Source: Candidatus Chromulinivoraceae bacterium (GTDB taxonomy: Bacteria > Patescibacteriota > Saccharimonadia > Saccharimonadales > Saccharimonadaceae). From it: a stretch of DNA of 64,000 nucleotides. Every line of letters begins with the position of its first letter. The first letter of the stretch is position 1. The DNA lies in contig DATIJL010000012.1 of the NCBI GenBank assembly GCA_035478595.1, positions 62,001-126,000 on the forward strand. The letters are read 5' to 3'. The notes under the pieces were generated by a model, which saw only the letters and a program-made list of their open reading frames with translations, was not told the DNA's origin and made no database searches. Shown in pieces: positions 1 to 64,000 of the stretch. Both the position numbers and the translations under genes were made by a program.

Positions 1-4
1 ATCC

Positions 5-33
5 TTTACAACGGAATAAGCCATAAGTATAAT
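5..33 (+). promoter_or_regulatory. Promoter of the first gene, leaderless type
   Basis: A -35 box TTTACA (5-10) and a perfect -10 box TATAAT (28-33) are separated by 17 nt. The start codon at 40 begins 6 nt after the -10 box, so the predicted transcription start falls on the ATG itself. Confidence 0.75.
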
Positions 34-39
34 AGCGCC

Positions 40-705
40 ATGAGTATGTATCAACATAAACACGAAGCGGGTGGGATAAGTGGCTCGATGATCGCTATTA
101 TCGGACTGGCAGTGCTCGTGCTAGCAGCTGGTTCAGCGGCTATCTGGGCGTATGTTAATTACGATCAGCAAAAAACTGACGTTGATAATAAGATCGCCTT
201 GGCTGTTGCACAAGCAAAAAACGATAAGGCTAACGAGGATGAGGCAAAATTTGCTGAACGTGAGAAAGAACCTAATCGCCAGTTTGTTGGGCCGGACAAC
301 CTTGGCCGCCTTGTGTTTAATTATCCTAAAACCTGGAGCGCATTCGTTGCAAGCGATGGTTCTGGTTCTTCGGGTACGACATACAACGCCTATCTTAATC
401 CAATAACAGTACCGCCACTTGGGGAAAAACAACAATTTGCTCTGCGCGTTACGATCGAGCAAAAGGACTATGCTCAAGTAGTTCAGTCTTACCAGGAAAA
501 GGTAAAGAACGGTAATCTTCATTCAAGTGCAACAACTTCGAACGGTCACAATGGTACGCGTCTTGACGGCCAGTTTACACCAGACATTCGTGGTGCAGTG
601 GTTATCTATCAAATTCGTGATAAAACCGTAACATTTAGAACGGACGCAGACACCTTTAAGCCTGATTTTGAAAACCTGATCAAGACGATTGATTTTAACC
701 AATAG
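40..705 (+). CDS. Membrane-anchored protein with PsbP-like extracytoplasmic domain, unknown function
   Basis: A 221-residue protein with one hydrophobic segment at about residues 16-38, then a charged, probably helical linker (about 42-80) and a beta-rich C-terminal domain from about residue 85 (motif LGRLVFNYPKTW). The general pattern resembles PsbP-like or lipoprotein-type domains on a single anchor, and the bulk should lie outside the membrane. ATG at 40 is chosen because a full promoter ends 6 nt upstream, which implies a leaderless mRNA. The next gene, a kinase, starts 29 nt downstream on the same strand, but no functional link can be read from the sequence. I do not recognise a named family with certainty. 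Confidence 0.75.
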   Translation: MSMYQHKHEAGGISGSMIAIIGLAVLVLAAGSAAIWAYVNYDQQKTDVDNKIALAVAQAKNDKANEDEAKFAEREKEPNRQFVGPDNLGRLVFNYPKTWSAFVASDGSGSSGTTYNAYLNPITVPPLGEKQQFALRVTIEQKDYAQVVQSYQEKVKNGNLHSSATTSNGHNGTRLDGQFTPDIRGAVVIYQIRDKTVTFRTDADTFKPDFENLIKTIDFNQ

Positions 706-734
706 AGGTACTGGCGTGCTACACTAGAGGTAGT

Positions 735-1478
735 ATGACAGGGGACGAGGGGTTCTTAAAAGTAAAAGACGGATCGCCAGATAGTAATGGTGATCTGTAT
801 TTTTTGCTCACCGCCGCGCATGAACTTAAGGCGCCGCTTGCTCTTATCCGTCAACTTTCACTTTCGCTAGAGACGGGGACGATCAGTAGATCCGAGCGGG
901 AACGGATGTTTCGACAAATTACGTTAACAAGCGAGCGCGCTCTTCGGTTAACGACTGACTTGTCGCGTTCGTCGCGACTCGAAGATAGCTTGTTCGAGTT
1001 AGAACCACTTAATCCGCGTCAGTTGTGTGAAGAAGTCGCGCATGAACTGACGCCGCTTTATAAGGCGAAGAACCGACAGATTCGCGTCGCATCGCGGTAT
1101 CGGCCTATATTGGTTGTAGCAAATCGTGATTTACTACGGAGGATTATGCTAAATTTCGGCGATAACGCGCTTCATTATGCAGAAGGTACGGAGCCGGTTG
1201 AATTAAAAATTAGTTCGCATGAAAGCGGTGGTAAAATCCGCATGGGGGTGCGTGATTATGGTCCCGCTGTTCCGCCAGACATATGGCAGCGTCTGCAGTC
1301 CAATCTGGGGACAAACACGCAAACGCTCCATGCACGTCCACAAGCAAGCGGTCTCGGGTTGTACGTAGCGGGTCAATTTGCTGCTGTAATGCACGGACGA
1401 ATTGGCGCTACTAGACACCGCGATGGTGCTACATTCTATGTGGACTTAGTTGCGTCATCGCAGTTGAGGCTCTTATGA
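735..1478 (+). CDS. Cytosolic sensor histidine kinase without sensor domain
   Basis: A 247-residue kinase with the phospho-acceptor H-box HELKAP (His29), an N-box around DNALHYAEG, and a G2-type box ASGLGLYVAG near the C terminus, i.e. HisKA plus HATPase_c. There is no membrane segment and no recognisable input domain, so it probably senses through a partner protein. It overlaps the following receiver gene by 4 nt (ATGA at 1475-1478) and so should be translationally coupled to it. A weak -10 (TACACT, 719-724) and an AGAGGT stretch precede the start. The kinase assignment is firm; the signal is unknown. Confidence 0.9.
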   Translation: MTGDEGFLKVKDGSPDSNGDLYFLLTAAHELKAPLALIRQLSLSLETGTISRSERERMFRQITLTSERALRLTTDLSRSSRLEDSLFELEPLNPRQLCEEVAHELTPLYKAKNRQIRVASRYRPILVVANRDLLRRIMLNFGDNALHYAEGTEPVELKISSHESGGKIRMGVRDYGPAVPPDIWQRLQSNLGTNTQTLHARPQASGLGLYVAGQFAAVMHGRIGATRHRDGATFYVDLVASSQLRLL

Positions 1479-1849
1479 CGAAAACACCATACATTTTAAT
1501 TGTAGAAGATGATGAATGGATGGCCGAGCACTATCAACGAACACTGGCTGAGGCGGGATTTAGGTCTGAAACAGTATCGAATGCGCTAGCAGCGATAGAC
1601 TCGCTGGATATGACGCTGCCAGATGCTTTGGTTCTTGATTTACTACTTGTAGGACCTAATGCGTTTACTTTGCTACATGAGCTAAAATCACACGATGATC
1701 TTTCTTCAATTCCAGTTATCTTATGTACGACGAGCGCTAGTGAAATTGCTGAAGAGGATGTGAAAGCATATGGTATTTGTGATGTTTTAGATAAGGCGGG
1801 AATGGCGCCACAAGACCTTGTTGTTGCGATAAAGAAGGTGTTGCTATGA
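1475..1849 (+). CDS. Single-domain response regulator (CheY-like receiver)
   Basis: A 124-residue receiver domain with the acidic pair EDD (11-13), the phospho-acceptor Asp55 in ALVLDLLLV, a Thr/Ser switch region (LCTTSAS) and the conserved Lys in LDKAGM. No output domain follows, so it must act by protein-protein contact or as a phosphate sink. It overlaps the kinase gene by 4 nt and recO by 4 nt, forming a tight three-gene operon. Receiver-only proteins beside cytosolic kinases are common in reduced genomes. Confidence 0.92.
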   Translation: MTKTPYILIVEDDEWMAEHYQRTLAEAGFRSETVSNALAAIDSLDMTLPDALVLDLLLVGPNAFTLLHELKSHDDLSSIPVILCTTSASEIAEEDVKAYGICDVLDKAGMAPQDLVVAIKKVLL

Positions 1850-2526
1850 CGACGATTCGTACGCAGGCGATCGTGCTGCGTCGTACGAACTATGGTGAGG
1901 CTGATCGAATCTTGCATCTTCTTACTCCTGAGGGAAAACGGAACGTTATGGCGCGTGGAGTGCGCCGTGAGAAAAGCAAGTTGGCCGGTGGTATAGAGTT
2001 GTTCGCGGTTAGTGATGTGGTTATCAGTAGTGGCAGGGGTGAACTGGGTATCTTAACTTCAGCAAGACTGATTCAATTTTATCGACATATTTTAGAAGAT
2101 TACGATACTATGCAGTTTGGCTACGAAGTGGTTAAGCAGGTTTCGCGTGCTACGGAAACGGTTGACGAACCTGAGTGGTTTGAAGTTTTACAAGAAGTTT
2201 TTATGGGTCTTGATGTGAAAACAATTCCACGCGGCGTGGTTGAAATATGGTTTTATCTTAGGTATGCGACGCTTCTGGGGCGCGAATTAAGCCTCACGAA
2301 TGATATTAATGGACAAAAATTAAGCTCTGATCAAGTTTATCTTTATGATGTGGGAGAGCAAGGACTGAGGGCGGCTGTAAACGGTGATTTAACTGCGGAT
2401 CATATTAAGTTTTTACGCCTTGTGAATGCCAAGTCTCTAAAAGTTCTGGCGCAGATCGGTGGTATAGAACCAATTCTTCCGGCATGTTTAAGGACTGCCC
2501 GTCAACATGCGGCAATTGCTTTATAG
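1846..2526 (+). CDS. recO: DNA repair protein RecO
   Basis: A 226-residue RecO-family protein. The N-terminal OB-fold signature is clear: TQAIVLRRTNYGEADRIL, then LLTPEGKRNVMARGVRR and later ELFAVSDVVI. RecO anneals single strands and helps load RecA in the RecFOR pathway in the cytosol. The C-terminal four-cysteine zinc site of many RecO proteins is missing, since only one or two isolated cysteines are present. The start overlaps the receiver gene by 4 nt, so it is co-transcribed with the signalling pair. That linkage may be only a matter of compact packing. Confidence 0.9.
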   Translation: MTTIRTQAIVLRRTNYGEADRILHLLTPEGKRNVMARGVRREKSKLAGGIELFAVSDVVISSGRGELGILTSARLIQFYRHILEDYDTMQFGYEVVKQVSRATETVDEPEWFEVLQEVFMGLDVKTIPRGVVEIWFYLRYATLLGRELSLTNDINGQKLSSDQVYLYDVGEQGLRAAVNGDLTADHIKFLRLVNAKSLKVLAQIGGIEPILPACLRTARQHAAIAL

Positions 2527-2537
2527 ACAGGAAAAGT

Positions 2538-2566
2538 GGCGCACTATTTTTAAACGGCCGTGCGCC
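2538..2566 (-). terminator. Hairpin terminator of the first GC-rich paralogue
   Basis: GGCGCAC (2538-2544) pairs with GTGCGCC (2560-2566). On the minus strand the hairpin is followed by ACTTTTCC, and it lies 32 nt past the stop of the 2598-3347 gene. A near-identical hairpin occurs at 3459-3486. Confidence 0.75.
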
Positions 2567-2597
2567 GGGGGCTGCTAAACGTCATCCTTCCGTTTTG

Positions 2598-3347
2598 TTA
2601 GGCGACTGCGCCTGTGAAGGGCGTAGCTGGTGCGGACTGCCGAGGGCGGAACGCATCCAGGATGGTGCGGGTCGAACGTCCACCGCGACGATGCATATCC
2701 TCCAGGATGTGGTACCAGGCCGAGAGCCGGTTGCTGGTTGTGCGTGGCGAAACGAGCCGTACATGCTGAGTGCATGTATTGTCGGCTTGCTCGAGCAAGC
2801 GAAGTGCCGTAACGTAATCTCCTCGTTCCCTGGCAATGTAAACTTCACGAATAGTTTGTTCGATGTGACGGCTATGGGGCAGGTACTCCATGGTGTCGGT
2901 GCAGAGCTGATGGATGCGTTCACGAACGACGGGGGTGAGAGTACTATGGGCGGCAGTGTAAGCGCTGAGCGCCTGATCCAGGTGCGCGGCAGCCTGGCGG
3001 ACGTTGCCTTCGAGGGCTAGGACGAGCGCCGTGGTGGCGCGGTACTGGATGCGTGCTGCGGCATTGTGCCTGAGATCTGGCCAGGCGGCGCTGAGGTTGG
3101 TGCGGGCTGCATCCGGGCATCCATGCTGGGCATGGGAGACGGCGAGATCAAGCATTGAAATTGCTCGCTGGAATCGCTGGCGGGCTTCCTCGGCCCCGTG
3201 CTTGTCCTGTCGAGCCTTGCTCGGTGGGCGATCGGAGACAGAGGGGGAGCTGGGCGTGCGATCGAGCCCGAACATGCGGCCGATGGCCAGCAAGATCGTC
3301 ATGATCATTCGCTTGAATCGGTTTCGCGAAACATCGTTGTGCACCAT
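2598..3347 (-). CDS. GC-rich helical-repeat protein, paralogue A
   Basis: A 249-residue, Arg- and Ala-rich helical protein with a short hydrophobic N-terminal patch (MIMTILLAIGRMFGL) and TPR-like helix pairs. It aligns with the next upstream gene: RAISMLDLAVSHA..G..DAART here versus RALKMIDLAVQHA..G..DMART there, and further similarity covers most of the length. G+C is clearly higher than in the flanking genes, and an AAAGG Shine-Dalgarno site lies 9 nt before the ATG. It has its own promoter and terminator. The function is unknown; a scaffold or interaction role is a guess from the helical repeats. Confidence 0.75.
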   Translation of the reverse strand: MVHNDVSRNRFKRMIMTILLAIGRMFGLDRTPSSPSVSDRPPSKARQDKHGAEEARQRFQRAISMLDLAVSHAQHGCPDAARTNLSAAWPDLRHNAAARIQYRATTALVLALEGNVRQAAAHLDQALSAYTAAHSTLTPVVRERIHQLCTDTMEYLPHSRHIEQTIREVYIARERGDYVTALRLLEQADNTCTQHVRLVSPRTTSNRLSAWYHILEDMHRRGGRSTRTILDAFRPRQSAPATPFTGAVA

Positions 3348-3397
3348 GGCTAAGAGCCTTTCTGGGTGGTGTGCGATTGCGGAAGTCGACCAGAAAA

Positions 3398-3435
3398 ATT
3401 ATACCATAAGCAGTATGCGTATAGTATGTGTATTT
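3398..3435 (-). promoter_or_regulatory. Promoter of the 2598-3347 gene
   Basis: Read on the minus strand, this AT-rich border contains TATGGTATAAT with a good -10 TATAAT close to 3400, preceded by repeated ATAC/CATAC steps. A very similar AT-rich block precedes the paralogue at about 4135-4165. Confidence 0.55.
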
Positions 3436-3458
3436 TAATAGATAATAGCAGGGTAAGT

Positions 3459-3486
3459 GGCGCACTATTTTACATAGCCGTGCGCC
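3459..3486 (-). terminator. Hairpin terminator of paralogue B
   Basis: GGCGCAC (3459-3465) pairs with GTGCGCC (3480-3486). The arms and the first part of the loop match those of the hairpin at 2538-2566, suggesting that gene and terminator were duplicated together. Confidence 0.75.
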
Positions 3487-3511
3487 CAGGGCTGTATGGG
3501 TCGATGTGTCA

Positions 3512-4087
3512 CTACTTTTCTACGAGGCCCTTGGCCCGCAGTTCACGCATGATCGCCATGACTCTGTCCTGCGAGTTGTTCTGGAGCAGGTGAGTCATGA
3601 TGGTGTTGCCGGTATCGGTAACGTTCCGTGTGGTCACGCGCGAGGTCAGATGCTGGTTGTGCTTGGCCATAGCCATGGCACGATGAAGCTCAGTGAAGGC
3701 GCCGATGTAGTTGAGCTGTTCGGTGAGCTGGTTTGCTCTTGCGAGCTTCCTGTTGATGCTCACCGCGTGCGGTAGGCGGTCCATGATGCGCTCACACAAG
3801 GCGAGCACGCTGGTCCGCTCCTCCTTCCGAAGGCGCTGCATGTCGCGTAGGATCTGCGTAACACCGCGTGTAGCGATGTCCGTCGACCCTCCGGTCATCA
3901 GACCGATCAGTAGTGTCGCCGCTTGATGCTGGAGAAGACCGGCGAAGCGATCTGGACGATCGAGCTGTCCATCATGGTGAGCTGTCCTGAGGACAGTTCG
4001 AGCCATGTCGGTGTATCCATCTCCGGCGTGCTGCACGGCGAGGTCGATCATCTTAAGAGCTCTCGTGTACTCGGTGTCCTGAGGCAT
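3512..4087 (-). CDS. GC-rich helical-repeat protein, paralogue B
   Basis: A 191-residue helical protein starting MPQDTEYTRALKMIDLAV. I place the start at 4087 because an AAGGAAAGGG Shine-Dalgarno site sits just upstream; the longer reading from 4201 would run through the promoter. It shares the repeated helix pattern and many aligned residues with the 2598-3347 product (see the RA..M.DLAV.HA and RIMDRLPHA versus DTMEYLPHS segments). There is no signal peptide or membrane segment. The pair forms a tandem duplication, each copy with its own promoter and hairpin. Function unknown. Confidence 0.75.
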   Translation of the reverse strand: MPQDTEYTRALKMIDLAVQHAGDGYTDMARTVLRTAHHDGQLDRPDRFAGLLQHQAATLLIGLMTGGSTDIATRGVTQILRDMQRLRKEERTSVLALCERIMDRLPHAVSINRKLARANQLTEQLNYIGAFTELHRAMAMAKHNQHLTSRVTTRNVTDTGNTIMTHLLQNNSQDRVMAIMRELRAKGLVEK

Positions 4088-4254
4088 GGCTGCCCTTTCC
4101 TTGGATAGGTAGGTCGTGCATCGACTTTCGAAGTATAGCATAGGCAATATGAGTATAATATGCGTAGTCATTGTAAAAAGGACAAAACATACATGGGGCA
4201 TGTGGTGGTAGCACTAATATTAGATAGGGGATGCGCAATGCGTATCATCTCTGT

Positions 4255-4260
4255 TATAAT
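4255..4260 (+). promoter_or_regulatory. -10 box of glycyl-tRNA synthetase gene (leaderless)
   Basis: A perfect TATAAT ends 8 nt before the ATG at 4269, so the transcript should begin at or next to the start codon. Confidence 0.65.
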
Positions 4261-4268
4261 TGGACAAT

Positions 4269-5636
4269 ATGGAAGAAAAAAGTATTACACTAGAAGATAT
4301 TGTCAGCCTTGCGAAACGCCGTGGTTTTGTTTACCCGGGCAGTGATATTTATGGTGGTGAAGCCGGAATGTATGATTTTGGGCCTAATGGCGTTGAACTA
4401 CTCAACAACATTAAAAAATCATGGTGGAAGGCAAACGTCTATGACCGTGATGATTACGTTGGTATTGATTCGGCTATTTTTAAACACCCTCGCGTATGGG
4501 AGGCGTCTGGTCATGTTGGTGGTTTTTCTGATCCGCTTGCAGAGTGTAAGGTGTGTCACACTAGGATCCGCGTTGACAAAGAGCTCGGTGCGATTGGTGT
4601 AGTAGCTGACGAGAAGATGAGCGAAGAAGAGCTCAATAAATTATTTGACGAAAATCGTGATAAGATCAAATGTCCAAAGTGTGGCAATAAAGATTTTAGC
4701 GACGTAAAACCATTTAACTTGCTAGTAAAGTCTAATCTCGGAGATTTTACGGGCGAAGATTCTCGTCCTGTATATCTCCCTGGTGAGGCGTGCCAAGGAA
4801 TTTACCTCAACTTTAAAAACGTTGTTGATACCATGCCAGTCAAGATTCCGTTTGGAATTGCACAAATCGGAAAAGCCTTTCGAAACGAAATTAGTCCACG
4901 CAACTTCTTGTTTCGTACGCGTGAGTTTGAACAGGCTGACACACAGTACTTTGTAAAACCACACGAGAATAAAGAAGTGTACGAACGTATTAAAAACGAG
5001 CGCTGGCAGTGGTATCTTTCACTTGGTATTAAGGCGGGGAACTTGCGTTGGAAGCAGCATGAGAACCTAGTTTTTTACGCCTCGGATGCGTGGGATATAG
5101 AATATAACTACCCAACACTTGGCTTTGACGAGATTGAGGGTGTTCACGATCGTACCGACTACGACCTTACTCAACACATGAAATTCTCTGGCACAGATTT
5201 ACGTTATAATGACCCGACTACAAATGAAAAATACATTCCATGGATTCTCGAAACGTCAATGGGAATGGGTCGTGTGTTTTTGGCCGTGCTCAGTGATGCC
5301 TATACGGTTGAAAAACTTGAAAATGGTGAATCTCGTACAGTCTTAAAGTTGGACCCAGAGTTGGCCCCAGTTAAATATGCTGTATCGCCACTTCTTAAAA
5401 ACAAACCTGAACTTGTTGAAAAAGCTCGTGAAGTATATATGATACTCAAAAAGAAGTACGGAGCTGTTATGTGGGATGATAATGGCAATATTGGTAAACG
5501 CTATCGCCGCCAGGATGAAATCGGTACACCAAACTGTGTCGTAATTGATTTTCAAACGCTTGAAGACAACACGGTAACAATCCGTGACCGCGATACAACC
5601 ACGCAAACGCGCGTGACGATTGATAGTCTACAGTAA
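4269..5636 (+). CDS. glyQS: Glycyl-tRNA synthetase, dimeric (alpha2) type
   Basis: A 455-residue class II synthetase that charges tRNA-Gly with glycine. Recognisable pieces are the N-terminal RRGFVYPGSDIYGG, the class II motif 2 region GKAFRNEISPRNFLFRTREFEQ, and the C-terminal anticodon-binding domain ending in the DEIGTPNCVVIDF strand. The insertion domain carries two CxxC pairs (CKVC and CPKC), which suggests a zinc-binding knuckle. A longer reading from TTG at 4260 adds three residues, but the TATAAT at 4255-4260 favours ATG 4269 on a leaderless message. It stands alone in its own transcription unit. Confidence 0.95.
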   Translation: MEEKSITLEDIVSLAKRRGFVYPGSDIYGGEAGMYDFGPNGVELLNNIKKSWWKANVYDRDDYVGIDSAIFKHPRVWEASGHVGGFSDPLAECKVCHTRIRVDKELGAIGVVADEKMSEEELNKLFDENRDKIKCPKCGNKDFSDVKPFNLLVKSNLGDFTGEDSRPVYLPGEACQGIYLNFKNVVDTMPVKIPFGIAQIGKAFRNEISPRNFLFRTREFEQADTQYFVKPHENKEVYERIKNERWQWYLSLGIKAGNLRWKQHENLVFYASDAWDIEYNYPTLGFDEIEGVHDRTDYDLTQHMKFSGTDLRYNDPTTNEKYIPWILETSMGMGRVFLAVLSDAYTVEKLENGESRTVLKLDPELAPVKYAVSPLLKNKPELVEKAREVYMILKKKYGAVMWDDNGNIGKRYRRQDEIGTPNCVVIDFQTLEDNTVTIRDRDTTTQTRVTIDSLQ

Positions 5637-5669
5637 GAGAGCTGCATGGCTTCAAGAACGAAAGCTCTC
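5637..5669 (+). terminator. Possible terminator hairpin after glyQS
   Basis: GAGAGCT (5637-5643) pairs with AGCTCTC (5663-5669) directly after the stop codon. There is no T-run, so its role as an intrinsic terminator is uncertain. Confidence 0.4.
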
Positions 5670-5724
5670 CGATCAGTGGATGAGACGCTACTGAAGTTTA
5701 ATGTCAAGCTGACAACGCTTATGC

Positions 5725-5730
5725 TATAGT
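5725..5730 (+). promoter_or_regulatory. -10 box of the TspO gene (leaderless)
   Basis: TATAGT ends 6 nt before the ATG at 5737; TGACAA-like sequence lies upstream. The predicted transcription start coincides with the start codon. Confidence 0.55.
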
Positions 5731-5736
5731 TGAGAC

Positions 5737-6207
5737 ATGAGCAAGATCAATAAACTTCTTATATCAGTTATCATCTCTTTATCGGCAGGAGTAATAGGAA
5801 GCCTGGCGACCGTTTCAGCCATTCCAACCTGGTACTCACATCTCGAAAAACCGTTACTTAATCCGCCAAACTGGGTGTTTGGCCCTGTATGGACTGCGTT
5901 GTATATCCTGATGGGCGTCAGCTTGTATCTTGTATGGACAGCTGTTGGTAAGAAGAAAGCAAAGCAACAAGCGTACCTTGCGTTTGCTGTTCAACTACTC
6001 TTAAATGTTTTGTGGTCGGTCATGTTCTTCGGTCTGCGTAATTTATGGGGCGGGGCTTTGGTGATCGTGTTACTTTTTGTTGCACTTGCTGTGACGATGA
6101 TTCTCTTTCGTGCTTTTTCTCGCACGGCGTTTTGGCTTTTGGTGCCGTATATAGCTTGGATCTGTTTTGCAACATACCTGAACGTTTCTATCGCGGTGTT
6201 AAACTAG
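5737..6207 (+). CDS. tspO: TspO/MBR family membrane protein
   Basis: A 156-residue protein with five hydrophobic segments and the family hallmarks WYSHLEKPLLNPPNWVFGPVW near the N terminus and LLLNVLWSVMFFGLRNLW in the middle. TspO proteins bind tetrapyrroles, are linked to stress and porphyrin handling, and sit in the cytoplasmic membrane. Length and topology match the family. The following inositol-phosphatase gene starts 5 nt after the stop, so the two are likely co-transcribed. The ligand in this organism is unknown. Confidence 0.92.
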   Translation: MSKINKLLISVIISLSAGVIGSLATVSAIPTWYSHLEKPLLNPPNWVFGPVWTALYILMGVSLYLVWTAVGKKKAKQQAYLAFAVQLLLNVLWSVMFFGLRNLWGGALVIVLLFVALAVTMILFRAFSRTAFWLLVPYIAWICFATYLNVSIAVLN

Positions 6208-6211
6208 TTGT

Positions 6212-7015
6212 ATGATTGATGAAATGAAGATAGCTGCTAAAAAAGCAGGCGCATTTATGCGTTCGAGCACCGAGCGTGAAGCAACTGAAAAATCAAATAT
6301 CAAAGATTTTGTAACCGTGGCGGATATTAAATCACAAAATATTCTGCGGGATGAACTTGAGCGGGCTTTTCCGGGAGTTGCCATTCTATCCGAAGAAGAC
6401 GAAGAGTCGGTTCGGCAAAAAATGTATGAGGTGGAGTTTACGGGCTTTGTACTTGATCCAATTGATGGAACGTATAATTTTAAGCGAGATATGCGAGAAT
6501 CTGCCATCTCCATCGGCTATATTGAGAATGGCCAGTCAATTCGCGGAGTCGTGTATGATCCATACCGTGAGGAGCTGTACGAGGCTGAAATAGGTAAGGG
6601 TGCACTATGCAATGGTATTTCAATTCATGTGAGTTCGCAGCAAGTGCTAGAAGGTGCGAGCATCGCAACGAGCAATAGCTATGACGATGAGGCGATGTCA
6701 CGGAACTTACGGCGTCATCTTGCGATTTACGAGCAAACAGGTATCATGCCATGGACAAGCTGTCCCGGAAGTGGTGTGTTGATACTTGCATGGGTTGCAT
6801 GCGGACGTATAGATGCCTATCATCATAACGGTCTTAAACCATGGGACAATGCAGCGGCTTTTTTGGTTATTCGTGAGGCTGGTGGAACTGTCCATTTATT
6901 GAATGAATCGCACGATGCACCGTTTACAACGAATGCAATGATTGCAGGAACACCTTCGATCATAGCCAAGTTAGAAGATGTCTTTGCAACGATTGAACCA
7001 CTGCTACTTACGTAA
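6212..7015 (+). CDS. suhB: Inositol monophosphatase family protein
   Basis: A 267-residue metal-dependent sugar-phosphate phosphatase. The metal ligands are visible as EEDEE around residue 70, the core signature DPIDGTYNF at about 90 and the C-terminal KPWDNAAAFLVIREAGG. The family removes phosphate from myo-inositol monophosphate, or from related substrates such as 3'-phosphoadenosine phosphate or fructose bisphosphate; the substrate cannot be told here. It follows tspO by 5 nt in the same orientation. The symbol is given for the family rather than for proven function. Confidence 0.88.
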   Translation: MIDEMKIAAKKAGAFMRSSTEREATEKSNIKDFVTVADIKSQNILRDELERAFPGVAILSEEDEESVRQKMYEVEFTGFVLDPIDGTYNFKRDMRESAISIGYIENGQSIRGVVYDPYREELYEAEIGKGALCNGISIHVSSQQVLEGASIATSNSYDDEAMSRNLRRHLAIYEQTGIMPWTSCPGSGVLILAWVACGRIDAYHHNGLKPWDNAAAFLVIREAGGTVHLLNESHDAPFTTNAMIAGTPSIIAKLEDVFATIEPLLLT

Positions 7016-7057
7016 TTTTGTGATAATACAAAGTATCCAGTCATAGAGATGAACTGA

Positions 7058-7063
7058 TATACT
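7058..7063 (+). promoter_or_regulatory. -10 box of the DUF427 gene (leaderless)
   Basis: TATACT ends 6 nt before ATG 7070, giving a predicted leaderless start. Confidence 0.55.
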
Positions 7064-7069
7064 TAGTGC

Positions 7070-7372
7070 ATGAAAGCAGTATGGAATAACGAAGTTATCG
7101 CAGAATCACCTAAAGAAGATCTTATAAAGATTGAAGGAAACTGGTATTTTCCACCAAAGGCACTTCACTGGGAGTTTTTCACCGAAAGTGACCATCATAC
7201 GACGTGTCCTTGGAAAGGCGAGGCAAGTTACTACGATATTGTGGTGACGGGTGACACTAACGAATTTGGCGCATGGTACTATCCAGAGCCAAAAGCAGGC
7301 TCAACTGAGCGCGCGGGCAAGAACTTTGCTGACTACGTGGCGTTCTGGAATGGTGTAGAAATTCATGAATAG
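7070..7372 (+). CDS. DUF427 domain protein
   Basis: A 100-residue soluble protein covering one DUF427 domain: MKAVWNNEVIAES at the N terminus, then NWYFPP, TTCPWKGEASYYDI and AWYYPEPK. DUF427 is a small beta-rich fold of unknown biochemical role, common in bacteria. It overlaps the next gene by 8 nt, so the two form a coupled pair. The start is supported by a -10 box 6 nt upstream. Confidence 0.9.
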   Translation: MKAVWNNEVIAESPKEDLIKIEGNWYFPPKALHWEFFTESDHHTTCPWKGEASYYDIVVTGDTNEFGAWYYPEPKAGSTERAGKNFADYVAFWNGVEIHE

Positions 7373-7706
7373 CTTGAAGATGATAAACCTGGCGCTCAGT
7401 TTCTTACTGGAACTTGCAATGGTAGTAGGTTTTGGCGTATGGGGCTACCACATAGGCGGAATGACTCTTCTGAAATGGGTTCTTGGGCTTGGATTACCAC
7501 TAATTATTATGGTTTTTTGGGGAATGTTTATGGCTCCTCAGGCTACTCAGCGTCTAGGTTGGCCTTGGGTACCAATTATTGCGGGAGCGCTTTTTTTGCT
7601 CGCAGCTCTTGCACTTTATGTGACGGGCTATAAGACGCAGGGTCTCATTATGGCTATTCTTGCTCTAATAAACATGACCCTTGTATTTATCTGGCACCAG
7701 TCTTGA
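7365..7706 (+). CDS. YrdB-family (DUF2568) membrane protein
   Basis: A 113-residue protein with four hydrophobic segments and the typical LLELAMVVGFGVWGY start and MFMAPQATQRLGWP loop of YrdB-like proteins. It belongs to the cytoplasmic membrane; the function is unknown. The start codon lies inside the end of the DUF427 gene (8-nt overlap), so translation is probably coupled. A weak hairpin with a seven-T tail follows. Confidence 0.85.
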   Translation: MNSLKMINLALSFLLELAMVVGFGVWGYHIGGMTLLKWVLGLGLPLIIMVFWGMFMAPQATQRLGWPWVPIIAGALFLLAALALYVTGYKTQGLIMAILALINMTLVFIWHQS

Positions 7707-7710
7707 CTAT

Positions 7711-7740
7711 CTTTGTCTAATAAAACAGCAAAGTTTTTTT
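7711..7740 (+). terminator. Intrinsic terminator after DUF427-yrdB pair
   Basis: CTTTG (7711-7715) pairs with CAAAG (7729-7733) and is followed by seven T residues. The stem is short but the T-run is good. Confidence 0.55.
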
Positions 7741-7833
7741 CGCCTCTGTAACGCATATATGAGGCGTATCTTGCATGGCTTGCCTACGGGGTTGTATAAT
7801 AGAGGTAACCTTATCGGAGGTGCGTGTAACGGT

Positions 7834-8496
7834 ATGAACGAAGATGAAGTTATTGAAACAAAAAACCCATCAACAAACATACCCCATGTCCGATCGCCTT
7901 ATGAGATGTTGGTACGTCAGAGTAAAAAAATGGGCAATGTAGCGACCAGGGCTTTTAGAGATGTAAAAGATATCTTGCATAAGGAGGTGCAGCTACCAGC
8001 TTGGCAGCGTGCCGCCTTTACACACGCGCCTGCACCGGTACAGAACGAAGTGGATGCGCAAAAAGAAAAAGAGCTTCGGGATGTAGAAAATCTTAAACAT
8101 ATCGTTAAAAAATCCCATGAAGTTTTGGCTAGCGCGCGGACGGTTTTTCCGGTGACACTTTTTCCGGACAGTATTATCGTTGATCGTACTAAGGTAAGCA
8201 TTATTAAACGCGACTTTTTCTGGACGTCAAATACAATTAGTTTTCAGATCGAGGATGTACTGAACGTGTCGTGTGGTACGGGTCCACTGTTTGGTTCTCT
8301 TACGATTGCCAGTCGCGTTATGAGCACGATCGACCATTTTCAAATCAACTTCTTGTGGCGTAATGACGCAATATTCTTTAAGCACCTCATACAGGGGCAT
8401 ATTATTGCAAAAAACAACAAACTTGAAACAGACAAACTATCGCGTAAGGAAATGATAGAAACACTCTGCGAATTGGGGATGGATTCGGATAGATAA
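7834..8496 (+). CDS. Hypothetical protein with PH-like C-terminal domain
   Basis: A 220-residue protein. Residues 1-95 are polar and helical, including a charged stretch after residue 60. The C-terminal half (TVFPVTLFPDSIIVDRTKVSIIKRD..., then ISFQIEDVLNVSCGTGPLFGSLTI) looks like a bacterial PH-like beta-barrel. Unusually for this region it has a real 5' leader: TATAAT at about 7796-7801 and GGAGGT at about 7816-7821, giving ATG 7834. The longer open frame from 7681 would cross the promoter and is rejected. Function unknown. Confidence 0.75.
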   Translation: MNEDEVIETKNPSTNIPHVRSPYEMLVRQSKKMGNVATRAFRDVKDILHKEVQLPAWQRAAFTHAPAPVQNEVDAQKEKELRDVENLKHIVKKSHEVLASARTVFPVTLFPDSIIVDRTKVSIIKRDFFWTSNTISFQIEDVLNVSCGTGPLFGSLTIASRVMSTIDHFQINFLWRNDAIFFKHLIQGHIIAKNNKLETDKLSRKEMIETLCELGMDSDR

Positions 8497-8516
8497 GGTA
8501 TGGCGCGTAAGTGCGC

Positions 8517-8522
8517 TATACT
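8517..8522 (+). promoter_or_regulatory. -10 box of the RNase H gene (leaderless)
   Basis: TATACT ends 7 nt before ATG 8530, and this selects the internal ATG over the longer frame from 8500. Confidence 0.6.
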
Positions 8523-8529
8523 AAAAAGC

Positions 8530-8952
8530 ATGATTACGTATTATACCGATGGGAGCTGTAGTCCCAACCCTGGTCCTGGTGGCTTTGCCGTGATAAAAAA
8601 CATGCAACCTGAAGTTTTGGGTGCTGAGGCGGACTCGACTAATATTCGCATGGAAGGAAAGGCGCTTATTGCTGCTCTAAAAGATGCTGATGGCGCCGAA
8701 TGTGAAATCTATACTGACAGTGAGTTTTGGATTAATGTCATCACTAAATGGTCGCTTGGTTGGGAGAGGAACGGCTGGAAGAAAAAAGGCGGTGAGATCA
8801 AAAACCTCGATATAGTACAGGAAGTCTGTCCGCTATATCGTAACTCGCATGCGCAGTTGATTTGGGTACGCGGGCACAACAACGATCCAGGTAATGAGAT
8901 GGCTGATGAATGGGCAAATAAAGCTCGCGAGAAACATCTAGAGGAAAAATAA
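8530..8952 (+). CDS. rnhA: Ribonuclease HI
   Basis: A 140-residue RNase HI that cleaves the RNA strand of RNA-DNA hybrids. Catalytic positions are visible: YTDGSCSPNPGPGG (first Asp), MEGKAL (Glu), YTDSEF (second Asp) and the C-terminal WVRGHNNDPGNEMADE (His and last Asp). Length matches the stand-alone enzyme. A -10 box 7 nt upstream fixes the start at 8530. The next gene begins 5 nt after the stop, so they probably share a transcript. Confidence 0.93.
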   Translation: MITYYTDGSCSPNPGPGGFAVIKNMQPEVLGAEADSTNIRMEGKALIAALKDADGAECEIYTDSEFWINVITKWSLGWERNGWKKKGGEIKNLDIVQEVCPLYRNSHAQLIWVRGHNNDPGNEMADEWANKAREKHLEEK

Positions 8953-8957
8953 CACTT

Positions 8958-9437
8958 GTGAATGCTGATGAAATTAACCGGCAAAAAGTTATGCAACTTG
9001 CAACGACAAAGGCGGGGCAGCCATGGGTATGTTCGGTATATTTTGTTGTAGATGATGGTAAGTTCTATTGGCTTAGTTTGCCCGATAGGCGCCATAGTCG
9101 GGAGCTCGCACAAAATAAAAAAGCGGCTGTGACGATAGCTATTAAGCAATCAATGCCAGTCATTGGGCTTCAGGCAGAGGGAACTGTCAGAACCGTCCGC
9201 AACCTTGATGAGATAGAACGTGTACTCGCAGTATATGTAAAGAAATACAAACAAGGTGTGAACTTTGTAGAACGCTTTAAGAAGGGTGAAAACCGGCACA
9301 TGTTATATTGTTTAACGCCTCGTGAGATTATGCTGTTTGATGAGTCAAACTTGTTAGACGCACCGTATAAACGCATTACAATCGATGTTATGCAGCTTAG
9401 CAGCAGTGCTTTGCAACGCGTTGGCAAGGTTCGATAG
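8958..9437 (+). CDS. Pyridoxamine 5'-phosphate oxidase-like flavin-binding protein
   Basis: A 159-residue split-barrel protein of the PNPOx-like family: an N-terminal helix, then GQPWVCSVYFVVDDGKFYWLSL, then RHSRELAQNKKAAVTIA. The family binds FMN or F420 and acts as an oxidoreductase, but many members are not true vitamin B6 enzymes. The start is GTG at 8958, 5 nt after rnhA; GAGGA lies about 14 nt upstream. Substrate and cofactor cannot be read from sequence alone. Confidence 0.82.
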   Translation: MNADEINRQKVMQLATTKAGQPWVCSVYFVVDDGKFYWLSLPDRRHSRELAQNKKAAVTIAIKQSMPVIGLQAEGTVRTVRNLDEIERVLAVYVKKYKQGVNFVERFKKGENRHMLYCLTPREIMLFDESNLLDAPYKRITIDVMQLSSSALQRVGKVR

Positions 9438-9487
9438 TAGACATTTTGGCGTTGATCGTGTACGCTAACTAATGTTAACAATTCAAA

Positions 9488-9585
9488 AATATCAAGAGAG
9501 CGACGAGGGACTGGCCTTATGACTCGCCGGCAACCTGCTAGAAAGCAAGGTGCCACATCCAGCCTGGGTTTCCGGGAAAGATATT
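9488..9585 (+). promoter_or_regulatory. SAM-I (S-box) riboswitch
   Basis: The aptamer core of the S-box class is recognisable: AATATC (P1 5' strand, 9488-9493), the AAGAGAG kink-turn stretch, GAGGGACTGGCC, GCCGGCAACC, an AAGGTGCC segment, a small hairpin, and GAAAGATATT closing P1 (9580-9585). It sits directly before metK, the expected target: SAM excess should shut down SAM synthesis. No U-rich intrinsic terminator follows; instead a hairpin covers the metK ribosome site, so control is probably translational. Confidence 0.9.
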
Positions 9586-9595
9586 AATTCTTTTA

Positions 9596-9632
9596 ACTCT
9601 TTTCTAGAAGCCAGGGGCGGATAGAAAGGAGT
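9596..9632 (+). promoter_or_regulatory. Shine-Dalgarno-sequestering hairpin of the metK leader
   Basis: ACTCTTTTCTA (9596-9606) pairs along all 11 positions (one G-U) with TAGAAAGGAGT (9622-9632), which contains the AAGGAG ribosome-binding site of metK. This is the likely expression platform of the S-box riboswitch. Confidence 0.75.
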
Positions 9633-9637
9633 TTTTT

Positions 9638-10603
9638 ATGTCTGTACTATATCGAACGGCCGAGAGTGTATCGCCAAAACACCCGGATAAACTATGTGAT
9701 CAAATTTCAGATGCAATTTTAGATGCGCATCTCGAAGAGGATCCACAAGCACGCGTGGCGGTTGATGTGGCGGGGGGTCACGGTTACGTATTTGTAACGG
9801 GTGAGGTGACCAGCGGTGCACAGAACGTTGATGTTGAGTCGATCGTAAAGCGCATCGCAGGTGACGTAACTGTGTATAAACATATTACTCACCAAAGTAA
9901 AGAAATTGCTCAAGGTGTTGATGTGGGTGGTGCGGGTGACCAGGGTATTATGATTGGCTATGCGACGGATGAGACGCCAGAGCTGCTACCACTTGAGGTT
10001 ATTTTATCGCGCCGACTGAATGAACACCTATACAAACGTTGGCCACATGATGGTAAAACGCAGGTTACCTTACAAGACGATGTCATTATGTCGGTTGTTG
10101 CAAGTTTTCAACATGCGCCAAGTGTTGAGCTCAATAAAGAAGTCCGATCGTGGCTCGCGCAGTATAAAACGAGTGACGATGTTATCTTGTATTGCAACCC
10201 GAGTGGCGATTGGGATCAAGGTGGTTTTGATGCCGATGCCGGCCTTACGGGGCGTAAGCTGATTGTTGATAATTATGGTCCGCGGATTTCAATTGGTGGC
10301 GGTGCATTTAGTGGTAAGGACGCAAGTAAGGTAGATAGAAGCGCGGCGTATATGGCGCGAAAAATTGCTGTTGATTATCTGAATAATCGACAGGCACATG
10401 AGGTTTTTGTTCGACTTGCTTATGCGATAGGTGTTGCAGAGCCACTCGAAGCCAGCGTTATTATCGATGGTAAACATGAGGTGGTAGAAGGTTATGATCT
10501 TACACCGCACGGTATCATCGCATCACTTGATTTACTACGTCCTCAGTATGAAAAAACGGCACGGTATGGTCACTTTGGTCATGGCTTTAGTTGGGATAAA
10601 TAA
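9638..10603 (+). CDS. metK: S-adenosylmethionine synthetase
   Basis: A 321-residue enzyme making SAM from methionine and ATP. Signatures include SPKHPDKLCDQISDAILD at the N terminus (ATP and metal site), GEVTS, GAGDQGIMIGYA and DRSAAYMARKIA. It is shorter than the usual 380 or so residues, with reduced loops in the central and C-terminal domains; all core motifs remain. Translation starts at ATG 9638 behind AAGGAG (9627-9631), which is held in a hairpin controlled by the upstream S-box element. No other methionine-cycle gene is adjacent. Confidence 0.95.
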   Translation: MSVLYRTAESVSPKHPDKLCDQISDAILDAHLEEDPQARVAVDVAGGHGYVFVTGEVTSGAQNVDVESIVKRIAGDVTVYKHITHQSKEIAQGVDVGGAGDQGIMIGYATDETPELLPLEVILSRRLNEHLYKRWPHDGKTQVTLQDDVIMSVVASFQHAPSVELNKEVRSWLAQYKTSDDVILYCNPSGDWDQGGFDADAGLTGRKLIVDNYGPRISIGGGAFSGKDASKVDRSAAYMARKIAVDYLNNRQAHEVFVRLAYAIGVAEPLEASVIIDGKHEVVEGYDLTPHGIIASLDLLRPQYEKTARYGHFGHGFSWDK

Positions 10604-10651
10604 ATTGTCGGTTCCGCGAGTTTTGCTGTTACTTCCTTTTTCGTAGGTGGT

Positions 10652-10657
10652 ATAATA
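10652..10657 (+). promoter_or_regulatory. -10 box upstream of the KwaB-like gene
   Basis: A perfect TATAAT lies 33 nt before the start codon, giving a short leader of about 27 nt, unlike the leaderless pattern nearby. Confidence 0.5.
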
Positions 10658-10690
10658 TGACTAATCGTAACTAAGACAGAAAGTTAGAAT

Positions 10691-11671
10691 ATGGAAAACG
10701 AAACCCGCGAACCGACCGATATTTTTCTATGGGCAAATAATACTGATGGCGTTAAAAAAGACCTAGATGTTGAATTCTTTTTGTTTAACAAAAACTACAC
10801 GCCCTATAGTACGCATTTTGGCAGCGACCTAAATGCACAGATTAAACCGCTTTTTTTGTTTGATCTTATTAATTTTGTTAACATGGGTGCTGGAACGGGT
10901 TTGACTGTTCGTGATTTTGAGTTGAGTGATGGCGAAGAGAACACATTGTTACGGACCGATCTTGAAAAAGTAGGGCGTGCCGAAACTCTATTGCATCTTA
11001 TTGAGAACGAACGCCACGATATCGTGGAATTTAGTCAAGAAGAACATGAGTTCAAACGTATTAAAGGTATCGTGGCTAGGTTTACGCATAAGGACGATCC
11101 TAAAAAGGCTTTTTATGTCACGAAAGCAATCTCGCAGGGGCAGGTACTTAACGGCGCAACGAGTTGGGAATTCCGTGACGGCAAATTTGGCGCGTTTCAA
11201 GCTGATGTCGGTTTGAAAATGCCAGACGACAACCAGGTGCTTATCATTGATAAAGATATCTTTGTCTTCAACCAAGCAAAGTTTGAAAAGCTATTTAATT
11301 ACGAATATAAGAAACAGGCTCTTGCTGATCAAAAGGTTGAGGAGATCGAAAAGCAGTATAAGTTAAGTTTTCCTGACGGGCTTGATCTACAGACGCTTGT
11401 GCGTGAACGCAAGAAAATTGTAAATAAATTACAAAAAATGGAGATCGGTAGCGTCACGCAAGAGCAGGCGGTTGAATATGCGGACGGCATGCAGCTAGAG
11501 CTTATGACTGATGATGCTGGCGCTATCATTATTATGGACGGCAATGATTTGGATATGTTTGTAAATCTTATTAACGAAGACTACATAACTAGTGAGATTA
11601 CTGGGAAGCGCTATGAAATTAAAAGTAAGAAACTGCTCGACGAACCAGATGGTGAACCTCCACGCGGGTAG
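10691..11671 (+). CDS. DUF4868 / KwaB-like protein (possible Kiwa defence component)
   Basis: A 326-residue soluble protein resembling the DUF4868 family, to which KwaB of the Kiwa anti-phage system belongs. Matching features are a mid-protein LNGATSWEFRDGKF stretch and the later VLIIDKDIFVFNQAKFEKLFNYEYK, typical of the domain's final third. Kiwa normally pairs KwaB with the membrane protein KwaA; no such partner is adjacent here, so this is an orphan or works with an unlinked partner. The tail (DEPDGEPPRG) is disordered. Family placement is from memory of domain patterns and is moderate. Confidence 0.6.
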   Translation: MENETREPTDIFLWANNTDGVKKDLDVEFFLFNKNYTPYSTHFGSDLNAQIKPLFLFDLINFVNMGAGTGLTVRDFELSDGEENTLLRTDLEKVGRAETLLHLIENERHDIVEFSQEEHEFKRIKGIVARFTHKDDPKKAFYVTKAISQGQVLNGATSWEFRDGKFGAFQADVGLKMPDDNQVLIIDKDIFVFNQAKFEKLFNYEYKKQALADQKVEEIEKQYKLSFPDGLDLQTLVRERKKIVNKLQKMEIGSVTQEQAVEYADGMQLELMTDDAGAIIIMDGNDLDMFVNLINEDYITSEITGKRYEIKSKKLLDEPDGEPPRG

Positions 11672-11677
11672 TCGTCG

Positions 11678-12223
11678 TTAAGTTGCTGATAGAACGACAA
11701 AGCTTGTAGTATTGGCTTTGTCGTTTTCAATATCTGCAGCCAGAATCGAGAGATTATATAACCTAGCTGCCTGGCGTCCAGCAATAGCTGCGCATGTGGG
11801 GTCATTAATCTGTTGTACAAGTCTGACACTAGCGGCCGTGTCGTGATAAGAGATGAGTTTTGCATCAGGAAGATGGGCTGCAAGAAAATTGCTACATTGG
11901 GGTAGGGCAACTGGGTGTGAATAAACGGTTTTGATATCATTCAACTGAGTACCGGGCAATCCTATGAGTTGCTGGGCGATCGGGAGATCTATCCTACCGA
12001 TTTGTGGGTAAGAATGTGCTGCAACAAGATCATTTGATTCTTCGATAGGTCCAAAAGTCGAGTTGGAGACGGCCACAACCGCATAATCAGCTTGGCCATT
12101 TTTTAGGGCTTCAAAGACATCGGCAAATGTTTCTGCCGGTAAGATCTGAGTAGAAGACCCAAACCATTTGTGGGCTGCTTCGTCATGAAACGAACCAGCT
12201 TCTCCCTGAATAGCAACGCGCAT
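11678..12223 (-). CDS. Prephenate dehydratase domain protein (no ACT domain)
   Basis: A 181-residue periplasmic-binding-like PDT domain that would convert prephenate to phenylpyruvate. Family landmarks: IQGEAGSFHDEAA at the N terminus, VVAVSNSTFGPIEESNDLV in place of the usual ENSxxG, the YSHPVALPQC segment and a C-terminal NTTSFVVL in place of the TRF motif. The regulatory ACT domain is absent, so feedback by phenylalanine is not expected. The start at 12223 follows a TACAAT box by 6 nt (leaderless). No neighbouring aromatic pathway genes are present except aroE in the distant transposon, so the physiological role is doubtful. Confidence 0.82.
   Translation of the reverse strand: MRVAIQGEAGSFHDEAAHKWFGSSTQILPAETFADVFEALKNGQADYAVVAVSNSTFGPIEESNDLVAAHSYPQIGRIDLPIAQQLIGLPGTQLNDIKTVYSHPVALPQCSNFLAAHLPDAKLISYHDTAASVRLVQQINDPTCAAIAGRQAARLYNLSILAADIENDKANTTSFVVLSAT
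11693..11728 (+). terminator. Terminator of the KwaB-like gene inside the 3' end of the convergent gene
   Basis: AACGACAAAGC pairs with GCTTTGTCGTT and is followed by TTTC on the plus strand. It lies within the last codons of the convergent prephenate dehydratase gene, so one stretch serves both roles. Confidence 0.55.
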
Positions 12224-12229
12224 AACGTC

Positions 12230-12235
12230 ATTGTA
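12230..12235 (-). promoter_or_regulatory. -10 box of the prephenate dehydratase gene (leaderless)
   Basis: Read on the minus strand, TACAAT ends 6 nt before the ATG at 12223. Confidence 0.6.
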
Positions 12236-12255
12236 TCATGTGTGTATGTTATGTG

Positions 12256-12792
12256 TTAACTGCCGAGGCTTATATAACAGAGTAGCGTGCCGTGACCATC
12301 GTCCCACGAGTAGCCCAGACCGGGCGGGCAATTGCTTGGACCTCCCTCGAAAACCTGCGTAATGGACATACCAGTGCCCCAATAGTTGACGTACGGTCCG
12401 ACCAAATCGCCGTTGATGCGCGAAGGATAATTAGTAGGAACCGTCCCAACCTTTCTGATCTCTGTCATTAAGGCAGTATTTGCAGACTCAAGGTATGAGT
12501 AATTTGGATCGGTCATCGCAGAATCGCGACAACGGTTTTGACCATCAGAGCCAGTTGGAAAGTTGGTTCCGAGGCAGTAATTACCATTCGCAACTTGTGG
12601 ATAGGTACCATATGTCGCTTTATATAATTCAAACAGTTTTTGCCATGTCTTTACCTGAGAATAGCGGTCCGCATTGCGAGCACGTGACTGTGCTCCGTTG
12701 TAGGTCACGAGTATTATAGCTGACAAAATACCAATGACAACAATAACAATAAGGAGTTCGACTATAGTAAAACCGCTTGTGGTTTTCTTCAT
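12256..12792 (-). CDS. Type IV pilin-like prepilin
   Basis: A 178-residue prepilin. The class III signal is textbook: a short basic leader MKKTTSG, then FTIVELLIVIVVIGILSAI with the conserved Glu at mature position 5, cut after Gly7 by prepilin peptidase. The globular part carries four to six Cys residues (CLG, NRCRDS, SNCPPG, LLCY), probably disulfide-bonded outside the cell. I choose ATG 12792 over the longer reading because it gives the proper prepilin leader. Type IV pili are used for attachment to host cells in Saccharibacteria; no assembly genes are in this window. Confidence 0.92.
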   Translation of the reverse strand: MKKTTSGFTIVELLIVIVVIGILSAIILVTYNGAQSRARNADRYSQVKTWQKLFELYKATYGTYPQVANGNYCLGTNFPTGSDGQNRCRDSAMTDPNYSYLESANTALMTEIRKVGTVPTNYPSRINGDLVGPYVNYWGTGMSITQVFEGGPSNCPPGLGYSWDDGHGTLLCYISLGS

Positions 12793-12827
12793 GTTTCTCA
12801 GTATACACCGGCTTGGCATGCAGATGC

Positions 12828-12833
12828 TATAAT
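12828..12833 (+). promoter_or_regulatory. -10 box of the Pif1-like helicase gene (leaderless)
   Basis: TATAAT ends 8 nt before ATG 12842. Confidence 0.6.
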
Positions 12834-12841
12834 GAGTAGAG

Positions 12842-14365
12842 ATGAACCAGGGACTTGCGCTTGAGATAATGCTTTCGGGGGAGAGTGTGCTGCTAACTGG
12901 CCCTGCTGGGGCGGGTAAAACATTTGTATTAAATCAATTTATCCGGCTTGCTAAGGCTGAAGGTAAGCACGTATCGGTAACGGCGACAACTGGCCTTGCA
13001 GCAACGCACCTTGGTGGTACTACTATTCATTCGTGGGCGGGGATTGGTGTTTCGGACTATTTGCCACAAGGTTTTGCTGAGCATCTTTCAAAGGGCCGAT
13101 TCGAAATTATCGAAAAGACCGACGTGCTTATTATTGATGAGATCTCAATGCTGCACGATTACCGTCTTGATATGATCGACGAAGCATGTCGTTTAGTCCG
13201 CCGTAAAGATGTGCCATTTGGTGGAATCCAGCTTATTATGAGTGGTGATTTTTTTCAGTTACCACCGATTAATAGGGGAGATTCACGTGCGGGTGGTTTT
13301 GTTGTTCACAGTAATGTGTGGCGTGAGCTCGATCCGACCGTTTGCTATTTACAGGAACAGCACCGTCAGGACGATGAAATGCTACTCGAAATTTTGAATG
13401 CCCTGCGTGACGGAGATATTAGGCGACATCATGCCGAAAAACTATTGGCTCGTGTAGACCAACAGCCACCTGAAGATGCGCAACTAACTGAACTCCATAC
13501 AGTTAATATTGATGTGGATCGCATAAATGAAGCACGACTTGATGAACTGCCTGGCGATGAGCTATTTTACACCGAAACCACTACTGGATCGGATAACTAT
13601 GTTGAGAACCTTCAGCGCTCAGTATTAGCACCTGAAGTGTTGCGCTTGAAGCAGGGCGCACTTGTAATAGCGGTTAAAAACGCAAGCGATCGTAAATATG
13701 CCAATGGCAGTATTGGTACGGTTATCGAGTTCGAACACAGTACTGAATATCCAGTGGTGCAGTTTAAGAACGGTAATACGGTCACTATGTCACCTGATAC
13801 CTGGGAGCTTCGCGATGGTGATAAAAAACGAGCGAGTATTACCCAAATTCCACTTCGACTTGCATGGGCGATCACTGTCCATAAGAGTCAGGGTATGACA
13901 CTGGATGCTGCGCAGATTGATCTTCGCAAGGCCTTTGTCGAGGGCATGGGCTACGTAGCACTTAGCCGTGTTAAAAACCTCGATAATTTATATCTTCTTG
14001 GCATCAATCGCATGGCGCTCGCTGTGAGTGAGGATGCACAGGCAATTGATAGCCAACTACGCGATAGGGCAAAAGCGGATACGGTGAAATTCGGGCATTT
14101 GGACGAAAAAGCAAAAACTCGTAAAATGACCCCTTCGAAAAACAAAAAAGCTGAAAGTAGTGGGTGGTCTGAGAAAATAGCTAAGATGCGTGAGACTTAC
14201 CCAAACGCATATCGCCCATGGCAACAAACCGACGATGACTTATTAAGACAAGAATTTCAAAACGGCACGACTGTGAAGGAATTGAGTGGAAAGCTCGGAC
14301 GACATGAGGGAAGTATCGTCATGCGATTGCAAAAGCATTTTGGTGAAGATAGTGTAACACTTTAA
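12842..14365 (+). CDS. Pif1/RecD-like superfamily 1 DNA helicase
   Basis: A 507-residue SF1B helicase. The Walker A motif LLTGPAGAGKTFVLN is near residue 20, motif Ia ATTGLAATHLGGTTIHSWAG follows, Walker B is VLIIDEISML, then GDFFQLPP and the C-terminal ITVHKSQGMTLDAAQID and GYVALSRVKNL. Pif1-type helicases unwind DNA 5'-3', including hard structures and R-loops. The final 60 residues (PYRPWQQTDDDLLRQEFQNG preceded by a basic linker) look like a small helix-turn-helix appendage that may bind DNA. A -10 box 8 nt upstream suggests a leaderless message. Confidence 0.92.
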   Translation: MNQGLALEIMLSGESVLLTGPAGAGKTFVLNQFIRLAKAEGKHVSVTATTGLAATHLGGTTIHSWAGIGVSDYLPQGFAEHLSKGRFEIIEKTDVLIIDEISMLHDYRLDMIDEACRLVRRKDVPFGGIQLIMSGDFFQLPPINRGDSRAGGFVVHSNVWRELDPTVCYLQEQHRQDDEMLLEILNALRDGDIRRHHAEKLLARVDQQPPEDAQLTELHTVNIDVDRINEARLDELPGDELFYTETTTGSDNYVENLQRSVLAPEVLRLKQGALVIAVKNASDRKYANGSIGTVIEFEHSTEYPVVQFKNGNTVTMSPDTWELRDGDKKRASITQIPLRLAWAITVHKSQGMTLDAAQIDLRKAFVEGMGYVALSRVKNLDNLYLLGINRMALAVSEDAQAIDSQLRDRAKADTVKFGHLDEKAKTRKMTPSKNKKAESSGWSEKIAKMRETYPNAYRPWQQTDDDLLRQEFQNGTTVKELSGKLGRHEGSIVMRLQKHFGEDSVTL

Positions 14366-14458
14366 TGTTATGCTCTAGAAGATGTCTGATTTTGTAGATT
14401 AGCCCTGCACTTACTTTCTTAAGTTCTTGCTCTTCGAACATTCTAGTCATGAAGAAGA

Positions 14459-14842
14459 TTATGCACTATGGGATTTGAGCCATTTCGCTATAGTTTCGAT
14501 GTCAAGATGTTCAACGGCGATTTGTACGGTAAATTCTTCGAGCTTCTTAGGGTCGGCTACTATAGGCTTACCATTGCGCGCCAAGAAGACACCGCATATA
14601 GTAAGCGCAGTTCTCTTATTGCCATCGCTAAATGGATGATCACCGATGACATTCCTTAAATAGACAGCCGCCTTTGTGTGAAGGGAAGGATACTGTTCTT
14701 GTCCAAATACTTCTTGCTGAGGTGCCGCAACAACCGACATAAGACGTTTTTCATCACGAACGCCATGTGAACCACCGAAATCTTCAACGACTCGAAAGTG
14801 CAGTTGCAGTATTTCTTCTAATGTGAGATGTATATAGCTCAT
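14459..14842 (-). CDS. Fic/Doc family toxin
   Basis: A 127-residue Doc-type protein (death-on-curing). The active-site motif reads HPFSDGNKRTAL, matching Hx[FY]xDGNKR. Doc proteins add phosphate to EF-Tu and arrest translation; other Fic proteins transfer AMP. The N-terminal IHLTLEEILQLH and GGSHGVRDEKRLMSVVAAP are typical of Doc. It overlaps the upstream antitoxin gene by 4 nt, so the two are coupled. Confidence 0.92.
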   Translation of the reverse strand: MSYIHLTLEEILQLHFRVVEDFGGSHGVRDEKRLMSVVAAPQQEVFGQEQYPSLHTKAAVYLRNVIGDHPFSDGNKRTALTICGVFLARNGKPIVADPKKLEEFTVQIAVEHLDIETIAKWLKSHSA

Positions 14843-15060
14843 CGATCAGCAAGATTTTTTAATGTCTGGCCGTACGTTTTAACGAACATGTCGTAGTCTT
14901 GTAATAGATCTTCATGTCGTGTGTCCTTTTTGATGACACGCTCAACTCGAATTCTGAGCATATCGCCACGCTTTGCGCCAAGTATCGCAATATCCTTTTT
15001 AGAAAGGGTTACACCTTCGCTTGAACCGATCTGTATCAACTTTTGTTCCGTTTCAATCAT
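14839..15060 (-). CDS. AbrB/SpoVT-like antitoxin
   Basis: A 73-residue protein whose N-terminal half (LIQIGSSEGVTLSKKDIAILGAKRGDMLRIRV) fits a swapped-hairpin AbrB DNA-binding domain. The C-terminal part (HEDLLQDYDMFVKTYGQTLKNLADR) is a charged helix that would plug the toxin. The start at 15060 rather than 15078 is supported by a TATAAT 7 nt upstream. The pairing of an AbrB-type antitoxin with Doc differs from the classic Phd partner. An inverted repeat over its -10 box suggests autorepression. Confidence 0.85.
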   Translation of the reverse strand: MIETEQKLIQIGSSEGVTLSKKDIAILGAKRGDMLRIRVERVIKKDTRHEDLLQDYDMFVKTYGQTLKNLADR

Positions 15061-15064
15061 GTAT

Positions 15065-15098
15065 CTTATTATAAACATATTATAATAAGTGTCAATAC
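15065..15098 (-). promoter_or_regulatory. Promoter and palindromic operator of the toxin-antitoxin pair
   Basis: CTTATTATAA (15065-15074) and TTATAATAAG (15080-15089) form a perfect 10-bp inverted repeat. On the minus strand it contains the -10 box TATAAT (15073-15068), with TTGACA 16 nt further upstream. Binding by the antitoxin or complex would block RNA polymerase. Confidence 0.75.
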
Positions 15099-15196
15099 AA
15101 ACCTGAGAACTCTACGTCTCAATACACGTGAAAGTGGGGTGCTCGCACTTACCAGAGTAATAGGCGGCGCATTTCTCGTAGTAGGAGGTTTGATCG

Positions 15197-16042
15197 CTAC
15201 TTAAGCTCAATAACCTGTAGTGTTCCGTCGGTAATAATATTGACACCAAATGTTTGACCCCGAAACTTGATGGGCTCACCCGCAGGGATTGTCTCGCGGT
15301 TATGAATGAGATTGGCATCTTTTAATGATTTGATGACAAAATCTCGCTCACTATCAGTGTGCTCATCAATTTTATGAGTCATCTGTAAATTACGAACGCG
15401 AAGGGCGAATGGACCTACATCGTGAGTGGCTGCGCCAATCCAGATTTGTTGTTTCCTGCTTGAGAAGAGTGAAAAGATATTTTGCCAAAAGGTGACATGC
15501 TGATGAGGTTTTTCTTGGTCGTCTGGAAGTAGTTGCCAAAATCGGATATGGTGTCGATGTCGAGGCGTTGGTGGCATGCCGGTCTGTATTTGATATCCAA
15601 TGTCTTGCGACCGACCGAATAGGTATAGCTTACTAAAAGGTGCAGTAGGGTACGGTTGACGTAGCAATATGGCATAGGCTAGTCGTAGCGTATTTTTTGG
15701 CGTTGCTTTATCCGCTGGATACCATCCAGATTTTTGCATGGCGCGCATAAGTTGAGCTTGGCTTTTGCAGACGATAGCAATATTAATTGGGTCACTTGAC
15801 CACCCATCGGCACTTGTGACATAAAGAGGGAGGTGTCTTGGACGAAGTACAAGGTGCCATAAGCGTACTAAAAACGGAATGCCAAAGTATGCTGTTAAAA
15901 GATAGAGCAAAATGATATCAACCAAAAATGGCATATGGTGGCGAAGATAGGGGTAAAACAGAAAAACTGTTTCATAGGCAAGGCCCGCAGCAACAATGCC
16001 GACGAACGCGCGCCAGAGGAGACGGAGGAGAGTACCAATCAT
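15197..16042 (-). CDS. Membrane protein with LssY-like C-terminal domain
   Basis: A 281-residue protein with two or three N-terminal hydrophobic segments (about 1-65), then a soluble domain. Segments such as RHHIRFW, IWIGAATHDVG and MTHKIDEHTDSERDFVI match the pattern of the LssY C-terminal domain. The biochemical role of that domain is unknown; it often accompanies membrane phosphatase domains. It is divergent from the GH1 gene, with only 42 nt between the start codons. The start is the first ATG after the promoter region. Confidence 0.7.
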   Translation of the reverse strand: MIGTLLRLLWRAFVGIVAAGLAYETVFLFYPYLRHHMPFLVDIILLYLLTAYFGIPFLVRLWHLVLRPRHLPLYVTSADGWSSDPINIAIVCKSQAQLMRAMQKSGWYPADKATPKNTLRLAYAILLRQPYPTAPFSKLYLFGRSQDIGYQIQTGMPPTPRHRHHIRFWQLLPDDQEKPHQHVTFWQNIFSLFSSRKQQIWIGAATHDVGPFALRVRNLQMTHKIDEHTDSERDFVIKSLKDANLIHNRETIPAGEPIKFRGQTFGVNIITDGTLQVIELK

Positions 16043-16070
16043 TCCTTTATTTTACATCTAAAATGTGTCG

Positions 16071-16076
16071 TATAAT
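16071..16076 (+). promoter_or_regulatory. -10 box of the GH1 gene (leaderless)
   Basis: TATAAT ends 8 nt before ATG 16085. Confidence 0.6.
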
Positions 16077-16084
16077 AGGATAGT

Positions 16085-17350
16085 ATGCAGAAAAAACTCA
16101 GTTTACGGTTTCCTAAGAAATTTTTATGGGGAGCTGCGATAAGCGCACACCAGGTAGAAGGTGGTACGCACAACCAATGGTCCGTATGGGAGCTTGAAAA
16201 TGCTAAAACTCTGGCAGCGCAGGCTGAGTATCATTACGGTCAGCTAGATTCATGGACGCAGACAGAGATGGAAGCAAAAAATCCCAACAACTACGTTTCT
16301 GGTGCAGCAGTTGATCACTATAGTTTGTATCGGGATGATTTTGACTTGCTTAAAAAAATGAACATGAACGCTTTTCGGTTTAGTATCGAGTGGTCACGCG
16401 TTGAACCACAAGAAGGCGCATGGAATGTTGAGGCTGTAGAGCACTATAAGCAATACGCAGCTGAACTGCGAAAGCGGGGGATTGAACCTGTTGTGACACT
16501 TTTTCACTTTAGCTTGCCTGTATGGTTTAGTGCCCTCGGTGGTTTTGAAAAGCGTTCAAACGTACGATACTTTGTTCGTTTTGCAGAAAAAATAGTGCGT
16601 GAACTTGGCACTAACGTACGACTCATCCTAACTATTAACGAGGCAGATATCTATGCTCGTAATAGCTACCTGATAGGCGAGTGGCCGCCAAATGTAACGA
16701 GTCGATACCGCTATTGGCGTGTGATAAACAATCTTGCGTACGCACACAATAAGGCAGCGCAAGTGATTCATAGTATCAATCGTCGATATAGGGTATCAGT
16801 GGCGCATAACTCATCGTACGTGTATGCCGGGGATAACGCACTACTTAGCCGTAAGTATGCCGATTATCTACAGTACACAAAAGATGATTATTTTTTGCAT
16901 AAGGTTGTAAAGCAGTGCGACTTTTTGGGTATCAACTATTATACTAGTGATCGTGTCTACGGCTATCGGGTTCATAACCCCGACGAAGATGTGAGTGATC
17001 TGGGCTGGGATTTAAGTCCGGCTACGATTCAGTTTGCTCTAGAGCGCCTGCACGAGAAATATCATCTACCCATCATCATTACTGAGAATGGCCTTGCGGA
17101 TGGTCAAGACAAACAACGACAGCGGTGGATAACACAGACACTTATCGGTATGCAAAAAGCCATTGATAACGGGGTGAAGCTTGAGGGCTATTTATATTGG
17201 AGCCTGCTTGATAATTTTGAGTGGGACAAAGGCTTTTGGCCACGGTTTGGTCTTGCAGCTGTTAACCCTAAAACATTGGAGAGGTCCCTTCGTCCAAGTG
17301 CAGTCTGGTTTGGCAAAATAATTAAACACTTACGTACAGAGGTAAAGTAA
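16085..17350 (+). CDS. Glycoside hydrolase family 1 (beta-glycosidase)
   Basis: A 421-residue retaining beta-glycosidase of family 1. The N-terminal signature FPKKFLWGAAISAHQVEGG is canonical, the acid/base is the Glu of TINEADIY, the nucleophile is the Glu of IIITENGLADG, and the aglycone end YWSLLDNFEWDKGFWPRFGL is present. There is no signal peptide, so it would act in the cytosol on imported beta-glucosides or phospho-glycosides; the preference cannot be told. yvcK follows after 1 nt, forming a carbon-metabolism operon. Confidence 0.94.
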   Translation: MQKKLSLRFPKKFLWGAAISAHQVEGGTHNQWSVWELENAKTLAAQAEYHYGQLDSWTQTEMEAKNPNNYVSGAAVDHYSLYRDDFDLLKKMNMNAFRFSIEWSRVEPQEGAWNVEAVEHYKQYAAELRKRGIEPVVTLFHFSLPVWFSALGGFEKRSNVRYFVRFAEKIVRELGTNVRLILTINEADIYARNSYLIGEWPPNVTSRYRYWRVINNLAYAHNKAAQVIHSINRRYRVSVAHNSSYVYAGDNALLSRKYADYLQYTKDDYFLHKVVKQCDFLGINYYTSDRVYGYRVHNPDEDVSDLGWDLSPATIQFALERLHEKYHLPIIITENGLADGQDKQRQRWITQTLIGMQKAIDNGVKLEGYLYWSLLDNFEWDKGFWPRFGLAAVNPKTLERSLRPSAVWFGKIIKHLRTEVK

Positions 17351-17351
17351 T

Positions 17352-18374
17352 ATGAACGACCCATTTCCTAAAAATGATATCAAGATTGCGGTAATTGGTG
17401 GTGGAACGGGGAGCTTCACTCTTTTGAAAAGCCTTAAGGACTACACGAATTCCATCGCAGCGCTGGTTAATATGGCGGATGATGGTGGTAGTACCGGTGT
17501 TCTGCGTGACGAGCTGGGCACATTGCCGCCAGGTGATGTGCGTCAGTGCTTAGTTGCTTTAAGTGATTCTCCAAAAGTGCGTGATCTATTTAATTATCGT
17601 TTTGAAGAAGGTACGTTTCAGGGGCATGCGTTTGGAAACCTGCTTATTAGTGCTCTCGAAAAAATGACTGGTAGTTTTTCAGAAGCTGTCGAGACCGCCT
17701 CTGAAATTTTGCGTGTGAACGGTGTCGTTGTTCCCGCCACGCTCGATAACGTGCGTCTCAAAATGGAGTGGTCCGAAATAAGCGTTGTACTACAAGGCGA
17801 ACGCGTGATCGATGCTGAATACTTTGAACATGACCCTCGTAAGGCAACGATTTCACTTGTACCGAACGCTGTGGCTAATCCTACTGCACTTCAGGCAATC
17901 GAACAGGCTGACCTTGTTATTATTGCTCCGGGTGATCTATACACCTCACTCGGTCCACTGCTCGTAATCGATGGTGTGGGCGAAGCCCTACGGAAAAGCA
18001 AAGCAGTAGCCGTGTATGTTTCAAACTTGGTTACTAAACAAGGCCAGACCGAAGGCTTTTCTGTGGCTGATCATGCAGATGAGATCGAACGTTTTGCTGG
18101 TGGTCCATTCCTTGATTATGTACTGTATAACAAACAGGTACCAGATAAAGAGCTGGCTGCGCGCTACGAAGCGGAAAATGCCTACTTGGTAGAAGAGAAT
18201 CTGGCACAGCTAGGTAAGAAGCATTATAAGGCTGTAAGTGGTGAATTTTTGGGTCCTGTGGCAGCTGCTCATAAAGCAGACAGCTTGCCGGTTACACGCT
18301 CCCTGATTCGTCATGACTCCGTAGCGGTTGCGAGTGCCCTCATTGGCCTATATAATAGCCTCAATGTACACTAA
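17352..18374 (+). CDS. yvcK: YvcK/CofD-like protein (gluconeogenesis factor family)
   Basis: A 340-residue member of the YvcK family. The N-terminal nucleotide-binding loop VIGGGTGSFTLLKSLK is followed by NMADDGGSTGVLRDELGTLPPGDVRQCL, GHAFGNL and IIAPGDLYTSLGP. YvcK binds UDP-sugars and controls peptidoglycan and central carbon metabolism in Firmicutes; the fold is shared with the CofD transferase of F420 synthesis. It begins 1 nt after the GH1 stop. Its 3' end contains the promoter and start of the next gene (11-nt overlap). Confidence 0.9.
   Translation: MNDPFPKNDIKIAVIGGGTGSFTLLKSLKDYTNSIAALVNMADDGGSTGVLRDELGTLPPGDVRQCLVALSDSPKVRDLFNYRFEEGTFQGHAFGNLLISALEKMTGSFSEAVETASEILRVNGVVVPATLDNVRLKMEWSEISVVLQGERVIDAEYFEHDPRKATISLVPNAVANPTALQAIEQADLVIIAPGDLYTSLGPLLVIDGVGEALRKSKAVAVYVSNLVTKQGQTEGFSVADHADEIERFAGGPFLDYVLYNKQVPDKELAARYEAENAYLVEENLAQLGKKHYKAVSGEFLGPVAAAHKADSLPVTRSLIRHDSVAVASALIGLYNSLNVH
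18351..18356 (+). promoter_or_regulatory. -10 box inside yvcK driving the HAD-like gene
   Basis: TATAAT lies inside the last codons of yvcK and ends 7 nt before ATG 18364, so the downstream gene has its own leaderless promoter. Confidence 0.6.
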
Positions 18375-19053
18375 TACCTTTTTTGTTCTCGATTTCGACC
18401 GCTGTCTTGGTAATACTGTTTTATTTCAACAAATCCTTGAAGGGGTATTGGCTGAGACGGGGGTTTCCGCTAGTACCTTTGCCACAGCGCGTAATCGCAT
18501 AGAGGCTGAAGGTAAGACATTTGATACAATACGTCATACGCACCAGCTGCTTGAGCAAGCTGGTAGTTCGTCATCATGGACAGAAGTAAAAAAAGAATTT
18601 TTGTATCGTGCAAAACGTCAGGACGCGCTCCTGCCATATGCTCGTGAGCTTCTCCAGATTCTTGATGAACGTTCACTCGCGTATGGAATCGTTACGTATG
18701 GAGTAGAGGAAGCCTGGCAGCTTATTAAGCTTGAGGCGGCCAAATTACTCTATGTCCCGCATCTCGTGACTCATATTGAAGAAAAAGGCGAGTTGCTTAC
18801 TGGGTGGAAAAAAGATGATGGTTCGTTTTTGATACCGCCGGTTCTTACACAGAATTTTGAAGCCTTGCATGTGCAAGAAGTTTTTTTGCTAGATGACAAA
18901 GCTAAGAGCTTTTGGGGTACGCCCGAGGGAGTCCATGGGATCCATGTTGTTGCTCCTGGTGGCAATCCACTTCCATCACAACAGGGCGATGTTCCGCAGA
19001 ATGTGGTAGACGTAATTGGTCTGAACGGCGCGATCGACAGGCTATTCAATTAA
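18364..19053 (+). CDS. HAD-like hydrolase
   Basis: A 229-residue haloacid-dehalogenase-like protein. Motif I is FVLDFDRCLGN (DxD), a cap helix region follows, motif II is near YGIVTYGVEE and motif IV is VFLLDDKAKSFWG. The family hydrolyses phosphomonoesters; no substrate can be assigned. The longer frame from 18328 is rejected because the internal promoter points to 18364. It overlaps the end of yvcK by 11 nt. Confidence 0.8.
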   Translation: MYTNTFFVLDFDRCLGNTVLFQQILEGVLAETGVSASTFATARNRIEAEGKTFDTIRHTHQLLEQAGSSSSWTEVKKEFLYRAKRQDALLPYARELLQILDERSLAYGIVTYGVEEAWQLIKLEAAKLLYVPHLVTHIEEKGELLTGWKKDDGSFLIPPVLTQNFEALHVQEVFLLDDKAKSFWGTPEGVHGIHVVAPGGNPLPSQQGDVPQNVVDVIGLNGAIDRLFN

Positions 19054-19108
19054 CGGCTAATCCACATCATTGACAAAGCATAAACAGTATGCTATTGTTA
19101 AAAATGTT

Positions 19109-19327
19109 ATGGCACAAAACACAAAAAACACAACCAAAAAAGAACAAATGGAAGCTGTCATGGAATTGACTCGCCCTATTCCAAGTTCGCAAATGTCGCA
19201 AGACCTCAAAACAGCTGTTCTTATTGTTTCGGTTGTCGCCAATCTATTTGTCCTTACTGCTTGGATTGCTTTACAGGTGACGACACAATACGACGGTCAA
19301 ATCGCGAACTTCTTGTTTACTCGTTAG
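19109..19327 (+). CDS. Small single-pass membrane protein
   Basis: A 72-residue protein with a polar, Lys/Thr-rich N terminus and one hydrophobic segment at about 34-58 (TAVLIVSVVANLFVLTAWIAL). I place the start at ATG 19109, about 11 nt after a TATTGT box. It has its own terminator. Function unknown; no relatives recognised. Confidence 0.65.
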   Translation: MAQNTKNTTKKEQMEAVMELTRPIPSSQMSQDLKTAVLIVSVVANLFVLTAWIALQVTTQYDGQIANFLFTR

Positions 19328-19359
19328 TCCGCACACCCATAGTAGCTAAAAATACCACG

Positions 19360-19382
19360 ATACCCCTTAATGGGGTATTTTT
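19360..19382 (+). terminator. Intrinsic terminator before the dcw cluster
   Basis: ATACCCC (19360-19366) pairs with GGGGTAT (19372-19378) and runs into a T stretch. It separates the small membrane protein from the cell-division cluster. Confidence 0.85.
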
Positions 19383-19405
19383 AGTACCCCCGTAAAATTT
19401 GTTAG

Positions 19406-19427
19406 TTATCCACAAAAGTGTGGATAA
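19406..19427. promoter_or_regulatory. Pair of inverted DnaA-box-like sites upstream of mraZ
   Basis: TTATCCACA (19406-19414) and TGTGGATAA (19419-19427) are both perfect matches to the consensus DnaA box, in opposite orientation with 4 nt between them. They lie between a terminator and the mraZ promoter. They might control the dcw operon or titrate DnaA. The same bases could also form a hairpin, but no T-run follows. Confidence 0.65.
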
Positions 19428-19450
19428 ATTACCAGGTGACATGTACTACG

Positions 19451-19493
19451 TGGAAAAATAGGGGTTGTCGTGGGTAATGGTGGGTATTATAGT
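19451..19493 (+). promoter_or_regulatory. MraZ operator repeats and mraZ promoter
   Basis: Four pentamers, TGGAA, GGGGT, TGGGT and TGGGT, start at 19451, 19461, 19471 and 19481, exactly one helical turn apart. This is the spacing of known MraZ-binding TGGGN repeats. A -10-like TATTAT/TATAGT overlaps the last repeat (19485-19493), so MraZ binding should repress its own operon. Confidence 0.8.
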
Positions 19494-19599
19494 AAGGCCA
19501 GTGGAAAGAAGTGGGTAACACCACGAAAACAAAAAAGCCACTAGCACTAAAAAACAACTAACACTGAGCCTGATCTACCGGCAAGGAATAAAACCAGAA

Positions 19600-19962
19600 G
19601 TGGATTACTTCGAACGAAAGCTTGATGACAAGCGTCGGTTAACCATACCGACTGAGCTTCGAAATGAATTCGCGAGTGGCGTTGTTCTTACTAGGGGATT
19701 TGGCAAATATCTCCACCTCTACCCGCAAACAGTGTGGGACAGGGAAGTCGAACCGGCATTAGGGGGCAGCATTCTTGATGAAAGAGTCGCTGACCTTAAC
19801 GTTAAGTTTCGACGTGGGAAAACCAACGCGGATCTTGACCAAAAACAAGGTCGAGTGACTATTGAGCAACATCTGCTTGAGTACGCGGGGATTGACCGGG
19901 AGCTTATTGCAATTCGGGCGGGCGCCTACTGGCGTATCCTCGCTCCGGATCAAGAAGCATAG
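19600..19962 (+). CDS. mraZ: Transcriptional regulator MraZ
   Basis: A 120-residue MraZ with two AbrB-like half-domains: DYFERKLDDKRRLTIPTELRNEF and KTNADLDQKQGRVTIEQHLLEYAGI. MraZ forms rings that bind TGGGN repeats and represses the dcw cluster; four such repeats lie upstream. The start is GTG at 19600, about 110 nt after the predicted promoter. It heads the cluster but is separated from rsmH by a 383-nt leader. Confidence 0.93.
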   Translation: MDYFERKLDDKRRLTIPTELRNEFASGVVLTRGFGKYLHLYPQTVWDREVEPALGGSILDERVADLNVKFRRGKTNADLDQKQGRVTIEQHLLEYAGIDRELIAIRAGAYWRILAPDQEA

Positions 19963-20345
19963 TTAAAGCGCAAGAAGGCACCTTAAAAATTTAAACCAGA
20001 TAGTAAAAGATACCTCGAGGGCACCTATCTGGTAGCAGGATAGTGGAATAAACGGTACCACATTAAAAACACCGACGCACCTTCCTCTAAACAAAACACC
20101 TCCCAAAAAACTCCACCTCACACACATAAGTCTCTCAATCTGGATGATATGAGTTACACGTAACCCTAAACACATCCAGACACTTATTTACAAAAACAAA
20201 CACACCAAAAAAACAAAAATATCCTGTTACCAGTTAGGTGATCTCGAGTAAGCAAATCTTAATCTTATGATTCAAAACATCTATCACTAATTTTTATCAA
20301 AGAGGTGGCGCAGATGTGAAAGGTCGGCTAGAATGAGAGGAGCTT
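19963..20345 (+). other. Structured, G-poor leader between mraZ and rsmH
   Basis: This 383-nt stretch has no convincing gene. It holds CCAGATAG (19996-20003) pairing with CTATCTGG (20025-20032), TCTGGATG (20139-20146) pairing with CATCCAGA (20173-20180) around an inner GTTAC/GTAAC stem, and an almost G-free C/A-rich run at about 20060-20130. Such C-rich, G-poor RNA resembles Rho-loading sites, which is inference. The rsmH ribosome site GAGAGGAG closes the region. Confidence 0.55.
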
Positions 20346-21236
20346 ATGAGTATCAAAGAACATCCACCACATCATGTTCCGGTCCTGTTAGACAAGACGC
20401 TTGAAATGTTGCAACCTGAGTTAGGCGAGAGTTATCTCGATCTTACAGCGGGTTACGGCGGTCATGCACGAAAGTTTTTAGCAGTGACCAACAACTTCGA
20501 AGATTCTGTATTGGTAGATCGCGATGACTATGCAATTAGTCATTTAAGCGAGTTTGCCGAGAAAGGAGTCAGATTACTGCATACCGACTTCGCCAATGCT
20601 GCTCGTCAGCTTATCGAAGAGGGGAGGCAGTTCAATATCGTGTTGATTGATTTGGGGGTGTCATCACCGCAGCTCGATCAGCAAGAACGAGGGTTTTCTT
20701 TTACAAAAAATGGTCCGCTCGATATGCGTATGGATCGTCGCCAAGAAGTATCAGCCGAAACGCTGGTAAATACGGCATCAAAAGACGAGCTTGTGCGTAT
20801 TATTACGACCTATGGAGAGGAACCGCTTGGATTTGCTCGGCATATTGCCGATGCAATCTCCAAAGCAAGGCCACTTCATACGACAGAAGAACTCGCTGAG
20901 CTTATCAAACAAAATTATCGTGGCAAGTGGAAAAAAACCCACCCAGCTACGCGCACTTTTCAAGCACTCCGAATAGCGGTCAACCAAGAGCTACGGCAAG
21001 TTGAAGAAATGCTACCACTTTTACCCAAGTTGTTAAAACAAGGGGGAAGGGTGGGGGTTATCAGCTTTCATAGCCTCGAGGATCGGTTGGTCAAACAGTA
21101 CTTTAGCGAACAAAAAAATGCTGGGTACGAGGCCGAACTCGAAATCCTGACCAAAAAACCGCTAGCTGGGGATATTTACGACGTTCACAATCCGCGTTCC
21201 CGAAGTGCAAAACTTCGAGTCGCAGTGAAAAAATAA
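20346..21236 (+). CDS. rsmH: 16S rRNA (cytosine-1402-N4)-methyltransferase RsmH
   Basis: A 296-residue SAM-dependent methyltransferase (MraW) acting on C1402 of 16S rRNA. Landmarks: HHVPVLLDKTLEML at the N terminus, SAM-binding YLDLTAGYGGHARKFL, then IDLGVSSPQLDQQERGFSF and PLDMRMD, and near the end VISFHSLEDRLVKQYF. Length is close to the family norm. A strong AGAGGAG precedes the ATG. It stands after mraZ as in most dcw clusters. Confidence 0.96.
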   Translation: MSIKEHPPHHVPVLLDKTLEMLQPELGESYLDLTAGYGGHARKFLAVTNNFEDSVLVDRDDYAISHLSEFAEKGVRLLHTDFANAARQLIEEGRQFNIVLIDLGVSSPQLDQQERGFSFTKNGPLDMRMDRRQEVSAETLVNTASKDELVRIITTYGEEPLGFARHIADAISKARPLHTTEELAELIKQNYRGKWKKTHPATRTFQALRIAVNQELRQVEEMLPLLPKLLKQGGRVGVISFHSLEDRLVKQYFSEQKNAGYEAELEILTKKPLAGDIYDVHNPRSRSAKLRVAVKK

Positions 21237-21264
21237 AACAAAAAGAAGGAAGGGGCAAAACACC

Positions 21265-21330
21265 ATGCCAATCCACATTCCTGTACAAAACGAATCAGTA
21301 GAAACACAAGTTACTGTACGTTTTAAATAA
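21265..21330 (+). CDS. Possible 21-residue micropeptide between rsmH and ftsL
   Basis: A short frame MPIHIPVQNESVETQVTVRF-K lies behind AGAAGGAAGG and ends in TAA just before a strong hairpin (21338-21366). The peptide is polar, beta-prone and not hydrophobic. It could be a leader peptide, a remnant, or chance. The ribosome site and position inside the operon are the only support. Confidence 0.35.
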   Translation: MPIHIPVQNESVETQVTVRFK

Positions 21331-21337
21331 CAAGATC

Positions 21338-21366
21338 GGTGCGTCCACTAAAAAAGTGGACGCACC
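21338..21366 (+). other. Perfect hairpin between rsmH and ftsL, no T-run
   Basis: GGTGCGTCCACT (21338-21349) and AGTGGACGCACC (21355-21366) form a perfect 12-bp stem with an A5 loop. The downstream sequence is A/C-rich, so this is not a standard terminator. It may stabilise or process the dcw mRNA. Confidence 0.7.
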
Positions 21367-21399
21367 ACCAAAACAAAAAATAAACAAGAAAAATACAAA

Positions 21400-21750
21400 A
21401 TGTCATACTCACGAAGCACACAATTCAGCACGCGCCGCTCCGGAAGCTGGGGTCGCAACCAGAACAACACGCGTTTTGCTTCGCCTGTCAAACTTGGCCC
21501 AGTGACACATACGGTGCTTGTCGCCCTTATGATTACCGTGCTCGGTTTGATATACTTGACTCAGGCAACTCGTGCAACAAGTTATGACTATGAAGCGCAA
21601 AAGATCGATAGCAAAATCGCTGATCTTAATAACCAAAAGACCGATCTTCAGGTAGAGAATGCTCGTCTGACCGCGCTAGAGAACGTCCAGAACTCGAGCG
21701 TTGCGCGTAATATGACGCAACCTTCTCAGACTGACTACGTCGGCGAATAG
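21400..21750 (+). CDS. ftsL: FtsL-like cell division protein
   Basis: A 116-residue bitopic protein: a basic, Ser/Arg/Asn-rich cytosolic tail (1-35), one membrane segment (about 37-57, HTVLVALMITVLGLIYLTQ) and an extracytoplasmic coiled coil rich in Asp, Lys and Leu (IADLNNQKTDLQVENARLTAL). This is the FtsL/septum-initiator layout, and the position between rsmH and ftsI is diagnostic. Sequence itself is weakly conserved, so the name rests on layout and place. Confidence 0.82.
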   Translation: MSYSRSTQFSTRRSGSWGRNQNNTRFASPVKLGPVTHTVLVALMITVLGLIYLTQATRATSYDYEAQKIDSKIADLNNQKTDLQVENARLTALENVQNSSVARNMTQPSQTDYVGE

Positions 21751-21757
21751 AGAGAAA

Positions 21758-23533
21758 ATGCTACTAGATTTCAAAAAAGGCAGCCGCGCGCAGACTCTTG
21801 CCATTCTGACACTTGTCATTATGGCTATTTTTGTCGTTCGGCTATTTTATTTGCAAATTATTAAGCATGACTATTATGTGGCACAAGCAAACGCCGAGCA
21901 ACTGAAGCAGCTAGCCATTCCCGCAATGCGTGGTCAGATTTATGCGATGGATGACAGTACGCCGGTGCCACTTGTACTGAATGAGGCTGTGTATACGGTG
22001 TTCGCAGATCCACATGTGGTTGATAAGCAGCAGGACATGGTTGATCTCATCCACAGGGTCGCTGGTGGCAATGCTCGGCCCAATCTTGATACACTGCTAG
22101 CAAATAAAGACTCAAGATATCAGGTTCTAGCGACTAAGGTAACACGTCAGCAGGCACAGATGATGAAAGATGCCAACCTGAAGGGCCTTGGGTTTCAACA
22201 GGAAAGCCAACGTGTTTATCCGGAAGGTCAGTTAGCGGCACAGGTACTTGGTTTTGTGAATGCTGACGGCCAGGGTCAATATGGCATTGAAGATGCAATG
22301 AATGATCAACTAACTGGCAAAGATGGCTTATTGCAATCGGTAACGGATGTGAGTAATGTACCACTCACAATTGGTAATAAAAACATCAATATTCCAGCTC
22401 AGAACGGTCGAAATGTTGTGCTGACGATTGATCGTAACGTACAGGCGTATACCGAACAGGCGCTCAATAAGGGTATCCAGGATATCAAGTCACGTCTTCA
22501 TACGAATGATGAGCCAAAGGGTAGCGTACTGGTTATGGATCCGCAAACTGGAAAAGTTCTTGCAATGGCTAACTTTCCTACCTACAATCCGGGTGACTTT
22601 GGTAACGTTACTAATGCTGCGGCCTTTAATAATGCGACTATCAGCGACCCGTACGAGCCAGGTTCTGACATTAAGACAATTACTATGACGACCGGTGTAG
22701 ATAAAGGTGTTGTCACTCCGGATTCCACTTACAATAACACTGACTTCATTAAAGTTGACGATATCACCATTACGAACGCCACTAAAGGACAGACGGGCAA
22801 TATTACATTGCAACACGCGCTTAATTATTCGCTTAACACTGGGTTTGTCACGGTGGCTCAGCGCCTTGGAGATGGTACGAATATTACTCTTGATGCTCGC
22901 AACGCGATGTATGACTATTTTCACAACAAGCTGCGCCTAGGCAAGCTCACAGGTATTCAATTGGCAAATGAACAGGCTGGTACGGTTATTCCGCCGAGTG
23001 ATCCACAAGGTAACGCTGTGCGCTATTCGAATATGGCATTCGGACAGGGCTTAGACGTGACCATGTTACAGGTAGGCGCGGCATTTAGCACGGTTATGAA
23101 CGGGGGTACGTACCACACGCCGTATATTGTTGCTGGCACAATGAATGATGAGGGCGATACGTTTACACCGTCACAACCTAAGACGTCCACCGATAATGTT
23201 ATTAAGCCAAGTACCTCGGATACGATGCGTACAATGGTACACGATGCTCGTTCGGCGTTTTATGCGGGCAAAGATAGGCCAGGCTATTATGTTGGTGGCA
23301 AGACGGGTACATCACAGACAATTGAAAACGGTCGCTATGTGGATAACCAGACGATTGGTACATATCTTGGCTATGGCGGCGATTCTAACTCGAGTAAGGG
23401 GCCGAAATATGTCATAATGGTGCAAGTATCAGGTAAAAACATGAATCTTGCCGGCAATACCGACGCCATGCCAGTTTTTACGGATATTTCGAACTGGCTA
23501 CTAGGGTACATGAAGTTGCAACCGAAGGGATAA
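21758..23533 (+). CDS. ftsI: Division-specific penicillin-binding protein (FtsI/PBP2-type transpeptidase)
   Basis: A 591-residue class B PBP. It has a membrane anchor at about 12-32, a dimerisation/pedestal domain, and a transpeptidase domain with the catalytic SxxK in EPGSDIKTITM, an SxN in NYSLNTGFV and the KTG triad in VGGKTGTSQT. It cross-links septal peptidoglycan outside the membrane together with FtsW. The start lies 7 nt after ftsL, and mraY begins 2 nt after its stop. Residues fit a functional enzyme. Confidence 0.94.
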   Translation: MLLDFKKGSRAQTLAILTLVIMAIFVVRLFYLQIIKHDYYVAQANAEQLKQLAIPAMRGQIYAMDDSTPVPLVLNEAVYTVFADPHVVDKQQDMVDLIHRVAGGNARPNLDTLLANKDSRYQVLATKVTRQQAQMMKDANLKGLGFQQESQRVYPEGQLAAQVLGFVNADGQGQYGIEDAMNDQLTGKDGLLQSVTDVSNVPLTIGNKNINIPAQNGRNVVLTIDRNVQAYTEQALNKGIQDIKSRLHTNDEPKGSVLVMDPQTGKVLAMANFPTYNPGDFGNVTNAAAFNNATISDPYEPGSDIKTITMTTGVDKGVVTPDSTYNNTDFIKVDDITITNATKGQTGNITLQHALNYSLNTGFVTVAQRLGDGTNITLDARNAMYDYFHNKLRLGKLTGIQLANEQAGTVIPPSDPQGNAVRYSNMAFGQGLDVTMLQVGAAFSTVMNGGTYHTPYIVAGTMNDEGDTFTPSQPKTSTDNVIKPSTSDTMRTMVHDARSAFYAGKDRPGYYVGGKTGTSQTIENGRYVDNQTIGTYLGYGGDSNSSKGPKYVIMVQVSGKNMNLAGNTDAMPVFTDISNWLLGYMKLQPKG

Positions 23534-23535
23534 AA

Positions 23536-24567
23536 ATGGACCAACACATTCAGCTGACACATAACCTAACTAATACATTTCTTTTGAGCGTCAGCGCTTT
23601 TCTACTGGCAATGCTTTTAACACCGGTATACACGTTTATAGCATACCGCTATAAGTTTTGGAAAAAACAGCGCAGTACCAGTACGACAGGAGAGAAGCTA
23701 GAAGTCTTCACAAAACTCCACGCTGATAAATTTAAGCGTAACATTCCAACCATGGCGGGTATTATTGGTGTTGTTTCAATAGGACTTGTAACGTTCTTCT
23801 TTAACCTTGACCGAGCGCAGACGTGGTTGCCCCTGGCGGCACTTTTTGGCGGTGGCGCGGTAGGACTACTTGATGATGTGATCAATATCCGTGGGCAGGG
23901 TAACGGTGTTGCAGGGCTTCGTTCAAGTTTGAAATTTGCTATGATTACCGTAGTAGCACTTGTTCTCGGTTGGTTCTTCTATGCAAAACTTGGCTATAAC
24001 AGCATTCATCTACCGTATCTTGGTGATATTATTTTGGGCTGGTGGATCGTACCACTATTCGTTTTTGCAGTTGTTGCAACAGGCAATGCCGTTAATATCA
24101 GTGATGGTCTTGATGGCCTGGCTGGCGGCTTGCTCGCTATTAGCTACGGATCATTCGGAATGATTGCGCTACTACAAGGCCATCTTTTGCTCTCTGGTTT
24201 TTGCTTCACAGTTCTAGGTGCGCTACTCAGTTACCTGTGGTTTAATATTTATCCGGCGCGGTTCTTTATGGGCGATGTTGGAAGTTTTGCATTTGGAACG
24301 AGCCTTGGTGTAGTGGCGATGCTAACCAATACGCTTTTCCTTTTGCCAATCATTGGTATTTTGTTTGTCATAGAGGCGGGTTCGAGTCTCATCCAGATCG
24401 TTAGCAAGCGCGTTTTTCATCGCAAAATATTTATCTCTGCACCAATCCATCACCACCTTGAGGCGAAAGGTTGGCCTGAGACAAAGGTAACTATGCGTTT
24501 TTGGGTGATCGCCTGTGTTGCTGGTTTTGCAGGTGTTCTTCTAGCTCTCACAGGAGGTCATGTTTAG
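23536..24567 (+). CDS. mraY: Phospho-N-acetylmuramoyl-pentapeptide transferase MraY
   Basis: A 343-residue polytopic enzyme that makes lipid I from UDP-MurNAc-pentapeptide and undecaprenyl phosphate. Family motifs: GLLDDVINI (Asp pair), NAVNISDGLDGLAGGL, FFMGDVGSFAFG (where GDTGS is common) and the His motif PIHHHLEAKGWPE. About ten hydrophobic segments. It is packed between ftsI (2 nt) and ftsW (3 nt). Its presence shows that the organism makes its own peptidoglycan lipid intermediates. Confidence 0.95.
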   Translation: MDQHIQLTHNLTNTFLLSVSAFLLAMLLTPVYTFIAYRYKFWKKQRSTSTTGEKLEVFTKLHADKFKRNIPTMAGIIGVVSIGLVTFFFNLDRAQTWLPLAALFGGGAVGLLDDVINIRGQGNGVAGLRSSLKFAMITVVALVLGWFFYAKLGYNSIHLPYLGDIILGWWIVPLFVFAVVATGNAVNISDGLDGLAGGLLAISYGSFGMIALLQGHLLLSGFCFTVLGALLSYLWFNIYPARFFMGDVGSFAFGTSLGVVAMLTNTLFLLPIIGILFVIEAGSSLIQIVSKRVFHRKIFISAPIHHHLEAKGWPETKVTMRFWVIACVAGFAGVLLALTGGHV

Positions 24568-24570
24568 TCT

Positions 24571-25887
24571 ATGGAGAAAGTTCGACAACTGCGCGTACAG
24601 GTGGGCGATGCGGCGCAGTCAGTCGTTCGACGTCATCGCCCCGATTATCAGATAGTTCTTTATATGGGGCTGCTAATGCTGCTTGGTCTGATTATTATGT
24701 ATGCTATTGGACCACAGCGTGCGAACGTGTTGAATAATGCCTACGGCACAGACTATTACACTAGTACATATTTTTTTGCCAAACAGACGATTAGTTTGCT
24801 CCTTGCTCTTGGCGCATTCTTTCTTGTAGCATTTACGCCGTTTCAGTGGATGCGTCAACATGCACAAAAAATTCTTTTAGCGGGGCTTGGCGCCTGCGTA
24901 TTGCTGTTCTTGACCGGTAATATCTTGCATATCAGCAGCATTGCACAGTGTACGCTGGGTGCATGCCGATGGTTTGAGCTTGGCCCACTTGGAAGCCTCC
25001 AGCCAGCTGAGCTGCTTAAGTTTGGTATCTTGGTGTTTGGTGCAGGGTTTTTAGGTACTCGGGTACAACAGGGTAGTGTGAATGATCTTCATAAAACTTT
25101 GATCCCTCTAGGTGTTTTGGTTGGAGTTGCTATATTTTTTGTGATTGTACTTCAAAAGGACATGGGCACGGGTGTTTCGTTAATTGCGATTGTGGCGGCG
25201 ATGATGATGGTGGCTGGGGTAAATAAACGCGTCGGACTCGCACTCCTAGGTGTTGCGGCTGTGTTGGGTATTTTGCTTATTATAGTAGCGCCACATCGTA
25301 TTGACCGCGTGAAGACGTTTTTTGGTGGTAGTGGCAGTAGCTCTTCTTCGACCGATACCAATGGAGCTGATTATCAGATTACACATGCCAAAATGGCGAT
25401 AGGTAGTGGTGGTTTTTTGGGCGTGGGTATTGGTAACAGCGTCCAGGCTACCGGATATTTGCCGGAGGCGATTAACGATTCAGTATTTGCAATTATGGGC
25501 GAAACGTTTGGGTTTGTAGGTCTAACGGTTATTTTGATTATCTTTGGTGCGCTACTTATGAGACTACTAAAAATCACTGATCATCTAACAAACATATGGA
25601 TGAAACTCGCTGTCGCAGGCGTGTTCGGTTGGCTCGCGTCGCATGTTATATTGAATGTGGGCGCCATGATAGGTGTTATACCGCTGACCGGTATTACGCT
25701 GCCACTGTTGAGCTTTGGTGGCACTAGCATGATATTCATTGCCGGAGCACTTGGACTCGCATTCCAACTATCTAGGTATACTATTCACGGATCTGTAAAT
25801 AAGGAGAATGACTATGAAAATCTTGGCAGTCGGCGGGGGGTCGGGCGGTCACGTAACCCCAGTGGTCGCGGTTCTACGCGAGCTTAA
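24571..25887 (+). CDS. ftsW: FtsW/RodA/SpoVE-family peptidoglycan glycosyltransferase
   Basis: A 438-residue SEDS protein with about ten membrane segments. Typical pieces are GACRWFELGPLGSLQPAELLKFG, the VLQKDMGTGVSL region and the C-terminal GITLPLLSFGGTSMIF. FtsW polymerises glycan strands at the septum with FtsI. The C-terminal tail (about 25 residues, Arg/Gly/Ser-rich) is encoded in a 74-nt overlap with murG, read in another frame. Order after mraY supports FtsW rather than RodA. Confidence 0.93.
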   Translation: MEKVRQLRVQVGDAAQSVVRRHRPDYQIVLYMGLLMLLGLIIMYAIGPQRANVLNNAYGTDYYTSTYFFAKQTISLLLALGAFFLVAFTPFQWMRQHAQKILLAGLGACVLLFLTGNILHISSIAQCTLGACRWFELGPLGSLQPAELLKFGILVFGAGFLGTRVQQGSVNDLHKTLIPLGVLVGVAIFFVIVLQKDMGTGVSLIAIVAAMMMVAGVNKRVGLALLGVAAVLGILLIIVAPHRIDRVKTFFGGSGSSSSSTDTNGADYQITHAKMAIGSGGFLGVGIGNSVQATGYLPEAINDSVFAIMGETFGFVGLTVILIIFGALLMRLLKITDHLTNIWMKLAVAGVFGWLASHVILNVGAMIGVIPLTGITLPLLSFGGTSMIFIAGALGLAFQLSRYTIHGSVNKENDYENLGSRRGVGRSRNPSGRGSTRA

Positions 25888-26968
25888 AAAAGACAATAAA
25901 TCGGCAGAAATTCGTTTTTGGTGCGATAGAAAATTCGCCCCTCAAGCGCGCAGCATTATGGAGCATTTTGATAGCTCTATCCCTGTAGAGACTATTCTTT
26001 CGGGTAAACTGCGTCGGTATCATAACTTACCACTTTGGCGTCAGCTTTTGCGCCCTGTTTCTATAGTGCTGCCCAACATCCGGGATGCTATTTTAGTAGG
26101 CTGTGGTTTTGTGCAGAGTCTTGTAAAACTTTTACTATGGAAGCCAGACGTTGTATTTACTAAGGGTGGTTTTGTATGCTTGCCAGTCGGCATGGCCGCA
26201 AAAGTGCTCAACATTCCGCTTGTCATTCACGATTCCGATGCTCATCCGGGCCTTACAAACCGCGTGCTTGCTAAATGGGCTACGCAAATCGCCACTGGTG
26301 CACCTCTTAAGTTTTACCCTTATCCAGAGAATATTTCGCACTATGTTGGCATCCCAATCAATACCGATTTTAGACCGTTTAGTGCCAGTGAACGGCAGGC
26401 GCTTAAGGTGCAGTATGGGTTTAATCCTAAACACCCACTTGTTGTTGTGACCGGTGGGGGTCTGGGTGCGAAGCGTATTAATGACGCAATCGCTAAACGA
26501 ATGGACGCGTTGCTTGAAATGACATCACTCGTGCTTATATCGGGAACGGCGCAGTACGATGAGATGCGTGCATTGACCCCTGATGGCGATCCTCGCTACC
26601 AGCTTCACGCCTTTGTCAGCAGCGGCATGGCAGAGCTTTTGGGCGCTGCTGATGTTGTGGTGACTCGTGCTGGTGCGACGACTATTCTAGAGCTTGCCGC
26701 GCTTGCAAAGCCTACTATTCTCGTACCGAATGGTTTTTTGACTGGTGGCCACCAACTTAAAAATGCCAGTGTCTATGCTGAAAACGGCGCAGTAGAAGTC
26801 ATTGACGACCATGAACTTAATGAGAATCCTCAGTTGCTTGTAGATGCACTTACATCACTATTAGCTAATCCGGCCCACATGGAAGATATGAGTCGTAAGT
26901 TCATTAAGTTTTCTAAACCAGATGCTGCAAAAAAGATGGCAGAAATTATTCTCTCCGCAGTAAAATAA
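25814..26968 (+). CDS. murG: UDP-GlcNAc:lipid I N-acetylglucosaminyltransferase MurG
   Basis: A 384-residue GT28 enzyme that turns lipid I into lipid II at the inner membrane face. The acceptor-binding loop VGGGSGGHVTPV, the mid loop FTKGGFVCLPVGMAA, VTRAGATTILELAAL and the LTGGHQLKNA sugar-binding segment are all present. An AAGGAG site lies 7 nt before ATG 25814; the ATG two codons earlier is too close to it. The start lies inside ftsW, so translation is probably coupled. Confidence 0.94.
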   Translation: MKILAVGGGSGGHVTPVVAVLRELKKDNKSAEIRFWCDRKFAPQARSIMEHFDSSIPVETILSGKLRRYHNLPLWRQLLRPVSIVLPNIRDAILVGCGFVQSLVKLLLWKPDVVFTKGGFVCLPVGMAAKVLNIPLVIHDSDAHPGLTNRVLAKWATQIATGAPLKFYPYPENISHYVGIPINTDFRPFSASERQALKVQYGFNPKHPLVVVTGGGLGAKRINDAIAKRMDALLEMTSLVLISGTAQYDEMRALTPDGDPRYQLHAFVSSGMAELLGAADVVVTRAGATTILELAALAKPTILVPNGFLTGGHQLKNASVYAENGAVEVIDDHELNENPQLLVDALTSLLANPAHMEDMSRKFIKFSKPDAAKKMAEIILSAVK

Positions 26969-26999
26969 GCGTAAGTTTGTTACAATAACAGTAGTAATT

Positions 27000-27941
27000 A
27001 TGGCTTTGTTTTCTAAGAAAAAGAAGGATGATGCGCCACGCCGCCGGCAGGCTAATTTTTTGGATGAGGAAAATAAAGAATCGCGTGAGTTTGACGAACG
27101 CTATTCGTTTAAGCGTAACCGTACGCTAACCGGTAGCTCATCTTCGCAGATTAGTAGTCCCGGTGAATCGAGCGCACAGATTAAATCACCACGTGTGCAG
27201 GCGCATGAACTGGCTCGTCAGCGCCGCCACATTGGAGCGACACTTCTTCTGGTACTTATAGGTTCTGGCTTGCTTTACTTTTTAGTGTCACAGTTTACAG
27301 CAACGGCTATTATTCAGGCATCAGACATGTCCTCGAACCTTGATCCAAGCTATGCAAAAACAATTGATGACTATCTATCCTCTCAGCCTCTTGAACGTTT
27401 TCGTTTTGTGACGAATGTCGAACATCTAGGTGAATATCTTCAGGCTAAATCCCCAGAGATTGCCTCTATCGCGATTGATGGCTCTGCTGGTCTTGGTAAG
27501 TCGGTATTCACCGTGACTCTCAGGCATCCAATCGTTGGTTGGAGTATCAACGGCAAACAGGAGTATGTAGATAATACGGGAACTTCGTTTGCGCATAATT
27601 ACTTTGCTGCCCCTGCTGTACAAGTGGTAGATAAGAGCGGCATTCAGGTTCAGGCTGGGCAAGCTATTGCGAGTAACCGCTTTCTTGGATTTGTAGGCCG
27701 TGCTGTTGGTCTTACGAAGAACCAAGGTTTTACTGTGGTGCAAGTTATTATTCCCGAGGGCACTACAAGAGAGGTTGAGTTGCAACTTCAGGGCATAAGT
27801 TATCCCATTAAGCTTTCGATTGATAGAGGGGTAGGGGAGCAAGTCGAGGATATGGCCCGTGCAGTGCACTGGTTGCAGACGCACGGGCAAACGCCGCAGT
27901 ACTTAGATGTACGGGTGAGCGGTGAAGCGTTCTATCGTTAG
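27000..27941 (+). CDS. ftsQ: FtsQ/DivIB-like division protein
   Basis: A 313-residue bitopic protein: a long polar N-terminal tail (1-75, Lys/Arg/Ser-rich), one membrane segment at about 79-97 (GATLLLVLIGSGLLYFLVS) and an extracytoplasmic part with a POTRA-like region followed by a beta domain. The layout and the place right after murG fit FtsQ/DivIB. Sequence conservation in the family is low, so the name is inferred. ftsA and ftsZ do not follow; the prophage region begins instead. Confidence 0.78.
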   Translation: MALFSKKKKDDAPRRRQANFLDEENKESREFDERYSFKRNRTLTGSSSSQISSPGESSAQIKSPRVQAHELARQRRHIGATLLLVLIGSGLLYFLVSQFTATAIIQASDMSSNLDPSYAKTIDDYLSSQPLERFRFVTNVEHLGEYLQAKSPEIASIAIDGSAGLGKSVFTVTLRHPIVGWSINGKQEYVDNTGTSFAHNYFAAPAVQVVDKSGIQVQAGQAIASNRFLGFVGRAVGLTKNQGFTVVQVIIPEGTTREVELQLQGISYPIKLSIDRGVGEQVEDMARAVHWLQTHGQTPQYLDVRVSGEAFYR

Positions 27942-28418
27942 TTGAAAAGACAAGTTTACGACCGCTTTTCTCTCCTTCCATAAGAGTGTTCTAATTTTGT
28001 TCTATATGTATACGTGAAGCGAAAAAAGTATACTATTATATCAAAATATAAAAAAGCAAATTTTTATAGAAAAGAGAGGGAAAGGGAGGGAGTGGGGTAA
28101 TATGAAATATTAAAAATCCAAACGATAAAAAAGTCAAAAAACTATACGAAAATATGAAAATGTAAAAAATCAATGTCTACGCAAAATATATAAGCTTGTG
28201 GAAAACTAGCTGGTGTATGTCAATCATCGCTATTTCCAGAAGACCTCTTTAAGTACGCCTCGGTCATATCAAGTGTCGGTAACGTGTTACTAGTTGCAGA
28301 ATGTATGCTTGGGGATGCTTGTATGATACGAGGCCCCGCTCGCAAGGTTATGTGGTCTATTTGTTGTAAATCTAGACGTATCAATAGTCATCTTATATCC
28401 ATATAGTTAATGTCGTAA
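27942..28418. other. Gene-free AT-rich stretch between ftsQ and the prophage
   Basis: No coding frame with supporting signals is visible in these 477 nt. The first half is extremely A/T-rich with a purine run (GAGAGGGAAAGGGAGGGAG around 28073-28091). The second half is more mixed and ends at the left 29-bp phage repeat. It may hold the end of the dcw transcript. Confidence 0.5.
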
Positions 28419-28447
28419 AAGATATATTGTGCGACCCATAATCTATT
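28419..28447 (+). repeat. Left prophage attachment repeat (attL), dif-like
   Basis: AAGATATATTGTGCGAC and the following 12 nt match 34170-34198 at 27 of 29 positions. The repeat has imperfect dyad symmetry of dif-site size. It marks the left end of the inovirus region. Confidence 0.75.
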
Positions 28448-28486
28448 GCTATCCTACGAACATAAATTAAACGAAGGATACAAATT

Positions 28487-28714
28487 ATGGCTCTCAATTC
28501 CGATAACATTATTTCAAAAGTCGCACGCGTTTCCCTGCTTGAACGTGACTCTCCAAAAACTGGCAAACCTTATGTTGTTATGACTATCCATTTTAAGAAT
28601 GGTTTACAGATCGACAATTTCGTCGATAAGCGCGACTGGTTCGGTTTACAGGATCTTCTTGATACGAACAAAAATGGAACGTCAACAGATAACCCCTTAG
28701 AGCTGGATGATTAA
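28487..28714 (+). CDS. Prophage protein, probable single-strand DNA-binding protein (gpV position)
   Basis: A 75-residue beta-rich, soluble protein (VARVSLLERDSPKTGKPYV, then GLQIDNFVDKRDWFGLQDLL and an acidic tail). In filamentous phages the gene before the coat protein encodes the DNA-binding gpV that coats the phage single strand; size and place fit, but no sequence motif proves it. GAAGGA provides a ribosome site. A decayed copy of its 3' half lies at 34327-34428. Confidence 0.6.
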   Translation: MALNSDNIISKVARVSLLERDSPKTGKPYVVMTIHFKNGLQIDNFVDKRDWFGLQDLLDTNKNGTSTDNPLELDD

Positions 28715-28762
28715 CAGTGGTCGATCTAGGGGTAGATAAATTAAATAGGAAATATAGAGAAA

Positions 28763-28939
28763 ATGCTTAACACATTAGGTACAGCAATCCTTCCTGCCGA
28801 CGCTGGCACGACTATCGTAACAGCTGTTTCAGGCATGGTGACCGACAACCTCCCTATTATTCTTCCTTTGATAGCTTTCGGTATCGGAATCGCACTTGTG
28901 CGTAAGTTCGTGAATAAAGCTTCTAAAGGCAAGGTCTAA
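28763..28939 (+). CDS. Inovirus major coat protein
   Basis: A 58-residue protein with the coat layout: a short N-terminal part (MLNTLGTAILPADAG) of small residues, one hydrophobic helix at about 28-46 (NLPIILPLIAFGIGIALV) and a basic C terminus (RKFVNKASKGK) that would face the DNA. No cleavable signal peptide is obvious. AGGAAATATAGAG precedes the ATG. It is followed directly by a G/C hairpin, as in Ff phages, where a terminator follows gene VIII. Confidence 0.8.
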   Translation: MLNTLGTAILPADAGTTIVTAVSGMVTDNLPIILPLIAFGIGIALVRKFVNKASKGKV

Positions 28940-28949
28940 TAGCCCACTC

Positions 28950-28975
28950 CCCGACCCCATTCAAAAGTCGGGGGG
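28950..28975 (+). terminator. Hairpin after the coat protein gene
   Basis: CCCCGAC pairs with GTCGGGG around the loop CCCATTCAAAA. There is no T-run, but this position, just after the abundant coat gene, is where filamentous phages place a terminator. Confidence 0.5.
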
Positions 28976-29025
28976 TTACACTCGCCCATCGCGTATCAGG
29001 CCGATAAGGTGGGCGACTGTAACCC
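28973..29025 (+). other. Long stem-loop in the phage genome, candidate packaging signal
   Basis: GGGTTAC plus CTCGCCCA (28973-28988) pairs with TGGGCGACTGTAACCC (29010-29025) with few mismatches. It lies in the only gap between structural genes. In single-stranded phage DNA this would be a prominent hairpin, like the Ff packaging signal; the role is inferred. Confidence 0.55.
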
Positions 29026-29044
29026 TTAAAGGAAAGGTAAGACG

Positions 29045-29128
29045 ATGCAAATATTTATATTAACGCTCATATTGGCAACAAACATTTTTAGTTTATACCT
29101 CGCCCACAAGGATAAATTAGATGTCTAA
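29045..29128 (+). CDS. Tiny phage membrane protein (gpVII/gpIX-like)
   Basis: A 27-residue peptide, nearly all hydrophobic up to residue 20 (QIFILTLILATNIFSLYLA) with a charged end (HKDKLDV). AAAGGAAAGG precedes the ATG. Its size, single helix and place after the coat gene match the minor cap proteins of filamentous phages. It overlaps the next small gene by 8 nt. Confidence 0.65.
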   Translation: MQIFILTLILATNIFSLYLAHKDKLDV

Positions 29129-29279
29129 TACCGACGTAATTGCACAAATTCTATCAGAGGTAGGCCAAGATATGGTTTACTGTCTCCCTATTTTCGCTGT
29201 TATGGCGGGTATCAAAGTTGTATTAGACATCTTTTTCGATGCCACGTTTAACATTACCGATCGTCACCGGAGACACTAA
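29121..29279 (+). CDS. Small phage membrane protein
   Basis: A 52-residue protein with one hydrophobic stretch (about 19-39, MVYCLPIFAVMAGIKVVLDIF) and a basic end (ITDRHRRH). It starts inside the previous gene (8-nt overlap), which supports coupled expression. A minor virion or assembly role is inferred from context only. Confidence 0.65.
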   Translation: MSNTDVIAQILSEVGQDMVYCLPIFAVMAGIKVVLDIFFDATFNITDRHRRH

Positions 29280-29281
29280 AA

Positions 29282-29380
29282 GTGGATGCTCTCACTTTTG
29301 CCGATAAGGTCGCAATCCTTATGACTTTTATGATCGGTTGGTATCTTATTCAGAAGATGACTGGTCGTCGTCGTGATTAA
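29282..29380 (+). CDS. Tiny phage membrane protein with GTG start
   Basis: A 32-residue peptide (start GTG) with one hydrophobic helix (VAILMTFMIGWYLIQ) and a basic end (GRRRD). It lies 2 nt after the previous gene and overlaps the adsorption-protein gene by 8 nt. Likely a cap or assembly protein; too short for family assignment. Confidence 0.55.
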   Translation: MDALTFADKVAILMTFMIGWYLIQKMTGRRRD

Positions 29381-30386
29381 TTATATTCGTCGGTCGTTTC
29401 TGTTTTTTTTAGCAGTTGCTATTACCGTGTCTGCTACTTTATTGCCACAAAGTACCGCACACGCCTATAGTCCCACCGCATCATTGCCGTATGACCCAGC
29501 GAAGTGGCAGACAAAAGTCGATGCCGCTTTTCCTTCTGGCAGCAATTTCTCAGACTGGCGCAATATGAACTACATCGTATTCGACTACGATGGTAATTCA
29601 TCTATTACAATGGTTGGTTCTGATACTGGCTTTGCTTTGTCGGATGGTTCGGCAACCACGAGTATTACAGCACAGGTTGTTTGCCGTTGGGATAATTCGA
29701 CCTTAAGCTATCCAGGCTGCGACCCACCTGCTTCATCTTCATTTTCAACGTCTACGGTCTACGCTCTCCACCTGACTGCTGCATGGCAAACAGCACATCA
29801 GTCGCAATACGACGCATTGCCCCAAGCATATAAAGATCTGACAACTACCCCACCGAGCGGGGGAACCGTAGACCCACGTTATAACACCTGTGGTTTATTA
29901 GACTTTGTTTGTTACTACGGTAACGTAATGACTTTCTTTGGCATTGTCGGCAGTTTTATCGGTGATTTTTTCACTAACATAGGTACGACTTTTAGTAACA
30001 TTGCAACAAATATAGGCGAAACTGTTTTAAACGTTTTTATCCCTGCACAAAATCACCTTTCGGACACGTTTAATGCTTTAGGCTCTTTCTTTCAATCTAA
30101 ATTTGGTTTTGTGGCGTGGATTATAACGTTTCTCAAAGACCTCTTCACTTCCCTGACGATTGAAAACAACGGTGATGCCTGTCAATCGTTTTATAGTTAT
30201 GGCTACTGCGTAAAAACGTTTTCTGCCCCCTCTGGCATCATACCTGTGTTCGGTATTGATTTTGGCGTCATTGAGAAATATTGGCCGTCATTATGGCAGC
30301 TTTTGCAAACGGCCCTTATCGGCACGACAGCGTATTTTTTCATAGTAGCTATTTACCATAAGTATATGAGGATTTTGAGAGGTTAA
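29373..30386 (+). CDS. Phage adsorption protein (pIII-like)
   Basis: A 337-residue secreted protein. It has a signal peptide at 1-31 (RRSFLFFLAVAITVSATLL, cut near AHA), a Ser/Thr/Asp-rich head (about 32-165), a Gly/Pro linker, a hydrophobic/amphipathic middle region and a C-terminal membrane anchor (about 310-332). This is the layout of the filamentous phage attachment protein, which binds the host pilus or envelope. Cysteines occur in pairs. Start GTG 29373 overlaps the preceding small gene by 8 nt. Confidence 0.75.
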   Translation: MINYIRRSFLFFLAVAITVSATLLPQSTAHAYSPTASLPYDPAKWQTKVDAAFPSGSNFSDWRNMNYIVFDYDGNSSITMVGSDTGFALSDGSATTSITAQVVCRWDNSTLSYPGCDPPASSSFSTSTVYALHLTAAWQTAHQSQYDALPQAYKDLTTTPPSGGTVDPRYNTCGLLDFVCYYGNVMTFFGIVGSFIGDFFTNIGTTFSNIATNIGETVLNVFIPAQNHLSDTFNALGSFFQSKFGFVAWIITFLKDLFTSLTIENNGDACQSFYSYGYCVKTFSAPSGIIPVFGIDFGVIEKYWPSLWQLLQTALIGTTAYFFIVAIYHKYMRILRG

Positions 30387-30387
30387 T

Positions 30388-30663
30388 ATGTTAATAGATT
30401 GGCTTTTAACAGCGGTACAAACACTAATTACATCGGTATTTGGCATACTCCCTAGTTTGCCTCCGATGCCCGACACCATCATGAGCGCCGGCAACTGGTT
30501 CGTGACTACTGTCGGTTCTACCGTTGGGCTTTTGAGATACTTCTATACCCCTGTTTTCTTCGATGTTCTGATGGTTTTGTTCCTAGCATTTCTGACCTTT
30601 GAGCAGATATACCACCTAACAATGTGGATTTTGAAGAAAATCCCCGTGGTGAATGTGAAATAG
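30388..30663 (+). CDS. Phage pVI-like membrane protein
   Basis: A 91-residue protein with two or three hydrophobic segments (LIDWLLTAVQTLITSVFGI, then FFDVLMVLFLAFLTFEQI). Filamentous phages carry such a protein (pVI) between the pIII and pI genes, where it helps close the virion; size and position match. It begins 1 nt after the pIII-like gene and ends 2 nt before the Zot gene. Confidence 0.7.
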   Translation: MLIDWLLTAVQTLITSVFGILPSLPPMPDTIMSAGNWFVTTVGSTVGLLRYFYTPVFFDVLMVLFLAFLTFEQIYHLTMWILKKIPVVNVK

Positions 30664-30665
30664 CT

Positions 30666-31469
30666 ATGGCCGGTTACTTAGCAACACTCAAAAAAGAAAT
30701 GCAGATGCACTTTAACGTTATCAAAGACGATTATTTACGCAGCAAAGACCCGCATTATTTTAAGCCCTCCGGCACACAGGTGTATGTCGGTCGCCAAGGT
30801 AGTGGCAAAACCATTTCTGCCGTTCGCCATGTTAATCTGCTTAAGGATAGTTATCCCCGCCTTCTGCTAGTGTCGAATCTTATCCTTACAGGGTACAGGC
30901 GCATTACTGTCAAAACGCCAGAGCAGATTTGCCAGGCCATCGCGCATCCAGACTTTGATTCTACGAAGCACTATATCTATTTCCAAGATTTCGAGCAGCT
31001 TTCTATTGCGCTCACCTCTGTTGATAATGGTACGTTTGGCGTCGTGTATCTTATCGACGAAATCCACACATATCTCAATGCGTTGGATTCTAAAAACATA
31101 CCGATGTACGTTTTTACGGAGATCAGCCAGCAACGCAAACAGCGCAAGCTTATCGTTGCCACGTCGCAGCTTTTCGACCGTATCGCAAAGCCTCTCCGTG
31201 AGCAGTGCGACAACATGGTTGTTTGCAAAACCTACTTTTCGACACTAACTGTTCAAAAAGCATATGACGCAATGACGCTAGATAAAGATTACGACGGTTC
31301 GTACATGGGAAAAGTGCAACGACGAGGTTGGTTTTTCCAGTCCCGCAAAATTCGTGAAAGTTATGACACCTTTCAAAAAGTTGTGTCGGGGAGAGATCAA
31401 TACGAAATGCAAAATATGAGTGAATTAAATGTAAACGTCAATGGTAAAAAGTCGTCGTTTAAAAGGTAA
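30666..31469 (+). CDS. zot: Zot/pI-family morphogenesis ATPase
   Basis: A 267-residue P-loop ATPase with Walker A GRQGSGKTISAVRH (about residues 39-52) and Walker B GVVYLIDEIHTYL, then SQQRKQRKLIVATSQ. This is the Zot/pI pattern used to extrude filamentous virions and is the best hallmark of inoviruses. The start at 30666 follows the previous stop by 2 nt; the frame extension to 30624 overlaps it. Unlike many Zot proteins it ends without an obvious membrane segment, so it may anchor through another small phage protein. Confidence 0.88.
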   Translation: MAGYLATLKKEMQMHFNVIKDDYLRSKDPHYFKPSGTQVYVGRQGSGKTISAVRHVNLLKDSYPRLLLVSNLILTGYRRITVKTPEQICQAIAHPDFDSTKHYIYFQDFEQLSIALTSVDNGTFGVVYLIDEIHTYLNALDSKNIPMYVFTEISQQRKQRKLIVATSQLFDRIAKPLREQCDNMVVCKTYFSTLTVQKAYDAMTLDKDYDGSYMGKVQRRGWFFQSRKIRESYDTFQKVVSGRDQYEMQNMSELNVNVNGKKSSFKR

Positions 31470-31529
31470 AGAATATGAGAGGCCTGAAAAATATGGATAA
31501 TTTGAGAAGTGAAAAATATTGCCCCGGCT

Positions 31530-31556
31530 GACACGCGAGGCCTCCGGCCGCGTGTC
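31530..31556 (+). other. GC-rich hairpin between zot and the next gene
   Basis: GACACGC (31530-31536) pairs with GCGTGTC (31550-31556), and GGCC/GGCC forms an inner stem. It is a candidate terminator, replication origin or single-strand origin of the phage. Confidence 0.5.
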
Positions 31557-31590
31557 CTGCTTACCACCACTAACCTATTACAGGAGCATT

Positions 31591-31875
31591 ATGCAAAATC
31601 AAGAATACTATCAAATCTTTGAACGCGACCACCCCATAATCGGGGCTTATTTCCCTACCAAAAAAGAAGCACAGAACCATCTAAAAAAGATTGCTTTAGA
31701 TATCGACTCGGCTAACAAGACCCCTATTCTCTTTAGCACATACGAGAGGCGTCTCTCTTATCTTCCTATACGAGACATCTTATTTTTAAAGAAAATCTAT
31801 GCAGATGGTCATGAAGAGAGTGTTTCCCTTGTTATCCGTACTATAAAAACAGTTGCACAATATAATAATTTTTAA
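31591..31875 (+). CDS. Small soluble phage protein of unknown function
   Basis: A 94-residue, charged protein (MQNQEYYQIFERDHPIIGAY; later RDILFLKKIYADGHEESVSL) with no membrane segment. AGGAGC lies 6 nt before the ATG. It sits between Zot and Rep and ends at a perfect hairpin. It may regulate replication, but nothing in the sequence shows this. Confidence 0.6.
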   Translation: MQNQEYYQIFERDHPIIGAYFPTKKEAQNHLKKIALDIDSANKTPILFSTYERRLSYLPIRDILFLKKIYADGHEESVSLVIRTIKTVAQYNNF

Positions 31876-31903
31876 AGTGTCCCTACTTGATATAGGGACA
31901 CTT
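31875..31903 (+). terminator. Perfect hairpin before the Rep gene
   Basis: AAGTGTCCCTA (31875-31885) and TAGGGACACTT (31893-31903) form a perfect 11-bp stem. It could terminate the structural operon or be the Rep nicking site; there is no long T-run. Confidence 0.5.
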
Positions 31904-31918
31904 AAGGGGTAGCTACAA

Positions 31919-32707
31919 ATGCCGGACGATGAGTATAGCTATACTTCTGGCACGTCGCAGTTTGAAATTATCTATAGTATTTCAAAGGAGTACCCACATA
32001 AAACTAAGCACGTCGTATATCACAAGCCCTATCTTATTCCAGACAAAACGATGATTATTCCAGGTAAAAAGAAGAAACGTGCAACAAATAAGACCTCCGA
32101 CTTTCAAAAAATAGATCGCAGCTTGCGTCGTGCAAAATCAGAGATACAGGATATTGTGCTCTGTAATAAATTCGATATGTTCGCCACATTTACATTTAAC
32201 GGGGATACTAAAAATGTTGATAAGTTTGGGTATACTGTGCATGATCGACAAAACCCCTCTGAACTCAAAAATGTCATGTCTAACTGGTTAAAGTCGCAGC
32301 AAAAACAACATGGTCGATTCGATTATGTAATAGTCCCTGAATATCATAAAGACGGTAAAAGCATCCATTTTCATGCCTTATTTTACGGCTATAATGGAAT
32401 GCTGACTGACGGTGGTATCCAAGATAAGGGTCAAACCGTATGGAATATTGCTAGTTATAAAGCTGGTCATAGCACCGTAAAAATGATCCGTCAGACGTCC
32501 GATGATATTGGTCGCATAGGCTCGTATGTTACAAAGTATATTACTAAAGACATGCCCCTTTTTGCCGGCAAGAAACGTTATTGGTGTTCGCGTGGCTTCG
32601 CTCGACCAACAAAGGGGCATAATTTACCCCTTCCTGCGGTTGATCTATTTACTCACACGTATAAAACTGAATTTTATACTATTTACGAATTTCCGAAGAT
32701 TGGTTAA
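31919..32707 (+). CDS. Rolling-circle replication initiator (HUH Rep)
   Basis: A 262-residue Rep of the HUH endonuclease type. Three motifs are in order: motif 1 FATFTF (about residue 88), motif 2 IHFHALFYG (two metal-binding His around a hydrophobic residue) and motif 3 YVTKYITKD, whose Tyr would nick the origin and stay joined to DNA. It starts rolling-circle synthesis of phage DNA. AGGGG lies upstream of ATG 31919. The 3' end overlaps the convergent DUF2726 gene by 29 nt. Confidence 0.88.
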   Translation: MPDDEYSYTSGTSQFEIIYSISKEYPHKTKHVVYHKPYLIPDKTMIIPGKKKKRATNKTSDFQKIDRSLRRAKSEIQDIVLCNKFDMFATFTFNGDTKNVDKFGYTVHDRQNPSELKNVMSNWLKSQQKQHGRFDYVIVPEYHKDGKSIHFHALFYGYNGMLTDGGIQDKGQTVWNIASYKAGHSTVKMIRQTSDDIGRIGSYVTKYITKDMPLFAGKKRYWCSRGFARPTKGHNLPLPAVDLFTHTYKTEFYTIYEFPKIG

Positions 32708-33182
32708 CTATCTCTTGGAAGGTGCTTACAATAACCCCTTCATCTACATCAGGGTTGTCGAACCGGACGAATAAAACCCCAGCCTCCTTGAGAATAGAGG
32801 CCACTTTTTCGTCGCGCTGGACTCGATCTTCTCTGTTATGAGACCAGTCGTCGAGTTCGATTGCGGCCGCTGGTCTTAAGGTTTCCTTTTCAACTAGCAA
32901 AAAATCAACGGATTTCCCATTTATTATACTAAACGCGGCTTTCCAGTTTTGTCCTTTTATTTTGTGGTCTACGAAAGTACTTAAATGAGCTTGGGGCAAT
33001 ATGAAAAAACGATCACCTATCACGTGAGAGAGGCTGGCATAGAATCGTGATTCGGCCACGGTCATCACCTTGTCTTTTTTAGTGAAATGATAGGTTTTCG
33101 CTGGTATTATTCTGGTTGTCTGTCTGTTCAAGAGAACTGTAACTACTACGAGGGTGAGCAAAAAGAATAAAAATATATACAT
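32679..33182 (-). CDS. DUF2726 protein with membrane anchor
   Basis: A 167-residue protein with an N-terminal hydrophobic segment (YIFLFFLLTLVVVTVLL) and a C-terminal DUF2726 domain (SVDFLLVEKETLRPAAAIELDDWSH, then RDEKVASILKEAGV). DUF2726 has the look of a PD-(D/E)xK-like nuclease, and here the acidic core is present. I choose ATG 33182 because a TACAAT box ends 7 nt upstream. It is on the opposite strand to the phage genes, inside the repeats, and so is a likely accessory (moron) gene. Confidence 0.75.
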   Translation of the reverse strand: MYIFLFFLLTLVVVTVLLNRQTTRIIPAKTYHFTKKDKVMTVAESRFYASLSHVIGDRFFILPQAHLSTFVDHKIKGQNWKAAFSIINGKSVDFLLVEKETLRPAAAIELDDWSHNREDRVQRDEKVASILKEAGVLFVRFDNPDVDEGVIVSTFQEIVNQSSEIRK

Positions 33183-33326
33183 TGGTTGCATTGTATCATA
33201 AGCCAGATCAGTTTACGGTATATGTGATTGATAGGACAAAGAACGTCGGCGATTCCGTGAATTGTTAGTGCTCATCTTCATACTTTTGTTATTATGATAT
33301 TACTTTGACATGCCGTCACTCTATAG

Positions 33327-33332
33327 TATAAT
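33327..33332 (+). promoter_or_regulatory. -10 box of the 33341 gene (leaderless)
   Basis: TATAAT ends 8 nt before ATG 33341, the host-style promoter layout rather than the phage style. Confidence 0.6.
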
Positions 33333-33340
33333 CATCGTAT

Positions 33341-34054
33341 ATGGACTGGTTGTATGTGAATAAAGACGGTTTTCTAAACTCCAATTTATTTTTTGCGATC
33401 GTTACGTTAGGTGTTGGACTGATTGCGTATATTTTGTACGTAAGAGGAAAAGCGGATCAGATCCAAGAGGCTGCAACAGTGGTCTATTCAGAGCTTAAGA
33501 CAGTGGCGACTAAGGTGAGAACAATCAAGGAGGACTTTGACCGCGAGGGTAGCTTAGTGGAGTCGCGGTATCTTCTCAAACTCCCTAGCTGGGGTAAGTA
33601 TAAATATGCGTTACTTCCTGAGCTTAAGCTTGAGGATTGGAGTGCTCTTGACAGCTTTTTCGCAGATGTTGAGAAATATGATAAAGCTGTTGAAATCAAC
33701 GATAGCTACTTCGACTCTAACGCGAAAGAAATATGGGTTAATATACAGAGGCATTATTTTAAGATGTTGGAAGGTCACATGTTGCCCGATGATGTAACAG
33801 AGATCGTTGATTTCTCGCCTCAGTTGCCTCATAGCATTTCTAGTAAGGTAAAGTATTTCTCTGATCTGTATATAAATAATGTTGGTTCTAACGCTTACTA
33901 TTTGCCGCGCAGGCCTATTAACATGGCTAGAGATGCCTTGAATAACATTGATACGAATATTCTTATAAGTACAGCTGGTAGTCGCATGCTTAAACTTTCA
34001 GCTAAGCCTGAGTTCTATAGGATGCTACTTCATATTCGCAAGAAGCAATTATAG
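33341..34054 (+). CDS. Prophage accessory protein with one membrane segment
   Basis: A 237-residue protein: a hydrophobic segment at about 14-35 (NLFFAIVTLGVGLIAYILYV), then a long helical, charged domain to the end. No family recognised. It lies inside the right repeat and has its own leaderless promoter, so it would be expressed in the lysogen. Such genes in filamentous phages often give immunity or change the cell surface, but no sequence feature decides. Confidence 0.65.
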   Translation: MDWLYVNKDGFLNSNLFFAIVTLGVGLIAYILYVRGKADQIQEAATVVYSELKTVATKVRTIKEDFDREGSLVESRYLLKLPSWGKYKYALLPELKLEDWSALDSFFADVEKYDKAVEINDSYFDSNAKEIWVNIQRHYFKMLEGHMLPDDVTEIVDFSPQLPHSISSKVKYFSDLYINNVGSNAYYLPRRPINMARDALNNIDTNILISTAGSRMLKLSAKPEFYRMLLHIRKKQL

Positions 34055-34169
34055 CGATGTTATGTATGGGTTTGTTGACGCACTGTAGTAAATCTTACAT
34101 GCAACATTGTTTGAGCTTCTACCTCAGTTAAAGCATAACTATCTTTGACAAACAGTCAAAAAAGTGTAC

Positions 34170-34198
34170 AAGATATATTGTGCGACTCAAAATCTATT
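34170..34198 (+). repeat. Right prophage attachment repeat (attR), dif-like
   Basis: Matches the left repeat (28419-28447) at 27 of 29 positions, with the first 17 nt identical. It lies just before a decayed fragment of an SSB-like phage gene. Confidence 0.75.
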
Positions 34199-34326
34199 TA
34201 TGCTTTATGACCTAACACACGCTGCATTTTATTCTGCTCCGCTTGCTTATATCTTCATAAACACTTCCCCCATTTAGCTATGCTGCTTTTGTCTAGTCCG
34301 ACGGTCTTTAAGTCCCATTAGACCTG
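34199..34326. other. Non-coding remainder next to the right repeat
   Basis: No gene is visible. By position it should correspond to the 5' part of the decayed SSB-like gene, but similarity to the intact copy is too weak here to be sure. The whole 34055-34452 gap holds only this, the repeat and the relic. Confidence 0.4.
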
Positions 34327-34428
34327 TTTAAAAATGACCTACAAGCTGGCTTTTGTTGATAAGTGTGATTGGTTCGAATCCAAGATTTTGTAATTCTTAA
34401 TCGAACAAAAATGGAACTTCTAATTAAT
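34327..34428 (+). pseudogene. Relic of a second inovirus: decayed copy of the SSB-like gene
   Basis: The stretch aligns with about 28592-28690 of the intact phage gene: shared blocks include GATAAG.G.GA.TGGTTCG and GAACAAAAATGGAAC. Frames are broken by substitutions and small indels. It follows the right repeat at a distance similar to that of the gene from the left repeat, as expected for the start of an older tandem copy. Confidence 0.7.
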
Positions 34429-34452
34429 CTGTTATGGTGGGCTTTTTGGCTG

Positions 34453-35070
34453 TTATTGTGATCTCTTCCTTATTCTTTCAAGAATTTTCCTTAGCTTGCG
34501 TCGTTCTTTCTTCTGTGAATCAAGATGAGAAGCACCAAGTATGAGCTTTACCCCTCGTAGCGCTCGTGGTTGGTTTTGTGGAGTGTAATATACATGAACA
34601 TTCTTAGCGATCAGATCATAGTTACTTTTGGGTGAGGGGTAATTAAGTTCATTGCGAAGGAATTTGATAAATTTATCGACTTTATAAAGGTGTTTGTTGC
34701 TATATCCCATTATTGGACTCTCGCCATATCGCACAACCTTGTCGTCAATTATAACGAAGCCCTCAATGCCGGAGTCAACAAGTCTATCTCGTACATCGTC
34801 GGGTAGTTTTGATAGCATTGCTGAGTAGTCGTGGGGTTTGTTGTCTTCTAAACTTCTGCCAAAACCGTTCAATCCCCTATTCATTCCTTCTTCAGTGTCG
34901 AATTGTTGCTCCTTTAGCCATACGGCTCGTAGAAAGAGTTCTATCGAGAGATTTAAATTAGACATCGCTGGATATAAAGTACCGAGAGACCATAGAAGAT
35001 GCGCGGCTGACCAGTATTGATCGCCCATTCGTATATAATAGTCTATCCTTGCTCTTTGAAAACCTTGCAT
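34453..35070 (-). CDS. Helical protein with HEPN-like features, unknown function
   Basis: A 205-residue soluble protein. The N-terminal half (DYYIRMGDQYWSAAHLLWSLG, then SNLNLSIELFLRAVWLKEQ) has the helical pattern seen in HEPN-like domains, but the usual RxxxxH motif is not evident. The C-terminal region is basic. It is the last gene of a three-gene minus-strand group with a membrane protein and an ImmA/IrrE peptidase. Name uncertain. Confidence 0.65.
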   Translation of the reverse strand: MQGFQRARIDYYIRMGDQYWSAAHLLWSLGTLYPAMSNLNLSIELFLRAVWLKEQQFDTEEGMNRGLNGFGRSLEDNKPHDYSAMLSKLPDDVRDRLVDSGIEGFVIIDDKVVRYGESPIMGYSNKHLYKVDKFIKFLRNELNYPSPKSNYDLIAKNVHVYYTPQNQPRALRGVKLILGASHLDSQKKERRKLRKILERIRKRSQ

Positions 35071-35072
35071 TT

Positions 35073-35546
35073 TTATTTCGATTTCTTGCTGTTTGAGTCG
35101 TCACTAAAAAAGTACTGTGTGGCGATTTTGGCGAGGCCGTAGGTTTGGATTATGCCGGCGGCAACAACGGAAGGAACAGCGAAGCTATTACCTTCGAAGT
35201 GTAGAAAGCCAATACCAATAAGGAAAACCATAAGATAGCTGGCTACAAAACCAATGACAATAAGATAGAGGAGTACTCTCCCCCACAATCCTCGTGAGCG
35301 AGCTTTTTCAATGCGAGCGCCTATCTCAAGACTAAAAGTTATGGCCTCTTTTTGTTCGTTCGTAAAGGAGTCGATAACACGAGTAGCTTCCTCTGGTCTG
35401 AGGATATTGTCATCGATGTCTTGTAAGACCCGTTCCCTTTCGAGGGCGGCCGTAACACGCCGTTCCTTTTTAGGGGCGGCTATCTGAGTTGGCTCAGTAC
35501 TGGTCTTAGTCGTCTGAGAGTTGGTCGTTTTCTTCTTCGTTGGCAT
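35073..35546 (-). CDS. Membrane protein of the ImmA/IrrE operon
   Basis: A 157-residue protein: a Lys/Thr-rich, disordered N terminus (about 1-30), a helical charged region, then two hydrophobic segments (about 83-107 and 112-135). Its start lies inside the upstream peptidase gene (41-nt overlap in another frame), and the next gene begins 2 nt downstream. Function unknown; it could be the membrane partner of the peptidase system. Confidence 0.7.
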   Translation of the reverse strand: MPTKKKTTNSQTTKTSTEPTQIAAPKKERRVTAALERERVLQDIDDNILRPEEATRVIDSFTNEQKEAITFSLEIGARIEKARSRGLWGRVLLYLIVIGFVASYLMVFLIGIGFLHFEGNSFAVPSVVAAGIIQTYGLAKIATQYFFSDDSNSKKSK

Positions 35547-36042
35547 CGTATTTACTCTTCAGACTTTTCAGGCGGTAACGCATTGCGGATTCGGATACGG
35601 CAAACATATTGGCTAGAATATTTGCATCGTTATCTGTTAGACCATACGTTTTTTTAATATGCAGTAACATGCGGCGCGGCATAAGGAGTTCGGCGGCAAA
35701 CATATCTGCCTCCTTCTCCTTGGGCAGCTTTACTTCGTACGTGGTGTCGCGGCGATAGACGCCGTATTCATTAGTGCGGTGTTTGAGAAAGTAGTGGCCC
35801 AACTCGTGTGCTAGTGTGTACGCTTGGCGTTTTGGTGACTCGAGTGCGTTGAGGTAGATGCGTTTTTTGTTTTTTTCTAGAACTCCTGAAACGCCCTCGG
35901 TCTTTGGAGTGGGTCGAAAGAAAACGATTTCAATGCCTTCATTTTTGGCAATTTCGAAGACGTTAATAGGAGGGTCGCTAATATGGTAGCGGCTAATAAG
36001 ATTGCGTGCGGCTTGTCGGGCACTGTCCCATTCTGTATTCAC
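35506..36042 (-). CDS. ImmA/IrrE-family metallopeptidase
   Basis: A 178-residue zinc peptidase. The active site is LAHELGHYFLKH (HExxH) with the third ligand in KEKEADMFAAELLMP. ImmA-type enzymes cut repressors of mobile elements or stress regulators to induce genes. The C-terminal SESAMRYRLKSL is a possible DNA- or partner-contact helix. AAAGGAGGAG lies just before ATG 36042. It heads a three-gene operon next to the inovirus, but outside its repeats. The repressor partner is not visible in this window. Confidence 0.88.
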   Translation of the reverse strand: MNTEWDSARQAARNLISRYHISDPPINVFEIAKNEGIEIVFFRPTPKTEGVSGVLEKNKKRIYLNALESPKRQAYTLAHELGHYFLKHRTNEYGVYRRDTTYEVKLPKEKEADMFAAELLMPRRMLLHIKKTYGLTDNDANILANMFAVSESAMRYRLKSLKSKYDANEEENDQLSDD

Positions 36043-36163
36043 ATCTCCTCCTTTCTCGTATCTACTTTCAGTATAACATTTGCTCGTTTTTTACAAAAAT
36101 GTGCGCTTGAGTGTTGTTCGGATGGTGTGCTACATTAAGTATAGCTAAAACAGGAAAACAAAC

Positions 36164-37225
36164 ATGGCCATCACAAAACCTATAGATAGTAATAAGGTAA
36201 ATAATAAACAATCTTTTTTTAGGCGATATATGCGTGTCTGGAAATGGCTTGGGTGGATCTTCGGGGTTATTGCTGTACTCGTCTTATTGGTTTGGATTGC
36301 ATTTCAGGTAAGCCCGTGGCCTAACTCGCTTCTTATACGCTCTGCCTTTGATAAAAACTCCGCTAAAGTGGAACAGGCGCTCGGAAAATACGTTCCTGCG
36401 AACATTACGGAAGTAGAGAATACCCAGTACCGTTCTAATGATAAAGATGCCCGTCTTGATGCCTTCTACCCTACTGGAACAGATAAACAACTTCCGACTA
36501 TTGTTTGGGTGCATGGCGGTGGCTGGGTTTCTGGTGGCAACGATGACGTTGATAATTATATGAAGATATTGGCAGGCCGGGGTTTTACGGCTATAAGCGT
36601 TAACTACTCTATTGCACCTGAAAAACAGTATCCAGTGCCAATCCAACAGCTGAATGACGCACTCGCTTATCTGCAGACAAACGCTAAGCAACTTCATGTT
36701 GATGACAAACGTATTGTGATGGCAGGAGACTCTGCTGGATCGCAGATTGTTGCTCAGATGGCGAATATTATTACCAGCCAAAGCTATGCGAACGATATTG
36801 GCATTCAGCCAAAACTGCCCGCCAGTAAGCTGAAGGGTCTCCTTCTCAGCTGCGGGGCATATGATCTGAGTCTGCCAGATTACAATGGGCCATTTGGTAA
36901 GTTTCTTCATACAGTACTATGGGCTTACTCTGGCACGCAGGACTTTCTGCATGATCCTAAACTAAAAACAGCCTCTGTGGTGAACTACGTTACGTCTCAA
37001 TTTACGCCAGCATTTATCACAGCTGGTAATGCCGATCCACTACTGGGTCAGTCAACGGAACTTGCACAAAAACTCCAATCACTTGATGTATACACGTCAA
37101 CTCTCTTCTATCCTGCTAACCACCAACCGCAGTTAAATCATGAATACCAATTCGATCTCGATACAGCTGATGGTCAGAATGCCTTGGATGAGATGGTTAA
37201 CTTTGCTCGTCAGCGAACGGAGTAG
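36164..37225 (+). CDS. Alpha/beta hydrolase (esterase/lipase, HSL-like)
   Basis: A 353-residue enzyme with an N-terminal membrane anchor (about 27-52, WKWLGWIFGVIAVLVLLVWIA) and an extracytoplasmic hydrolase domain. The oxyanion motif VWVHGGGWVSGG, the nucleophile elbow VMAGDSAGSQIV and the late Asp/His (AGNADPLLG, PQLNHEYQF) form the catalytic set. Such enzymes cut short-chain esters; the substrate is unknown. A DUF389 gene follows after 2 nt, suggesting co-expression. Confidence 0.85.
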   Translation: MAITKPIDSNKVNNKQSFFRRYMRVWKWLGWIFGVIAVLVLLVWIAFQVSPWPNSLLIRSAFDKNSAKVEQALGKYVPANITEVENTQYRSNDKDARLDAFYPTGTDKQLPTIVWVHGGGWVSGGNDDVDNYMKILAGRGFTAISVNYSIAPEKQYPVPIQQLNDALAYLQTNAKQLHVDDKRIVMAGDSAGSQIVAQMANIITSQSYANDIGIQPKLPASKLKGLLLSCGAYDLSLPDYNGPFGKFLHTVLWAYSGTQDFLHDPKLKTASVVNYVTSQFTPAFITAGNADPLLGQSTELAQKLQSLDVYTSTLFYPANHQPQLNHEYQFDLDTADGQNALDEMVNFARQRTE

Positions 37226-37227
37226 CA

Positions 37228-37872
37228 ATGAGTCTACTCTATGAACGAAAAAAGCTGAGTCAAGCGGTGAAAAGACGGCGAATCATTGAGTTCGTAGAAA
37301 ATTCAAGACCAGACGGTGACTACTATAAGCTGCTTGTTGGGGCGATACTCGTGGCTATTGGCGGCATCTTGACCGATAGTATACCTGTTGTGATTGCGAG
37401 CATGATCATTGCGCCGCTGGCTACTCCTATTTTAGCTATCAGTTTAGGATTGGTGGCGCGGGATTGGCGGTATGCTGGACGCAATATTATTGTTCTCATC
37501 TTTTCATCGCTTATTGCTTTCGTGATTGGTATTTCGGTTGCAATGATTCTTAAAAATGACCAGGTGCCGGATATTCTCATTTCTTTTAATGGTAACCAGG
37601 TTATTGCGGTGATGGTTGCGGTCGTTGCCGGGGCGATCGGCGCAAGCGGCGTGGTACGACAAAAAGTTGCCTCAGCGGCGCTAGGAGTGGCAATTGCCGT
37701 ATCTCTTATGCCTCCCCTGGTGGCAACAGCTGTTGGGCTTGCGCCAGGTGGGACTCCATTTGCGGGTTCACTCACGCTTTATGTTCTTAATATAATTGGT
37801 ATTGTTGTGGCAGGTACGATTGTTTTTGGTTTGCTGGGTCTTGGGCGAACGTATCGTTCAATAAAAAAATAG
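37228..37872 (+). CDS. DUF389 membrane protein
   Basis: A 214-residue protein with five or six hydrophobic segments and the DUF389 core: DYYKLLVGAILVAIGGILTD, ASMIIAPLATPILAISLGL and AIAVSLMPPLVATAVGLA. The family is widespread and uncharacterised. It lacks the soluble N-terminal domain of longer members. It starts 2 nt after the esterase gene and is followed by a palindromic terminator. Confidence 0.85.
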   Translation: MSLLYERKKLSQAVKRRRIIEFVENSRPDGDYYKLLVGAILVAIGGILTDSIPVVIASMIIAPLATPILAISLGLVARDWRYAGRNIIVLIFSSLIAFVIGISVAMILKNDQVPDILISFNGNQVIAVMVAVVAGAIGASGVVRQKVASAALGVAIAVSLMPPLVATAVGLAPGGTPFAGSLTLYVLNIIGIVVAGTIVFGLLGLGRTYRSIKK

Positions 37873-37898
37873 CCCTTTGGAGGACTCATTTTTAAGCT

Positions 37899-37932
37899 CA
37901 GACCCACCCCGGCGAATGCCGGGGTGGGTCTG
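37899..37932. terminator. Bidirectional terminator-like palindrome
   Basis: CAGACCCACCCCGGC (37899-37913) pairs perfectly over 15 bp with GCCGGGGTGGGTCTG (37918-37932). It lies between convergent genes; T-rich sequence follows on the minus side (GAGCTTAAAAATG on the opposite strand). Confidence 0.8.
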
Positions 37933-37942
37933 AATGCATGTC

Positions 37943-38161
37943 TCAGATCGCGTGTGTCACCTTCCCGTCCTTGGAGACGTGTGTGACTTTGGCATTCAAC
38001 CAGCTTCCGATGTCCATGCCCTGGGAAAGCAACTCGACACTGGTTACAGATCCGTGTAGGCGGATCTCGCGTACCATGTCGTCGTCGCCGAGTTGTCCTC
38101 TGGCTACGGTAGTATTACAGTCAGACTGCATACATGTCTTGGTGACGGGTCGGATAGACAT
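37943..38161 (-). CDS. Small GC-rich cassette protein
   Basis: A 72-residue polar protein with two cysteines (KTCMQSDCNTT) and a beta-rich remainder ending DGKVTHAI. The start at 38161 is chosen because AAAGGA lies 6 nt upstream; the ATG two codons earlier touches it. It has its own promoter in the AT-rich border (TTGATA and TATAAA at about 38200-38230, minus strand) and ends 10 nt before a 15-bp hairpin. No family recognised. Base composition is higher in G+C than the neighbours. Confidence 0.65.
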   Translation of the reverse strand: MSIRPVTKTCMQSDCNTTVARGQLGDDDMVREIRLHGSVTSVELLSQGMDIGSWLNAKVTHVSKDGKVTHAI

Positions 38162-38235
38162 TAGCATTCCTTTCGATGAGGGAGAGACGATGCTTCCCTT
38201 TTATAACATAATCAAATCCTATTTATCAAGTTGAA

Positions 38236-40980
38236 TTAGCGAAGGCGGATTTCAGTTTCGTTACTTGCATGCTGCTGTTCGGCGGGTGGCGCTACTTGAG
38301 GGAGAACGATTTCACCTTCTGCTATGGAGCCTGATTTACGTTTGCGACGACGTTTGCGCTTCTTTTTAGGCTCACCTTCTTCACCCAAGGCTGTAGATTG
38401 TGGCTGTACTACAGGCTCTACGGCACTTTCTAGCGGTGCAAGCGGTCGTTCGGCCATTGCTGTGGCTACTGCAGATACGACGGGTGCTGCGACGGGCTGA
38501 GCGGCTTGCGGAGCTGGCTGCGGTGCAGCGGCCTTTGGTTTAGGCTGTTGCTGAACGACGGGCGGATTAATAGCATTGGTGATTTCTTGTTCGATCTCTG
38601 CACGGGTACGGCTGTAGATACGACGAGTATTTTCAATAATGCGCCCAGTATTATCTATCTGTGCCGGTGGCAATGTAAGTGTTGTAGCGCTAAATGCTGG
38701 AGATTTTTCACCATTAATAACCATATTGATAATGAAGTGTCGGTTGTGCATTTGCAAAAGGTCGTTTGGTTCAAACTGAGGCTCGAACTGTTTGGCGAGA
38801 ATTGGTGAGTCATCTGCTGAGACGCGGAAACAAATCATCGTACCGACGTTACCGAATACGGCGTTACGTACCGTATCACTCATCTGTGAAATATACTGGT
38901 TGGCAACGGTTAGGTTGAGGCCGTACTTACGCGCCTCTGAAAGGATAGTTGCGAATGAGTCTGTGGCAAAGTTTTGGAACTCGTCGACGTAAAGATAGAA
39001 TGGACGGCGATCTTCGACATTAGGGATGTCCGAACGACTCATGGCAGCAAGCTGAATTTTGGTAACCATGAATGCGCCCAAAATAGATGCGTTGTCCTCG
39101 CCGATTAAACCTTTAGAAAGATTAACGATGAGAATTTTTCCTTCGTCCATAATCTCGCGAATATTGAAGGTACTTTTTGGTTGGCCAATGATGTTACGGA
39201 TAACGGGGTTGGCTGTAAAGGCGCCTACCTTGTTGAGCACTGGTGCAATCGCCTCAGCCTGAAACTTCTCGGTCCAGCTAGCAAACTCGATGTTCCAGAA
39301 CTGTAGCACGACGGTGTCGGTACAATAGCCGAGCGTCTCCTTACGAAACTTTTTGTCGGTCAACATGCGTGTTATGTCGAGCATGGTGGTCTCGGGTCGA
39401 TCGAGCAGCGCTAGAATGGTGTAACGCAAAATATATTCAAGACGTGGACCCCATGACTCACCAAACATACGCTTAAGTACGCCAATAACCTCAGAGCTAA
39501 TATTTGTTTTATGGGCTGGATCGGTTACCTCGAGCGGATTAAAACCAAGTGGGTATGCGGTATCTGCCGGGTTAAAATACACGACATCATTGACGCGTGA
39601 CCCAGGAATAAAGCGCATGTTGTCAACAGCGAAGTCACCGTGTGGGTCGATAATGGCATAGCCTTGACCATGGAAAATATCACTCAAAGCAAAAAGCTCG
39701 AGTGTACCAGACTTACCTGCACCAGTTTGACCAATAATGTACACGTGACGCGAGCGATCAGTGCGAAGCATTCCAAACTGGTGGTTGATGCCACGGAAGT
39801 TTGTTAAGCCAAAGGCACTGATATTTTCGTCGATTGCATCGTTACCTGTAATAACTGGTAGTTTTGCTGGTGGCTCAGCTGTTTTACTGCTCGCCCAGAC
39901 GATGTTTGGTGTTTCCACGTTAGTGTGCGGTAAGTGGAATACGCTGGCGAGCTCCTCAATGTTGAGGATATAACCGCGGTCGATAAACAAACGAGCTTTG
40001 TATTTGGCGAGGTCTTCTTTTTTAAAGCTACCCTCGGTCATACGGAAGCCATTGAGGTTGGTCGAGTTAAACTGCTTAAAGGTACCTACAATTGCCTGCA
40101 TGCGAAGTTTAGCATTGGTTGTGCTCTCCCCCAGGTATGCCATGCGGATTTTTACTTGGTAGCCGAGCTTGGTCGCCTTTTTTTCAGCCTCCGCAATGCG
40201 GGTTTTGTTACGGTCAGACAATTCTTTTGGTGTTGTGCCACTGCTAATCCCCTGCTCTGGCGGCTTTGAGAGCGCTGCGATAAGACCGCCAACCCACTTG
40301 AAGTTGAAGCTAGTCTCACCGGTCAAGAAGCCGAACGGATTACCGTTTTTAACAGAAGTTATCCAGCGTTCGGCGGATTTATGCCAGTCGTCTGGAATTG
40401 GTCGTACGAGCACCTGTACCCACAGCTCTTCGCCAGTAGATTCAAGCTTAGCAAGCGTACCGGTAATACCGGCCAATGGGTCAACCTCGAAGCTCTGGAA
40501 GGTCTTAATAGGCAAAAACTCGCTGTCGGCAAGAGTAATTTCAGAGGTGTATACAACACTATGGCGACGCTCATGCGCAACGTAATCTTCTTCGGCAGTA
40601 TGTATTTGGACGGTTGGATATTGAGAATATATCTGGCCTTCCACAAAACTTTGCAGTGTCTTAGGTACCCAAGCATAAAAGCGAATTTGTCCGTTCACTG
40701 AGGCGATCTCAAAACTAAGATGTTCTTGAATCCCACCAGTTTGTCGGAGTTCATTGCGATCACGTAAAATACCGTGAAGACTGGCAAACAGCTGCTCTGC
40801 GGCAAGCTCGGACTTATCATTAGCCTTTGGAATCTCTAAAATCAAAAGAACACTTTCGGATGCCTTTAAGGTGTCAATCCGACGATAGTTACGAAATGTA
40901 AGGTACGCTAAAACAAGTACGATTGGCAGCCAAACGTACCATTGTAATAACAAATTAATCGTCCATAAAAGAATGGTCAT
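38236..40980 (-). CDS. VirD4/TraG-like membrane ATPase (DUF87-type)
   Basis: A 914-residue protein. An N-terminal pair of membrane segments (about 1-40) is followed by a long soluble region, then an ATPase domain with Walker A IGQTGAGKSGTLELF and IDPHGDFAVD, and Walker B FYLYVDEFQNFATDSF with VANQYISQM after it. This matches type IV coupling proteins and HerA-like pumps. The C-terminal 130 residues are Pro/Gln/Ala-rich, then very basic (KKKRKRRRKRKSG). No other secretion gene is adjacent. The start at 40980 has AGAGG upstream. Confidence 0.85.
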   Translation of the reverse strand: MTILLWTINLLLQWYVWLPIVLVLAYLTFRNYRRIDTLKASESVLLILEIPKANDKSELAAEQLFASLHGILRDRNELRQTGGIQEHLSFEIASVNGQIRFYAWVPKTLQSFVEGQIYSQYPTVQIHTAEEDYVAHERRHSVVYTSEITLADSEFLPIKTFQSFEVDPLAGITGTLAKLESTGEELWVQVLVRPIPDDWHKSAERWITSVKNGNPFGFLTGETSFNFKWVGGLIAALSKPPEQGISSGTTPKELSDRNKTRIAEAEKKATKLGYQVKIRMAYLGESTTNAKLRMQAIVGTFKQFNSTNLNGFRMTEGSFKKEDLAKYKARLFIDRGYILNIEELASVFHLPHTNVETPNIVWASSKTAEPPAKLPVITGNDAIDENISAFGLTNFRGINHQFGMLRTDRSRHVYIIGQTGAGKSGTLELFALSDIFHGQGYAIIDPHGDFAVDNMRFIPGSRVNDVVYFNPADTAYPLGFNPLEVTDPAHKTNISSEVIGVLKRMFGESWGPRLEYILRYTILALLDRPETTMLDITRMLTDKKFRKETLGYCTDTVVLQFWNIEFASWTEKFQAEAIAPVLNKVGAFTANPVIRNIIGQPKSTFNIREIMDEGKILIVNLSKGLIGEDNASILGAFMVTKIQLAAMSRSDIPNVEDRRPFYLYVDEFQNFATDSFATILSEARKYGLNLTVANQYISQMSDTVRNAVFGNVGTMICFRVSADDSPILAKQFEPQFEPNDLLQMHNRHFIINMVINGEKSPAFSATTLTLPPAQIDNTGRIIENTRRIYSRTRAEIEQEITNAINPPVVQQQPKPKAAAPQPAPQAAQPVAAPVVSAVATAMAERPLAPLESAVEPVVQPQSTALGEEGEPKKKRKRRRKRKSGSIAEGEIVLPQVAPPAEQQHASNETEIRLR

Positions 40981-41024
40981 TCTAACCTCTATTGTCCCAT
41001 CACCGTCACCACTTTGCAAGCAGC

Positions 41025-42077
41025 CTAGTTGGTCGCTTCGTCAAGTGAATATGTGGCTTTTGCAACTCGCTTGAATTGCGGTTTGCTTTGAAGGTTAAGA
41101 AGGATCGTCGTTTCTTTAACCTGACGGCTTTTAAGAACACGCTTTACGATCTCATCGCGATGAAGTGGCTCTTTTGCCTCTTTAAGAACACCGGTGATAA
41201 TGTCGGCAACGGTGCCTTTAGAGAAACCCCAGTTGTCGAGTGCGTAGATACCGCGGCCAATTAACACGAAACGCTTGTCTTTAATAAGCTCGTTGTGGAT
41301 TGCCTGCTTAGTGACGTCTTTACGCTTAAAGTCGCTGTCCTTGATGGCTTTTGCGATTTCAGAGAAATGCATTGGCGAACTGTTTTCAGCTAAAATAACG
41401 TAAATTTTGTCGCGGATATTCTTTGGGTTGACGGTTGGCCATTTAGCGAGACCCCAGTTGTCCTTAAGGTGAGCAAGGTGTTTACTTAGGCTTGCGAGGG
41501 CGCGAACCTGAGTTGGGTTTTCGTAGCTTAGCTTCTCGTGTAGAGCTTCGATAGAAAGTGGCTCACCATGCTTTTTGATGGTACCAACAATCTCATCGAC
41601 ACTAGTTTTAGCTTTCTTCTCATCACCGTATTCTTTAATACCTACGGCGTGGTGGTAGTGATCGTTTTCACTAACGACAACGAGGCTTGGAGAGAGTTCA
41701 GCGATAAAAGCGATGTGTGCACGGTTACGAGCATCACCGTCACCGCTCATAAGACGAGCTGTAACATCGGAAACACGAGCAACGCGTCCATTTTCAGAGA
41801 GGTCACGGACAAGAAGTCGCTCAACATCATGAATTGCTGGGATTTTATCGTCTTCAGCGGCGATTTTGAGACGTACGAGGATAGCTTTTTCAAGCTGACG
41901 AACACGTTCGCGGGTAATGCCGAGAAGTTCGCCAATCTGTTCAAGAGTCTCACGGCGATCAAAGAGACCAAAACGACGCGTGATGATTTCTCGTTCACGC
42001 TCCTGCTCAATTACCTCTAGGATGTCATTGACTGCATTTTTAAGTGTTGCAGCGGTCTCTGATGTCGCGTTGTCCAT
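41025..42077 (-). CDS. Sigma-70 region 4 protein with HARE-HTH domains
   Basis: A 350-residue regulator. Residues about 15-75 form a sigma region 4 helix-turn-helix (REIITRRFGLFDRRETLEQI, then GITRERVRQLEKA). There is no region 2, so it cannot be a full sigma factor. Three later segments (for instance EPLSIEALHEKLSY, SPMHFSEIAKAIKDSDF and EPLHRDEIVKRVLKS) look like winged HARE-HTH domains, known from RNA polymerase delta and chromatin proteins. A consensus promoter lies upstream and AAAGGA precedes the ATG. It ends 45 nt before the VirD4-like start. Confidence 0.82.
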   Translation of the reverse strand: MDNATSETAATLKNAVNDILEVIEQEREREIITRRFGLFDRRETLEQIGELLGITRERVRQLEKAILVRLKIAAEDDKIPAIHDVERLLVRDLSENGRVARVSDVTARLMSGDGDARNRAHIAFIAELSPSLVVVSENDHYHHAVGIKEYGDEKKAKTSVDEIVGTIKKHGEPLSIEALHEKLSYENPTQVRALASLSKHLAHLKDNWGLAKWPTVNPKNIRDKIYVILAENSSPMHFSEIAKAIKDSDFKRKDVTKQAIHNELIKDKRFVLIGRGIYALDNWGFSKGTVADIITGVLKEAKEPLHRDEIVKRVLKSRQVKETTILLNLQSKPQFKRVAKATYSLDEATN

Positions 42078-42140
42078 GACGAACGGATTTCCTTTCTATC
42101 TTATCTCGAGAAAGTTAGTAATTATATCTATCTGAACTCG

Positions 42141-42169
42141 ATTATAGAACAATATTTGTGTAATGTCAA
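42141..42169 (-). promoter_or_regulatory. Consensus promoter of the sigma4/HARE gene
   Basis: On the minus strand TTGACA (42169-42164) and TATAAT (42146-42141) are separated by exactly 17 nt. This fully consensus promoter gives a leader of about 55 nt with an AAAGGA ribosome site. Confidence 0.85.
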
Positions 42170-42359
42170 GTAGCCTTCCCTCTTTAGGTAATTATAGCAT
42201 GAAGTAGACGTCTATAGTAAAGAGTGTTTTGCTACTTTTTAAATATTTGCGATATGTTATTGCTTATGTAGTAAGCGCCTGCATCTAATATTGTACTATA
42301 TATGATATTTGTAAAATATTTCACATTTATATCATCAATATGTTCTGAAACGACGAAAG
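42170..42359. other. AT-rich gap, no gene
   Basis: Between the sigma4/HARE promoter and the next GC-rich cassette I see only AT-rich sequence. A short hairpin (CCCTG/CAGGG, near 42362-42375) marks the end of the cassette to the right. Confidence 0.5.
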
Positions 42360-42399
42360 CGCCCTGTTGCCAGGGAGCGATCGCCGAAAAAAGCAATGC

Positions 42400-42615
42400 T
42401 CACTTGGCGCCGGGGCGCTGGTGACGGACAGTGGATCGACGGGATGGGGCGGCGGGTACCTCGTAGGCGCGCTTGATGTCTTCGAGCATGCGCCACAGGT
42501 AGTAGGGCGTCAGAAGCCAGTCGATGACCATGAGGAAACCGACGATCAGCCAGATCAAGACGAGCTTGTACCATGGCAGTCGACGGCGCCTGACGGGAGT
42601 GGTTGCCCAGCTCAT
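42400..42615 (-). CDS. Small GC-rich membrane protein
   Basis: A 71-residue protein: a basic N terminus (VRRRRLPW), one hydrophobic segment (about 17-38, KLVLIWLIVGFLMVIDWLL) and a basic, Pro/Arg-rich end. TAGGAGC precedes ATG 42615. It lies 9 nt after the lipoprotein gene and shares its transcript. Function unknown. The high G+C and strong ribosome site place it in the cassette class seen across the window. Confidence 0.7.
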   Translation of the reverse strand: MSWATTPVRRRRLPWYKLVLIWLIVGFLMVIDWLLTPYYLWRMLEDIKRAYEVPAAPSRRSTVRHQRPGAK

Positions 42616-42624
42616 ATGAAGCTC

Positions 42625-43167
42625 CTAAACCTTGGAATCGGCCACGAAGACCATGAAGATTGTCTCCTCATGGACCGTTCCTGGCCGCTGACACCCGAAG
42701 GTGCTGACGATGTGCAGGTTGAGGGTGGCACCAGTGTACTTCCACACGGAGAACTTGTTCAGCTCACCCTTGGTGTTGGGCTTGTTGAACGCGCCCGTGT
42801 CGTCGTATGTCCAGGGGCCAGTGATGTTGCCGTTGGCGCTGGAGTACTGCTTGGTGAGCCATCCTTGCAACTCATGTGTTGAGGCGTCAGTACGGCCAAC
42901 GCCGTAATAGACCTCATGGTTCGCGTAGTAGCGAACCGCAACAGGGTGGTTGCCGGTCTCGGTGCCCGTGTAGATGCCATCGGTGCGCGGCGCGATCGCC
43001 ACGGGGCTGACCGTGGGCTGAGGCGTGGTGCACGAATCGGACGCCACAGACGAGACATTCGCCGTAGGCGAAGCGATCGTCGCGGGCCGACTGGGGTGCG
43101 AACTGCAACTCGCCAGAAGACTCGCGACGATCGCGGTCCCCACGGCAAGCTTACCGAAGGCAATCAT
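42625..43167 (-). CDS. Putative GC-rich secreted lipoprotein
   Basis: A 180-residue protein with a lipoprotein signal: basic/hydrophobic start (GKLAVGTAIVASLLASC) with lipobox LLASC, so Cys21 would be lipid-modified. A Ser/Thr/Pro-rich linker (about 22-60) leads to a beta-rich domain (GIYTGTETGNHPVAVRYYANHEVYYGV). GGAAGGA lies before the ATG, and a TATAAT-type promoter lies in the AT-rich border near 43245. It should be displayed on the outer face of the cytoplasmic membrane. Neighbour composition suggests transfer. Confidence 0.75.
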   Translation of the reverse strand: MIAFGKLAVGTAIVASLLASCSSHPSRPATIASPTANVSSVASDSCTTPQPTVSPVAIAPRTDGIYTGTETGNHPVAVRYYANHEVYYGVGRTDASTHELQGWLTKQYSSANGNITGPWTYDDTGAFNKPNTKGELNKFSVWKYTGATLNLHIVSTFGCQRPGTVHEETIFMVFVADSKV

Positions 43168-43284
43168 GACGAGTCCTTCCGTTGATCTGTCCGGATTGTG
43201 GTGTGCTTTAATGCGCGCCTAAGCAGCGCAAAAGACTAATATTATAATAGCATATTTATACACATTTTGCAAATGTGTAGGATG

Positions 43285-45579
43285 TTAAGACGATTTTCGA
43301 CGGACAACACGACGGGCCTTTTTAGTCGGTGCCTTATCAAGAAGCTCTTTTGCTTGTTCGTGTGTAATATTTTTAGGCTCAGTGTCTTTAGGAATTTTGG
43401 CATTCTTTTTGCCGTCGGTAATATACGGACCAAATCGGCCATTTAATACCTTAATGCCGTCGCCAAAGTCGGCGATGTTCTTTTCGGCGTCTGTCTTTAC
43501 CTTATCCGTGTACAGCTGACGGGCTTCATCGAGCGTAATAGTGTGAGGATCATGTGGCTTGATGCTTACGAAGGTCTTGTCGACGACAATATACGGACCA
43601 AATCGGCCAATATTGGCTTTAATTTCTTTACCATCCTCTGTTTCACCAACAAGTCGCGGCAGTTTGAACATTTCGAGTGCTTGCTCGAGTGTGACCGTCT
43701 CTATGCGGCTTCCGGTAGGAAGTGGTGCGAACGATGGCTTGGGATCATCGGACTGCTCACCCTTTTGTAGCATTGGACCGAACCGGCCAAAACGGGCAAA
43801 AATAGGCAGACCTGTTTTTGGGTCGTCGCCGATGTGACGAGTTTGAGTCGCTTCAGCACGTGAAACACCAGCACTCTCTTCTACCATTTTATGGAATGGC
43901 GTATAAAAGGCGCGCAAAACCTCTACGCGATCTTTTTGACCTACTGCAATAGTGTCGAGTTGAGCTTCGACTGCCTTGGTAAAGTCGTAATCCATGACAC
44001 GCTCAAAATGTTTGACCAAAAAGTCAGTTACTACCTTGCCCGTATCCGTTGGAAAGAGTTTGCCTGTATCCTTGCCGTATTGGATCTTCTCGGCTTTTTG
44101 CGAGATATCACCGTTTACGAGCGTCAGCTTCTGAATTGTTTTTTCTTCACCCTCAAGATCGCCTCGCTCAACATAGCCACGTGTCTGAATAGTATTAATA
44201 GTGCTTGCGTAGGTACTCGGACGACCGATTCCCATCTCTTCGAGCTTTTTCACCAAGCTTGCCTCGGTGTAACGTGCTGGCCCACGCGAAAGACCTTCAA
44301 GTGCTTCGGCGGTTTCAAGAGTGAGTTTGTCGCCTTTTTTAACTTCTGGTAGTAGCACGTCGTCGCCACTGCGACCATAAACTTTTAAGAAGCCGTCAAA
44401 GATAACGATCTCGCCTTTTGCCTCCATGAGCTCATCTGTTTTGCTGGCTGCTACGGTAATTGTCGTCTTCTCGAGACTAGCGGCGGCCATTTGCGTAGAG
44501 AGTGTGCGGCGCCAAATAAGGTTGTATAGCTTTTTTTGCTGAGCATCGGCACCAGCGTCCATACGGCGGACGTCTGTCGGACGGATAGCTTCGTGAGCTT
44601 CCTGTGCGTTGGCGGACTTGCTTTTGAACGTACGGAACTGGTGATACTGTTCACCGTATGATTCTTTGATGAATGATGTCATGGCGCCAAGGGCCTGCGT
44701 AGAAAGATTAACGGAGTCGGTACGCATGTATGTGATAAGACCAGCTTCATACAGGCGCTGTGCCAGGCTCATAGTATTACGTGGGCTAAATCCGAGCTTG
44801 CTTGAAGCCTCTTGCTGAAGGGTGCTCGTTGTAAACGGTGCACCCGGGTTTCGGGTGCCTGGTTTTTTAGCAATCTCGGCAACGGTAAAATCACTTTGAG
44901 CAAATGCCTCAAGAATTTTACGGACATCATCGATGCTGTTATGCTTCTTGCTGCTGGTTGCAGGGAGCGCTGTGCCATCTTCGAGTAGGAATTCAGCAGT
45001 TAACTTAAAGGTAGATTCTGGCAGATGAGCTTCAATCTCGGCTTCACGTTCAACGATTAAGCGTACTGCGACGGATTGTACGCGACCAGCAGAAAGCTGT
45101 GGGCGGACTTTGCGCCACAGGACTGGCGAGAGTTCGAAACCTACAAGATAGTCAAGAGATTGACGAGCTTGTTGAGCTTCGACAAGGGGCATATCAATAG
45201 TACGTGGGTGTTTAACAGCCTCGTCTAATGCGTTTTTTGTAATTTCGTGGAATACAATACGGTGAGTTGTCTTTGGATCAAGCTTTAATACCTCCGCAAG
45301 ATGCCATGCAATGGCTTCCCCTTCGCGGTCTTCATCGCTTGCAAGCCAGACGGTGTCGGCAGCTTTCACTTCTTTTTTAAGTTCAGCGATCACCTTCTTT
45401 TTACCTGGGTCTACCTCAAAACGGGGGGCAAAATCGTGTGCAACATCAATACTGCCGCTTTTAGACGGCAGACCACGGATGTGACCAACACTACTTTTGA
45501 CCGTAAAATCACGACCGAGATACTTCTCGATCGTTTTAGCTTTGGCTGGTGACTCAACAATTACAAGGTTTTTGCTCAT
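43285..45579 (-). CDS. topA: DNA topoisomerase I (type IA)
   Basis: A 764-residue topoisomerase relaxing negative supercoils. The TOPRIM domain has VIVESPAKAKTIEKYLG and LASDEDREGEAIAWHL; the active-site Tyr is in GLITYMRTDSVNLS. C-terminal repeats reading FARFGRFGPML, NIGRFGPYIV and LNGRFGPYIT replace the classic zinc ribbons, followed by a basic tail (KKARRVVRRKSS). This repeat type is common in compact genomes. It stands alone between GC-rich cassettes. Confidence 0.95.
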   Translation of the reverse strand: MSKNLVIVESPAKAKTIEKYLGRDFTVKSSVGHIRGLPSKSGSIDVAHDFAPRFEVDPGKKKVIAELKKEVKAADTVWLASDEDREGEAIAWHLAEVLKLDPKTTHRIVFHEITKNALDEAVKHPRTIDMPLVEAQQARQSLDYLVGFELSPVLWRKVRPQLSAGRVQSVAVRLIVEREAEIEAHLPESTFKLTAEFLLEDGTALPATSSKKHNSIDDVRKILEAFAQSDFTVAEIAKKPGTRNPGAPFTTSTLQQEASSKLGFSPRNTMSLAQRLYEAGLITYMRTDSVNLSTQALGAMTSFIKESYGEQYHQFRTFKSKSANAQEAHEAIRPTDVRRMDAGADAQQKKLYNLIWRRTLSTQMAAASLEKTTITVAASKTDELMEAKGEIVIFDGFLKVYGRSGDDVLLPEVKKGDKLTLETAEALEGLSRGPARYTEASLVKKLEEMGIGRPSTYASTINTIQTRGYVERGDLEGEEKTIQKLTLVNGDISQKAEKIQYGKDTGKLFPTDTGKVVTDFLVKHFERVMDYDFTKAVEAQLDTIAVGQKDRVEVLRAFYTPFHKMVEESAGVSRAEATQTRHIGDDPKTGLPIFARFGRFGPMLQKGEQSDDPKPSFAPLPTGSRIETVTLEQALEMFKLPRLVGETEDGKEIKANIGRFGPYIVVDKTFVSIKPHDPHTITLDEARQLYTDKVKTDAEKNIADFGDGIKVLNGRFGPYITDGKKNAKIPKDTEPKNITHEQAKELLDKAPTKKARRVVRRKSS

Positions 45580-45682
45580 ATATAATTTCGGCTTTTTGGT
45601 GGCGCTAACGCTTTATTTAGTAAAGCACTAGTGCTCTATAGTATGCAACATTTCGTGTTTTGTAAAGGCTTAGACATGAAGT

Positions 45683-45709
45683 GCCGCCCGGTTGTATGAG
45701 CCGGGCAGC
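45683..45709 (-). terminator. Hairpin after the 45734 cassette
   Basis: GCCGCCCGG (45683-45691) pairs with CCGGGCAGC (45701-45709) with one mismatch. It lies 24 nt beyond the stop codon of the minus-strand gene. Confidence 0.65.
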
Positions 45710-45733
45710 CTTCGCGGACTAGAGTATGGAGTC

Positions 45734-45970
45734 TCACAAGACTGGCATGTGTACGCCGCCGTCAGAGTTGAAGTGCAGGCGCGTGATGTCAATATTGCTC
45801 ATGTGGGATAGGGCCTGGACGGCAAGTTTCCAGTTGCCCCAGGTATCGGCGTATGCTGAGCAGTCTGGGCAGCGTGCGTAGTATGGAATGTGACGCTGTA
45901 TCCAACTCGAGCGCTGCTTCTTGGGCATGCGGCGGTGCGGGCCGCTCTTACTGAGGCGCGACTTAGCCAC
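45734..45970 (-). CDS. Small GC-rich protein with a CxxC motif
   Basis: A 78-residue basic protein (MAKSRLSKSGPHRRMPKKQR) with one CPDC knuckle, possibly half a zinc site. I choose the GTG at 45970 because GAGGAGG lies 5 nt upstream; the ATG at 45988 would put that ribosome site inside the gene. It has a promoter in the AT border (TTGACA and AATAAT around 46030-46065, minus strand) and a hairpin after the stop. Function unknown. Confidence 0.65.
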   Translation of the reverse strand: MAKSRLSKSGPHRRMPKKQRSSWIQRHIPYYARCPDCSAYADTWGNWKLAVQALSHMSNIDITRLHFNSDGGVHMPVL

Positions 45971-46095
45971 TGTTTCCTCCTCATCCACGGAACGTTTGGA
46001 GCCTCATTCTAAAAACGAAGCTCTACAGAACATATAAATATTATTGATATCTATTTATAATTTGTCAAGTAATCAAAAATAATACCTGTGTAACT

Positions 46096-46133
46096 CCACG
46101 AAGTAGCCGCGCGTTACGGCGGCTACTTCGTGG
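46096..46133 (-). terminator. Strong hairpin after the 46149 cassette
   Basis: CCACGAAGTAGCCG (46096-46109) pairs perfectly with CGGCTACTTCGTGG (46120-46133), 15 nt after the stop codon of the minus-strand gene. Confidence 0.8.
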
Positions 46134-46148
46134 CATCGTCATCTCCTG

Positions 46149-46616
46149 CTATTCGAGGTAATGCTTGAGCGCCAGCTGCCAGCGCATACGAAGCTGGTGG
46201 ATCTCGTGCTGCGAGGCGGAGATTCCCGGTTGGGCTCTCTCACTCCTGGATTCGCGCTCGATCTCGTCCTTGTTGGCTGCGTATCCGGCGAGTTCCTCGA
46301 GGGTCTCGACAATCTCTCGCAGCCGTCGAGGAACGTCCGCCAGTGTCGCTACTGACCGAGCCTGTAGGCGCAACGAGTTCTGCTGCCCGTCTGCGCTGGT
46401 TGGCTTCGCCAGTTGAACCCGAACGATGACTCCGTTACGCACAAGCGTCAGAACCAAGGACCGCAACTTGACCGGCAGCCTCTTGATAGCTGAGTTTGTA
46501 GCGACCATCTCCGCTGCGACTTCAACGATACCGGTCGTCCACTCCTGGTCGAACCAGACCCAAAGCATTGGGTGGTACGGTGACGGCGTCACTCCCGTGC
46601 TGAGAACTCGGACCAT
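46149..46616 (-). CDS. GC-rich cassette protein, unknown function
   Basis: A 155-residue soluble protein: a beta-rich first half (HPMLWVWFDQEW, LRSLVLTLVRNGVIVRVQLA) and a helical, charged second half. AAGGG precedes ATG 46616, and a -10-like TATTAT/TATAGT lies in the AT-rich border about 40-50 nt further upstream. It ends at a 14-bp perfect hairpin. No family recognised. It is one of several one-gene GC-rich units in this part of the window. Confidence 0.65.
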   Translation of the reverse strand: MVRVLSTGVTPSPYHPMLWVWFDQEWTTGIVEVAAEMVATNSAIKRLPVKLRSLVLTLVRNGVIVRVQLAKPTSADGQQNSLRLQARSVATLADVPRRLREIVETLEELAGYAANKDEIERESRSERAQPGISASQHEIHQLRMRWQLALKHYLE

Positions 46617-46763
46617 TACATACCCTTCTTACTCGAAGAAACGAACTATAGCAGTATAATACTTTTGCTATAACGCTAAAACAGGCAAAATTCAGAGAAA
46701 CGCTTATGCACTAGACAAAAATAATTTGTACGTCTTAACTTTCAAAATAATCTCATGTGCTGT

Positions 46764-46796
46764 CCTGCCCCTGGAGGAATCGCTCACAGGGGCAGG
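46764..46796. terminator. Hairpin after the 46804 cassette
   Basis: CCTGCCCCTG (46764-46773) pairs perfectly with CAGGGGCAGG (46787-46796). On the plus strand it is followed by TTTT; on the minus strand it lies just after the cassette stop codon. Confidence 0.75.
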
Positions 46797-46803
46797 TTTT
46801 GTA

Positions 46804-47043
46804 CTACGAGCGGCCTATGGTCCGACTGCGGACGGCCGCCCAGGCCTTAACGGAGTCGGCGATCTCCTGAGTGAGTTCACCCTCTCCGTCGAGCCAGCCG
46901 TTCGCTTCGGCGACCGTCATGACCGCCGAAGTCGGCTTGGGGTGTATGTTGCCTGAGAAGACAACGAGTCCGTCCACCGTGTACTCGAGGCCAGCGGCGA
47001 CCAGCTCATCCATCACGACCGTGACAGACTTCTTGCTTTCCAT
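46804..47043 (-). CDS. Small acidic GC-rich cassette protein
   Basis: A 79-residue protein (MESKKSVTVVMDELVAAGLE, then TVDGLVVFSGNIHP and a helical end KAWAAVRSRTIGRS). CAGGAGTG lies 5 nt before the ATG. It has an AT-rich promoter border and a following hairpin. There is no membrane segment and no recognised family. Confidence 0.65.
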   Translation of the reverse strand: MESKKSVTVVMDELVAAGLEYTVDGLVVFSGNIHPKPTSAVMTVAEANGWLDGEGELTQEIADSVKAWAAVRSRTIGRS

Positions 47044-47273
47044 GGTTCACTCCTGTTTTTCAGGCGTATGGTGCAGTACCGAAATACAATATCATAATTT
47101 TTGTTTTATAAAAAACAAAATAAGGGTAGATTATGTATGCTACTATGACGCGCTAGATAGAGCCTCTAAAAAACATATTTTAGGAGCATCGGGGATGGAG
47201 TTTAAAGCCTGTAAATAGTTATGCTTATCAGAGGTGGAGTTATTGATTTTCGAGAAAAATATGGCAAAACCTG

Positions 47274-47302
47274 TTGACATTATGTCAAATACGTGCTAAT
47301 AT
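47274..47302 (+). promoter_or_regulatory. Strong promoter of the structured RNA
   Basis: TTGACA (47274-47279) and TAATAT (47297-47302) are exactly 17 nt apart, giving a start near 47309. No start codon or coding frame follows. Confidence 0.8.
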
Positions 47303-47308
47303 CGAACA

Positions 47309-47559
47309 CGATTGGTTGAGTTCTGCGAGTTCAACCAAACGCACCTTATACCCCCTATTCTAACTTATGTTAGGTTGCGCGCAATGTGTTACTAAGTATT
47401 CTACCCTCCACTTTTTAACAAAAAAGCATTGCACGCATACTAATCCCTTTAACCGGCGGACCTCTCGTATGTGTGAGGTGGGTCACGCTTTACCTCCTAG
47501 GAGGTGCGTTAAAGGGTTAAAAGGCGCCAGGTGATGCCCACCCTTACCTGGCGCCTTTT
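47309..47559 (+). ncRNA. Unidentified structured non-coding RNA
   Basis: A strong promoter and a perfect 14-bp terminator bracket about 250 nt with no coding frame. Internal pairings: TTGGTTGAG with TTCAACCAA (47312-47338), TGCGCGCAATG with CATTGCACGCA (47376-47437, one mismatch), ACGCACC with GGTGCGT (47339-47345 and 47503-47509), and CCCTTTAAC with GTTAAAGGG (47445-47453 and 47508-47516). The last two overlap by 2 nt, so they may alternate. It lacks the signatures I would expect of RNase P RNA, tmRNA or the SRP RNA tip; 6S or a new class remains possible. Confidence 0.7.
47519..47559 (+). terminator. Terminator of the structured RNA
   Basis: AAAAGGCGCCAGGT (47519-47532) pairs perfectly with ACCTGGCGCCTTTT (47546-47559). 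Confidence 0.9.
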
Positions 47560-47578
47560 AAGTACCAGAAATAATTTC

Positions 47579-47604
47579 AACCCGTCTTTGACGGGTTGTT
47601 TTTT
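47579..47604 (+). terminator. Second terminator behind the structured RNA
   Basis: AACCCGTC (47579-47586) pairs with GACGGGTT (47590-47597), followed by GTTTTTT. It backs up the terminator 20 nt upstream. Confidence 0.85.
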
Positions 47605-47670
47605 ATTGAAATTATGATAAAATATACTTTGTAGTTCCTTGATTCATCGATGCTCGGAAGGAGCATGAAC

Positions 47671-47916
47671 ATGACTGTTCTCGCAGTTCTCGGGGTTCTC
47701 GGCTTTCTCGTGGCACTGTTCACGCTGATGGCCAGGCGGCCCACGCTGGTGGCGGTCCGAACGGTGTCAGTGGGCATCAGCCTGACCTGCCTGGGTCCCT
47801 TCGTCCTCATCTTGAAGGGCGATAAGATCGGGTGGCTCGCTCTCGCGCTGGGCATCGGCCTTCTGGGCTGGGGCGTGGCGCAGATCAGAGCGATCCGGTC
47901 ACCGCATGTGCGATGA
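47671..47916 (+). CDS. Small GC-rich membrane protein
   Basis: An 81-residue protein with three hydrophobic segments (MTVLAVLGVLGFLVALFTLM; RTVSVGISLTCLGPFVLIL; GWLALALGIGLLGWGVA). GGAAGGAG lies 7 nt before ATG 47671, which is preferred to the in-frame ATGs at 47650 and 47665. It has a TATACT-type -10 in the AT border and is followed by a long imperfect hairpin (about 47936-47982). Function unknown; it is one of the GC-rich units. Confidence 0.65.
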   Translation: MTVLAVLGVLGFLVALFTLMARRPTLVAVRTVSVGISLTCLGPFVLILKGDKIGWLALALGIGLLGWGVAQIRAIRSPHVR

Positions 47917-48017
47917 GTTTTCAAGAGCACCAAGAGCGTCGGAGTCGTACGGAGTTTCTCCGCATGACTCTGACGCTTGTTTCATATTCATGGGTAGGCG
48001 TAAATAAAACCTGATGT

Positions 48018-48023
48018 TATAGT
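48018..48023 (+). promoter_or_regulatory. -10 box of the ZIP transporter gene (leaderless)
   Basis: TATAGT ends 7 nt before ATG 48031. Confidence 0.55.
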
Positions 48024-48030
48024 AAGCATA

Positions 48031-48777
48031 ATGACTCTTTTCTTAATGACACTTGCTATCGTAATTGGCAGCGTAATCTCGCTGGCCGGCGGTATTATGC
48101 TGCTCTACTTTAAAAAACGTCGTGATCTCGCGTTACTCTTAACCATGCCATTTGGTGCGGGGGCTCTATTAGCAGCAGCCTTTTTTGATCTTTTACCCGA
48201 ATCTTTCAGCCGTGCCAATCCCCGTACGATGTTGCTCTATATGCTTATGGGCTTCATCTTCTTTTTTATACTCGAACGTATGGCGAGCTGGTTTCACCAT
48301 CATCACGAACATGAGGAGCATGGCAAGAATGCACGTCAGCGCTGGCTGATTGTCCTGGGCGATTTAATGCACAATGCAATTGATGGCCTTGCTATTGGTG
48401 CGGCGTTTGTGGTGAGTGTTCCGACGGGTATTATTACTACCCTCGCTGTCTCGGCGCATGAAATCCCAAAAGAGCTTGGTACGTTTGCTTTGCTGCTCTC
48501 TAAGGGATGGAAAGACAAGACGGTGGTGCTTGCAAATGTATCAACGGCTATTGCAACAATTGCCACTGCGATTGGTATATATGTGATGGGTAAAAATATT
48601 GATACGGCCGTTGCTCCACTGCTTGCGCTTACCTCTGGGTTCTTTCTGTACGTTGCAGCAAGTGACATCATCCCCGATATTCATGAACAACCGCAAAAAA
48701 TTGGCACTGTCCAGGCGGCTATGCTTGTTGCCGGTGTGATTATTGTTGGTTGGGTTATCACCCTTCTTGGAGTTTAG
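48031..48777 (+). CDS. ZIP-family metal transporter
   Basis: A 248-residue transporter with about eight hydrophobic segments. The metal-binding transmembrane motifs are LMHNAIDGLAIGAAF and SAHEIPKELGTFALL, and a His-rich cytosolic loop (HHHHEHEEH) lies between segments 3 and 4. ZIP proteins carry zinc, iron or manganese into the cytosol; the metal cannot be read here. A -10 box 7 nt upstream suggests a leaderless message. A long hairpin terminates it before pth. Confidence 0.92.
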   Translation: MTLFLMTLAIVIGSVISLAGGIMLLYFKKRRDLALLLTMPFGAGALLAAAFFDLLPESFSRANPRTMLLYMLMGFIFFFILERMASWFHHHHEHEEHGKNARQRWLIVLGDLMHNAIDGLAIGAAFVVSVPTGIITTLAVSAHEIPKELGTFALLLSKGWKDKTVVLANVSTAIATIATAIGIYVMGKNIDTAVAPLLALTSGFFLYVAASDIIPDIHEQPQKIGTVQAAMLVAGVIIVGWVITLLGV

Positions 48778-48880
48778 TTGTCATACGCGACACATGCGTG
48801 GTATAACAAACTATAGATTCCGGCACAAAAACGAAAGGACGCTTCTAGCGACCGCGTTAGCAGAGAATCAAGCCTAGAAT

Positions 48881-48934
48881 ACCGCCCTTGAGCGTATGCG
48901 CAGTAGTGTACTGTCGCAACGTTCGGGCGGTTTT
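48881..48934 (+). terminator. Long hairpin terminator of the ZIP gene
   Basis: ACCGCCC (48881-48887) pairs with GGGCGGT (48925-48931), with an inner GAGCGT/ACGTTC stem and a CAGTA/TACTG stem, then TTTT. It lies between convergent genes. Confidence 0.8.
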
Positions 48935-48938
48935 GGTT

Positions 48939-49499
48939 CTATAACGAAACTTTTGTTAGTTCAAGGCTGCTGTTTACAAATTGCTCAACATACTTTTGGA
49001 CGTGTGTAAAAATATCAGGCAGTACGTCTGACTCTTCTTTTGTAAAGTGACCTAGCACGAAATCAGCATCATGCATGCGGTCGCGTAGCGGGTTGTAGAT
49101 GCCAACTCGTATGCGGGCGTGCTGTAGGCCAAGGTGGGCATTGAGAGACTTTACACCGTTATTGCCAGCATCGCGACCACTTATCCGTGTGCGAATGGTG
49201 CCAAACGGCAATGCAAGGTCGTCATGTATGACTAAGAAATCTTCTGCCGGGTCGCATTTATAAAAATCAACGAGAAGGCGTGCCGCTTGACCGGTTTCGT
49301 TATAAAAGGTGGTTGGTTTTACGAGTAGGACTTTTTCGCCACCAATTGAAGTTTCGGCAATTTCGCTATGAAATTTCGATTTTGCACTAAATGAAACACC
49401 GTATGTTTGGGCGAGTTTGTCGATCATGTAAAAGCCCACGTTGTGCCGTGTGCCATCATACTCTTTACTTGGATTGCCCTGGGCGAAGATTATTTTCAT
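48939..49499 (-). CDS. pth: Peptidyl-tRNA hydrolase
   Basis: A 186-residue enzyme that frees tRNA from stalled peptidyl-tRNA. Catalytic and binding residues are visible: AQGNPSKEYDGTRHNVGF (His20-type), LLVKPTTFYNETGQ (Asn), FLVIHDDLALPFG (Asp) and GRDAGNNGVKSL (usual GGxxGHNGL). Length matches. It starts inside der (35-nt overlap in another frame), so the two are translationally linked. Confidence 0.95.
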   Translation of the reverse strand: MKIIFAQGNPSKEYDGTRHNVGFYMIDKLAQTYGVSFSAKSKFHSEIAETSIGGEKVLLVKPTTFYNETGQAARLLVDFYKCDPAEDFLVIHDDLALPFGTIRTRISGRDAGNNGVKSLNAHLGLQHARIRVGIYNPLRDRMHDADFVLGHFTKEESDVLPDIFTHVQKYVEQFVNSSLELTKVSL

Positions 49500-50895
49500 T
49501 AGCTTCTGCTTCTTTTTGTTGCTTGTATTTTTTAGTAACTGGCGCTTTGCCTTCGGCGATGCGTTCGTTGTTTGCTTTGATTTGTTTCTCGTCGCGGAAA
49601 CTGAATTTTATCGGCGTACCAGCATAGTTGTAGGTCTCGCGGACAAGACGTTCAAGATAACGTTTGTAGCTCCAGTGAACGAATTTAAGGTTAGAGCCAT
49701 AGATAACAAACCATGGTGGTGTAGTGTCGGTTTGGACGATATAACGCAGTTTAGGGTGAGTATTTTTAAGGCCTGCTGGTGGGTGCTTTTGGACGGCTTT
49801 TTGGAGCAAGTCGTTTAGGATACGAGTTTTTGTCGTTTGTTTGCGACGTGCGTCGATATCAAGAGCAAGGTCAAATAATTTAGTAACGTTCTGTCCAGTG
49901 ACGCTGCTGGTGAAAATCAGTGGTGCCCAAGGTGTAAAGTCGAAGGTGCGAGTAATCTTTGGTGCCAAAGCATCACGCGTGTAAGCGTCTTTATCTTCAA
50001 CTGAGTCCCACTTACTGATGACAAGAGCCATCCCCTTGCCTGATTCATTAATAATGCCTGCAAGGCGTTGGTCGAGCTGAGTATTGAGTTCGTTAACATC
50101 CATTAGTAGGAAACAAACGTCAGACTCTTCAATAGCTTGGAGTGTTCGCAGGACGCTAAACTTTTCGATACCTACCTCTTGCTTGCCTGGTTTACGCATA
50201 CCAGCTGTGTCGAGAATCTCGATATCACGGTCGTTGTAGCGGACACGAATGCGGTTAACATCGCGGGTGGTACCGGCAATGTTGGCTACGAGCGCCTGCT
50301 GCTTACCAGCGAGGGTGTTAAAAAGATACGATTTGCCAACGTTTGGACGACCGATAAGAGAAATGCGAAGGATGTCATCTGGCTCTTCTTCGTGCTCAGC
50401 TGAAATGTGAGAGATAACTTCATCGAGGACCTCTATGATACCACTGTTGTGTTCGGCGCTGGTACGAAGAATCGTTTTAATGCCAAGGCGTTTAAACTCG
50501 TCTTTTGGCAGGCTGGTCTTAAGGTCTGATTTGTTGGTGACAAGAATGACTGGCTTTTTAGACCTGAGTGCTTTTTTAGCTACAAGTCGGTCTTGGTCAC
50601 TGACGTATTGGCTGCTGTCGACAATAACCAAAATAACATCTGCAGCATCTGCAGCTTCAGTAATCTGTTCTTGGATACTTGCCTCAAACTCATCGTTCGG
50701 GTCTTTAAGACCAGCGGTATCTACGAGCCAAAATGAGTGGTGCTTATACTCTACCTTACCGAGAACATTGTCACGAGTAGTTCCTGCTTCGCGGGCCACA
50801 ATAGCCTGCTGGGCACGAACCATACGGTTAAAAAGCGAACTCTTGCCGACGTTCGCTTGGCCAATGATTGCAACGGTTGGTAATTTACGAGCCAT
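49465..50895 (-). CDS. der: Ribosome-assembly GTPase Der (EngA)
   Basis: A 476-residue protein with two tandem GTPase domains and a KH-like end, needed for 50S assembly. Domain 1: GQANVGKSSLFNRM, AGTTRDNV, VDTAGLKD and NKSD. Domain 2: GRPNVGKSYLFNTL, AGTTRDVN, LDTAGMRKP and ISKWDSVED. The KH region runs from about residue 350. The tail (about 435-476) is Lys/Glu-rich. A TATAAT 11 nt upstream gives a very short leader. Confidence 0.95.
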   Translation of the reverse strand: MARKLPTVAIIGQANVGKSSLFNRMVRAQQAIVAREAGTTRDNVLGKVEYKHHSFWLVDTAGLKDPNDEFEASIQEQITEAADAADVILVIVDSSQYVSDQDRLVAKKALRSKKPVILVTNKSDLKTSLPKDEFKRLGIKTILRTSAEHNSGIIEVLDEVISHISAEHEEEPDDILRISLIGRPNVGKSYLFNTLAGKQQALVANIAGTTRDVNRIRVRYNDRDIEILDTAGMRKPGKQEVGIEKFSVLRTLQAIEESDVCFLLMDVNELNTQLDQRLAGIINESGKGMALVISKWDSVEDKDAYTRDALAPKITRTFDFTPWAPLIFTSSVTGQNVTKLFDLALDIDARRKQTTKTRILNDLLQKAVQKHPPAGLKNTHPKLRYIVQTDTTPPWFVIYGSNLKFVHWSYKRYLERLVRETYNYAGTPIKFSFRDEKQIKANNERIAEGKAPVTKKYKQQKEAEANENNLRPGQSK

Positions 50896-50996
50896 AACTT
50901 TGGCTAATTATAACAGAGGTTGCATAAGTTAGCGAGCATAAGTGTAATGGTGTTTTGTGATGGGAGCGAACTCCCTCTGAAGTGTAGGTATATCAC

Positions 50997-51689
50997 CTAC
51001 TGCATATCAACGAGTTTGTACTCACCGGGCTTCATATCACCAAGTGAATAATTGCCAAAGTTGGTCCGATGAAGCTTTTTTACCTCGTAGCCTAGCGAAG
51101 CAAAGGTACGGCGAATTTGTCGATTACGACCTTCATGCATAGTAACTTCCCATTCAGTTCGGCGATCGTCCGAAATCCGAGTTAACTGTAGCTTACTAGT
51201 ACCATCTTCGAGTTGTACACCATAGTCACTGATCATCTGTTGATGAAGTGGTTCAAGGTCGTGGTCAAGTCGTACCTTGTATATTTTTGTTTTTGCAAAC
51301 TTAGGGTGAGTCATATGAAAGGCAAAATCACCATCGTTGGTAAGAAAGATAAGGCCAGAGCTATCCTTATCGAGGCGCCCAACTGGCTTTAATTCGTGGT
51401 ACTCACTAGGGAGAATGGTGTAAATCGTTGGTATATCACCTTGAGATTTCCGTGAACAGACGTAGCCTATGGGTTTGTGAAACATAAGGTAGCGCATAGC
51501 CTTTGAACCTGCTAGAGGTTCGCCATTTACGACAATCGTATCACCCTCGTTAAATCGCGCGCCAAGTGTTGCTGGCGTATTGTTGATGGTTACCTTTCCC
51601 TTTTCGATAAGTAAATCTGCTTCACGACGAGAAACACCTAGCTGTAAGGCGAGGTGTTTATTGAGTCGTAACTGTTCACTATCAGGCAT
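50997..51689 (-). CDS. Pseudouridine synthase, RsuA/RluB type
   Basis: A 230-residue enzyme: an N-terminal S4 RNA-binding domain (LNKHLALQLGVSRREADLLIEKGKVTINNT) and a catalytic domain with GRLDKDSSGLIFLTNDG, whose Asp is the nucleophile, then HEGRNRQIRRTFASLG. It modifies rRNA uridines; whether 16S (RsuA) or 23S (RluB/E/F) cannot be decided. The start at 51689 follows a TATAAT by 8 nt, so the in-frame codon at 51698 is rejected. Confidence 0.9.
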   Translation of the reverse strand: MPDSEQLRLNKHLALQLGVSRREADLLIEKGKVTINNTPATLGARFNEGDTIVVNGEPLAGSKAMRYLMFHKPIGYVCSRKSQGDIPTIYTILPSEYHELKPVGRLDKDSSGLIFLTNDGDFAFHMTHPKFAKTKIYKVRLDHDLEPLHQQMISDYGVQLEDGTSKLQLTRISDDRRTEWEVTMHEGRNRQIRRTFASLGYEVKKLHRTNFGNYSLGDMKPGEYKLVDMQ

Positions 51690-51697
51690 TGCTGACA

Positions 51698-51703
51698 ATT
51701 ATA
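51698..51703 (-). promoter_or_regulatory. -10 box of the pseudouridine synthase gene (leaderless)
   Basis: On the minus strand TATAAT ends 8 nt before ATG 51689. Confidence 0.6.
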
Positions 51704-51706
51704 CCA

Positions 51707-52729
51707 CTAAACCTGAGGAGGCTGCGGGCCTCGGGGTGGTTGAGGCGCAATTGGTGTCGGCATAGGGCGGGGTGTTTCCTCGAATGAGATGCCGCTTGGC
51801 TCGGGCATTTCAACGCGAGGTTGTTGTGGTTGAGGCATTGGCATCGGCGTTGGCTGAGCGCCTTGCATAGGTGGAGAGGCCTGTAGCGGCACGGATGGTG
51901 CGGGCGGAGGCGGTGGAAGCGGGTTTGGTACAGGCTGTGTCATTTGCACTGCCGGCTGCTGTGGTTGAGGTTGCTGTTGAGGTGCTGTGGGCTGAGGAGT
52001 CGGGGCTTGGTTGAGCTCTTGTTCCATAAGGCTGCCAATATCCAATCGAGCACCACCAGCTGGCTGAGATATTGGGTGAATAACACGTTCACCGAGGTTA
52101 GCAGGACGTGTAGTGGAAAATGGTGCTGTTGGTTGAGGTAGCGCGTTAGCTGGTGCGGCTGGAGCAGCTGTCATCTGAGGCATGTGTTGTACTTGAGGCT
52201 GAGGCGCTGCCGTTGCATTAAACGGCGGTGGTGCAATAGGCATTGTTTGTGAAGCTTGGGGGGCGGCCATCGCTGGACGTGTTGGAATGGCAGTCGTAGG
52301 TGCTGGGCGTGGAGCAGACATCGAGCCAAACGTCTGTGCTGCTGAAGTAGAGCTGACCGGTGCATCGCCGAGAACATCATGGACAGTACGAACGACATCT
52401 TCAATACCTACCTGGGATTTAACCAAGTATCTATCGGCACCAAGAGCCTCACCACGGGCACGTTGGTCTTCACTTGAAAGAGCGGTCATCATAATAACTT
52501 TGATATCTTTTGTCTCAGTCGTGGAGCGGAGAATATCAAGCATGTCAAAACCACTGATCTTTGGCATCATAACATCACTCACGATGAGTGAAGGACGTTC
52601 TTTAATAGCCATAGCAAGCGCAGCTTCGCCGTCGCCGGCCGAGATGATGTCGTACCCTTCAGCCAGGAGGCGCACGCCGTAGATTTCGCGTAGACTTTTG
52701 TCGTCCTCTACCAGTAGTATTTTGGTCAT
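51707..52729 (-). CDS. Response regulator with long Pro/Gln-rich tail
   Basis: A 340-residue protein: a receiver domain (1-120) with LLVEDDKSL, phospho-acceptor Asp52 in LIVSDVMMP, the MMTALSS switch and LVKSQVG lysine. From about residue 125 to the end it is a low-complexity Pro/Gln/Ala/Met region with no output domain. The cognate kinase lies directly upstream and carries a similar tail. The tails might hold the pair together or recruit others; that is inference. A TACAAT box lies about 9 nt before the ATG. Confidence 0.88.
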   Translation of the reverse strand: MTKILLVEDDKSLREIYGVRLLAEGYDIISAGDGEAALAMAIKERPSLIVSDVMMPKISGFDMLDILRSTTETKDIKVIMMTALSSEDQRARGEALGADRYLVKSQVGIEDVVRTVHDVLGDAPVSSTSAAQTFGSMSAPRPAPTTAIPTRPAMAAPQASQTMPIAPPPFNATAAPQPQVQHMPQMTAAPAAPANALPQPTAPFSTTRPANLGERVIHPISQPAGGARLDIGSLMEQELNQAPTPQPTAPQQQPQPQQPAVQMTQPVPNPLPPPPPAPSVPLQASPPMQGAQPTPMPMPQPQQPRVEMPEPSGISFEETPRPMPTPIAPQPPRGPQPPQV

Positions 52730-52780
52730 ATTACCCTCTATTGTACTAAGTGTCGGTAAAAATTACTATAGCCCTTATGG

Positions 52781-54880
52781 TTAATTTTGGTTTCGGGGTG
52801 GAACGGGAATATCGCCTCGTTGCCGAATATATTGATTAGGGTTCTGTTCGATACTGGTGAGCGGTATATTCTCTCGCGCTGGCGTGACCGGTGCACGTGG
52901 TGCTGTATATTGCTGCTGAGGCTGGTAAACGGGTTGTTGAGGTGCTTGTGGCTGATAGTATGGCTGAGGTTGTTGGGGCTGCGTAATTTGATTTCCAGCT
53001 GCTTGGAGTTGCTGTACAACCTCTTTTGCCGGGAGGTTGGTGTAAACAGACTCGCCAGGCATACTAACGGGCTGAACTGGTGCCTGTTGCGGCATTTGCG
53101 AAGTTGGCATGATGGTAGGCTGCGCAGGTGTTGGAAATGCTGCCGTTGATAAGGCTGCCTGTGGAGTATCCAGCGTTGTATCTAGGGTTGCCGTTTGCGT
53201 GACGCCGGATATTTTTTGTTGTTCCATCTCGCGTTCTTCTTCGATGCTGGCTGCCTCTATGAGCCTTGTTGCCTCCTCATGATCGATGCGAGGGATCTCC
53301 ACGTAAAAGGTACTTCCCTGTTTGTATTCACTGTCTACCCAAATACGGCCGTTCATAGCTTCAACGAGGCGACGGCAGAGATAGAGTCCAAGGCCGGTTC
53401 CACCGATTTCCCTAGTATCGGTATTATCAACGCGATAGAACTTTTGGAATAAGTGCCCTTGGTCTTCCTTAGGGATGCCAATACCACTGTCAGCCACACT
53501 GATAATGATATGGTCGTTATCATCACCACCGATATCAATAACAACATCACCCTTTGGTGTGTATTTGATAGCGTTATCAATAAGGTTGGAGATAACTTCA
53601 CGCAGATGGTCGTTGTCGAGGTTGGCATAGAAAACAGGATTGAGTCGACGCTCCCCTGCTCTGTCCTCGGCGTCGTCGGGCTGGGGCTTGTATAGAACAT
53701 GCAAGCCCTTGGCCTCAGCTTTTGGCTTAAGGCCTTCTACGATATCGTGCGTAAAGGAGACGACATCGACAACCTTAGGATTGTTAGAAAGTCGACCGTC
53801 GTCTGCTTTACTGACGTCCAAGAGGTCTTGAAAGAGATTACCGAGGTGTTCGACAGATTGGTGTGCCTTGTTAATGAAGTCACGCGCTTTTTCATCTACC
53901 TGAGCCGTTGCAGGGTTAAGCGCTAAACCAAGATATCCTTCGATAGAAGCCACCGGTGTACGCATTTCGTGTGCGGCTGTACTGATAAACTCGGCCTGTT
54001 GACGCTCTTCGCGCTTTTCGTTCGTTATGTCGCGGAACACGACAATAACACCAGAACCTGGTTGCCCAACCGGTGAGACGATAACTGAGACAAGAATTTT
54101 TTTGCCAGCATGGGTTGTGAGAGAGAGGTCACTTACGTTCACCTCTTTATTAGTGGCGAGTACTTGCGATACGGGATCGTTTGCTGGTGTGAGCTCGTGG
54201 TCGTTCTTATCGAGTAGATTAAGGACGGACTTATAATTAAGGGAAACGGCATCTTGCTTAGTCCAACCAGTTAACTGCTGGGCGGCAGGATTAATGAGTT
54301 GAATAATCCCCTGACCGCTTAGGGCGATCACTCCATCGGCAATGGCGTTAATGACAATCTCTGATTTGCCAGATACTTGGCTTAGTTCGCTCGCCAGTTC
54401 ATGATAGGCACGGTCGTCACCTTTACCTTCGGTTTTTTCTTTAGAATGCCAGATAAGATAACTAACACCAAGAGGCAATTCTCCGGTTAATACAACGGAA
54501 ACGATCATTTCGCGCGAGAGGGTACCCCCGCTGTATTGCATCGCTAAATATAAAAAAGAAACTAACAGTAACGGGATGAGTCCGTACCAGCCAAATACAC
54601 CTGCGAACACCGAGACTAGCATCCAAAGTGCGATGAACGGTGAATTGACGCCGCCCGTACTAAGAACGAGCAGCGCAATAGTAGCGGTAAGGAGGAAGAA
54701 GACGCCCAAAGATCCCCATTCTATATACTTTTGTGGTGCCCATAAATAAGAGACGAAACCCATAATAAGCGTCACGGCAGCCATGGCTGCAGCCTGGTCG
54801 CTAACGAGTAGACCGGCTCCAATGTTTTTGACATTGGCAAAATAAGCCCACACATATAAGGCAATAATAATGCCGGACAC
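52781..54880 (-). CDS. Membrane sensor histidine kinase with PAS domain and Pro/Gln-rich tail
   Basis: A 699-residue kinase. About five or six membrane segments (1-145) lead to a PAS domain (about 170-290), then HisKA with FISTAAHEMRTPVASIEG (His304), and HATPase_c with NLIDNAIKYTPKGDV, ADSGIGIPKEDQGHLF and GGTGLGLYLCRR. After about residue 530 comes a disordered Pro/Gln-rich tail. The annotated GTG at 54880 cuts into the first membrane helix; an ATT at about 54940 would add 20 residues (ADIKPLTLTRFWHRRL), so the true start may be unusual. The partner regulator follows after 51 nt. Confidence 0.9.
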   Translation of the reverse strand: MSGIIIALYVWAYFANVKNIGAGLLVSDQAAAMAAVTLIMGFVSYLWAPQKYIEWGSLGVFFLLTATIALLVLSTGGVNSPFIALWMLVSVFAGVFGWYGLIPLLLVSFLYLAMQYSGGTLSREMIVSVVLTGELPLGVSYLIWHSKEKTEGKGDDRAYHELASELSQVSGKSEIVINAIADGVIALSGQGIIQLINPAAQQLTGWTKQDAVSLNYKSVLNLLDKNDHELTPANDPVSQVLATNKEVNVSDLSLTTHAGKKILVSVIVSPVGQPGSGVIVVFRDITNEKREERQQAEFISTAAHEMRTPVASIEGYLGLALNPATAQVDEKARDFINKAHQSVEHLGNLFQDLLDVSKADDGRLSNNPKVVDVVSFTHDIVEGLKPKAEAKGLHVLYKPQPDDAEDRAGERRLNPVFYANLDNDHLREVISNLIDNAIKYTPKGDVVIDIGGDDNDHIIISVADSGIGIPKEDQGHLFQKFYRVDNTDTREIGGTGLGLYLCRRLVEAMNGRIWVDSEYKQGSTFYVEIPRIDHEEATRLIEAASIEEEREMEQQKISGVTQTATLDTTLDTPQAALSTAAFPTPAQPTIMPTSQMPQQAPVQPVSMPGESVYTNLPAKEVVQQLQAAGNQITQPQQPQPYYQPQAPQQPVYQPQQQYTAPRAPVTPARENIPLTSIEQNPNQYIRQRGDIPVPPRNQN

Positions 54881-55029
54881 AAGAATAACCGCCTCGCAGA
54901 GACGGCGATGCCAAAAGCGTGTGAGCGTGAGTGGTTTAATGTCTGCCCCCTATTTAGACAAATATGCTGCTTATGCCCTATTATGCCTAAACGGTCCCCA
55001 TTTCGCAAGGTATGCTATGCTTTTACGTG

Positions 55030-55776
55030 ATGAATATTAGCACGATTAAAACACCGGTCGTAAAAGCTGGGGCAATGCTTTTGACAGAACTGCTCGATGA
55101 CTCTTTGCATGGGTTTTGTGACAACTCTATTTTAGTCATCACCTCTAAAGTTGTGTCGCTCTGCGAGTCTCGTGTCGTAGATAAAGAAAAAGCGGCAAAA
55201 GATGAACTCATTAGGCATGAAGCAGACTTTTATCTAGATCCTTCCTACAGTTCTCATCGATACCATTTTAGTATCGTACAGGGCATGCTTACCTCTTCTG
55301 CGGGTATTGATGAGTCGAACGGTAACGGCGACTATGTACTATGGCCGCATGATGCCCAGTCAACGGCAAACCAAGTACGACAGTATCTGCAGCGCCGTTT
55401 TATGGTTAAAAATGTCGGTGTCATAATTGTTGATAGTACAAGCTATCCACTGCGGCGTGGCGCTATCGGTACGAGCCTCGCGCATAGCGGCTTCAAAGCT
55501 TTAAATGACTACAGGGGCAAGTCTGATCTCTTTGGCCGATCTATTAAGGTTGAGGTTGCAAATGTCTGCGAAGGTCTCGCTGCAGGGGCCGTTGCAACTA
55601 TGGGTGAGGGTGCCGAGAGTACTCCGATTGCCGTTATAACAGAGGCGAATTTCGTGACATTTCAGAGTACCGACCCGACACCCGAGGAACTTACCGAACT
55701 ACGGGTTGCACTTGACGATGATTATTACGCCTCATTTCTTACGTCGGCCCCCTGGCAACGCGGCGATCGATCGTAG
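55030..55776 (+). CDS. F420-0:gamma-glutamyl ligase-like protein (CofE family)
   Basis: A 248-residue CofE-like protein. Matching pieces: DNSILVITSKVVSLCESRVV, VGVIIVDSTSYPLRRGAIGTSLAHSGF, then DLFGRSIKVEVANVCEGLAAGAVATMGEG and PIAVITEANFVTF. CofE adds glutamate to coenzyme F420; that cofactor is not expected here, so the family member probably ligates an amino acid to another molecule. I choose ATG 55030 as the start: a TATGCT-like box is near, and the extra residues from 55012 are atypical. Confidence 0.85.
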   Translation: MNISTIKTPVVKAGAMLLTELLDDSLHGFCDNSILVITSKVVSLCESRVVDKEKAAKDELIRHEADFYLDPSYSSHRYHFSIVQGMLTSSAGIDESNGNGDYVLWPHDAQSTANQVRQYLQRRFMVKNVGVIIVDSTSYPLRRGAIGTSLAHSGFKALNDYRGKSDLFGRSIKVEVANVCEGLAAGAVATMGEGAESTPIAVITEANFVTFQSTDPTPEELTELRVALDDDYYASFLTSAPWQRGDRS

Positions 55777-56577
55777 TTACCTTCCCTGCATGAATGCACG
55801 GTCGCGTTCTATAACCTCGTTCCATGTCTCCACTGACCCTGTCTCCATTTGGTGTAGAAGGTCGGAACTGTAAGCTATGACTTCCGACTTGCGCTGGGTT
55901 AGAGTACGTTCGGCTTCTGGTAGCGGGTATTTGTAGGTTTCGAGTAGCGCAATCTGGTTGCGCTGAAAGGCAGTCAGTTTTTGCATATCTAACTGCTCTG
56001 GACGAGCCATGCCGTTAATTTCTCGGAATAACTGGTGTCCTAATAGCGGTCCTTGCGGTTGATACAGTTCACCAAGATCGGCCGAGGCAACACTTTTTGC
56101 CATATGTTCAGCCTCGCGTGAGGGGTAATGCAGCTGCATAGCCTTTTGGCCAACAAGCTTGCCATCTGCGAATAGCGGCTCGGTACCGAGAATGGCAAAT
56201 GAACCCATTGTGCGAAGTGCTGGATGAACGATATCGCTACGACTTAGCTCACGCTCTAGCCATTCGGCACTTTCTCTCTCGTCAGTCCCACGCCCCTTCA
56301 GTTGAACAAGGTCGTGCGCATACCCGGCGGTTTGTGCTGTTTCACGAACAAGCGGATCCATATCAAGTAGTGTGCACAATTTGAATGCCGTGCTGCCCAC
56401 TTCACGAGCATGATGACCATTGTGGTACGCCAGCTCATGACTACCATGTCGACGGTAATTTGGATGACCTTCACCGTACGTGCGATCGACGGTTTTGAGC
56501 GCATCCTCTCCTACTCGCTCTAGCTTTGCTGATTGTTCGCGTTCTGAAAAATGCCATGATGAAACAAACTCACTCAT
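55777..56577 (-). CDS. HD-domain phosphohydrolase
   Basis: A 266-residue protein. The HD metal motif is visible as LAYHNGHHAREVG and AQTAGYAHDLVQLKG, followed by ERESAEWLERELSRS. Such proteins hydrolyse phosphate esters, often nucleotides. A long helical C-terminal part has no known features. AAGAAGGAGC precedes the start. It is convergent with the CofE-like gene with no gap, and divergent from the TrmB-like regulator. Confidence 0.82.
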   Translation of the reverse strand: MSEFVSSWHFSEREQSAKLERVGEDALKTVDRTYGEGHPNYRRHGSHELAYHNGHHAREVGSTAFKLCTLLDMDPLVRETAQTAGYAHDLVQLKGRGTDERESAEWLERELSRSDIVHPALRTMGSFAILGTEPLFADGKLVGQKAMQLHYPSREAEHMAKSVASADLGELYQPQGPLLGHQLFREINGMARPEQLDMQKLTAFQRNQIALLETYKYPLPEAERTLTQRKSEVIAYSSDLLHQMETGSVETWNEVIERDRAFMQGR

Positions 56578-56664
56578 GTAAGCTCCTTCTTTTTATGAAT
56601 TGTTTTTTACTGGCAGCGCTAACCGTCTCGATAGTACGGGCTATTGCAATTCATTCATATTTGT

Positions 56665-56681
56665 TGTGCAAAAAGTGCACA
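56665..56681 (+). promoter_or_regulatory. Candidate operator upstream of the TrmB-like regulator
   Basis: TGTGCA (56665-56670) and TGCACA (56676-56681) form a perfect 6-bp inverted repeat with a 5-nt A-rich spacer, between the divergent HD and TrmB-like genes. Confidence 0.5.
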
Positions 56682-56699
56682 TATGGTAAAAAGGGAGGA

Positions 56700-57530
56700 G
56701 TGTTTACAGATACTCAAGTCATCCGGTCATACTTTTTCAAGCTCGGCCTATCCTCAGAGATTGCCGATATTTATCTGGCTCTTCTTGCCTATGGTCCACA
56801 AACTATCTCGGACGTATCGCGGCATTCAGGGGTGGAGCGAACTCGTGTCTATCGACTTATGGAAGAACTGACGGTGAGTAATCTTGTAGAGGTAGAGACT
56901 CGGTATAAGCGGACTATTCTTCATGCTGCTCCCATTACTAACCTGCAGATTTTGCTTACCAAAAAAGAGCAGGAGCTCGAGGAGCTTCGGCAAGGTTTGA
57001 CTGACCTGCATCAAAAGATCGATGCAGGTTCATTGGCATCACCGACCACTCGTGTTCAGGCGTACCAGGGGTCCGACGGTCTTAAGCAGATGTTTTGGAA
57101 TCAAACACGCTCAAAATCCGAAAGTCTCTCCATCTTGCATGAAAATATGCAGCGTTATACAAACGCGGTATTCTTTGATCGATGGGCGCGAGCCTGCAAT
57201 GATCGTGGCCTTGAGTTTCGGAGTATTATTGGCGATAGCTTCGTAGAGTCGCAAAAGACCTGGTATGAAGAGCATGCCAATGAGCGACTTCGTAAATGGA
57301 ATGGTCGCTATGTGCCTGAAGGTGTTTTTTCCGTTACTCACTCGACGGTAGTGTATGACGACGTGACGGCGTATTACAACTGGAAAGACGGCGAGGTTTT
57401 TGGAATAGAAATCCATAATGCACATATCACAGAGGCTCAGCGTCAGTTCTTTGAGATGCTCTGGACTTTAGGACAGGATTTTGATGATTCGCCCATCCAG
57501 GAACTTTGGAGCAAAAGTCGAAACGGCTAA
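56700..57530 (+). CDS. TrmB-family transcriptional regulator
   Basis: A 276-residue regulator with an N-terminal winged helix (YFFKLGLSSEIADIYLALLAYG, then TISDVSRHSGVERTRVYRLMEEL), a coiled linker (ILLTKKEQELEELRQGL) and a C-terminal sugar- or ligand-binding domain (RVQAYQGSDGLKQMFWN). TrmB proteins control sugar uptake and metabolism in archaea and some bacteria. The start is uncertain: GTG 56700 follows AGGGAGGA with no spacing; the open frame continues back to 56526, but that part overlaps the divergent gene and its control region. Confidence 0.8.
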   Translation: MFTDTQVIRSYFFKLGLSSEIADIYLALLAYGPQTISDVSRHSGVERTRVYRLMEELTVSNLVEVETRYKRTILHAAPITNLQILLTKKEQELEELRQGLTDLHQKIDAGSLASPTTRVQAYQGSDGLKQMFWNQTRSKSESLSILHENMQRYTNAVFFDRWARACNDRGLEFRSIIGDSFVESQKTWYEEHANERLRKWNGRYVPEGVFSVTHSTVVYDDVTAYYNWKDGEVFGIEIHNAHITEAQRQFFEMLWTLGQDFDDSPIQELWSKSRNG

Positions 57531-57548
57531 CTCTAATTGATTAAAATA

Positions 57549-57556
57549 TAAAAATA
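57549..57556. repeat. Target site duplication, left
   Basis: TAAAAATA directly precedes the left transposon end and is repeated exactly at 62662-62669. Confidence 0.92.
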
Positions 57557-57583
57557 GGCAATTATATACTTGACGTTACCAAA
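57557..57583 (+). repeat. Left terminal inverted repeat of the IS1595-type transposon
   Basis: The 27 nt starting GGCAATTATATACTTGACG are the exact reverse complement of 62635-62661. Confidence 0.93.
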
Positions 57584-57595
57584 ACCAAAAAGAAG

Positions 57596-57769
57596 CTACT
57601 CAGCCTCTTTTTTAGGTGGCGGCGGTGTTTGCGCCATCTTCTTCACCGCAGACTCAAAACTTTCACTAACCTTAACCCGCTTTTCAGCAGGACTGGCCTT
57701 GGCTTGATCTTGGCCAATTTTTTCAGCTAAATCCTTGAGCTGTTCTTTGGAGGGCTTGTCGTCTGTCAT
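57596..57769 (-). CDS. Small charged cargo protein of the transposon
   Basis: A 57-residue soluble protein, rich in Lys, Glu, Ala and Pro (MTDDKPSKEQLKDLAEKIGQ..., ending PPPPKKEAE). The start at 57769 follows AGGA by 6 nt. It is the last gene of the cargo operon and ends 13 nt from the left repeat. Probably disordered or helical; function unknown. Confidence 0.6.
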   Translation of the reverse strand: MTDDKPSKEQLKDLAEKIGQDQAKASPAEKRVKVSESFESAVKKMAQTPPPPKKEAE

Positions 57770-57814
57770 AATTTTCCTCGCTAAATCCACTTTAAATATC
57801 ACCGTCGGGGCCAA

Positions 57815-58570
57815 TTATTTGAACACTTCCTTATCGTGCCATTCTTGATAGGCTGTTCTCTCGGATAGCAGTAGCTCATGCTTCTGCGATAATGCTGCCC
57901 GACTTTTCCTTGAATTACGGTAGCCCAAGAGCAGAAGAATGCAGACGAGGAGCGCGAAAGATAGGAGCACTTGCCAATACCAAATGCTCGCAAATGGCCA
58001 AATTGTTCGAGCGACAAAAAGCGTCGCGAGAACAAACCCATAAAGCGCCGTGTCCGCCCAGAAATCTAATGTCACTTTCTGTTTTTGGGCTTGGATCTCC
58101 TTGCTCTTATCCAATAACCCCTTGCTCGCCGTCTTATATTCATCTTGATAGGTGCTAGATGATGGGTCGAGCAATATCTTGTTGTATGCGTGGATAATTG
58201 GCTCAAGCATTATCTCCTGATCGAGTCCTACCTGGGGTGCATCTTCAGCGTCCTGGTATAAAAGTGTTTTGCATCGCCATAGAGCGAGCACACCGTTGAG
58301 TAGATATAGGCCGACTCCGATGATAGCAAATGACTGGAATTGAACGTCACTATCGGCAACGATTATAACCGGCGTGATCGCAGCCCCTACGATGAGAGAG
58401 AGCTCGCCAACCTTCATGAGGTATTCTCGTCGCTTATCACGACTTGCCAGGCTTATATTCATTCGTAGGTCACGAATCTCATTGAGCTGATCCTGAAGTT
58501 TATCTCGCTCTGGGGCAAGCTTCTCGATTACCTCGTCTTCCCATTTTCGTTTTTCTTCTTGGCCGCTCAT
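57815..58570 (-). CDS. Cargo membrane protein, unknown function
   Basis: A 251-residue protein with a helical, charged N terminus (WEDEVIEKLAPERDKLQDQL, coiled-coil-like), a pair of hydrophobic segments (about 52-92), a soluble helical middle, and a second pair near the C terminus (about 172-218). The layout resembles SLATT-type membrane pore proteins found in nucleotide-signalling defence systems, but I am not certain. It lies 4 nt after the NTF2-like gene in the same operon. Confidence 0.6.
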   Translation of the reverse strand: MSGQEEKRKWEDEVIEKLAPERDKLQDQLNEIRDLRMNISLASRDKRREYLMKVGELSLIVGAAITPVIIVADSDVQFQSFAIIGVGLYLLNGVLALWRCKTLLYQDAEDAPQVGLDQEIMLEPIIHAYNKILLDPSSSTYQDEYKTASKGLLDKSKEIQAQKQKVTLDFWADTALYGFVLATLFVARTIWPFASIWYWQVLLSFALLVCILLLLGYRNSRKSRAALSQKHELLLSERTAYQEWHDKEVFK

Positions 58571-58574
58571 TTAT

Positions 58575-58925
58575 CTATGCCTTACTCCGCACCTCTATAT
58601 GCTGAATCTTGCCCATGTAAATAATCACGTATTCAAAGCCTGATGCCTCGACTTTTTCACCATCCGGCTGCTCGCCTACAAAATCGTAGTCAAAAAGAAC
58701 GACGCCAGGTTTCACTTCCTCAACTGAATTTACATGCCATTTCAGGGATGTAAACTTGGCGTGGAATATTCTTTGCATCGCCAAAATATCGCTCACCCCG
58801 AGGTAGACTCCAGTGGCTTGGGAGCTATAGGTCGTAGCCTCGGTCATGAGCTTTTCGATGCCATCAAAATCACTCTTGTTGGAGAGATCAAAATACAACT
58901 TAGATACTTTAAGCGCTTTAGTCAT
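58575..58925 (-). CDS. NTF2-like (SnoaL-type) cargo protein
   Basis: A 116-residue protein with the alpha/beta cone pattern of the NTF2-like superfamily: an N-terminal helix (KALKVSKLYFDLSNKSDFDG), TYSSQATGVYLGVSDILAM, then strands WHVNSVEEVKPGVVLFDYDFV and SGFEYVIIYMGKIQHIEVRS. Members range from isomerases to scaffolds; no active site can be assigned. It overlaps the nucleotidyltransferase gene by 4 nt (ATGA). Confidence 0.72.
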   Translation of the reverse strand: MTKALKVSKLYFDLSNKSDFDGIEKLMTEATTYSSQATGVYLGVSDILAMQRIFHAKFTSLKWHVNSVEEVKPGVVLFDYDFVGEQPDGEKVEASGFEYVIIYMGKIQHIEVRSKA

Positions 58926-59689
58926 ACTCGCTCCGCCACAAACCGAATAAGATCATACGTCTCGCCCTGCTTGTTGAGTGGGTCGCCCATTTCCCAAGCC
59001 AAAGCTTCACGTAGCAACTCGGTGTACTGCGGATAACGTTCTGCACACCACACAGCAGCCCTTTTCTTAGAAACTTCATCGCGATTTTCAATGCCGTATA
59101 GGATGCGCGCCATAGTCAGGATGGCATAGGCCTGGTACTCATTATCCATCGGTTCTTTCGCTTGGAGTTTTGGCAGCCACCAACCTTTGAATAGTTGGAT
59201 TTTAGCCTGGAGCATATCGTCTGTAGTAATCTCGCCAATAACATCTCTAGGCGATGGCCCATAGACTACGAAGCCTGATTTTCTAATCTTCCAGAGGTCA
59301 ATGATGATATCCGCGCCGTGGTCTTCTATCTGAAAATGTCCGTCGCTACCAAGATGCGGTGCGTGCATGTCGGCGGTCTTAGGATGGGTTGATTGGTCGG
59401 AGGTTAGATATATGCCCTCGTAATTTGTGTATAGGCGGTTTTTGTTACTGGCATACACACTATCGTGCAGCTCGTGAAGTCTTCGTATTGAGCCATCGGT
59501 AAACTCACCCTTGGCGACCACCAGAAAGTCCAAATCACTTCTGTCTTCGTCAAAGTCGCCGATAGCCAGACTACCGCCGAGGTAGAAACCTAGCAAATTA
59601 TCGCCTAAGATTTGTTGCACGCCATCGAAAAGATCATTGACAAGGGGGTGGGTTACTTCGGGTTGGGGCAAGTTAGGCATCTTAGTCAT
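58922..59689 (-). CDS. Aminoglycoside nucleotidyltransferase-like protein (cargo)
   Basis: A 255-residue protein with the nucleotidyltransferase signature GFYLGGSLAIGDFDEDRSDLDFLVV (GS...D.D) and a C-terminal helical domain with NEYQAYAILTMARILYGI and VSKKRAAVWCAERYP, as in AadA/DUF4111 proteins that adenylate streptomycin or spectinomycin. Whether it gives resistance cannot be read from sequence. The start at 59689 lies 1 nt after the aroE stop; the frame upstream overlaps aroE. Confidence 0.82.
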   Translation of the reverse strand: MTKMPNLPQPEVTHPLVNDLFDGVQQILGDNLLGFYLGGSLAIGDFDEDRSDLDFLVVAKGEFTDGSIRRLHELHDSVYASNKNRLYTNYEGIYLTSDQSTHPKTADMHAPHLGSDGHFQIEDHGADIIIDLWKIRKSGFVVYGPSPRDVIGEITTDDMLQAKIQLFKGWWLPKLQAKEPMDNEYQAYAILTMARILYGIENRDEVSKKRAAVWCAERYPQYTELLREALAWEMGDPLNKQGETYDLIRFVAERV

Positions 59690-59690
59690 T

Positions 59691-60512
59691 CTAATTTCCC
59701 AAGGCCTCAAGCAACGCTTTTTCCATAACCTCAAATGGCGCTTTCTTACCAGTAAATAACTCTAGCTGGAATAAGGCTTGATGTATGAGCATTCGGTAGC
59801 CAGGCACCGTCATTGCGCCCTTAGCCTTGGCATATTGAAGGAACTTGGTATCAGCCGGAACCGTAATAACATCCATAGCCACGACGCTAGGCTTGAAAAA
59901 GTCCTCAGTCACGATACACTCATCAACACCACTTACAAGTGAGCCTACTGGCGTAGCGTTAATGACAATGTCATAGTCATCTACTGTTTTTAGGCGTGCA
60001 AGATCCCCACCAAACTCAGCGCCCAAGTCATTGGCCAAGCTCTCAGCTTTGGCTGTATCACGGTTGAACACTACCGGCTTTGCTTTGTTTTGAAGCAGCC
60101 CGTAAATGATTGCCCTGGCCGCGCCACCCGCACCAATTACGGCAACTCTCTTACCCTCTAGTTTTGTTACTTCCTTGAGTGCGTTCATAGCGCCAACCCA
60201 ATCTGAGTTATAGCCAGTGAGCACACCGCCATCGTTTGAGACCGTATTAACTGCGCCAATCGCTTCAGCAATCGGGTCAATCTTGTCGAGATATTGCATG
60301 ACGGCCTGCTTGTGGGGCATAGAGACGGTGTTACCTCGGAGATTGAAACCGCGCACTCCCGCAATTGCATTTTGAATGTCGTTGGTCGTGATGGGGACAT
60401 ACAAGGCGTTTTCACCGATGGCGACGTATGCGGCATTGTGCATAGCAGCACCAAGGCTGTTTTGCTTCGCGGAGAAAGAAACTATGAGTTTGGTGTCTTT
60501 GGTGATTGTCAT
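59691..60512 (-). CDS. aroE: Shikimate dehydrogenase (cargo)
   Basis: A 273-residue AroE-family enzyme (3-dehydroshikimate to shikimate, NADPH). Substrate site: IVSFSAKQNSLGAAMHNAAY and GNTVSMPHKQAVMQYLD; NADP loop: VAVIGAGGAARAIIYGL; then FNRDTAKAESLA and INATPVGS. The first catalytic stretch reads FSAKQNS where SxS is usual (Ser retained). A TATTAT box ends 6 nt before the ATG. No other shikimate-pathway gene lies in the window, so its value as cargo is unclear. Confidence 0.9.
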   Translation of the reverse strand: MTITKDTKLIVSFSAKQNSLGAAMHNAAYVAIGENALYVPITTNDIQNAIAGVRGFNLRGNTVSMPHKQAVMQYLDKIDPIAEAIGAVNTVSNDGGVLTGYNSDWVGAMNALKEVTKLEGKRVAVIGAGGAARAIIYGLLQNKAKPVVFNRDTAKAESLANDLGAEFGGDLARLKTVDDYDIVINATPVGSLVSGVDECIVTEDFFKPSVVAMDVITVPADTKFLQYAKAKGAMTVPGYRMLIHQALFQLELFTGKKAPFEVMEKALLEALGN

Positions 60513-60540
60513 GCTCTAATAATACCTTATGGGGGCTCAA

Positions 60541-60596
60541 AACTTATTTCCCTTTGGCAAATAAGTTCAACTTTCATTTGAGTACAAATGAAAGTT
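60541..60596. repeat. Two tandem perfect hairpins in the transposon
   Basis: AACTTATTT/AAATAAGTT (60541-60549 and 60559-60567) and AACTTTCATTT/AAATGAAAGTT (60569-60579 and 60586-60596) lie back to back between the replication-relaxation and aroE genes. Both begin with AACTT. They could terminate transcription or be protein-binding sites. Confidence 0.65.
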
Positions 60597-60611
60597 CGTA
60601 TTTGGGCTACA

Positions 60612-61481
60612 TCAGTCCTCATCGTCGTCTTCCTCGTCTTCATCATCATCTTCGGGCGCGCTGACCTCCTCCCAAATCTTCCCCGTCATCCCCTGCGCCT
60701 TGAGCTTCTCCGCTGTCGCAAACCACATGGTGATATCTTCACCCCATTTTTCTTCAAGCAATCGTTTGGTAGCTCGTTTGCAGTAAATCAAATCGGCTAG
60801 CGTTGGGCATACAAACATGATGATCGGGTTTGGCTCGTCCTCATTCGTTTCATCCTGCCAATACCCATCTTCCAGATATTCAATGTAGTTCTTGAGCCGC
60901 TTTCGCACTCGGTGACGAGGCATGGTGGCTTCGATGATTTCAATGAAACGAGTGTTACTCGTGACTTCATTCTTGGTCTCGACCGTCTTTTCGAGCACTA
61001 ACTGGGGTTGGATGAGATCGGACTCGCTCAGGAAATGATAATCGCTTTCTGGGTCGAGGTAGTCGGCCTGAGTGGCGTATAAGTAGTGAACGCGGCTGGT
61101 AGCAGCATCATCTTCATTCTTGCGATTCATGGCGATGCAGCAGTCGGCAGTAATCATACATTGGTCGGCGAACCCTCGGCTGCGCGACGACTCACGGTAG
61201 CGCTTGCGAAACTCCTCTATCGGGTGATCTTGGTTTTCCTTAAGCCAGCGGATACCATTTAGGCCGAGATAGTAAATGCCGGGCTTGGATTTTTCTAGAA
61301 AGTCAGTCGAGTATATCCATTCGACGTAGTGGTTATCTCGGAGGTCTGAGAGCCACGCATTGATCCGCCTGTAATCTTTATGACCCATCAGTGTTTGTAT
61401 TTGGATACGATTTAAGAATCTGTATCTATATAGCAGTATGAGTATGGTTTGTTGTCTGGGAGTTAGTTTAGGTAGTTTCAT
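60612..61481 (-). CDS. Replication-relaxation family protein (cargo)
   Basis: A 289-residue protein with an N-terminal winged helix (LTPRQQTILILLYRYRFLNRIQIQTLMG) typical of the replication-relaxation family, found on plasmids and conjugative elements. The middle has FLSESDLIQPQLVLEKTVE, and the C terminus ends in a strongly acidic tail (about 20 Asp/Glu). It is the first cargo gene after the transposase; its family link to plasmids suggests that the cargo came from one. Confidence 0.78.
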   Translation of the reverse strand: MKLPKLTPRQQTILILLYRYRFLNRIQIQTLMGHKDYRRINAWLSDLRDNHYVEWIYSTDFLEKSKPGIYYLGLNGIRWLKENQDHPIEEFRKRYRESSRSRGFADQCMITADCCIAMNRKNEDDAATSRVHYLYATQADYLDPESDYHFLSESDLIQPQLVLEKTVETKNEVTSNTRFIEIIEATMPRHRVRKRLKNYIEYLEDGYWQDETNEDEPNPIIMFVCPTLADLIYCKRATKRLLEEKWGEDITMWFATAEKLKAQGMTGKIWEEVSAPEDDDEDEEDDDED

Positions 61482-61686
61482 TTAATGCAGTAGTTAGTGA
61501 GTAGTAGTGGTAGTAGTTTGTTCTGTTTTTTTGTTTGTCTTGTTTTGAGCGATAGTATTTTGCCAACCCCACCTACACCGTATATTTATAAGGTAAGTGA
61601 CACGATTATTCAAATTTTACTGTTTACGAAATGGGTTTTATTGTCCTAATCCGCTAGGACAAAGAATAACAGTCGTTTTGCTGGCC

Positions 61687-62613
61687 TTACGCCTTCTTAA
61701 TGAGCGACTTATACATGAGCCGCTTGCCGTTGATATTGCTAAACCAATCCTCGAATCGTTCGCCGTCCGTCATATCCTTAGTGTTCCAACGGTAGCTATA
61801 TTCGTCACAGTATTTTTGCAAATGCTTGGCGCTGACATTGTGATAGATGCCATCAATACCACGCTTGAGGTGCGACCAGAACGACTCGGCAGTATTTGTG
61901 CTGGCCATGCCATTTACGAATTCTTTGCTGCCATGGTTAACGCTTTCGTGCTTGTAGCCAAGCTTTGGCAGGGTGCGATATGGCATGTGCTCATCGGTGT
62001 AAACAGTGGCATTCAAATCGACATGCTTGCTGATCAAGCCCATAAGCGTAGCACTGCCTGTGTCGCCCGTAACGACAGCGTGGAGTTTGCCGCCGCGTTG
62101 TACCATGCCAACTACTGGGGTTTTGACTTTCTTGCTACCAAAGCCTTGGGTGCCTTTGGTTTTTTTGTTGGCATGTTTGTTCTTCTCATTGCCGCCAATG
62201 TAGGCTTCGTCTACCTCCACGGCGTCTTTGAGCTTTTCAAAGGTGCCGTTCTCGAAAACGTAACGGATGCGCTGCAACATGAACCAGGCTGTCTTTTGAG
62301 TGACGCCGAGGTATTTGCTAAGCTGGATTGACGATACGCCTTTCTTGAGGCTCGTGCATAGGTAGATGGCGAAGAACCACTTTTGGAGGGGAAGTTTGCT
62401 ATCTTCAAAGACGCTACCCATGCGGACGGTGAATGGGCTGCGACATTCGGCACATTTGAGGCGGCCACTGGCTAGCTTGTAAGCTTTGACGCCAATGGTG
62501 CCGCACTTCGGGCAGACAATCTCATCGCCCCAACGCTGCTTAGCCAAGAAGTCTTGGCACTTTTCTTCGGTGGCAAACTCGTTGTAGAACTCGATGAGAT
62601 TTGTTGCATTCAT
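61687..62613 (-). CDS. IS1595-family transposase
   Basis: A 308-residue DDE-type transposase. A zinc-ribbon at the N terminus (VCPKCGTIGVKAY and LKCAECRSPFTV) is followed by a helix-turn-helix (SSIQLSKYLGVTQKTAWFML) and the catalytic domain: VEVDEAYIGGNEKNK (first Asp), ATVYTDEHMPY (second Asp) and NTAESFWSHLKRGI (Glu). This is the ISXO2/IS1595 signature. The gene is intact and its start lies 22 nt from the inner edge of the right repeat. Confidence 0.95.
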   Translation of the reverse strand: MNATNLIEFYNEFATEEKCQDFLAKQRWGDEIVCPKCGTIGVKAYKLASGRLKCAECRSPFTVRMGSVFEDSKLPLQKWFFAIYLCTSLKKGVSSIQLSKYLGVTQKTAWFMLQRIRYVFENGTFEKLKDAVEVDEAYIGGNEKNKHANKKTKGTQGFGSKKVKTPVVGMVQRGGKLHAVVTGDTGSATLMGLISKHVDLNATVYTDEHMPYRTLPKLGYKHESVNHGSKEFVNGMASTNTAESFWSHLKRGIDGIYHNVSAKHLQKYCDEYSYRWNTKDMTDGERFEDWFSNINGKRLMYKSLIKKA

Positions 62614-62634
62614 ACCTTAATATTACTAAATTGC

Positions 62635-62661
62635 TTTGGTAACGTCAAGTATATAATTGCC
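62635..62661 (-). repeat. Right terminal inverted repeat of the transposon
   Basis: Exact 27-nt reverse complement of the left end. It contains TATATAAT, which could act as an outward -10 box into the flanking DNA. Confidence 0.93.
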
Positions 62662-62669
62662 TAAAAATA
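62662..62669. repeat. Target site duplication, right
   Basis: TAAAAATA, identical to 57549-57556. Confidence 0.92.
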
Positions 62670-62716
62670 TTGTATAGTTTTTCAGTACTTATCCGTACGA
62701 CTCTAGGAGGAACGGT

Positions 62717-63207
62717 ATGGAAGACTATGAATTGGTCGAGCAGTCTGGCCAAGGGCTCTGAAGGGCGTGCCGCTGGAAGAGACGGCCGGCACCAAGCTGG
62801 TCATCTCGCTGTATCTGGTGGCGGCTCCGCTGTGTATGTATGTCTCCCTCACTGTCGGCTCGCGCGGCGGTATTAAGGAAGAGTTGGTCGTAGTCGACCC
62901 AGTACCGCGCGTCACTGCCGACCGTTTGGTCGCTCATGTGACCGATGGCGGCGATGTTGGTCGAGGTGTGTTCGTGCAGCTCTCTGAGCTGCGGGCCAAG
63001 GTCGCCCAGCAGCCAGCGAACAAGCGGCGCGAAACCGCCGAGGCGCTCTGCCGGGCTGCTGTGACGGAGCTCATCGAACGACTTCAGACGCGGCCACCTC
63101 GAGTGGAACAACTCCGACTGAGACCGTCAACGTCACAGTCGGTGGGCCAAGTGATCTACTCTAGTTTGCCTGGTCTCGGTAAGCATGGCCGCGGTCGGCA
63201 CGGATAG
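62717..63207 (+). pseudogene. GC-rich cassette gene, apparently frameshifted
   Basis: AGGAGGAACGGT precedes ATG 62717, which opens MEDYELVEQSGQGL and then stops at TGA (62759-62761). One base back (-1 frame) the reading continues as LKGVPLEETAGTKLV and stays open to 63207: one hydrophobic stretch (LVISLYLVAAPLCMYVSLTV) followed by a helical domain with many Arg and Ala residues. The strong ribosome site belongs to the short frame, so a frameshift (decay, sequencing error, or programmed) is likely. No classical slippery heptamer is seen. The antisense frame 62725-63111 is probably a shadow. Confidence 0.55.
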
Positions 63208-63311
63208 GACTGAGGGACGGGCTGTCGGCGGGCTGCATTCGTGCAGTACCGCGGGCCCTCCCGCCTACCCCCGTATCGCAAACTACTACTGTACAGAGGG
63301 GCGTGTTTTTG

Positions 63312-63317
63312 GTATAA
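63312..63317 (+). promoter_or_regulatory. -10 box of the tRNA-Glu gene
   Basis: TATAAT lies 34 nt before the mature tRNA 5' end. Confidence 0.6.
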
Positions 63318-63351
63318 TTCTTCAAGTTGTATCTCGGTTCAACGACAATTT

Positions 63352-63426
63352 GGCCTCATCGTCTAACGGTTAGGACACAAGGTTCTCATCCTTGCAATCC
63401 GGGTTCGATTCCCGGTGAGGTCACCA
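63352..63426 (+). tRNA. tRNA-Glu (anticodon CTC), CCA encoded
   Basis: A full cloverleaf: acceptor GGCCTCA pairs with TGAGGTC (one G-U), D-arm GTCTAACGGTTAGGAC, anticodon stem CAAGG/CCTTG around the loop TTCTCAT (anticodon CTC, Glu), and T-arm CCGGG-TTCGATT-CCCGG. The 3' CCA is encoded. Confidence 0.95.
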
Positions 63427-63466
63427 AATTGATTTTCCGCTATTCTACGAAATAGCTCTAGATATA

Positions 63467-63501
63467 AAATCCCCGTAGGTTATCATTACGAGGATTTTAT
63501 T
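63467..63501 (+). terminator. Terminator downstream of tRNA-Glu
   Basis: AAAATCC.CGTA pairs with TACG.GGATTTT around a 9-nt loop and is followed by ATTTTA. It lies about 45 nt after the tRNA. Confidence 0.7.
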
Positions 63502-63581
63502 TTATGGGCTACTCTGTTAGTGTGCTCGGTTCTTCTTGGCGGAACGATGTATAAAATAAAAGCGAGGTGAGGTTTAGCCTT

Positions 63582-63785
63582 TTACAGCGAATGAGGAGAT
63601 TGTCTACTCAGATACCATCTAGCCTGTAGGCTACTATCCCCTATCGTGTGCTTGTTTATCTCAAAAAACCACTGTTTTGATCTTATCTCTGTAAAAATAG
63701 AATTCGATTCCTCTGGCCGCCATGTAATAGAAGTAACGTATACTTTGTCTCGAAAACCACTATCTAAAAGTTCGATATCTATCAA
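63582..63785 (-). CDS. Small protein with TTG start, unknown function
   Basis: A 67-residue soluble, strand-rich frame (IDIELLDSGFRDKVYVTSITWRP...). The start TTG at 63785 lies 7 nt after a TATACA box on the minus strand, the leaderless pattern seen elsewhere in the window. Its -10 overlaps that of the divergent AraC-like gene. No family is recognised; it could be a short remnant. Confidence 0.45.
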   Translation of the reverse strand: MIDIELLDSGFRDKVYVTSITWRPEESNSIFTEIRSKQWFFEINKHTIGDSSLQARWYLSRQSPHSL

Positions 63786-63792
63786 ACACTTA

Positions 63793-63800
63793 TGTATACT
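63793..63800. promoter_or_regulatory. Overlapping divergent -10 boxes
   Basis: TATACT (63795-63800, plus) and TATACA (63798-63793, minus) share the GTATAC core. Each lies 7-8 nt before a start codon (GTG 63809, TTG 63785), so only one direction can fire at a time. Confidence 0.55.
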
Positions 63801-63808
63801 TGCAGACA

Positions 63809-64000
63809 GTGACTAGTAAATCAATTGCTTTTACCGTCTATCCACCGCCACCTATGCTCGATCGGGAGGTCGAGTGTATTCGAGTCGCAACGTATATTGG
63901 TGAAGAGCGTAGTCTCGAGGTGAAAGTCTGTCCTAACGGCTTACCAGGACTTGTGTTTGGATTGAGTGGTGATGGCACTGCTGCTATCGAAAGTATTACT
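63809..64000 (+). CDS. AraC-like regulator, N-terminal part (runs off the window)
   Basis: The first 64 codons read MTSKSIAFTVYPPPPMLDRE, then VECIRVATYIGEERSLEVKVCPNGLPGLVF, the look of the N-terminal ligand domain of some AraC-family regulators (Pro-rich start, then PNG..G..F). Start GTG 63809 follows TATACT by 8 nt. The DNA-binding half would lie beyond 64000, so the call is tentative. Confidence 0.5.
   Translation, partial: MTSKSIAFTVYPPPPMLDREVECIRVATYIGEERSLEVKVCPNGLPGLVFGLSGDGTAAIESIT

Follow-up and report, generated by a model that had tools for sequence, protein, structure and literature searches.

The 5105-bp segment at positions 57557–62661 of the window (the whole 64-kb stretch of DNA that was analysed) is probably an autonomous IS1595-family transposon that carries cargo. 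It would belong to a family of at least 12 members in Saccharibacteria, in which a Replic_Relax gene and a small gene at the far end act as parts of the transposition machine. Saccharibacteria are tiny and host-dependent, and little is known of how they gain genes. One concrete route would be a transposon family that moves blocks of 5–17 kb in many Saccharibacteria genera, the blocks including a diversity-generating retroelement (DGR), secretion machinery, defence-like genes and, in a sister end type, a second tyrosyl-tRNA synthetase.

Boundaries, ends and genes of the window element

The original prediction described an IS1595-family transposon with perfect inverted ends, a perfect target duplication, an intact DDE transposase and six passengers. 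Its boundaries are confirmed: the 27-bp terminal inverted repeats match at 27 of 27 positions, start with GG as IS1595-family ends do (GGCAATTATATAC...) and are flanked on both sides by the same 8-bp target duplication, TAAAAATA, again as in IS1595. The junctions (57549–57583 and 62635–62669) read TAAAAATA / GGCAATTATATACTTGACGTTACCAAA ... TTTGGTAACGTCAAGTATATAATTGCC / TAAAAATA. No other exact 27-nt inverted-repeat pair with identical flanking 8-mers is found in the window, and the element is present as a single copy in the 1.14-Mb genome (a 19-contig draft, 99.5% complete). The empty site by which the prediction could be checked was located in a relative (G013), in which the TrmB gene and the tRNA that flank the element are syntenic and separated by ∼0.7 kb of element-free DNA. 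The features are as follows (window coordinates, strand).

57549–57556, unstranded: left copy of the 8-bp target duplication, TAAAAATA (sequence)
57557–57583, plus: left (far-end) 27-bp terminal inverted repeat (27/27 against the right end; also found in other genomes)
57596–57769, minus: core gene, small far-end protein, 57 residues from ATG (every other complete element has a homologue in this position)
57617–57661, minus: motif region (SFESAVKKMAQTPPPP) in the small protein (motif HMM, 13.5 bits)
57815–58570, minus: cargo, membrane protein with weak SLATT/DUF4231 resemblance (Pfam/NCBIfam, under cut-offs)
58575–58925, minus: cargo, NTF2/SnoaL-like protein (Pfam SnoaL 27.2 bits, cut-off 28.4)
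58922–59689, minus: cargo, nucleotidyltransferase with AadA_C domain (NTP_transf_2 and AadA_C above Pfam cut-offs)
59691–60512, minus: cargo, shikimate dehydrogenase AroE (NCBIfam TIGR00507)
60612–61481, minus: core gene, Replic_Relax, MarR-like winged helix plus α/β C-terminal domain (PF13814; AlphaFold model)
61687–62613, minus: core gene, IS1595-family DDE transposase with zinc ribbon (Pfam, NCBIfam, catalytic residues)
62635–62661, minus: right (transposase-end) 27-bp terminal inverted repeat (sequence)
62662–62669, unstranded: right copy of the target duplication, TAAAAATA (sequence)

The transposase is intact, as predicted, with DDE_Tnp_IS1595 (PF12762, 149 bits) above its cut-off, an N-terminal Zn_ribbon_IS1595 (PF12760, 43.3 bits, cut-off 25.4), 203 bits against the NCBIfam IS1595 model (NF033547) and invariant catalytic residues Asp-135, Asp-207 and Glu-243. 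The viral collection searched contained distant relatives of the transposase only (26–46% identity) and none of Replic_Relax.

Six further co-oriented ORFs are present, but they do not have equal standing: no complete element of the family lacks Replic_Relax or the small far-end gene, which therefore belong to the core, and the variable cargo consists of the four genes between the core genes. AroE scores 209.3 bits against a cut-off of 200.2 in the equivalog-domain model TIGR00507. No chorismate synthase is found in the host genome at its 99.5% completeness, and a role for aroE in complete de novo aromatic synthesis was rejected for this reason. The label "AadA-like" could not be maintained for the nucleotidyltransferase (start corrected to the ATG at 59689), whose best match to the ANT(3'')/ANT(9) models is 40.6 bits against 340, far under every ANT cut-off. 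The NTF2-like resemblance is seen, just below the SnoaL cut-off, and the predicted membrane protein is there as an ORF whose match to SLATT_1 (21.5 bits, cut-off 41) amounts to a weak resemblance. PADLOC returned nothing beyond a weak candidate-family match on the nucleotidyltransferase, and we do not regard this cargo as defence. With weak support, the orphan aroE, nucleotidyltransferase, NTF2-like and membrane protein genes probably form a module for small-molecule modification or protection.

A family of elements with exchangeable cargo

Both the ends and the transposase recur in other Saccharibacteria genera. We located 11 further complete elements (4.7–16.9 kb), all with exact, AT-rich 8-bp duplications, which together with the window element give 12 (window, 5105 bp; L015, 14418; L024, 14420; L016, 11795; L017, 8165; L018, 5771; L025, 7589; L126, 9176; L127, 4678; L131, 11437; L136, 16896; L125, 13958). 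They share near-identical ends and three core genes, namely the transposase, a Replic_Relax gene behind it in each case (fragmentary in L018 and L126) and a gene for a small protein (56–98 residues) at the opposite end in all 12; the middle alone varies. The reversed end pattern, used as a control, gave no match in 394 genomes. The genomes are mostly draft assemblies, with several elements in single-contig genomes.

L015 and L024 are 99.4% identical over 14.42 kb, have different duplications and unshared flanks, and sit at separate places in the genomes of two species from one genus; the insertion site is empty in two congeners. A near-identical copy at different sites in two species indicates that the whole unit moves. 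At the level of sequence, the ends, the duplications and this 14.4-kb unit at two sites show insertion as a unit, and cut-and-paste chemistry would be expected from the DDE family of the transposase.

The cargo of other elements includes a DGR, a type IV secretion module and an RloC-like ATPase, among others. L017 encodes a reverse transcriptase and an Avd-like protein together with a template and a variable repeat, and 23 of the 24 differences between the repeats fall at a template A. Between the matching ends of L125, which are flanked by an exact duplication, lie VirB4/TraG, PrgI, VirB6/pilin, CHAP and VirD4-like genes, and no relaxase was recognized in this element. L016 and L131 also encode VirD4/TrwB-like ATPases, as does L136 judging from sequence resemblance.

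The Replic_Relax protein and the far-end motif

Replic_Relax of the window element matches PF13814 with 39.4 bits (cut-off 25.3). The gene is rare (55 of 345 genomes), and 21 copies lie directly 3' of an IS1595 transposase in the same orientation. Identity between transposases does not correlate with identity between Replic_Relax proteins (Spearman 0.07), which rejects co-inheritance of the two as one unit; in one pair, for example, the transposases are 90% alike and the Replic_Relax proteins 22%. Judged from these comparisons, the slot stays in place and divergent versions of the gene replace one another in it.

In the AlphaFold model (pLDDT 75; 66 for a second subtype), a MarR-like winged helix is clear (VIA Z 11.9), and a PDB sequence search returned winged-helix regulators alone, with weak E-values. 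The C-terminal domain, taken within the full-length model only, has no convincing PDB match. Its α/β order fits PD-(D/E)XK nucleases loosely, with a weak match to Shedu only, and PD/DxK-like residues are not preserved in the window protein; we do not claim a TnsA-like nuclease.

The small far-end protein, whose ORF is open to 57814 from a TTG, matched no Pfam or NCBIfam family. It contains a short motif, xF[DEN]xALxxA...xP, which scores 6.5 bits in the window protein when the HMM contains no Saccharibacteria seeds. With this HMM, the Saccharibacteria small proteins reach only 3–8 bits, among the top of 3882 ORFs but alongside a few spurious ones. The same motif turns up on first passengers of unrelated kinds (KilA-N, RhuM, P63C, Dam-type methylase) in a variety of IS1595 elements; it is a short, terminal tag, found at the N terminus of the methylase and elsewhere standing alone in small proteins. 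At held-out loci, all 18 ORFs that score at least 8 bits are on the transposase strand, no more than 1 kb 3' of that gene (P ∼2e-27), six of the 18 being related Streptococcus proteins. RhuM proteins carry the motif in 5 of 5 cases in IS1595 and in 0 of 11 elsewhere, and relatives of the tagged methylase and KilA-N proteins in phages do not align over it, with one partial exception; controls outside IS1595 lack the motif, and we rejected a general feature of the RhuM, KilA-N or Dam families. The tag is not universal: 37 of 80 IS1595 loci have it at 6 bits or more, and a convincing one is missing from about half of the 10 loci on viral contigs. It seems to mark IS1595 passenger proteins across bacteria, the link between small protein and passenger tag being a motif of 12–17 residues, and we infer that it is a tag for partnering the transposase.

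Proposed mechanism, alternatives and known systems

The transposase would recognize the near-identical 27-bp ends and insert the whole block, with exchangeable modules between the core genes, into AT-rich 8-bp targets. Replic_Relax might, as a guess, be a regulator or an assembly factor that binds element DNA, and the small protein may partner the transposase, using its short helical motif. Grafting of the motif on the first passenger, as in other IS1595 elements, would tie cargo retention to transposition. More tentatively, and with slightly less than even confidence, we propose that passenger-bearing IS1595 transposons across phyla engage their transposase through this common motif, present as a small protein or grafted on either terminus of an unrelated DNA-binding passenger. 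Cargo would thereby join the transposition machine, and in Saccharibacteria the motif protein and Replic_Relax would be the minimal core, leaving the middle free for up to ∼14 kb of cargo.

IS1595 elements bearing passengers, including transcription regulators (ISNha5), are already known (PMC11891212), and many of the loci we fetched are elements of 2–5.5 kb with one to several passengers. The window element could be an ordinary transporter insertion sequence of the ISNha5 kind, with Replic_Relax and the small protein as popular passengers that have no role in transposition. We regard this as a real, if minority, possibility, since both genes are fixed in place in 12 of 12 complete elements while everything between them is replaced, divergent Replic_Relax versions are exchanged in the same slot, and the motif recurs in unrelated proteins right behind the transposase. 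The motif might instead have nothing to do with the transposase and serve as a degradation signal or an antitoxin-like peptide, kept because passengers are toxic. RhuM, KilA-N and Bro-N passengers belong to families tied to phages, addiction or defence, and the tag is short and terminal; its occurrence at methylase N termini and alone in small proteins, and its absence from homologues outside IS1595, make this unlikely.

Somewhat less probable again is an integrative conjugative or mobilizable element in which Replic_Relax is conjugation-related and the transposase acts as integrase. The secretion genes of L125, the VirD4/TrwB-like ATPases and known integrative conjugative elements (ICEs) with DDE transposases (PMC3942029) speak for it, but L125 has no recognized relaxase, most elements have no secretion or relaxase gene, and the window element, with no conjugation module among its genes, does not qualify as an ICE. 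That the ends and duplication arose by coincidence or assembly in a draft genome can practically be dismissed, as matching ends, target duplications and a shared gene order recur across unrelated assemblies, some single-contig, and the reversed-pattern control was empty.

If the more tentative reading of the motif across phyla is true, it would explain why the IS1595 family keeps passengers; a transposon-specific tag on unrelated passengers would be a testable answer to why some insertion sequences retain them, and a sequence handle for spotting cargo transposons. In the openly readable literature we found no description of the conserved core or tag and no on-topic paper joining Saccharibacteria and IS1595.

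The elements resemble passenger-bearing IS1595 of the ISNha5 type (PMC8101967, PMC11891212) in their 8-bp duplications, GG-starting ends, zinc-ribbon and DDE transposase, and passengers, a likeness by description; passenger carriage alone does not define the ISNha5 subgroup. They differ in the constant Replic_Relax and far-end small gene, in cargo of up to ∼14 kb and in type IV secretion and DGR modules. Compared in working only, Tn7-like elements likewise combine a DDE transposase, separate accessory genes and large exchangeable cargo, whereas here there is a single transposase, no TnsC-, TnsD- or TniQ-like gene is seen, and a nuclease or target-selector role for Replic_Relax is unsupported. 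L125 shares a DDE transposase and conjugation genes with TnGBS/Mutator-type ICEs (PMC3942029), whose transposase belongs to a different family; most members here lack conjugation genes. The retroelement of L017 has the parts of a DGR and differs from the known kind in that the whole unit is carried within a transposon, itself flanked by an exact target duplication.

Boundaries and relocation of the elements

The window transposon is a 5105-bp block (window 57557–62661) with GGCAATTATATACTTGACGTTACCAAA at one end and its exact reverse complement at the other; TAAAAATA stands immediately outside on both sides, in agreement with the perfect inverted ends and 8-bp duplication of the original prediction. 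Within the 64-kb window, this is the sole pair of perfect 27-nt inverted repeats flanked on either side by an identical 8-mer, and the element is single-copy in its host genome. The minus strand encodes all seven genes, the passengers being co-oriented as had been noted, and the transposase, described as an intact DDE enzyme, is indeed intact and passes both the IS1595 catalytic and zinc-ribbon models. The left flank (window 55012–57530) contains an F420-0 gamma-glutamyl ligase-like gene (assigned by eye), one HD-domain-like gene and a regulator of the TrmB family, with 26 bp between its 3' end and the element.

Relatives were sought by DNA search (61 genomes) and by a 24-nt end-pattern search (394 genomes), which returned 8 positive genomes and none with the reversed-pattern control. 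The 27-bp ends, which the original prediction had proposed to look for elsewhere, recur in further genera within the same bacterial family. Records from the open scan bear the name Candidatus Saccharibacteria. A second end type, GGCAATTATCCCTTGACGCC and similar, bounds four loci.

IS1595 elements related to the window element (locus, size, duplication)
Complete, first end type, exact 8-bp duplication:
L015, 14418 bp, TAAGATTA
L024, 14420 bp, ATTTATAA
L016, 11795 bp, TAATAAAT
L017, 8165 bp, L017:1770–9934 (genome G015), ATTACTTA
L018, 5771 bp, AATTAATA, transposase broken
L025, 7589 bp, TATTATTA
L126, 9176 bp, TTAAAGAT
L127, 4678 bp, TAAAATAA
L131, 11437 bp, TAAATAAT
L136, 16896 bp, TAATTATT
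L125, 13958 bp, L125:764–14721 (genome G094), TAAAATTA
Second end type:
L119, 3651 bp, L119:729–4379 (genome G026)
L122, 4437 bp, L122:1174–5610 (window genome, contig C8), TTTCGTTT
L130, 2880 bp
L132, 5638 bp

Relocation of a whole unit is seen in L015 and L024. These elements, from two species of one genus, share 99.4% identity over 14.42 kb; their duplications differ, and no similarity extends beyond the element. At the L015 site in the congeners G123 and G136, both flanks adjoin and the element is absent. An empty counterpart of the window site, the check proposed in the original prediction, was likewise found in genome G013: a TrmB-like gene (65% identical to that of the window) is followed ∼0.7 kb on by a tRNA gene (97% over 76 nt), and the element is absent from the interval. 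The match is at the level of synteny; the exact target bases are unalignable between genera. The window tRNA gene (63352–63423) lies 0.7 kb right of the element, its order with TrmB being kept in G013. The DDE transposase would move the element by cut-and-paste.

A conserved core with exchanged Replic_Relax genes

A core is conserved across elements. In each of the 12 complete elements with the first type of end, Replic_Relax immediately follows the transposase (as fragments in L018 and L126), and a gene of 56–98 aa occupies the end opposite the transposase, in the same orientation as the latter. Only 55 of 345 genomes of the order have any Replic_Relax match; among these 345 and the genomes of an additional search, 21 Replic_Relax genes from several bacterial families immediately follow the 3' end of an IS1595 transposase gene and share its strand. 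As each ∼1-Mb genome has only a few copies of either gene, we estimate that chance would place them side by side well below once.

Replic_Relax proteins form two deep types that have been swapped among transposase lineages: the transposases of L015 and L136 are 90% identical, whereas their Replic_Relax proteins share 22%, and identities of the two proteins across all pairs correlate at 0.07. That a fixed slot holds exchanged versions argues for a function of Replic_Relax within the element. Its predicted structure combines a MarR-like winged helix with an alpha/beta domain and closely resembles uncharacterised Bacillus phage proteins along its entire length; Replic_Relax may be a DNA-binding regulator or an assembly factor.

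Several further arrangements were observed. In L126 (12400–13425, genome G512), IS3-like transposase ORFs (by eye) split the Replic_Relax gene inside the IS1595 element. L122 is a second IS1595/Replic_Relax element in the window's own genome, its Replic_Relax gene being broken, and L119 lies <1 kb from L016 in G026. L016, L018 and L136 share a sub-module close to the small core gene: a RadC-like JAB gene, a partner of 146–162 aa and a small HTH gene.

Variable cargo

The window cargo comprises AroE (score above cut-off), a nucleotidyltransferase, an NTF2-like protein and a membrane protein. The nucleotidyltransferase, originally called AadA-like, does contain an AadA_C domain; identity as an ANT is not borne out by score. 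Chorismate synthase was not found in the host genome, and aroE therefore stands outside any complete aromatic pathway. The window cargo could represent a protection or modification module.

L017 holds a complete diversity-generating retroelement within transposon ends and an exact duplication. It carries a sortase, a reverse transcriptase, an Avd-like protein, a CdiA_C protein and a 667-aa target; of the 24 positions at which template and variable repeat disagree, 23 fall at a template A. The target is a surface-type protein, varied C-terminally. L125 carries VirB4/TraG, PrgI, pilin plus VirB6, CHAP and VirD4-like genes; this type IV secretion module within IS1595 ends is possibly an IS1595-driven conjugative element. 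L016 carries RloC/PrrC-like and VirD4-like ATPases; genes of ABC-export, two-component and flavin/ApbE-like type are present in L015, as judged from its ORFs. L119 carries a second tyrosyl-tRNA synthetase, a divergent one with 28% identity to the other host copy. At L121:8049–10972 (G136), near a contig end, a histidyl-tRNA-synthetase-like ORF adjoins an IS1595 transposase and Replic_Relax, possibly a second instance of synthetase cargo. Kinase-like and endonuclease/phosphatase-like genes are seen in L122.

A short tag behind the transposase

Reading 80 diverse IS1595 loci revealed a recurrent segment, ∼xF[DEN]x[AK]LxxAxxxxP, at the start or end of the first passenger. An HMM seeded with 13 segments was searched against 5401 ORFs, and the top 34 matches all share the strand of the transposase and follow it on the 3' side, nearly always touching or overlapping it. 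As 11 loci among these supplied seeds, the fair comparison comes from 60 held-out loci, in which all 18 matches of at least 8 bits start no farther than 1 kb from the transposase on its 3' side (P ≈ 2e-27), 6 of the 18 being related Streptococcus proteins. In a further test on 10 viral-contig loci, about half have the tag, mostly weakly. Carriers are KilA-N, RhuM, P63C and D12-methylase proteins, in which the segment falls outside the Pfam domain, and stand-alone proteins of 50–60 aa, for which no family match was found.

RhuM proteins in IS1595 elements carry the tag in 5/5 cases (three of them seeds), those on plasmids away from IS1595 in 0/11. For the tagged methylase (tag at residues 12–28), alignments with the phage relatives sampled start no earlier than residue 28, and 1 of 17 phage KilA-N relatives aligns into the first tag residues. 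The weaker half of the argument is that Saccharibacteria far-end proteins share the tag: they match the motif at 4–16 bits with the full HMM and mostly at 3–8 bits with an HMM built without seeds from Saccharibacteria. Most other elements with Replic_Relax also contain small ORFs that have a similar motif. The tag may be a transposase-interaction motif.

In the freely readable literature searched, neither a core of Replic_Relax and small protein nor the tag was found described, and no account of IS1595 transposons in Saccharibacteria was met with. IS1595 subgroups have been described (PMC8101967), and IS1595 elements with passengers, regulators included, are known as transporter IS (PMC11891212, citing Siguier 2009).
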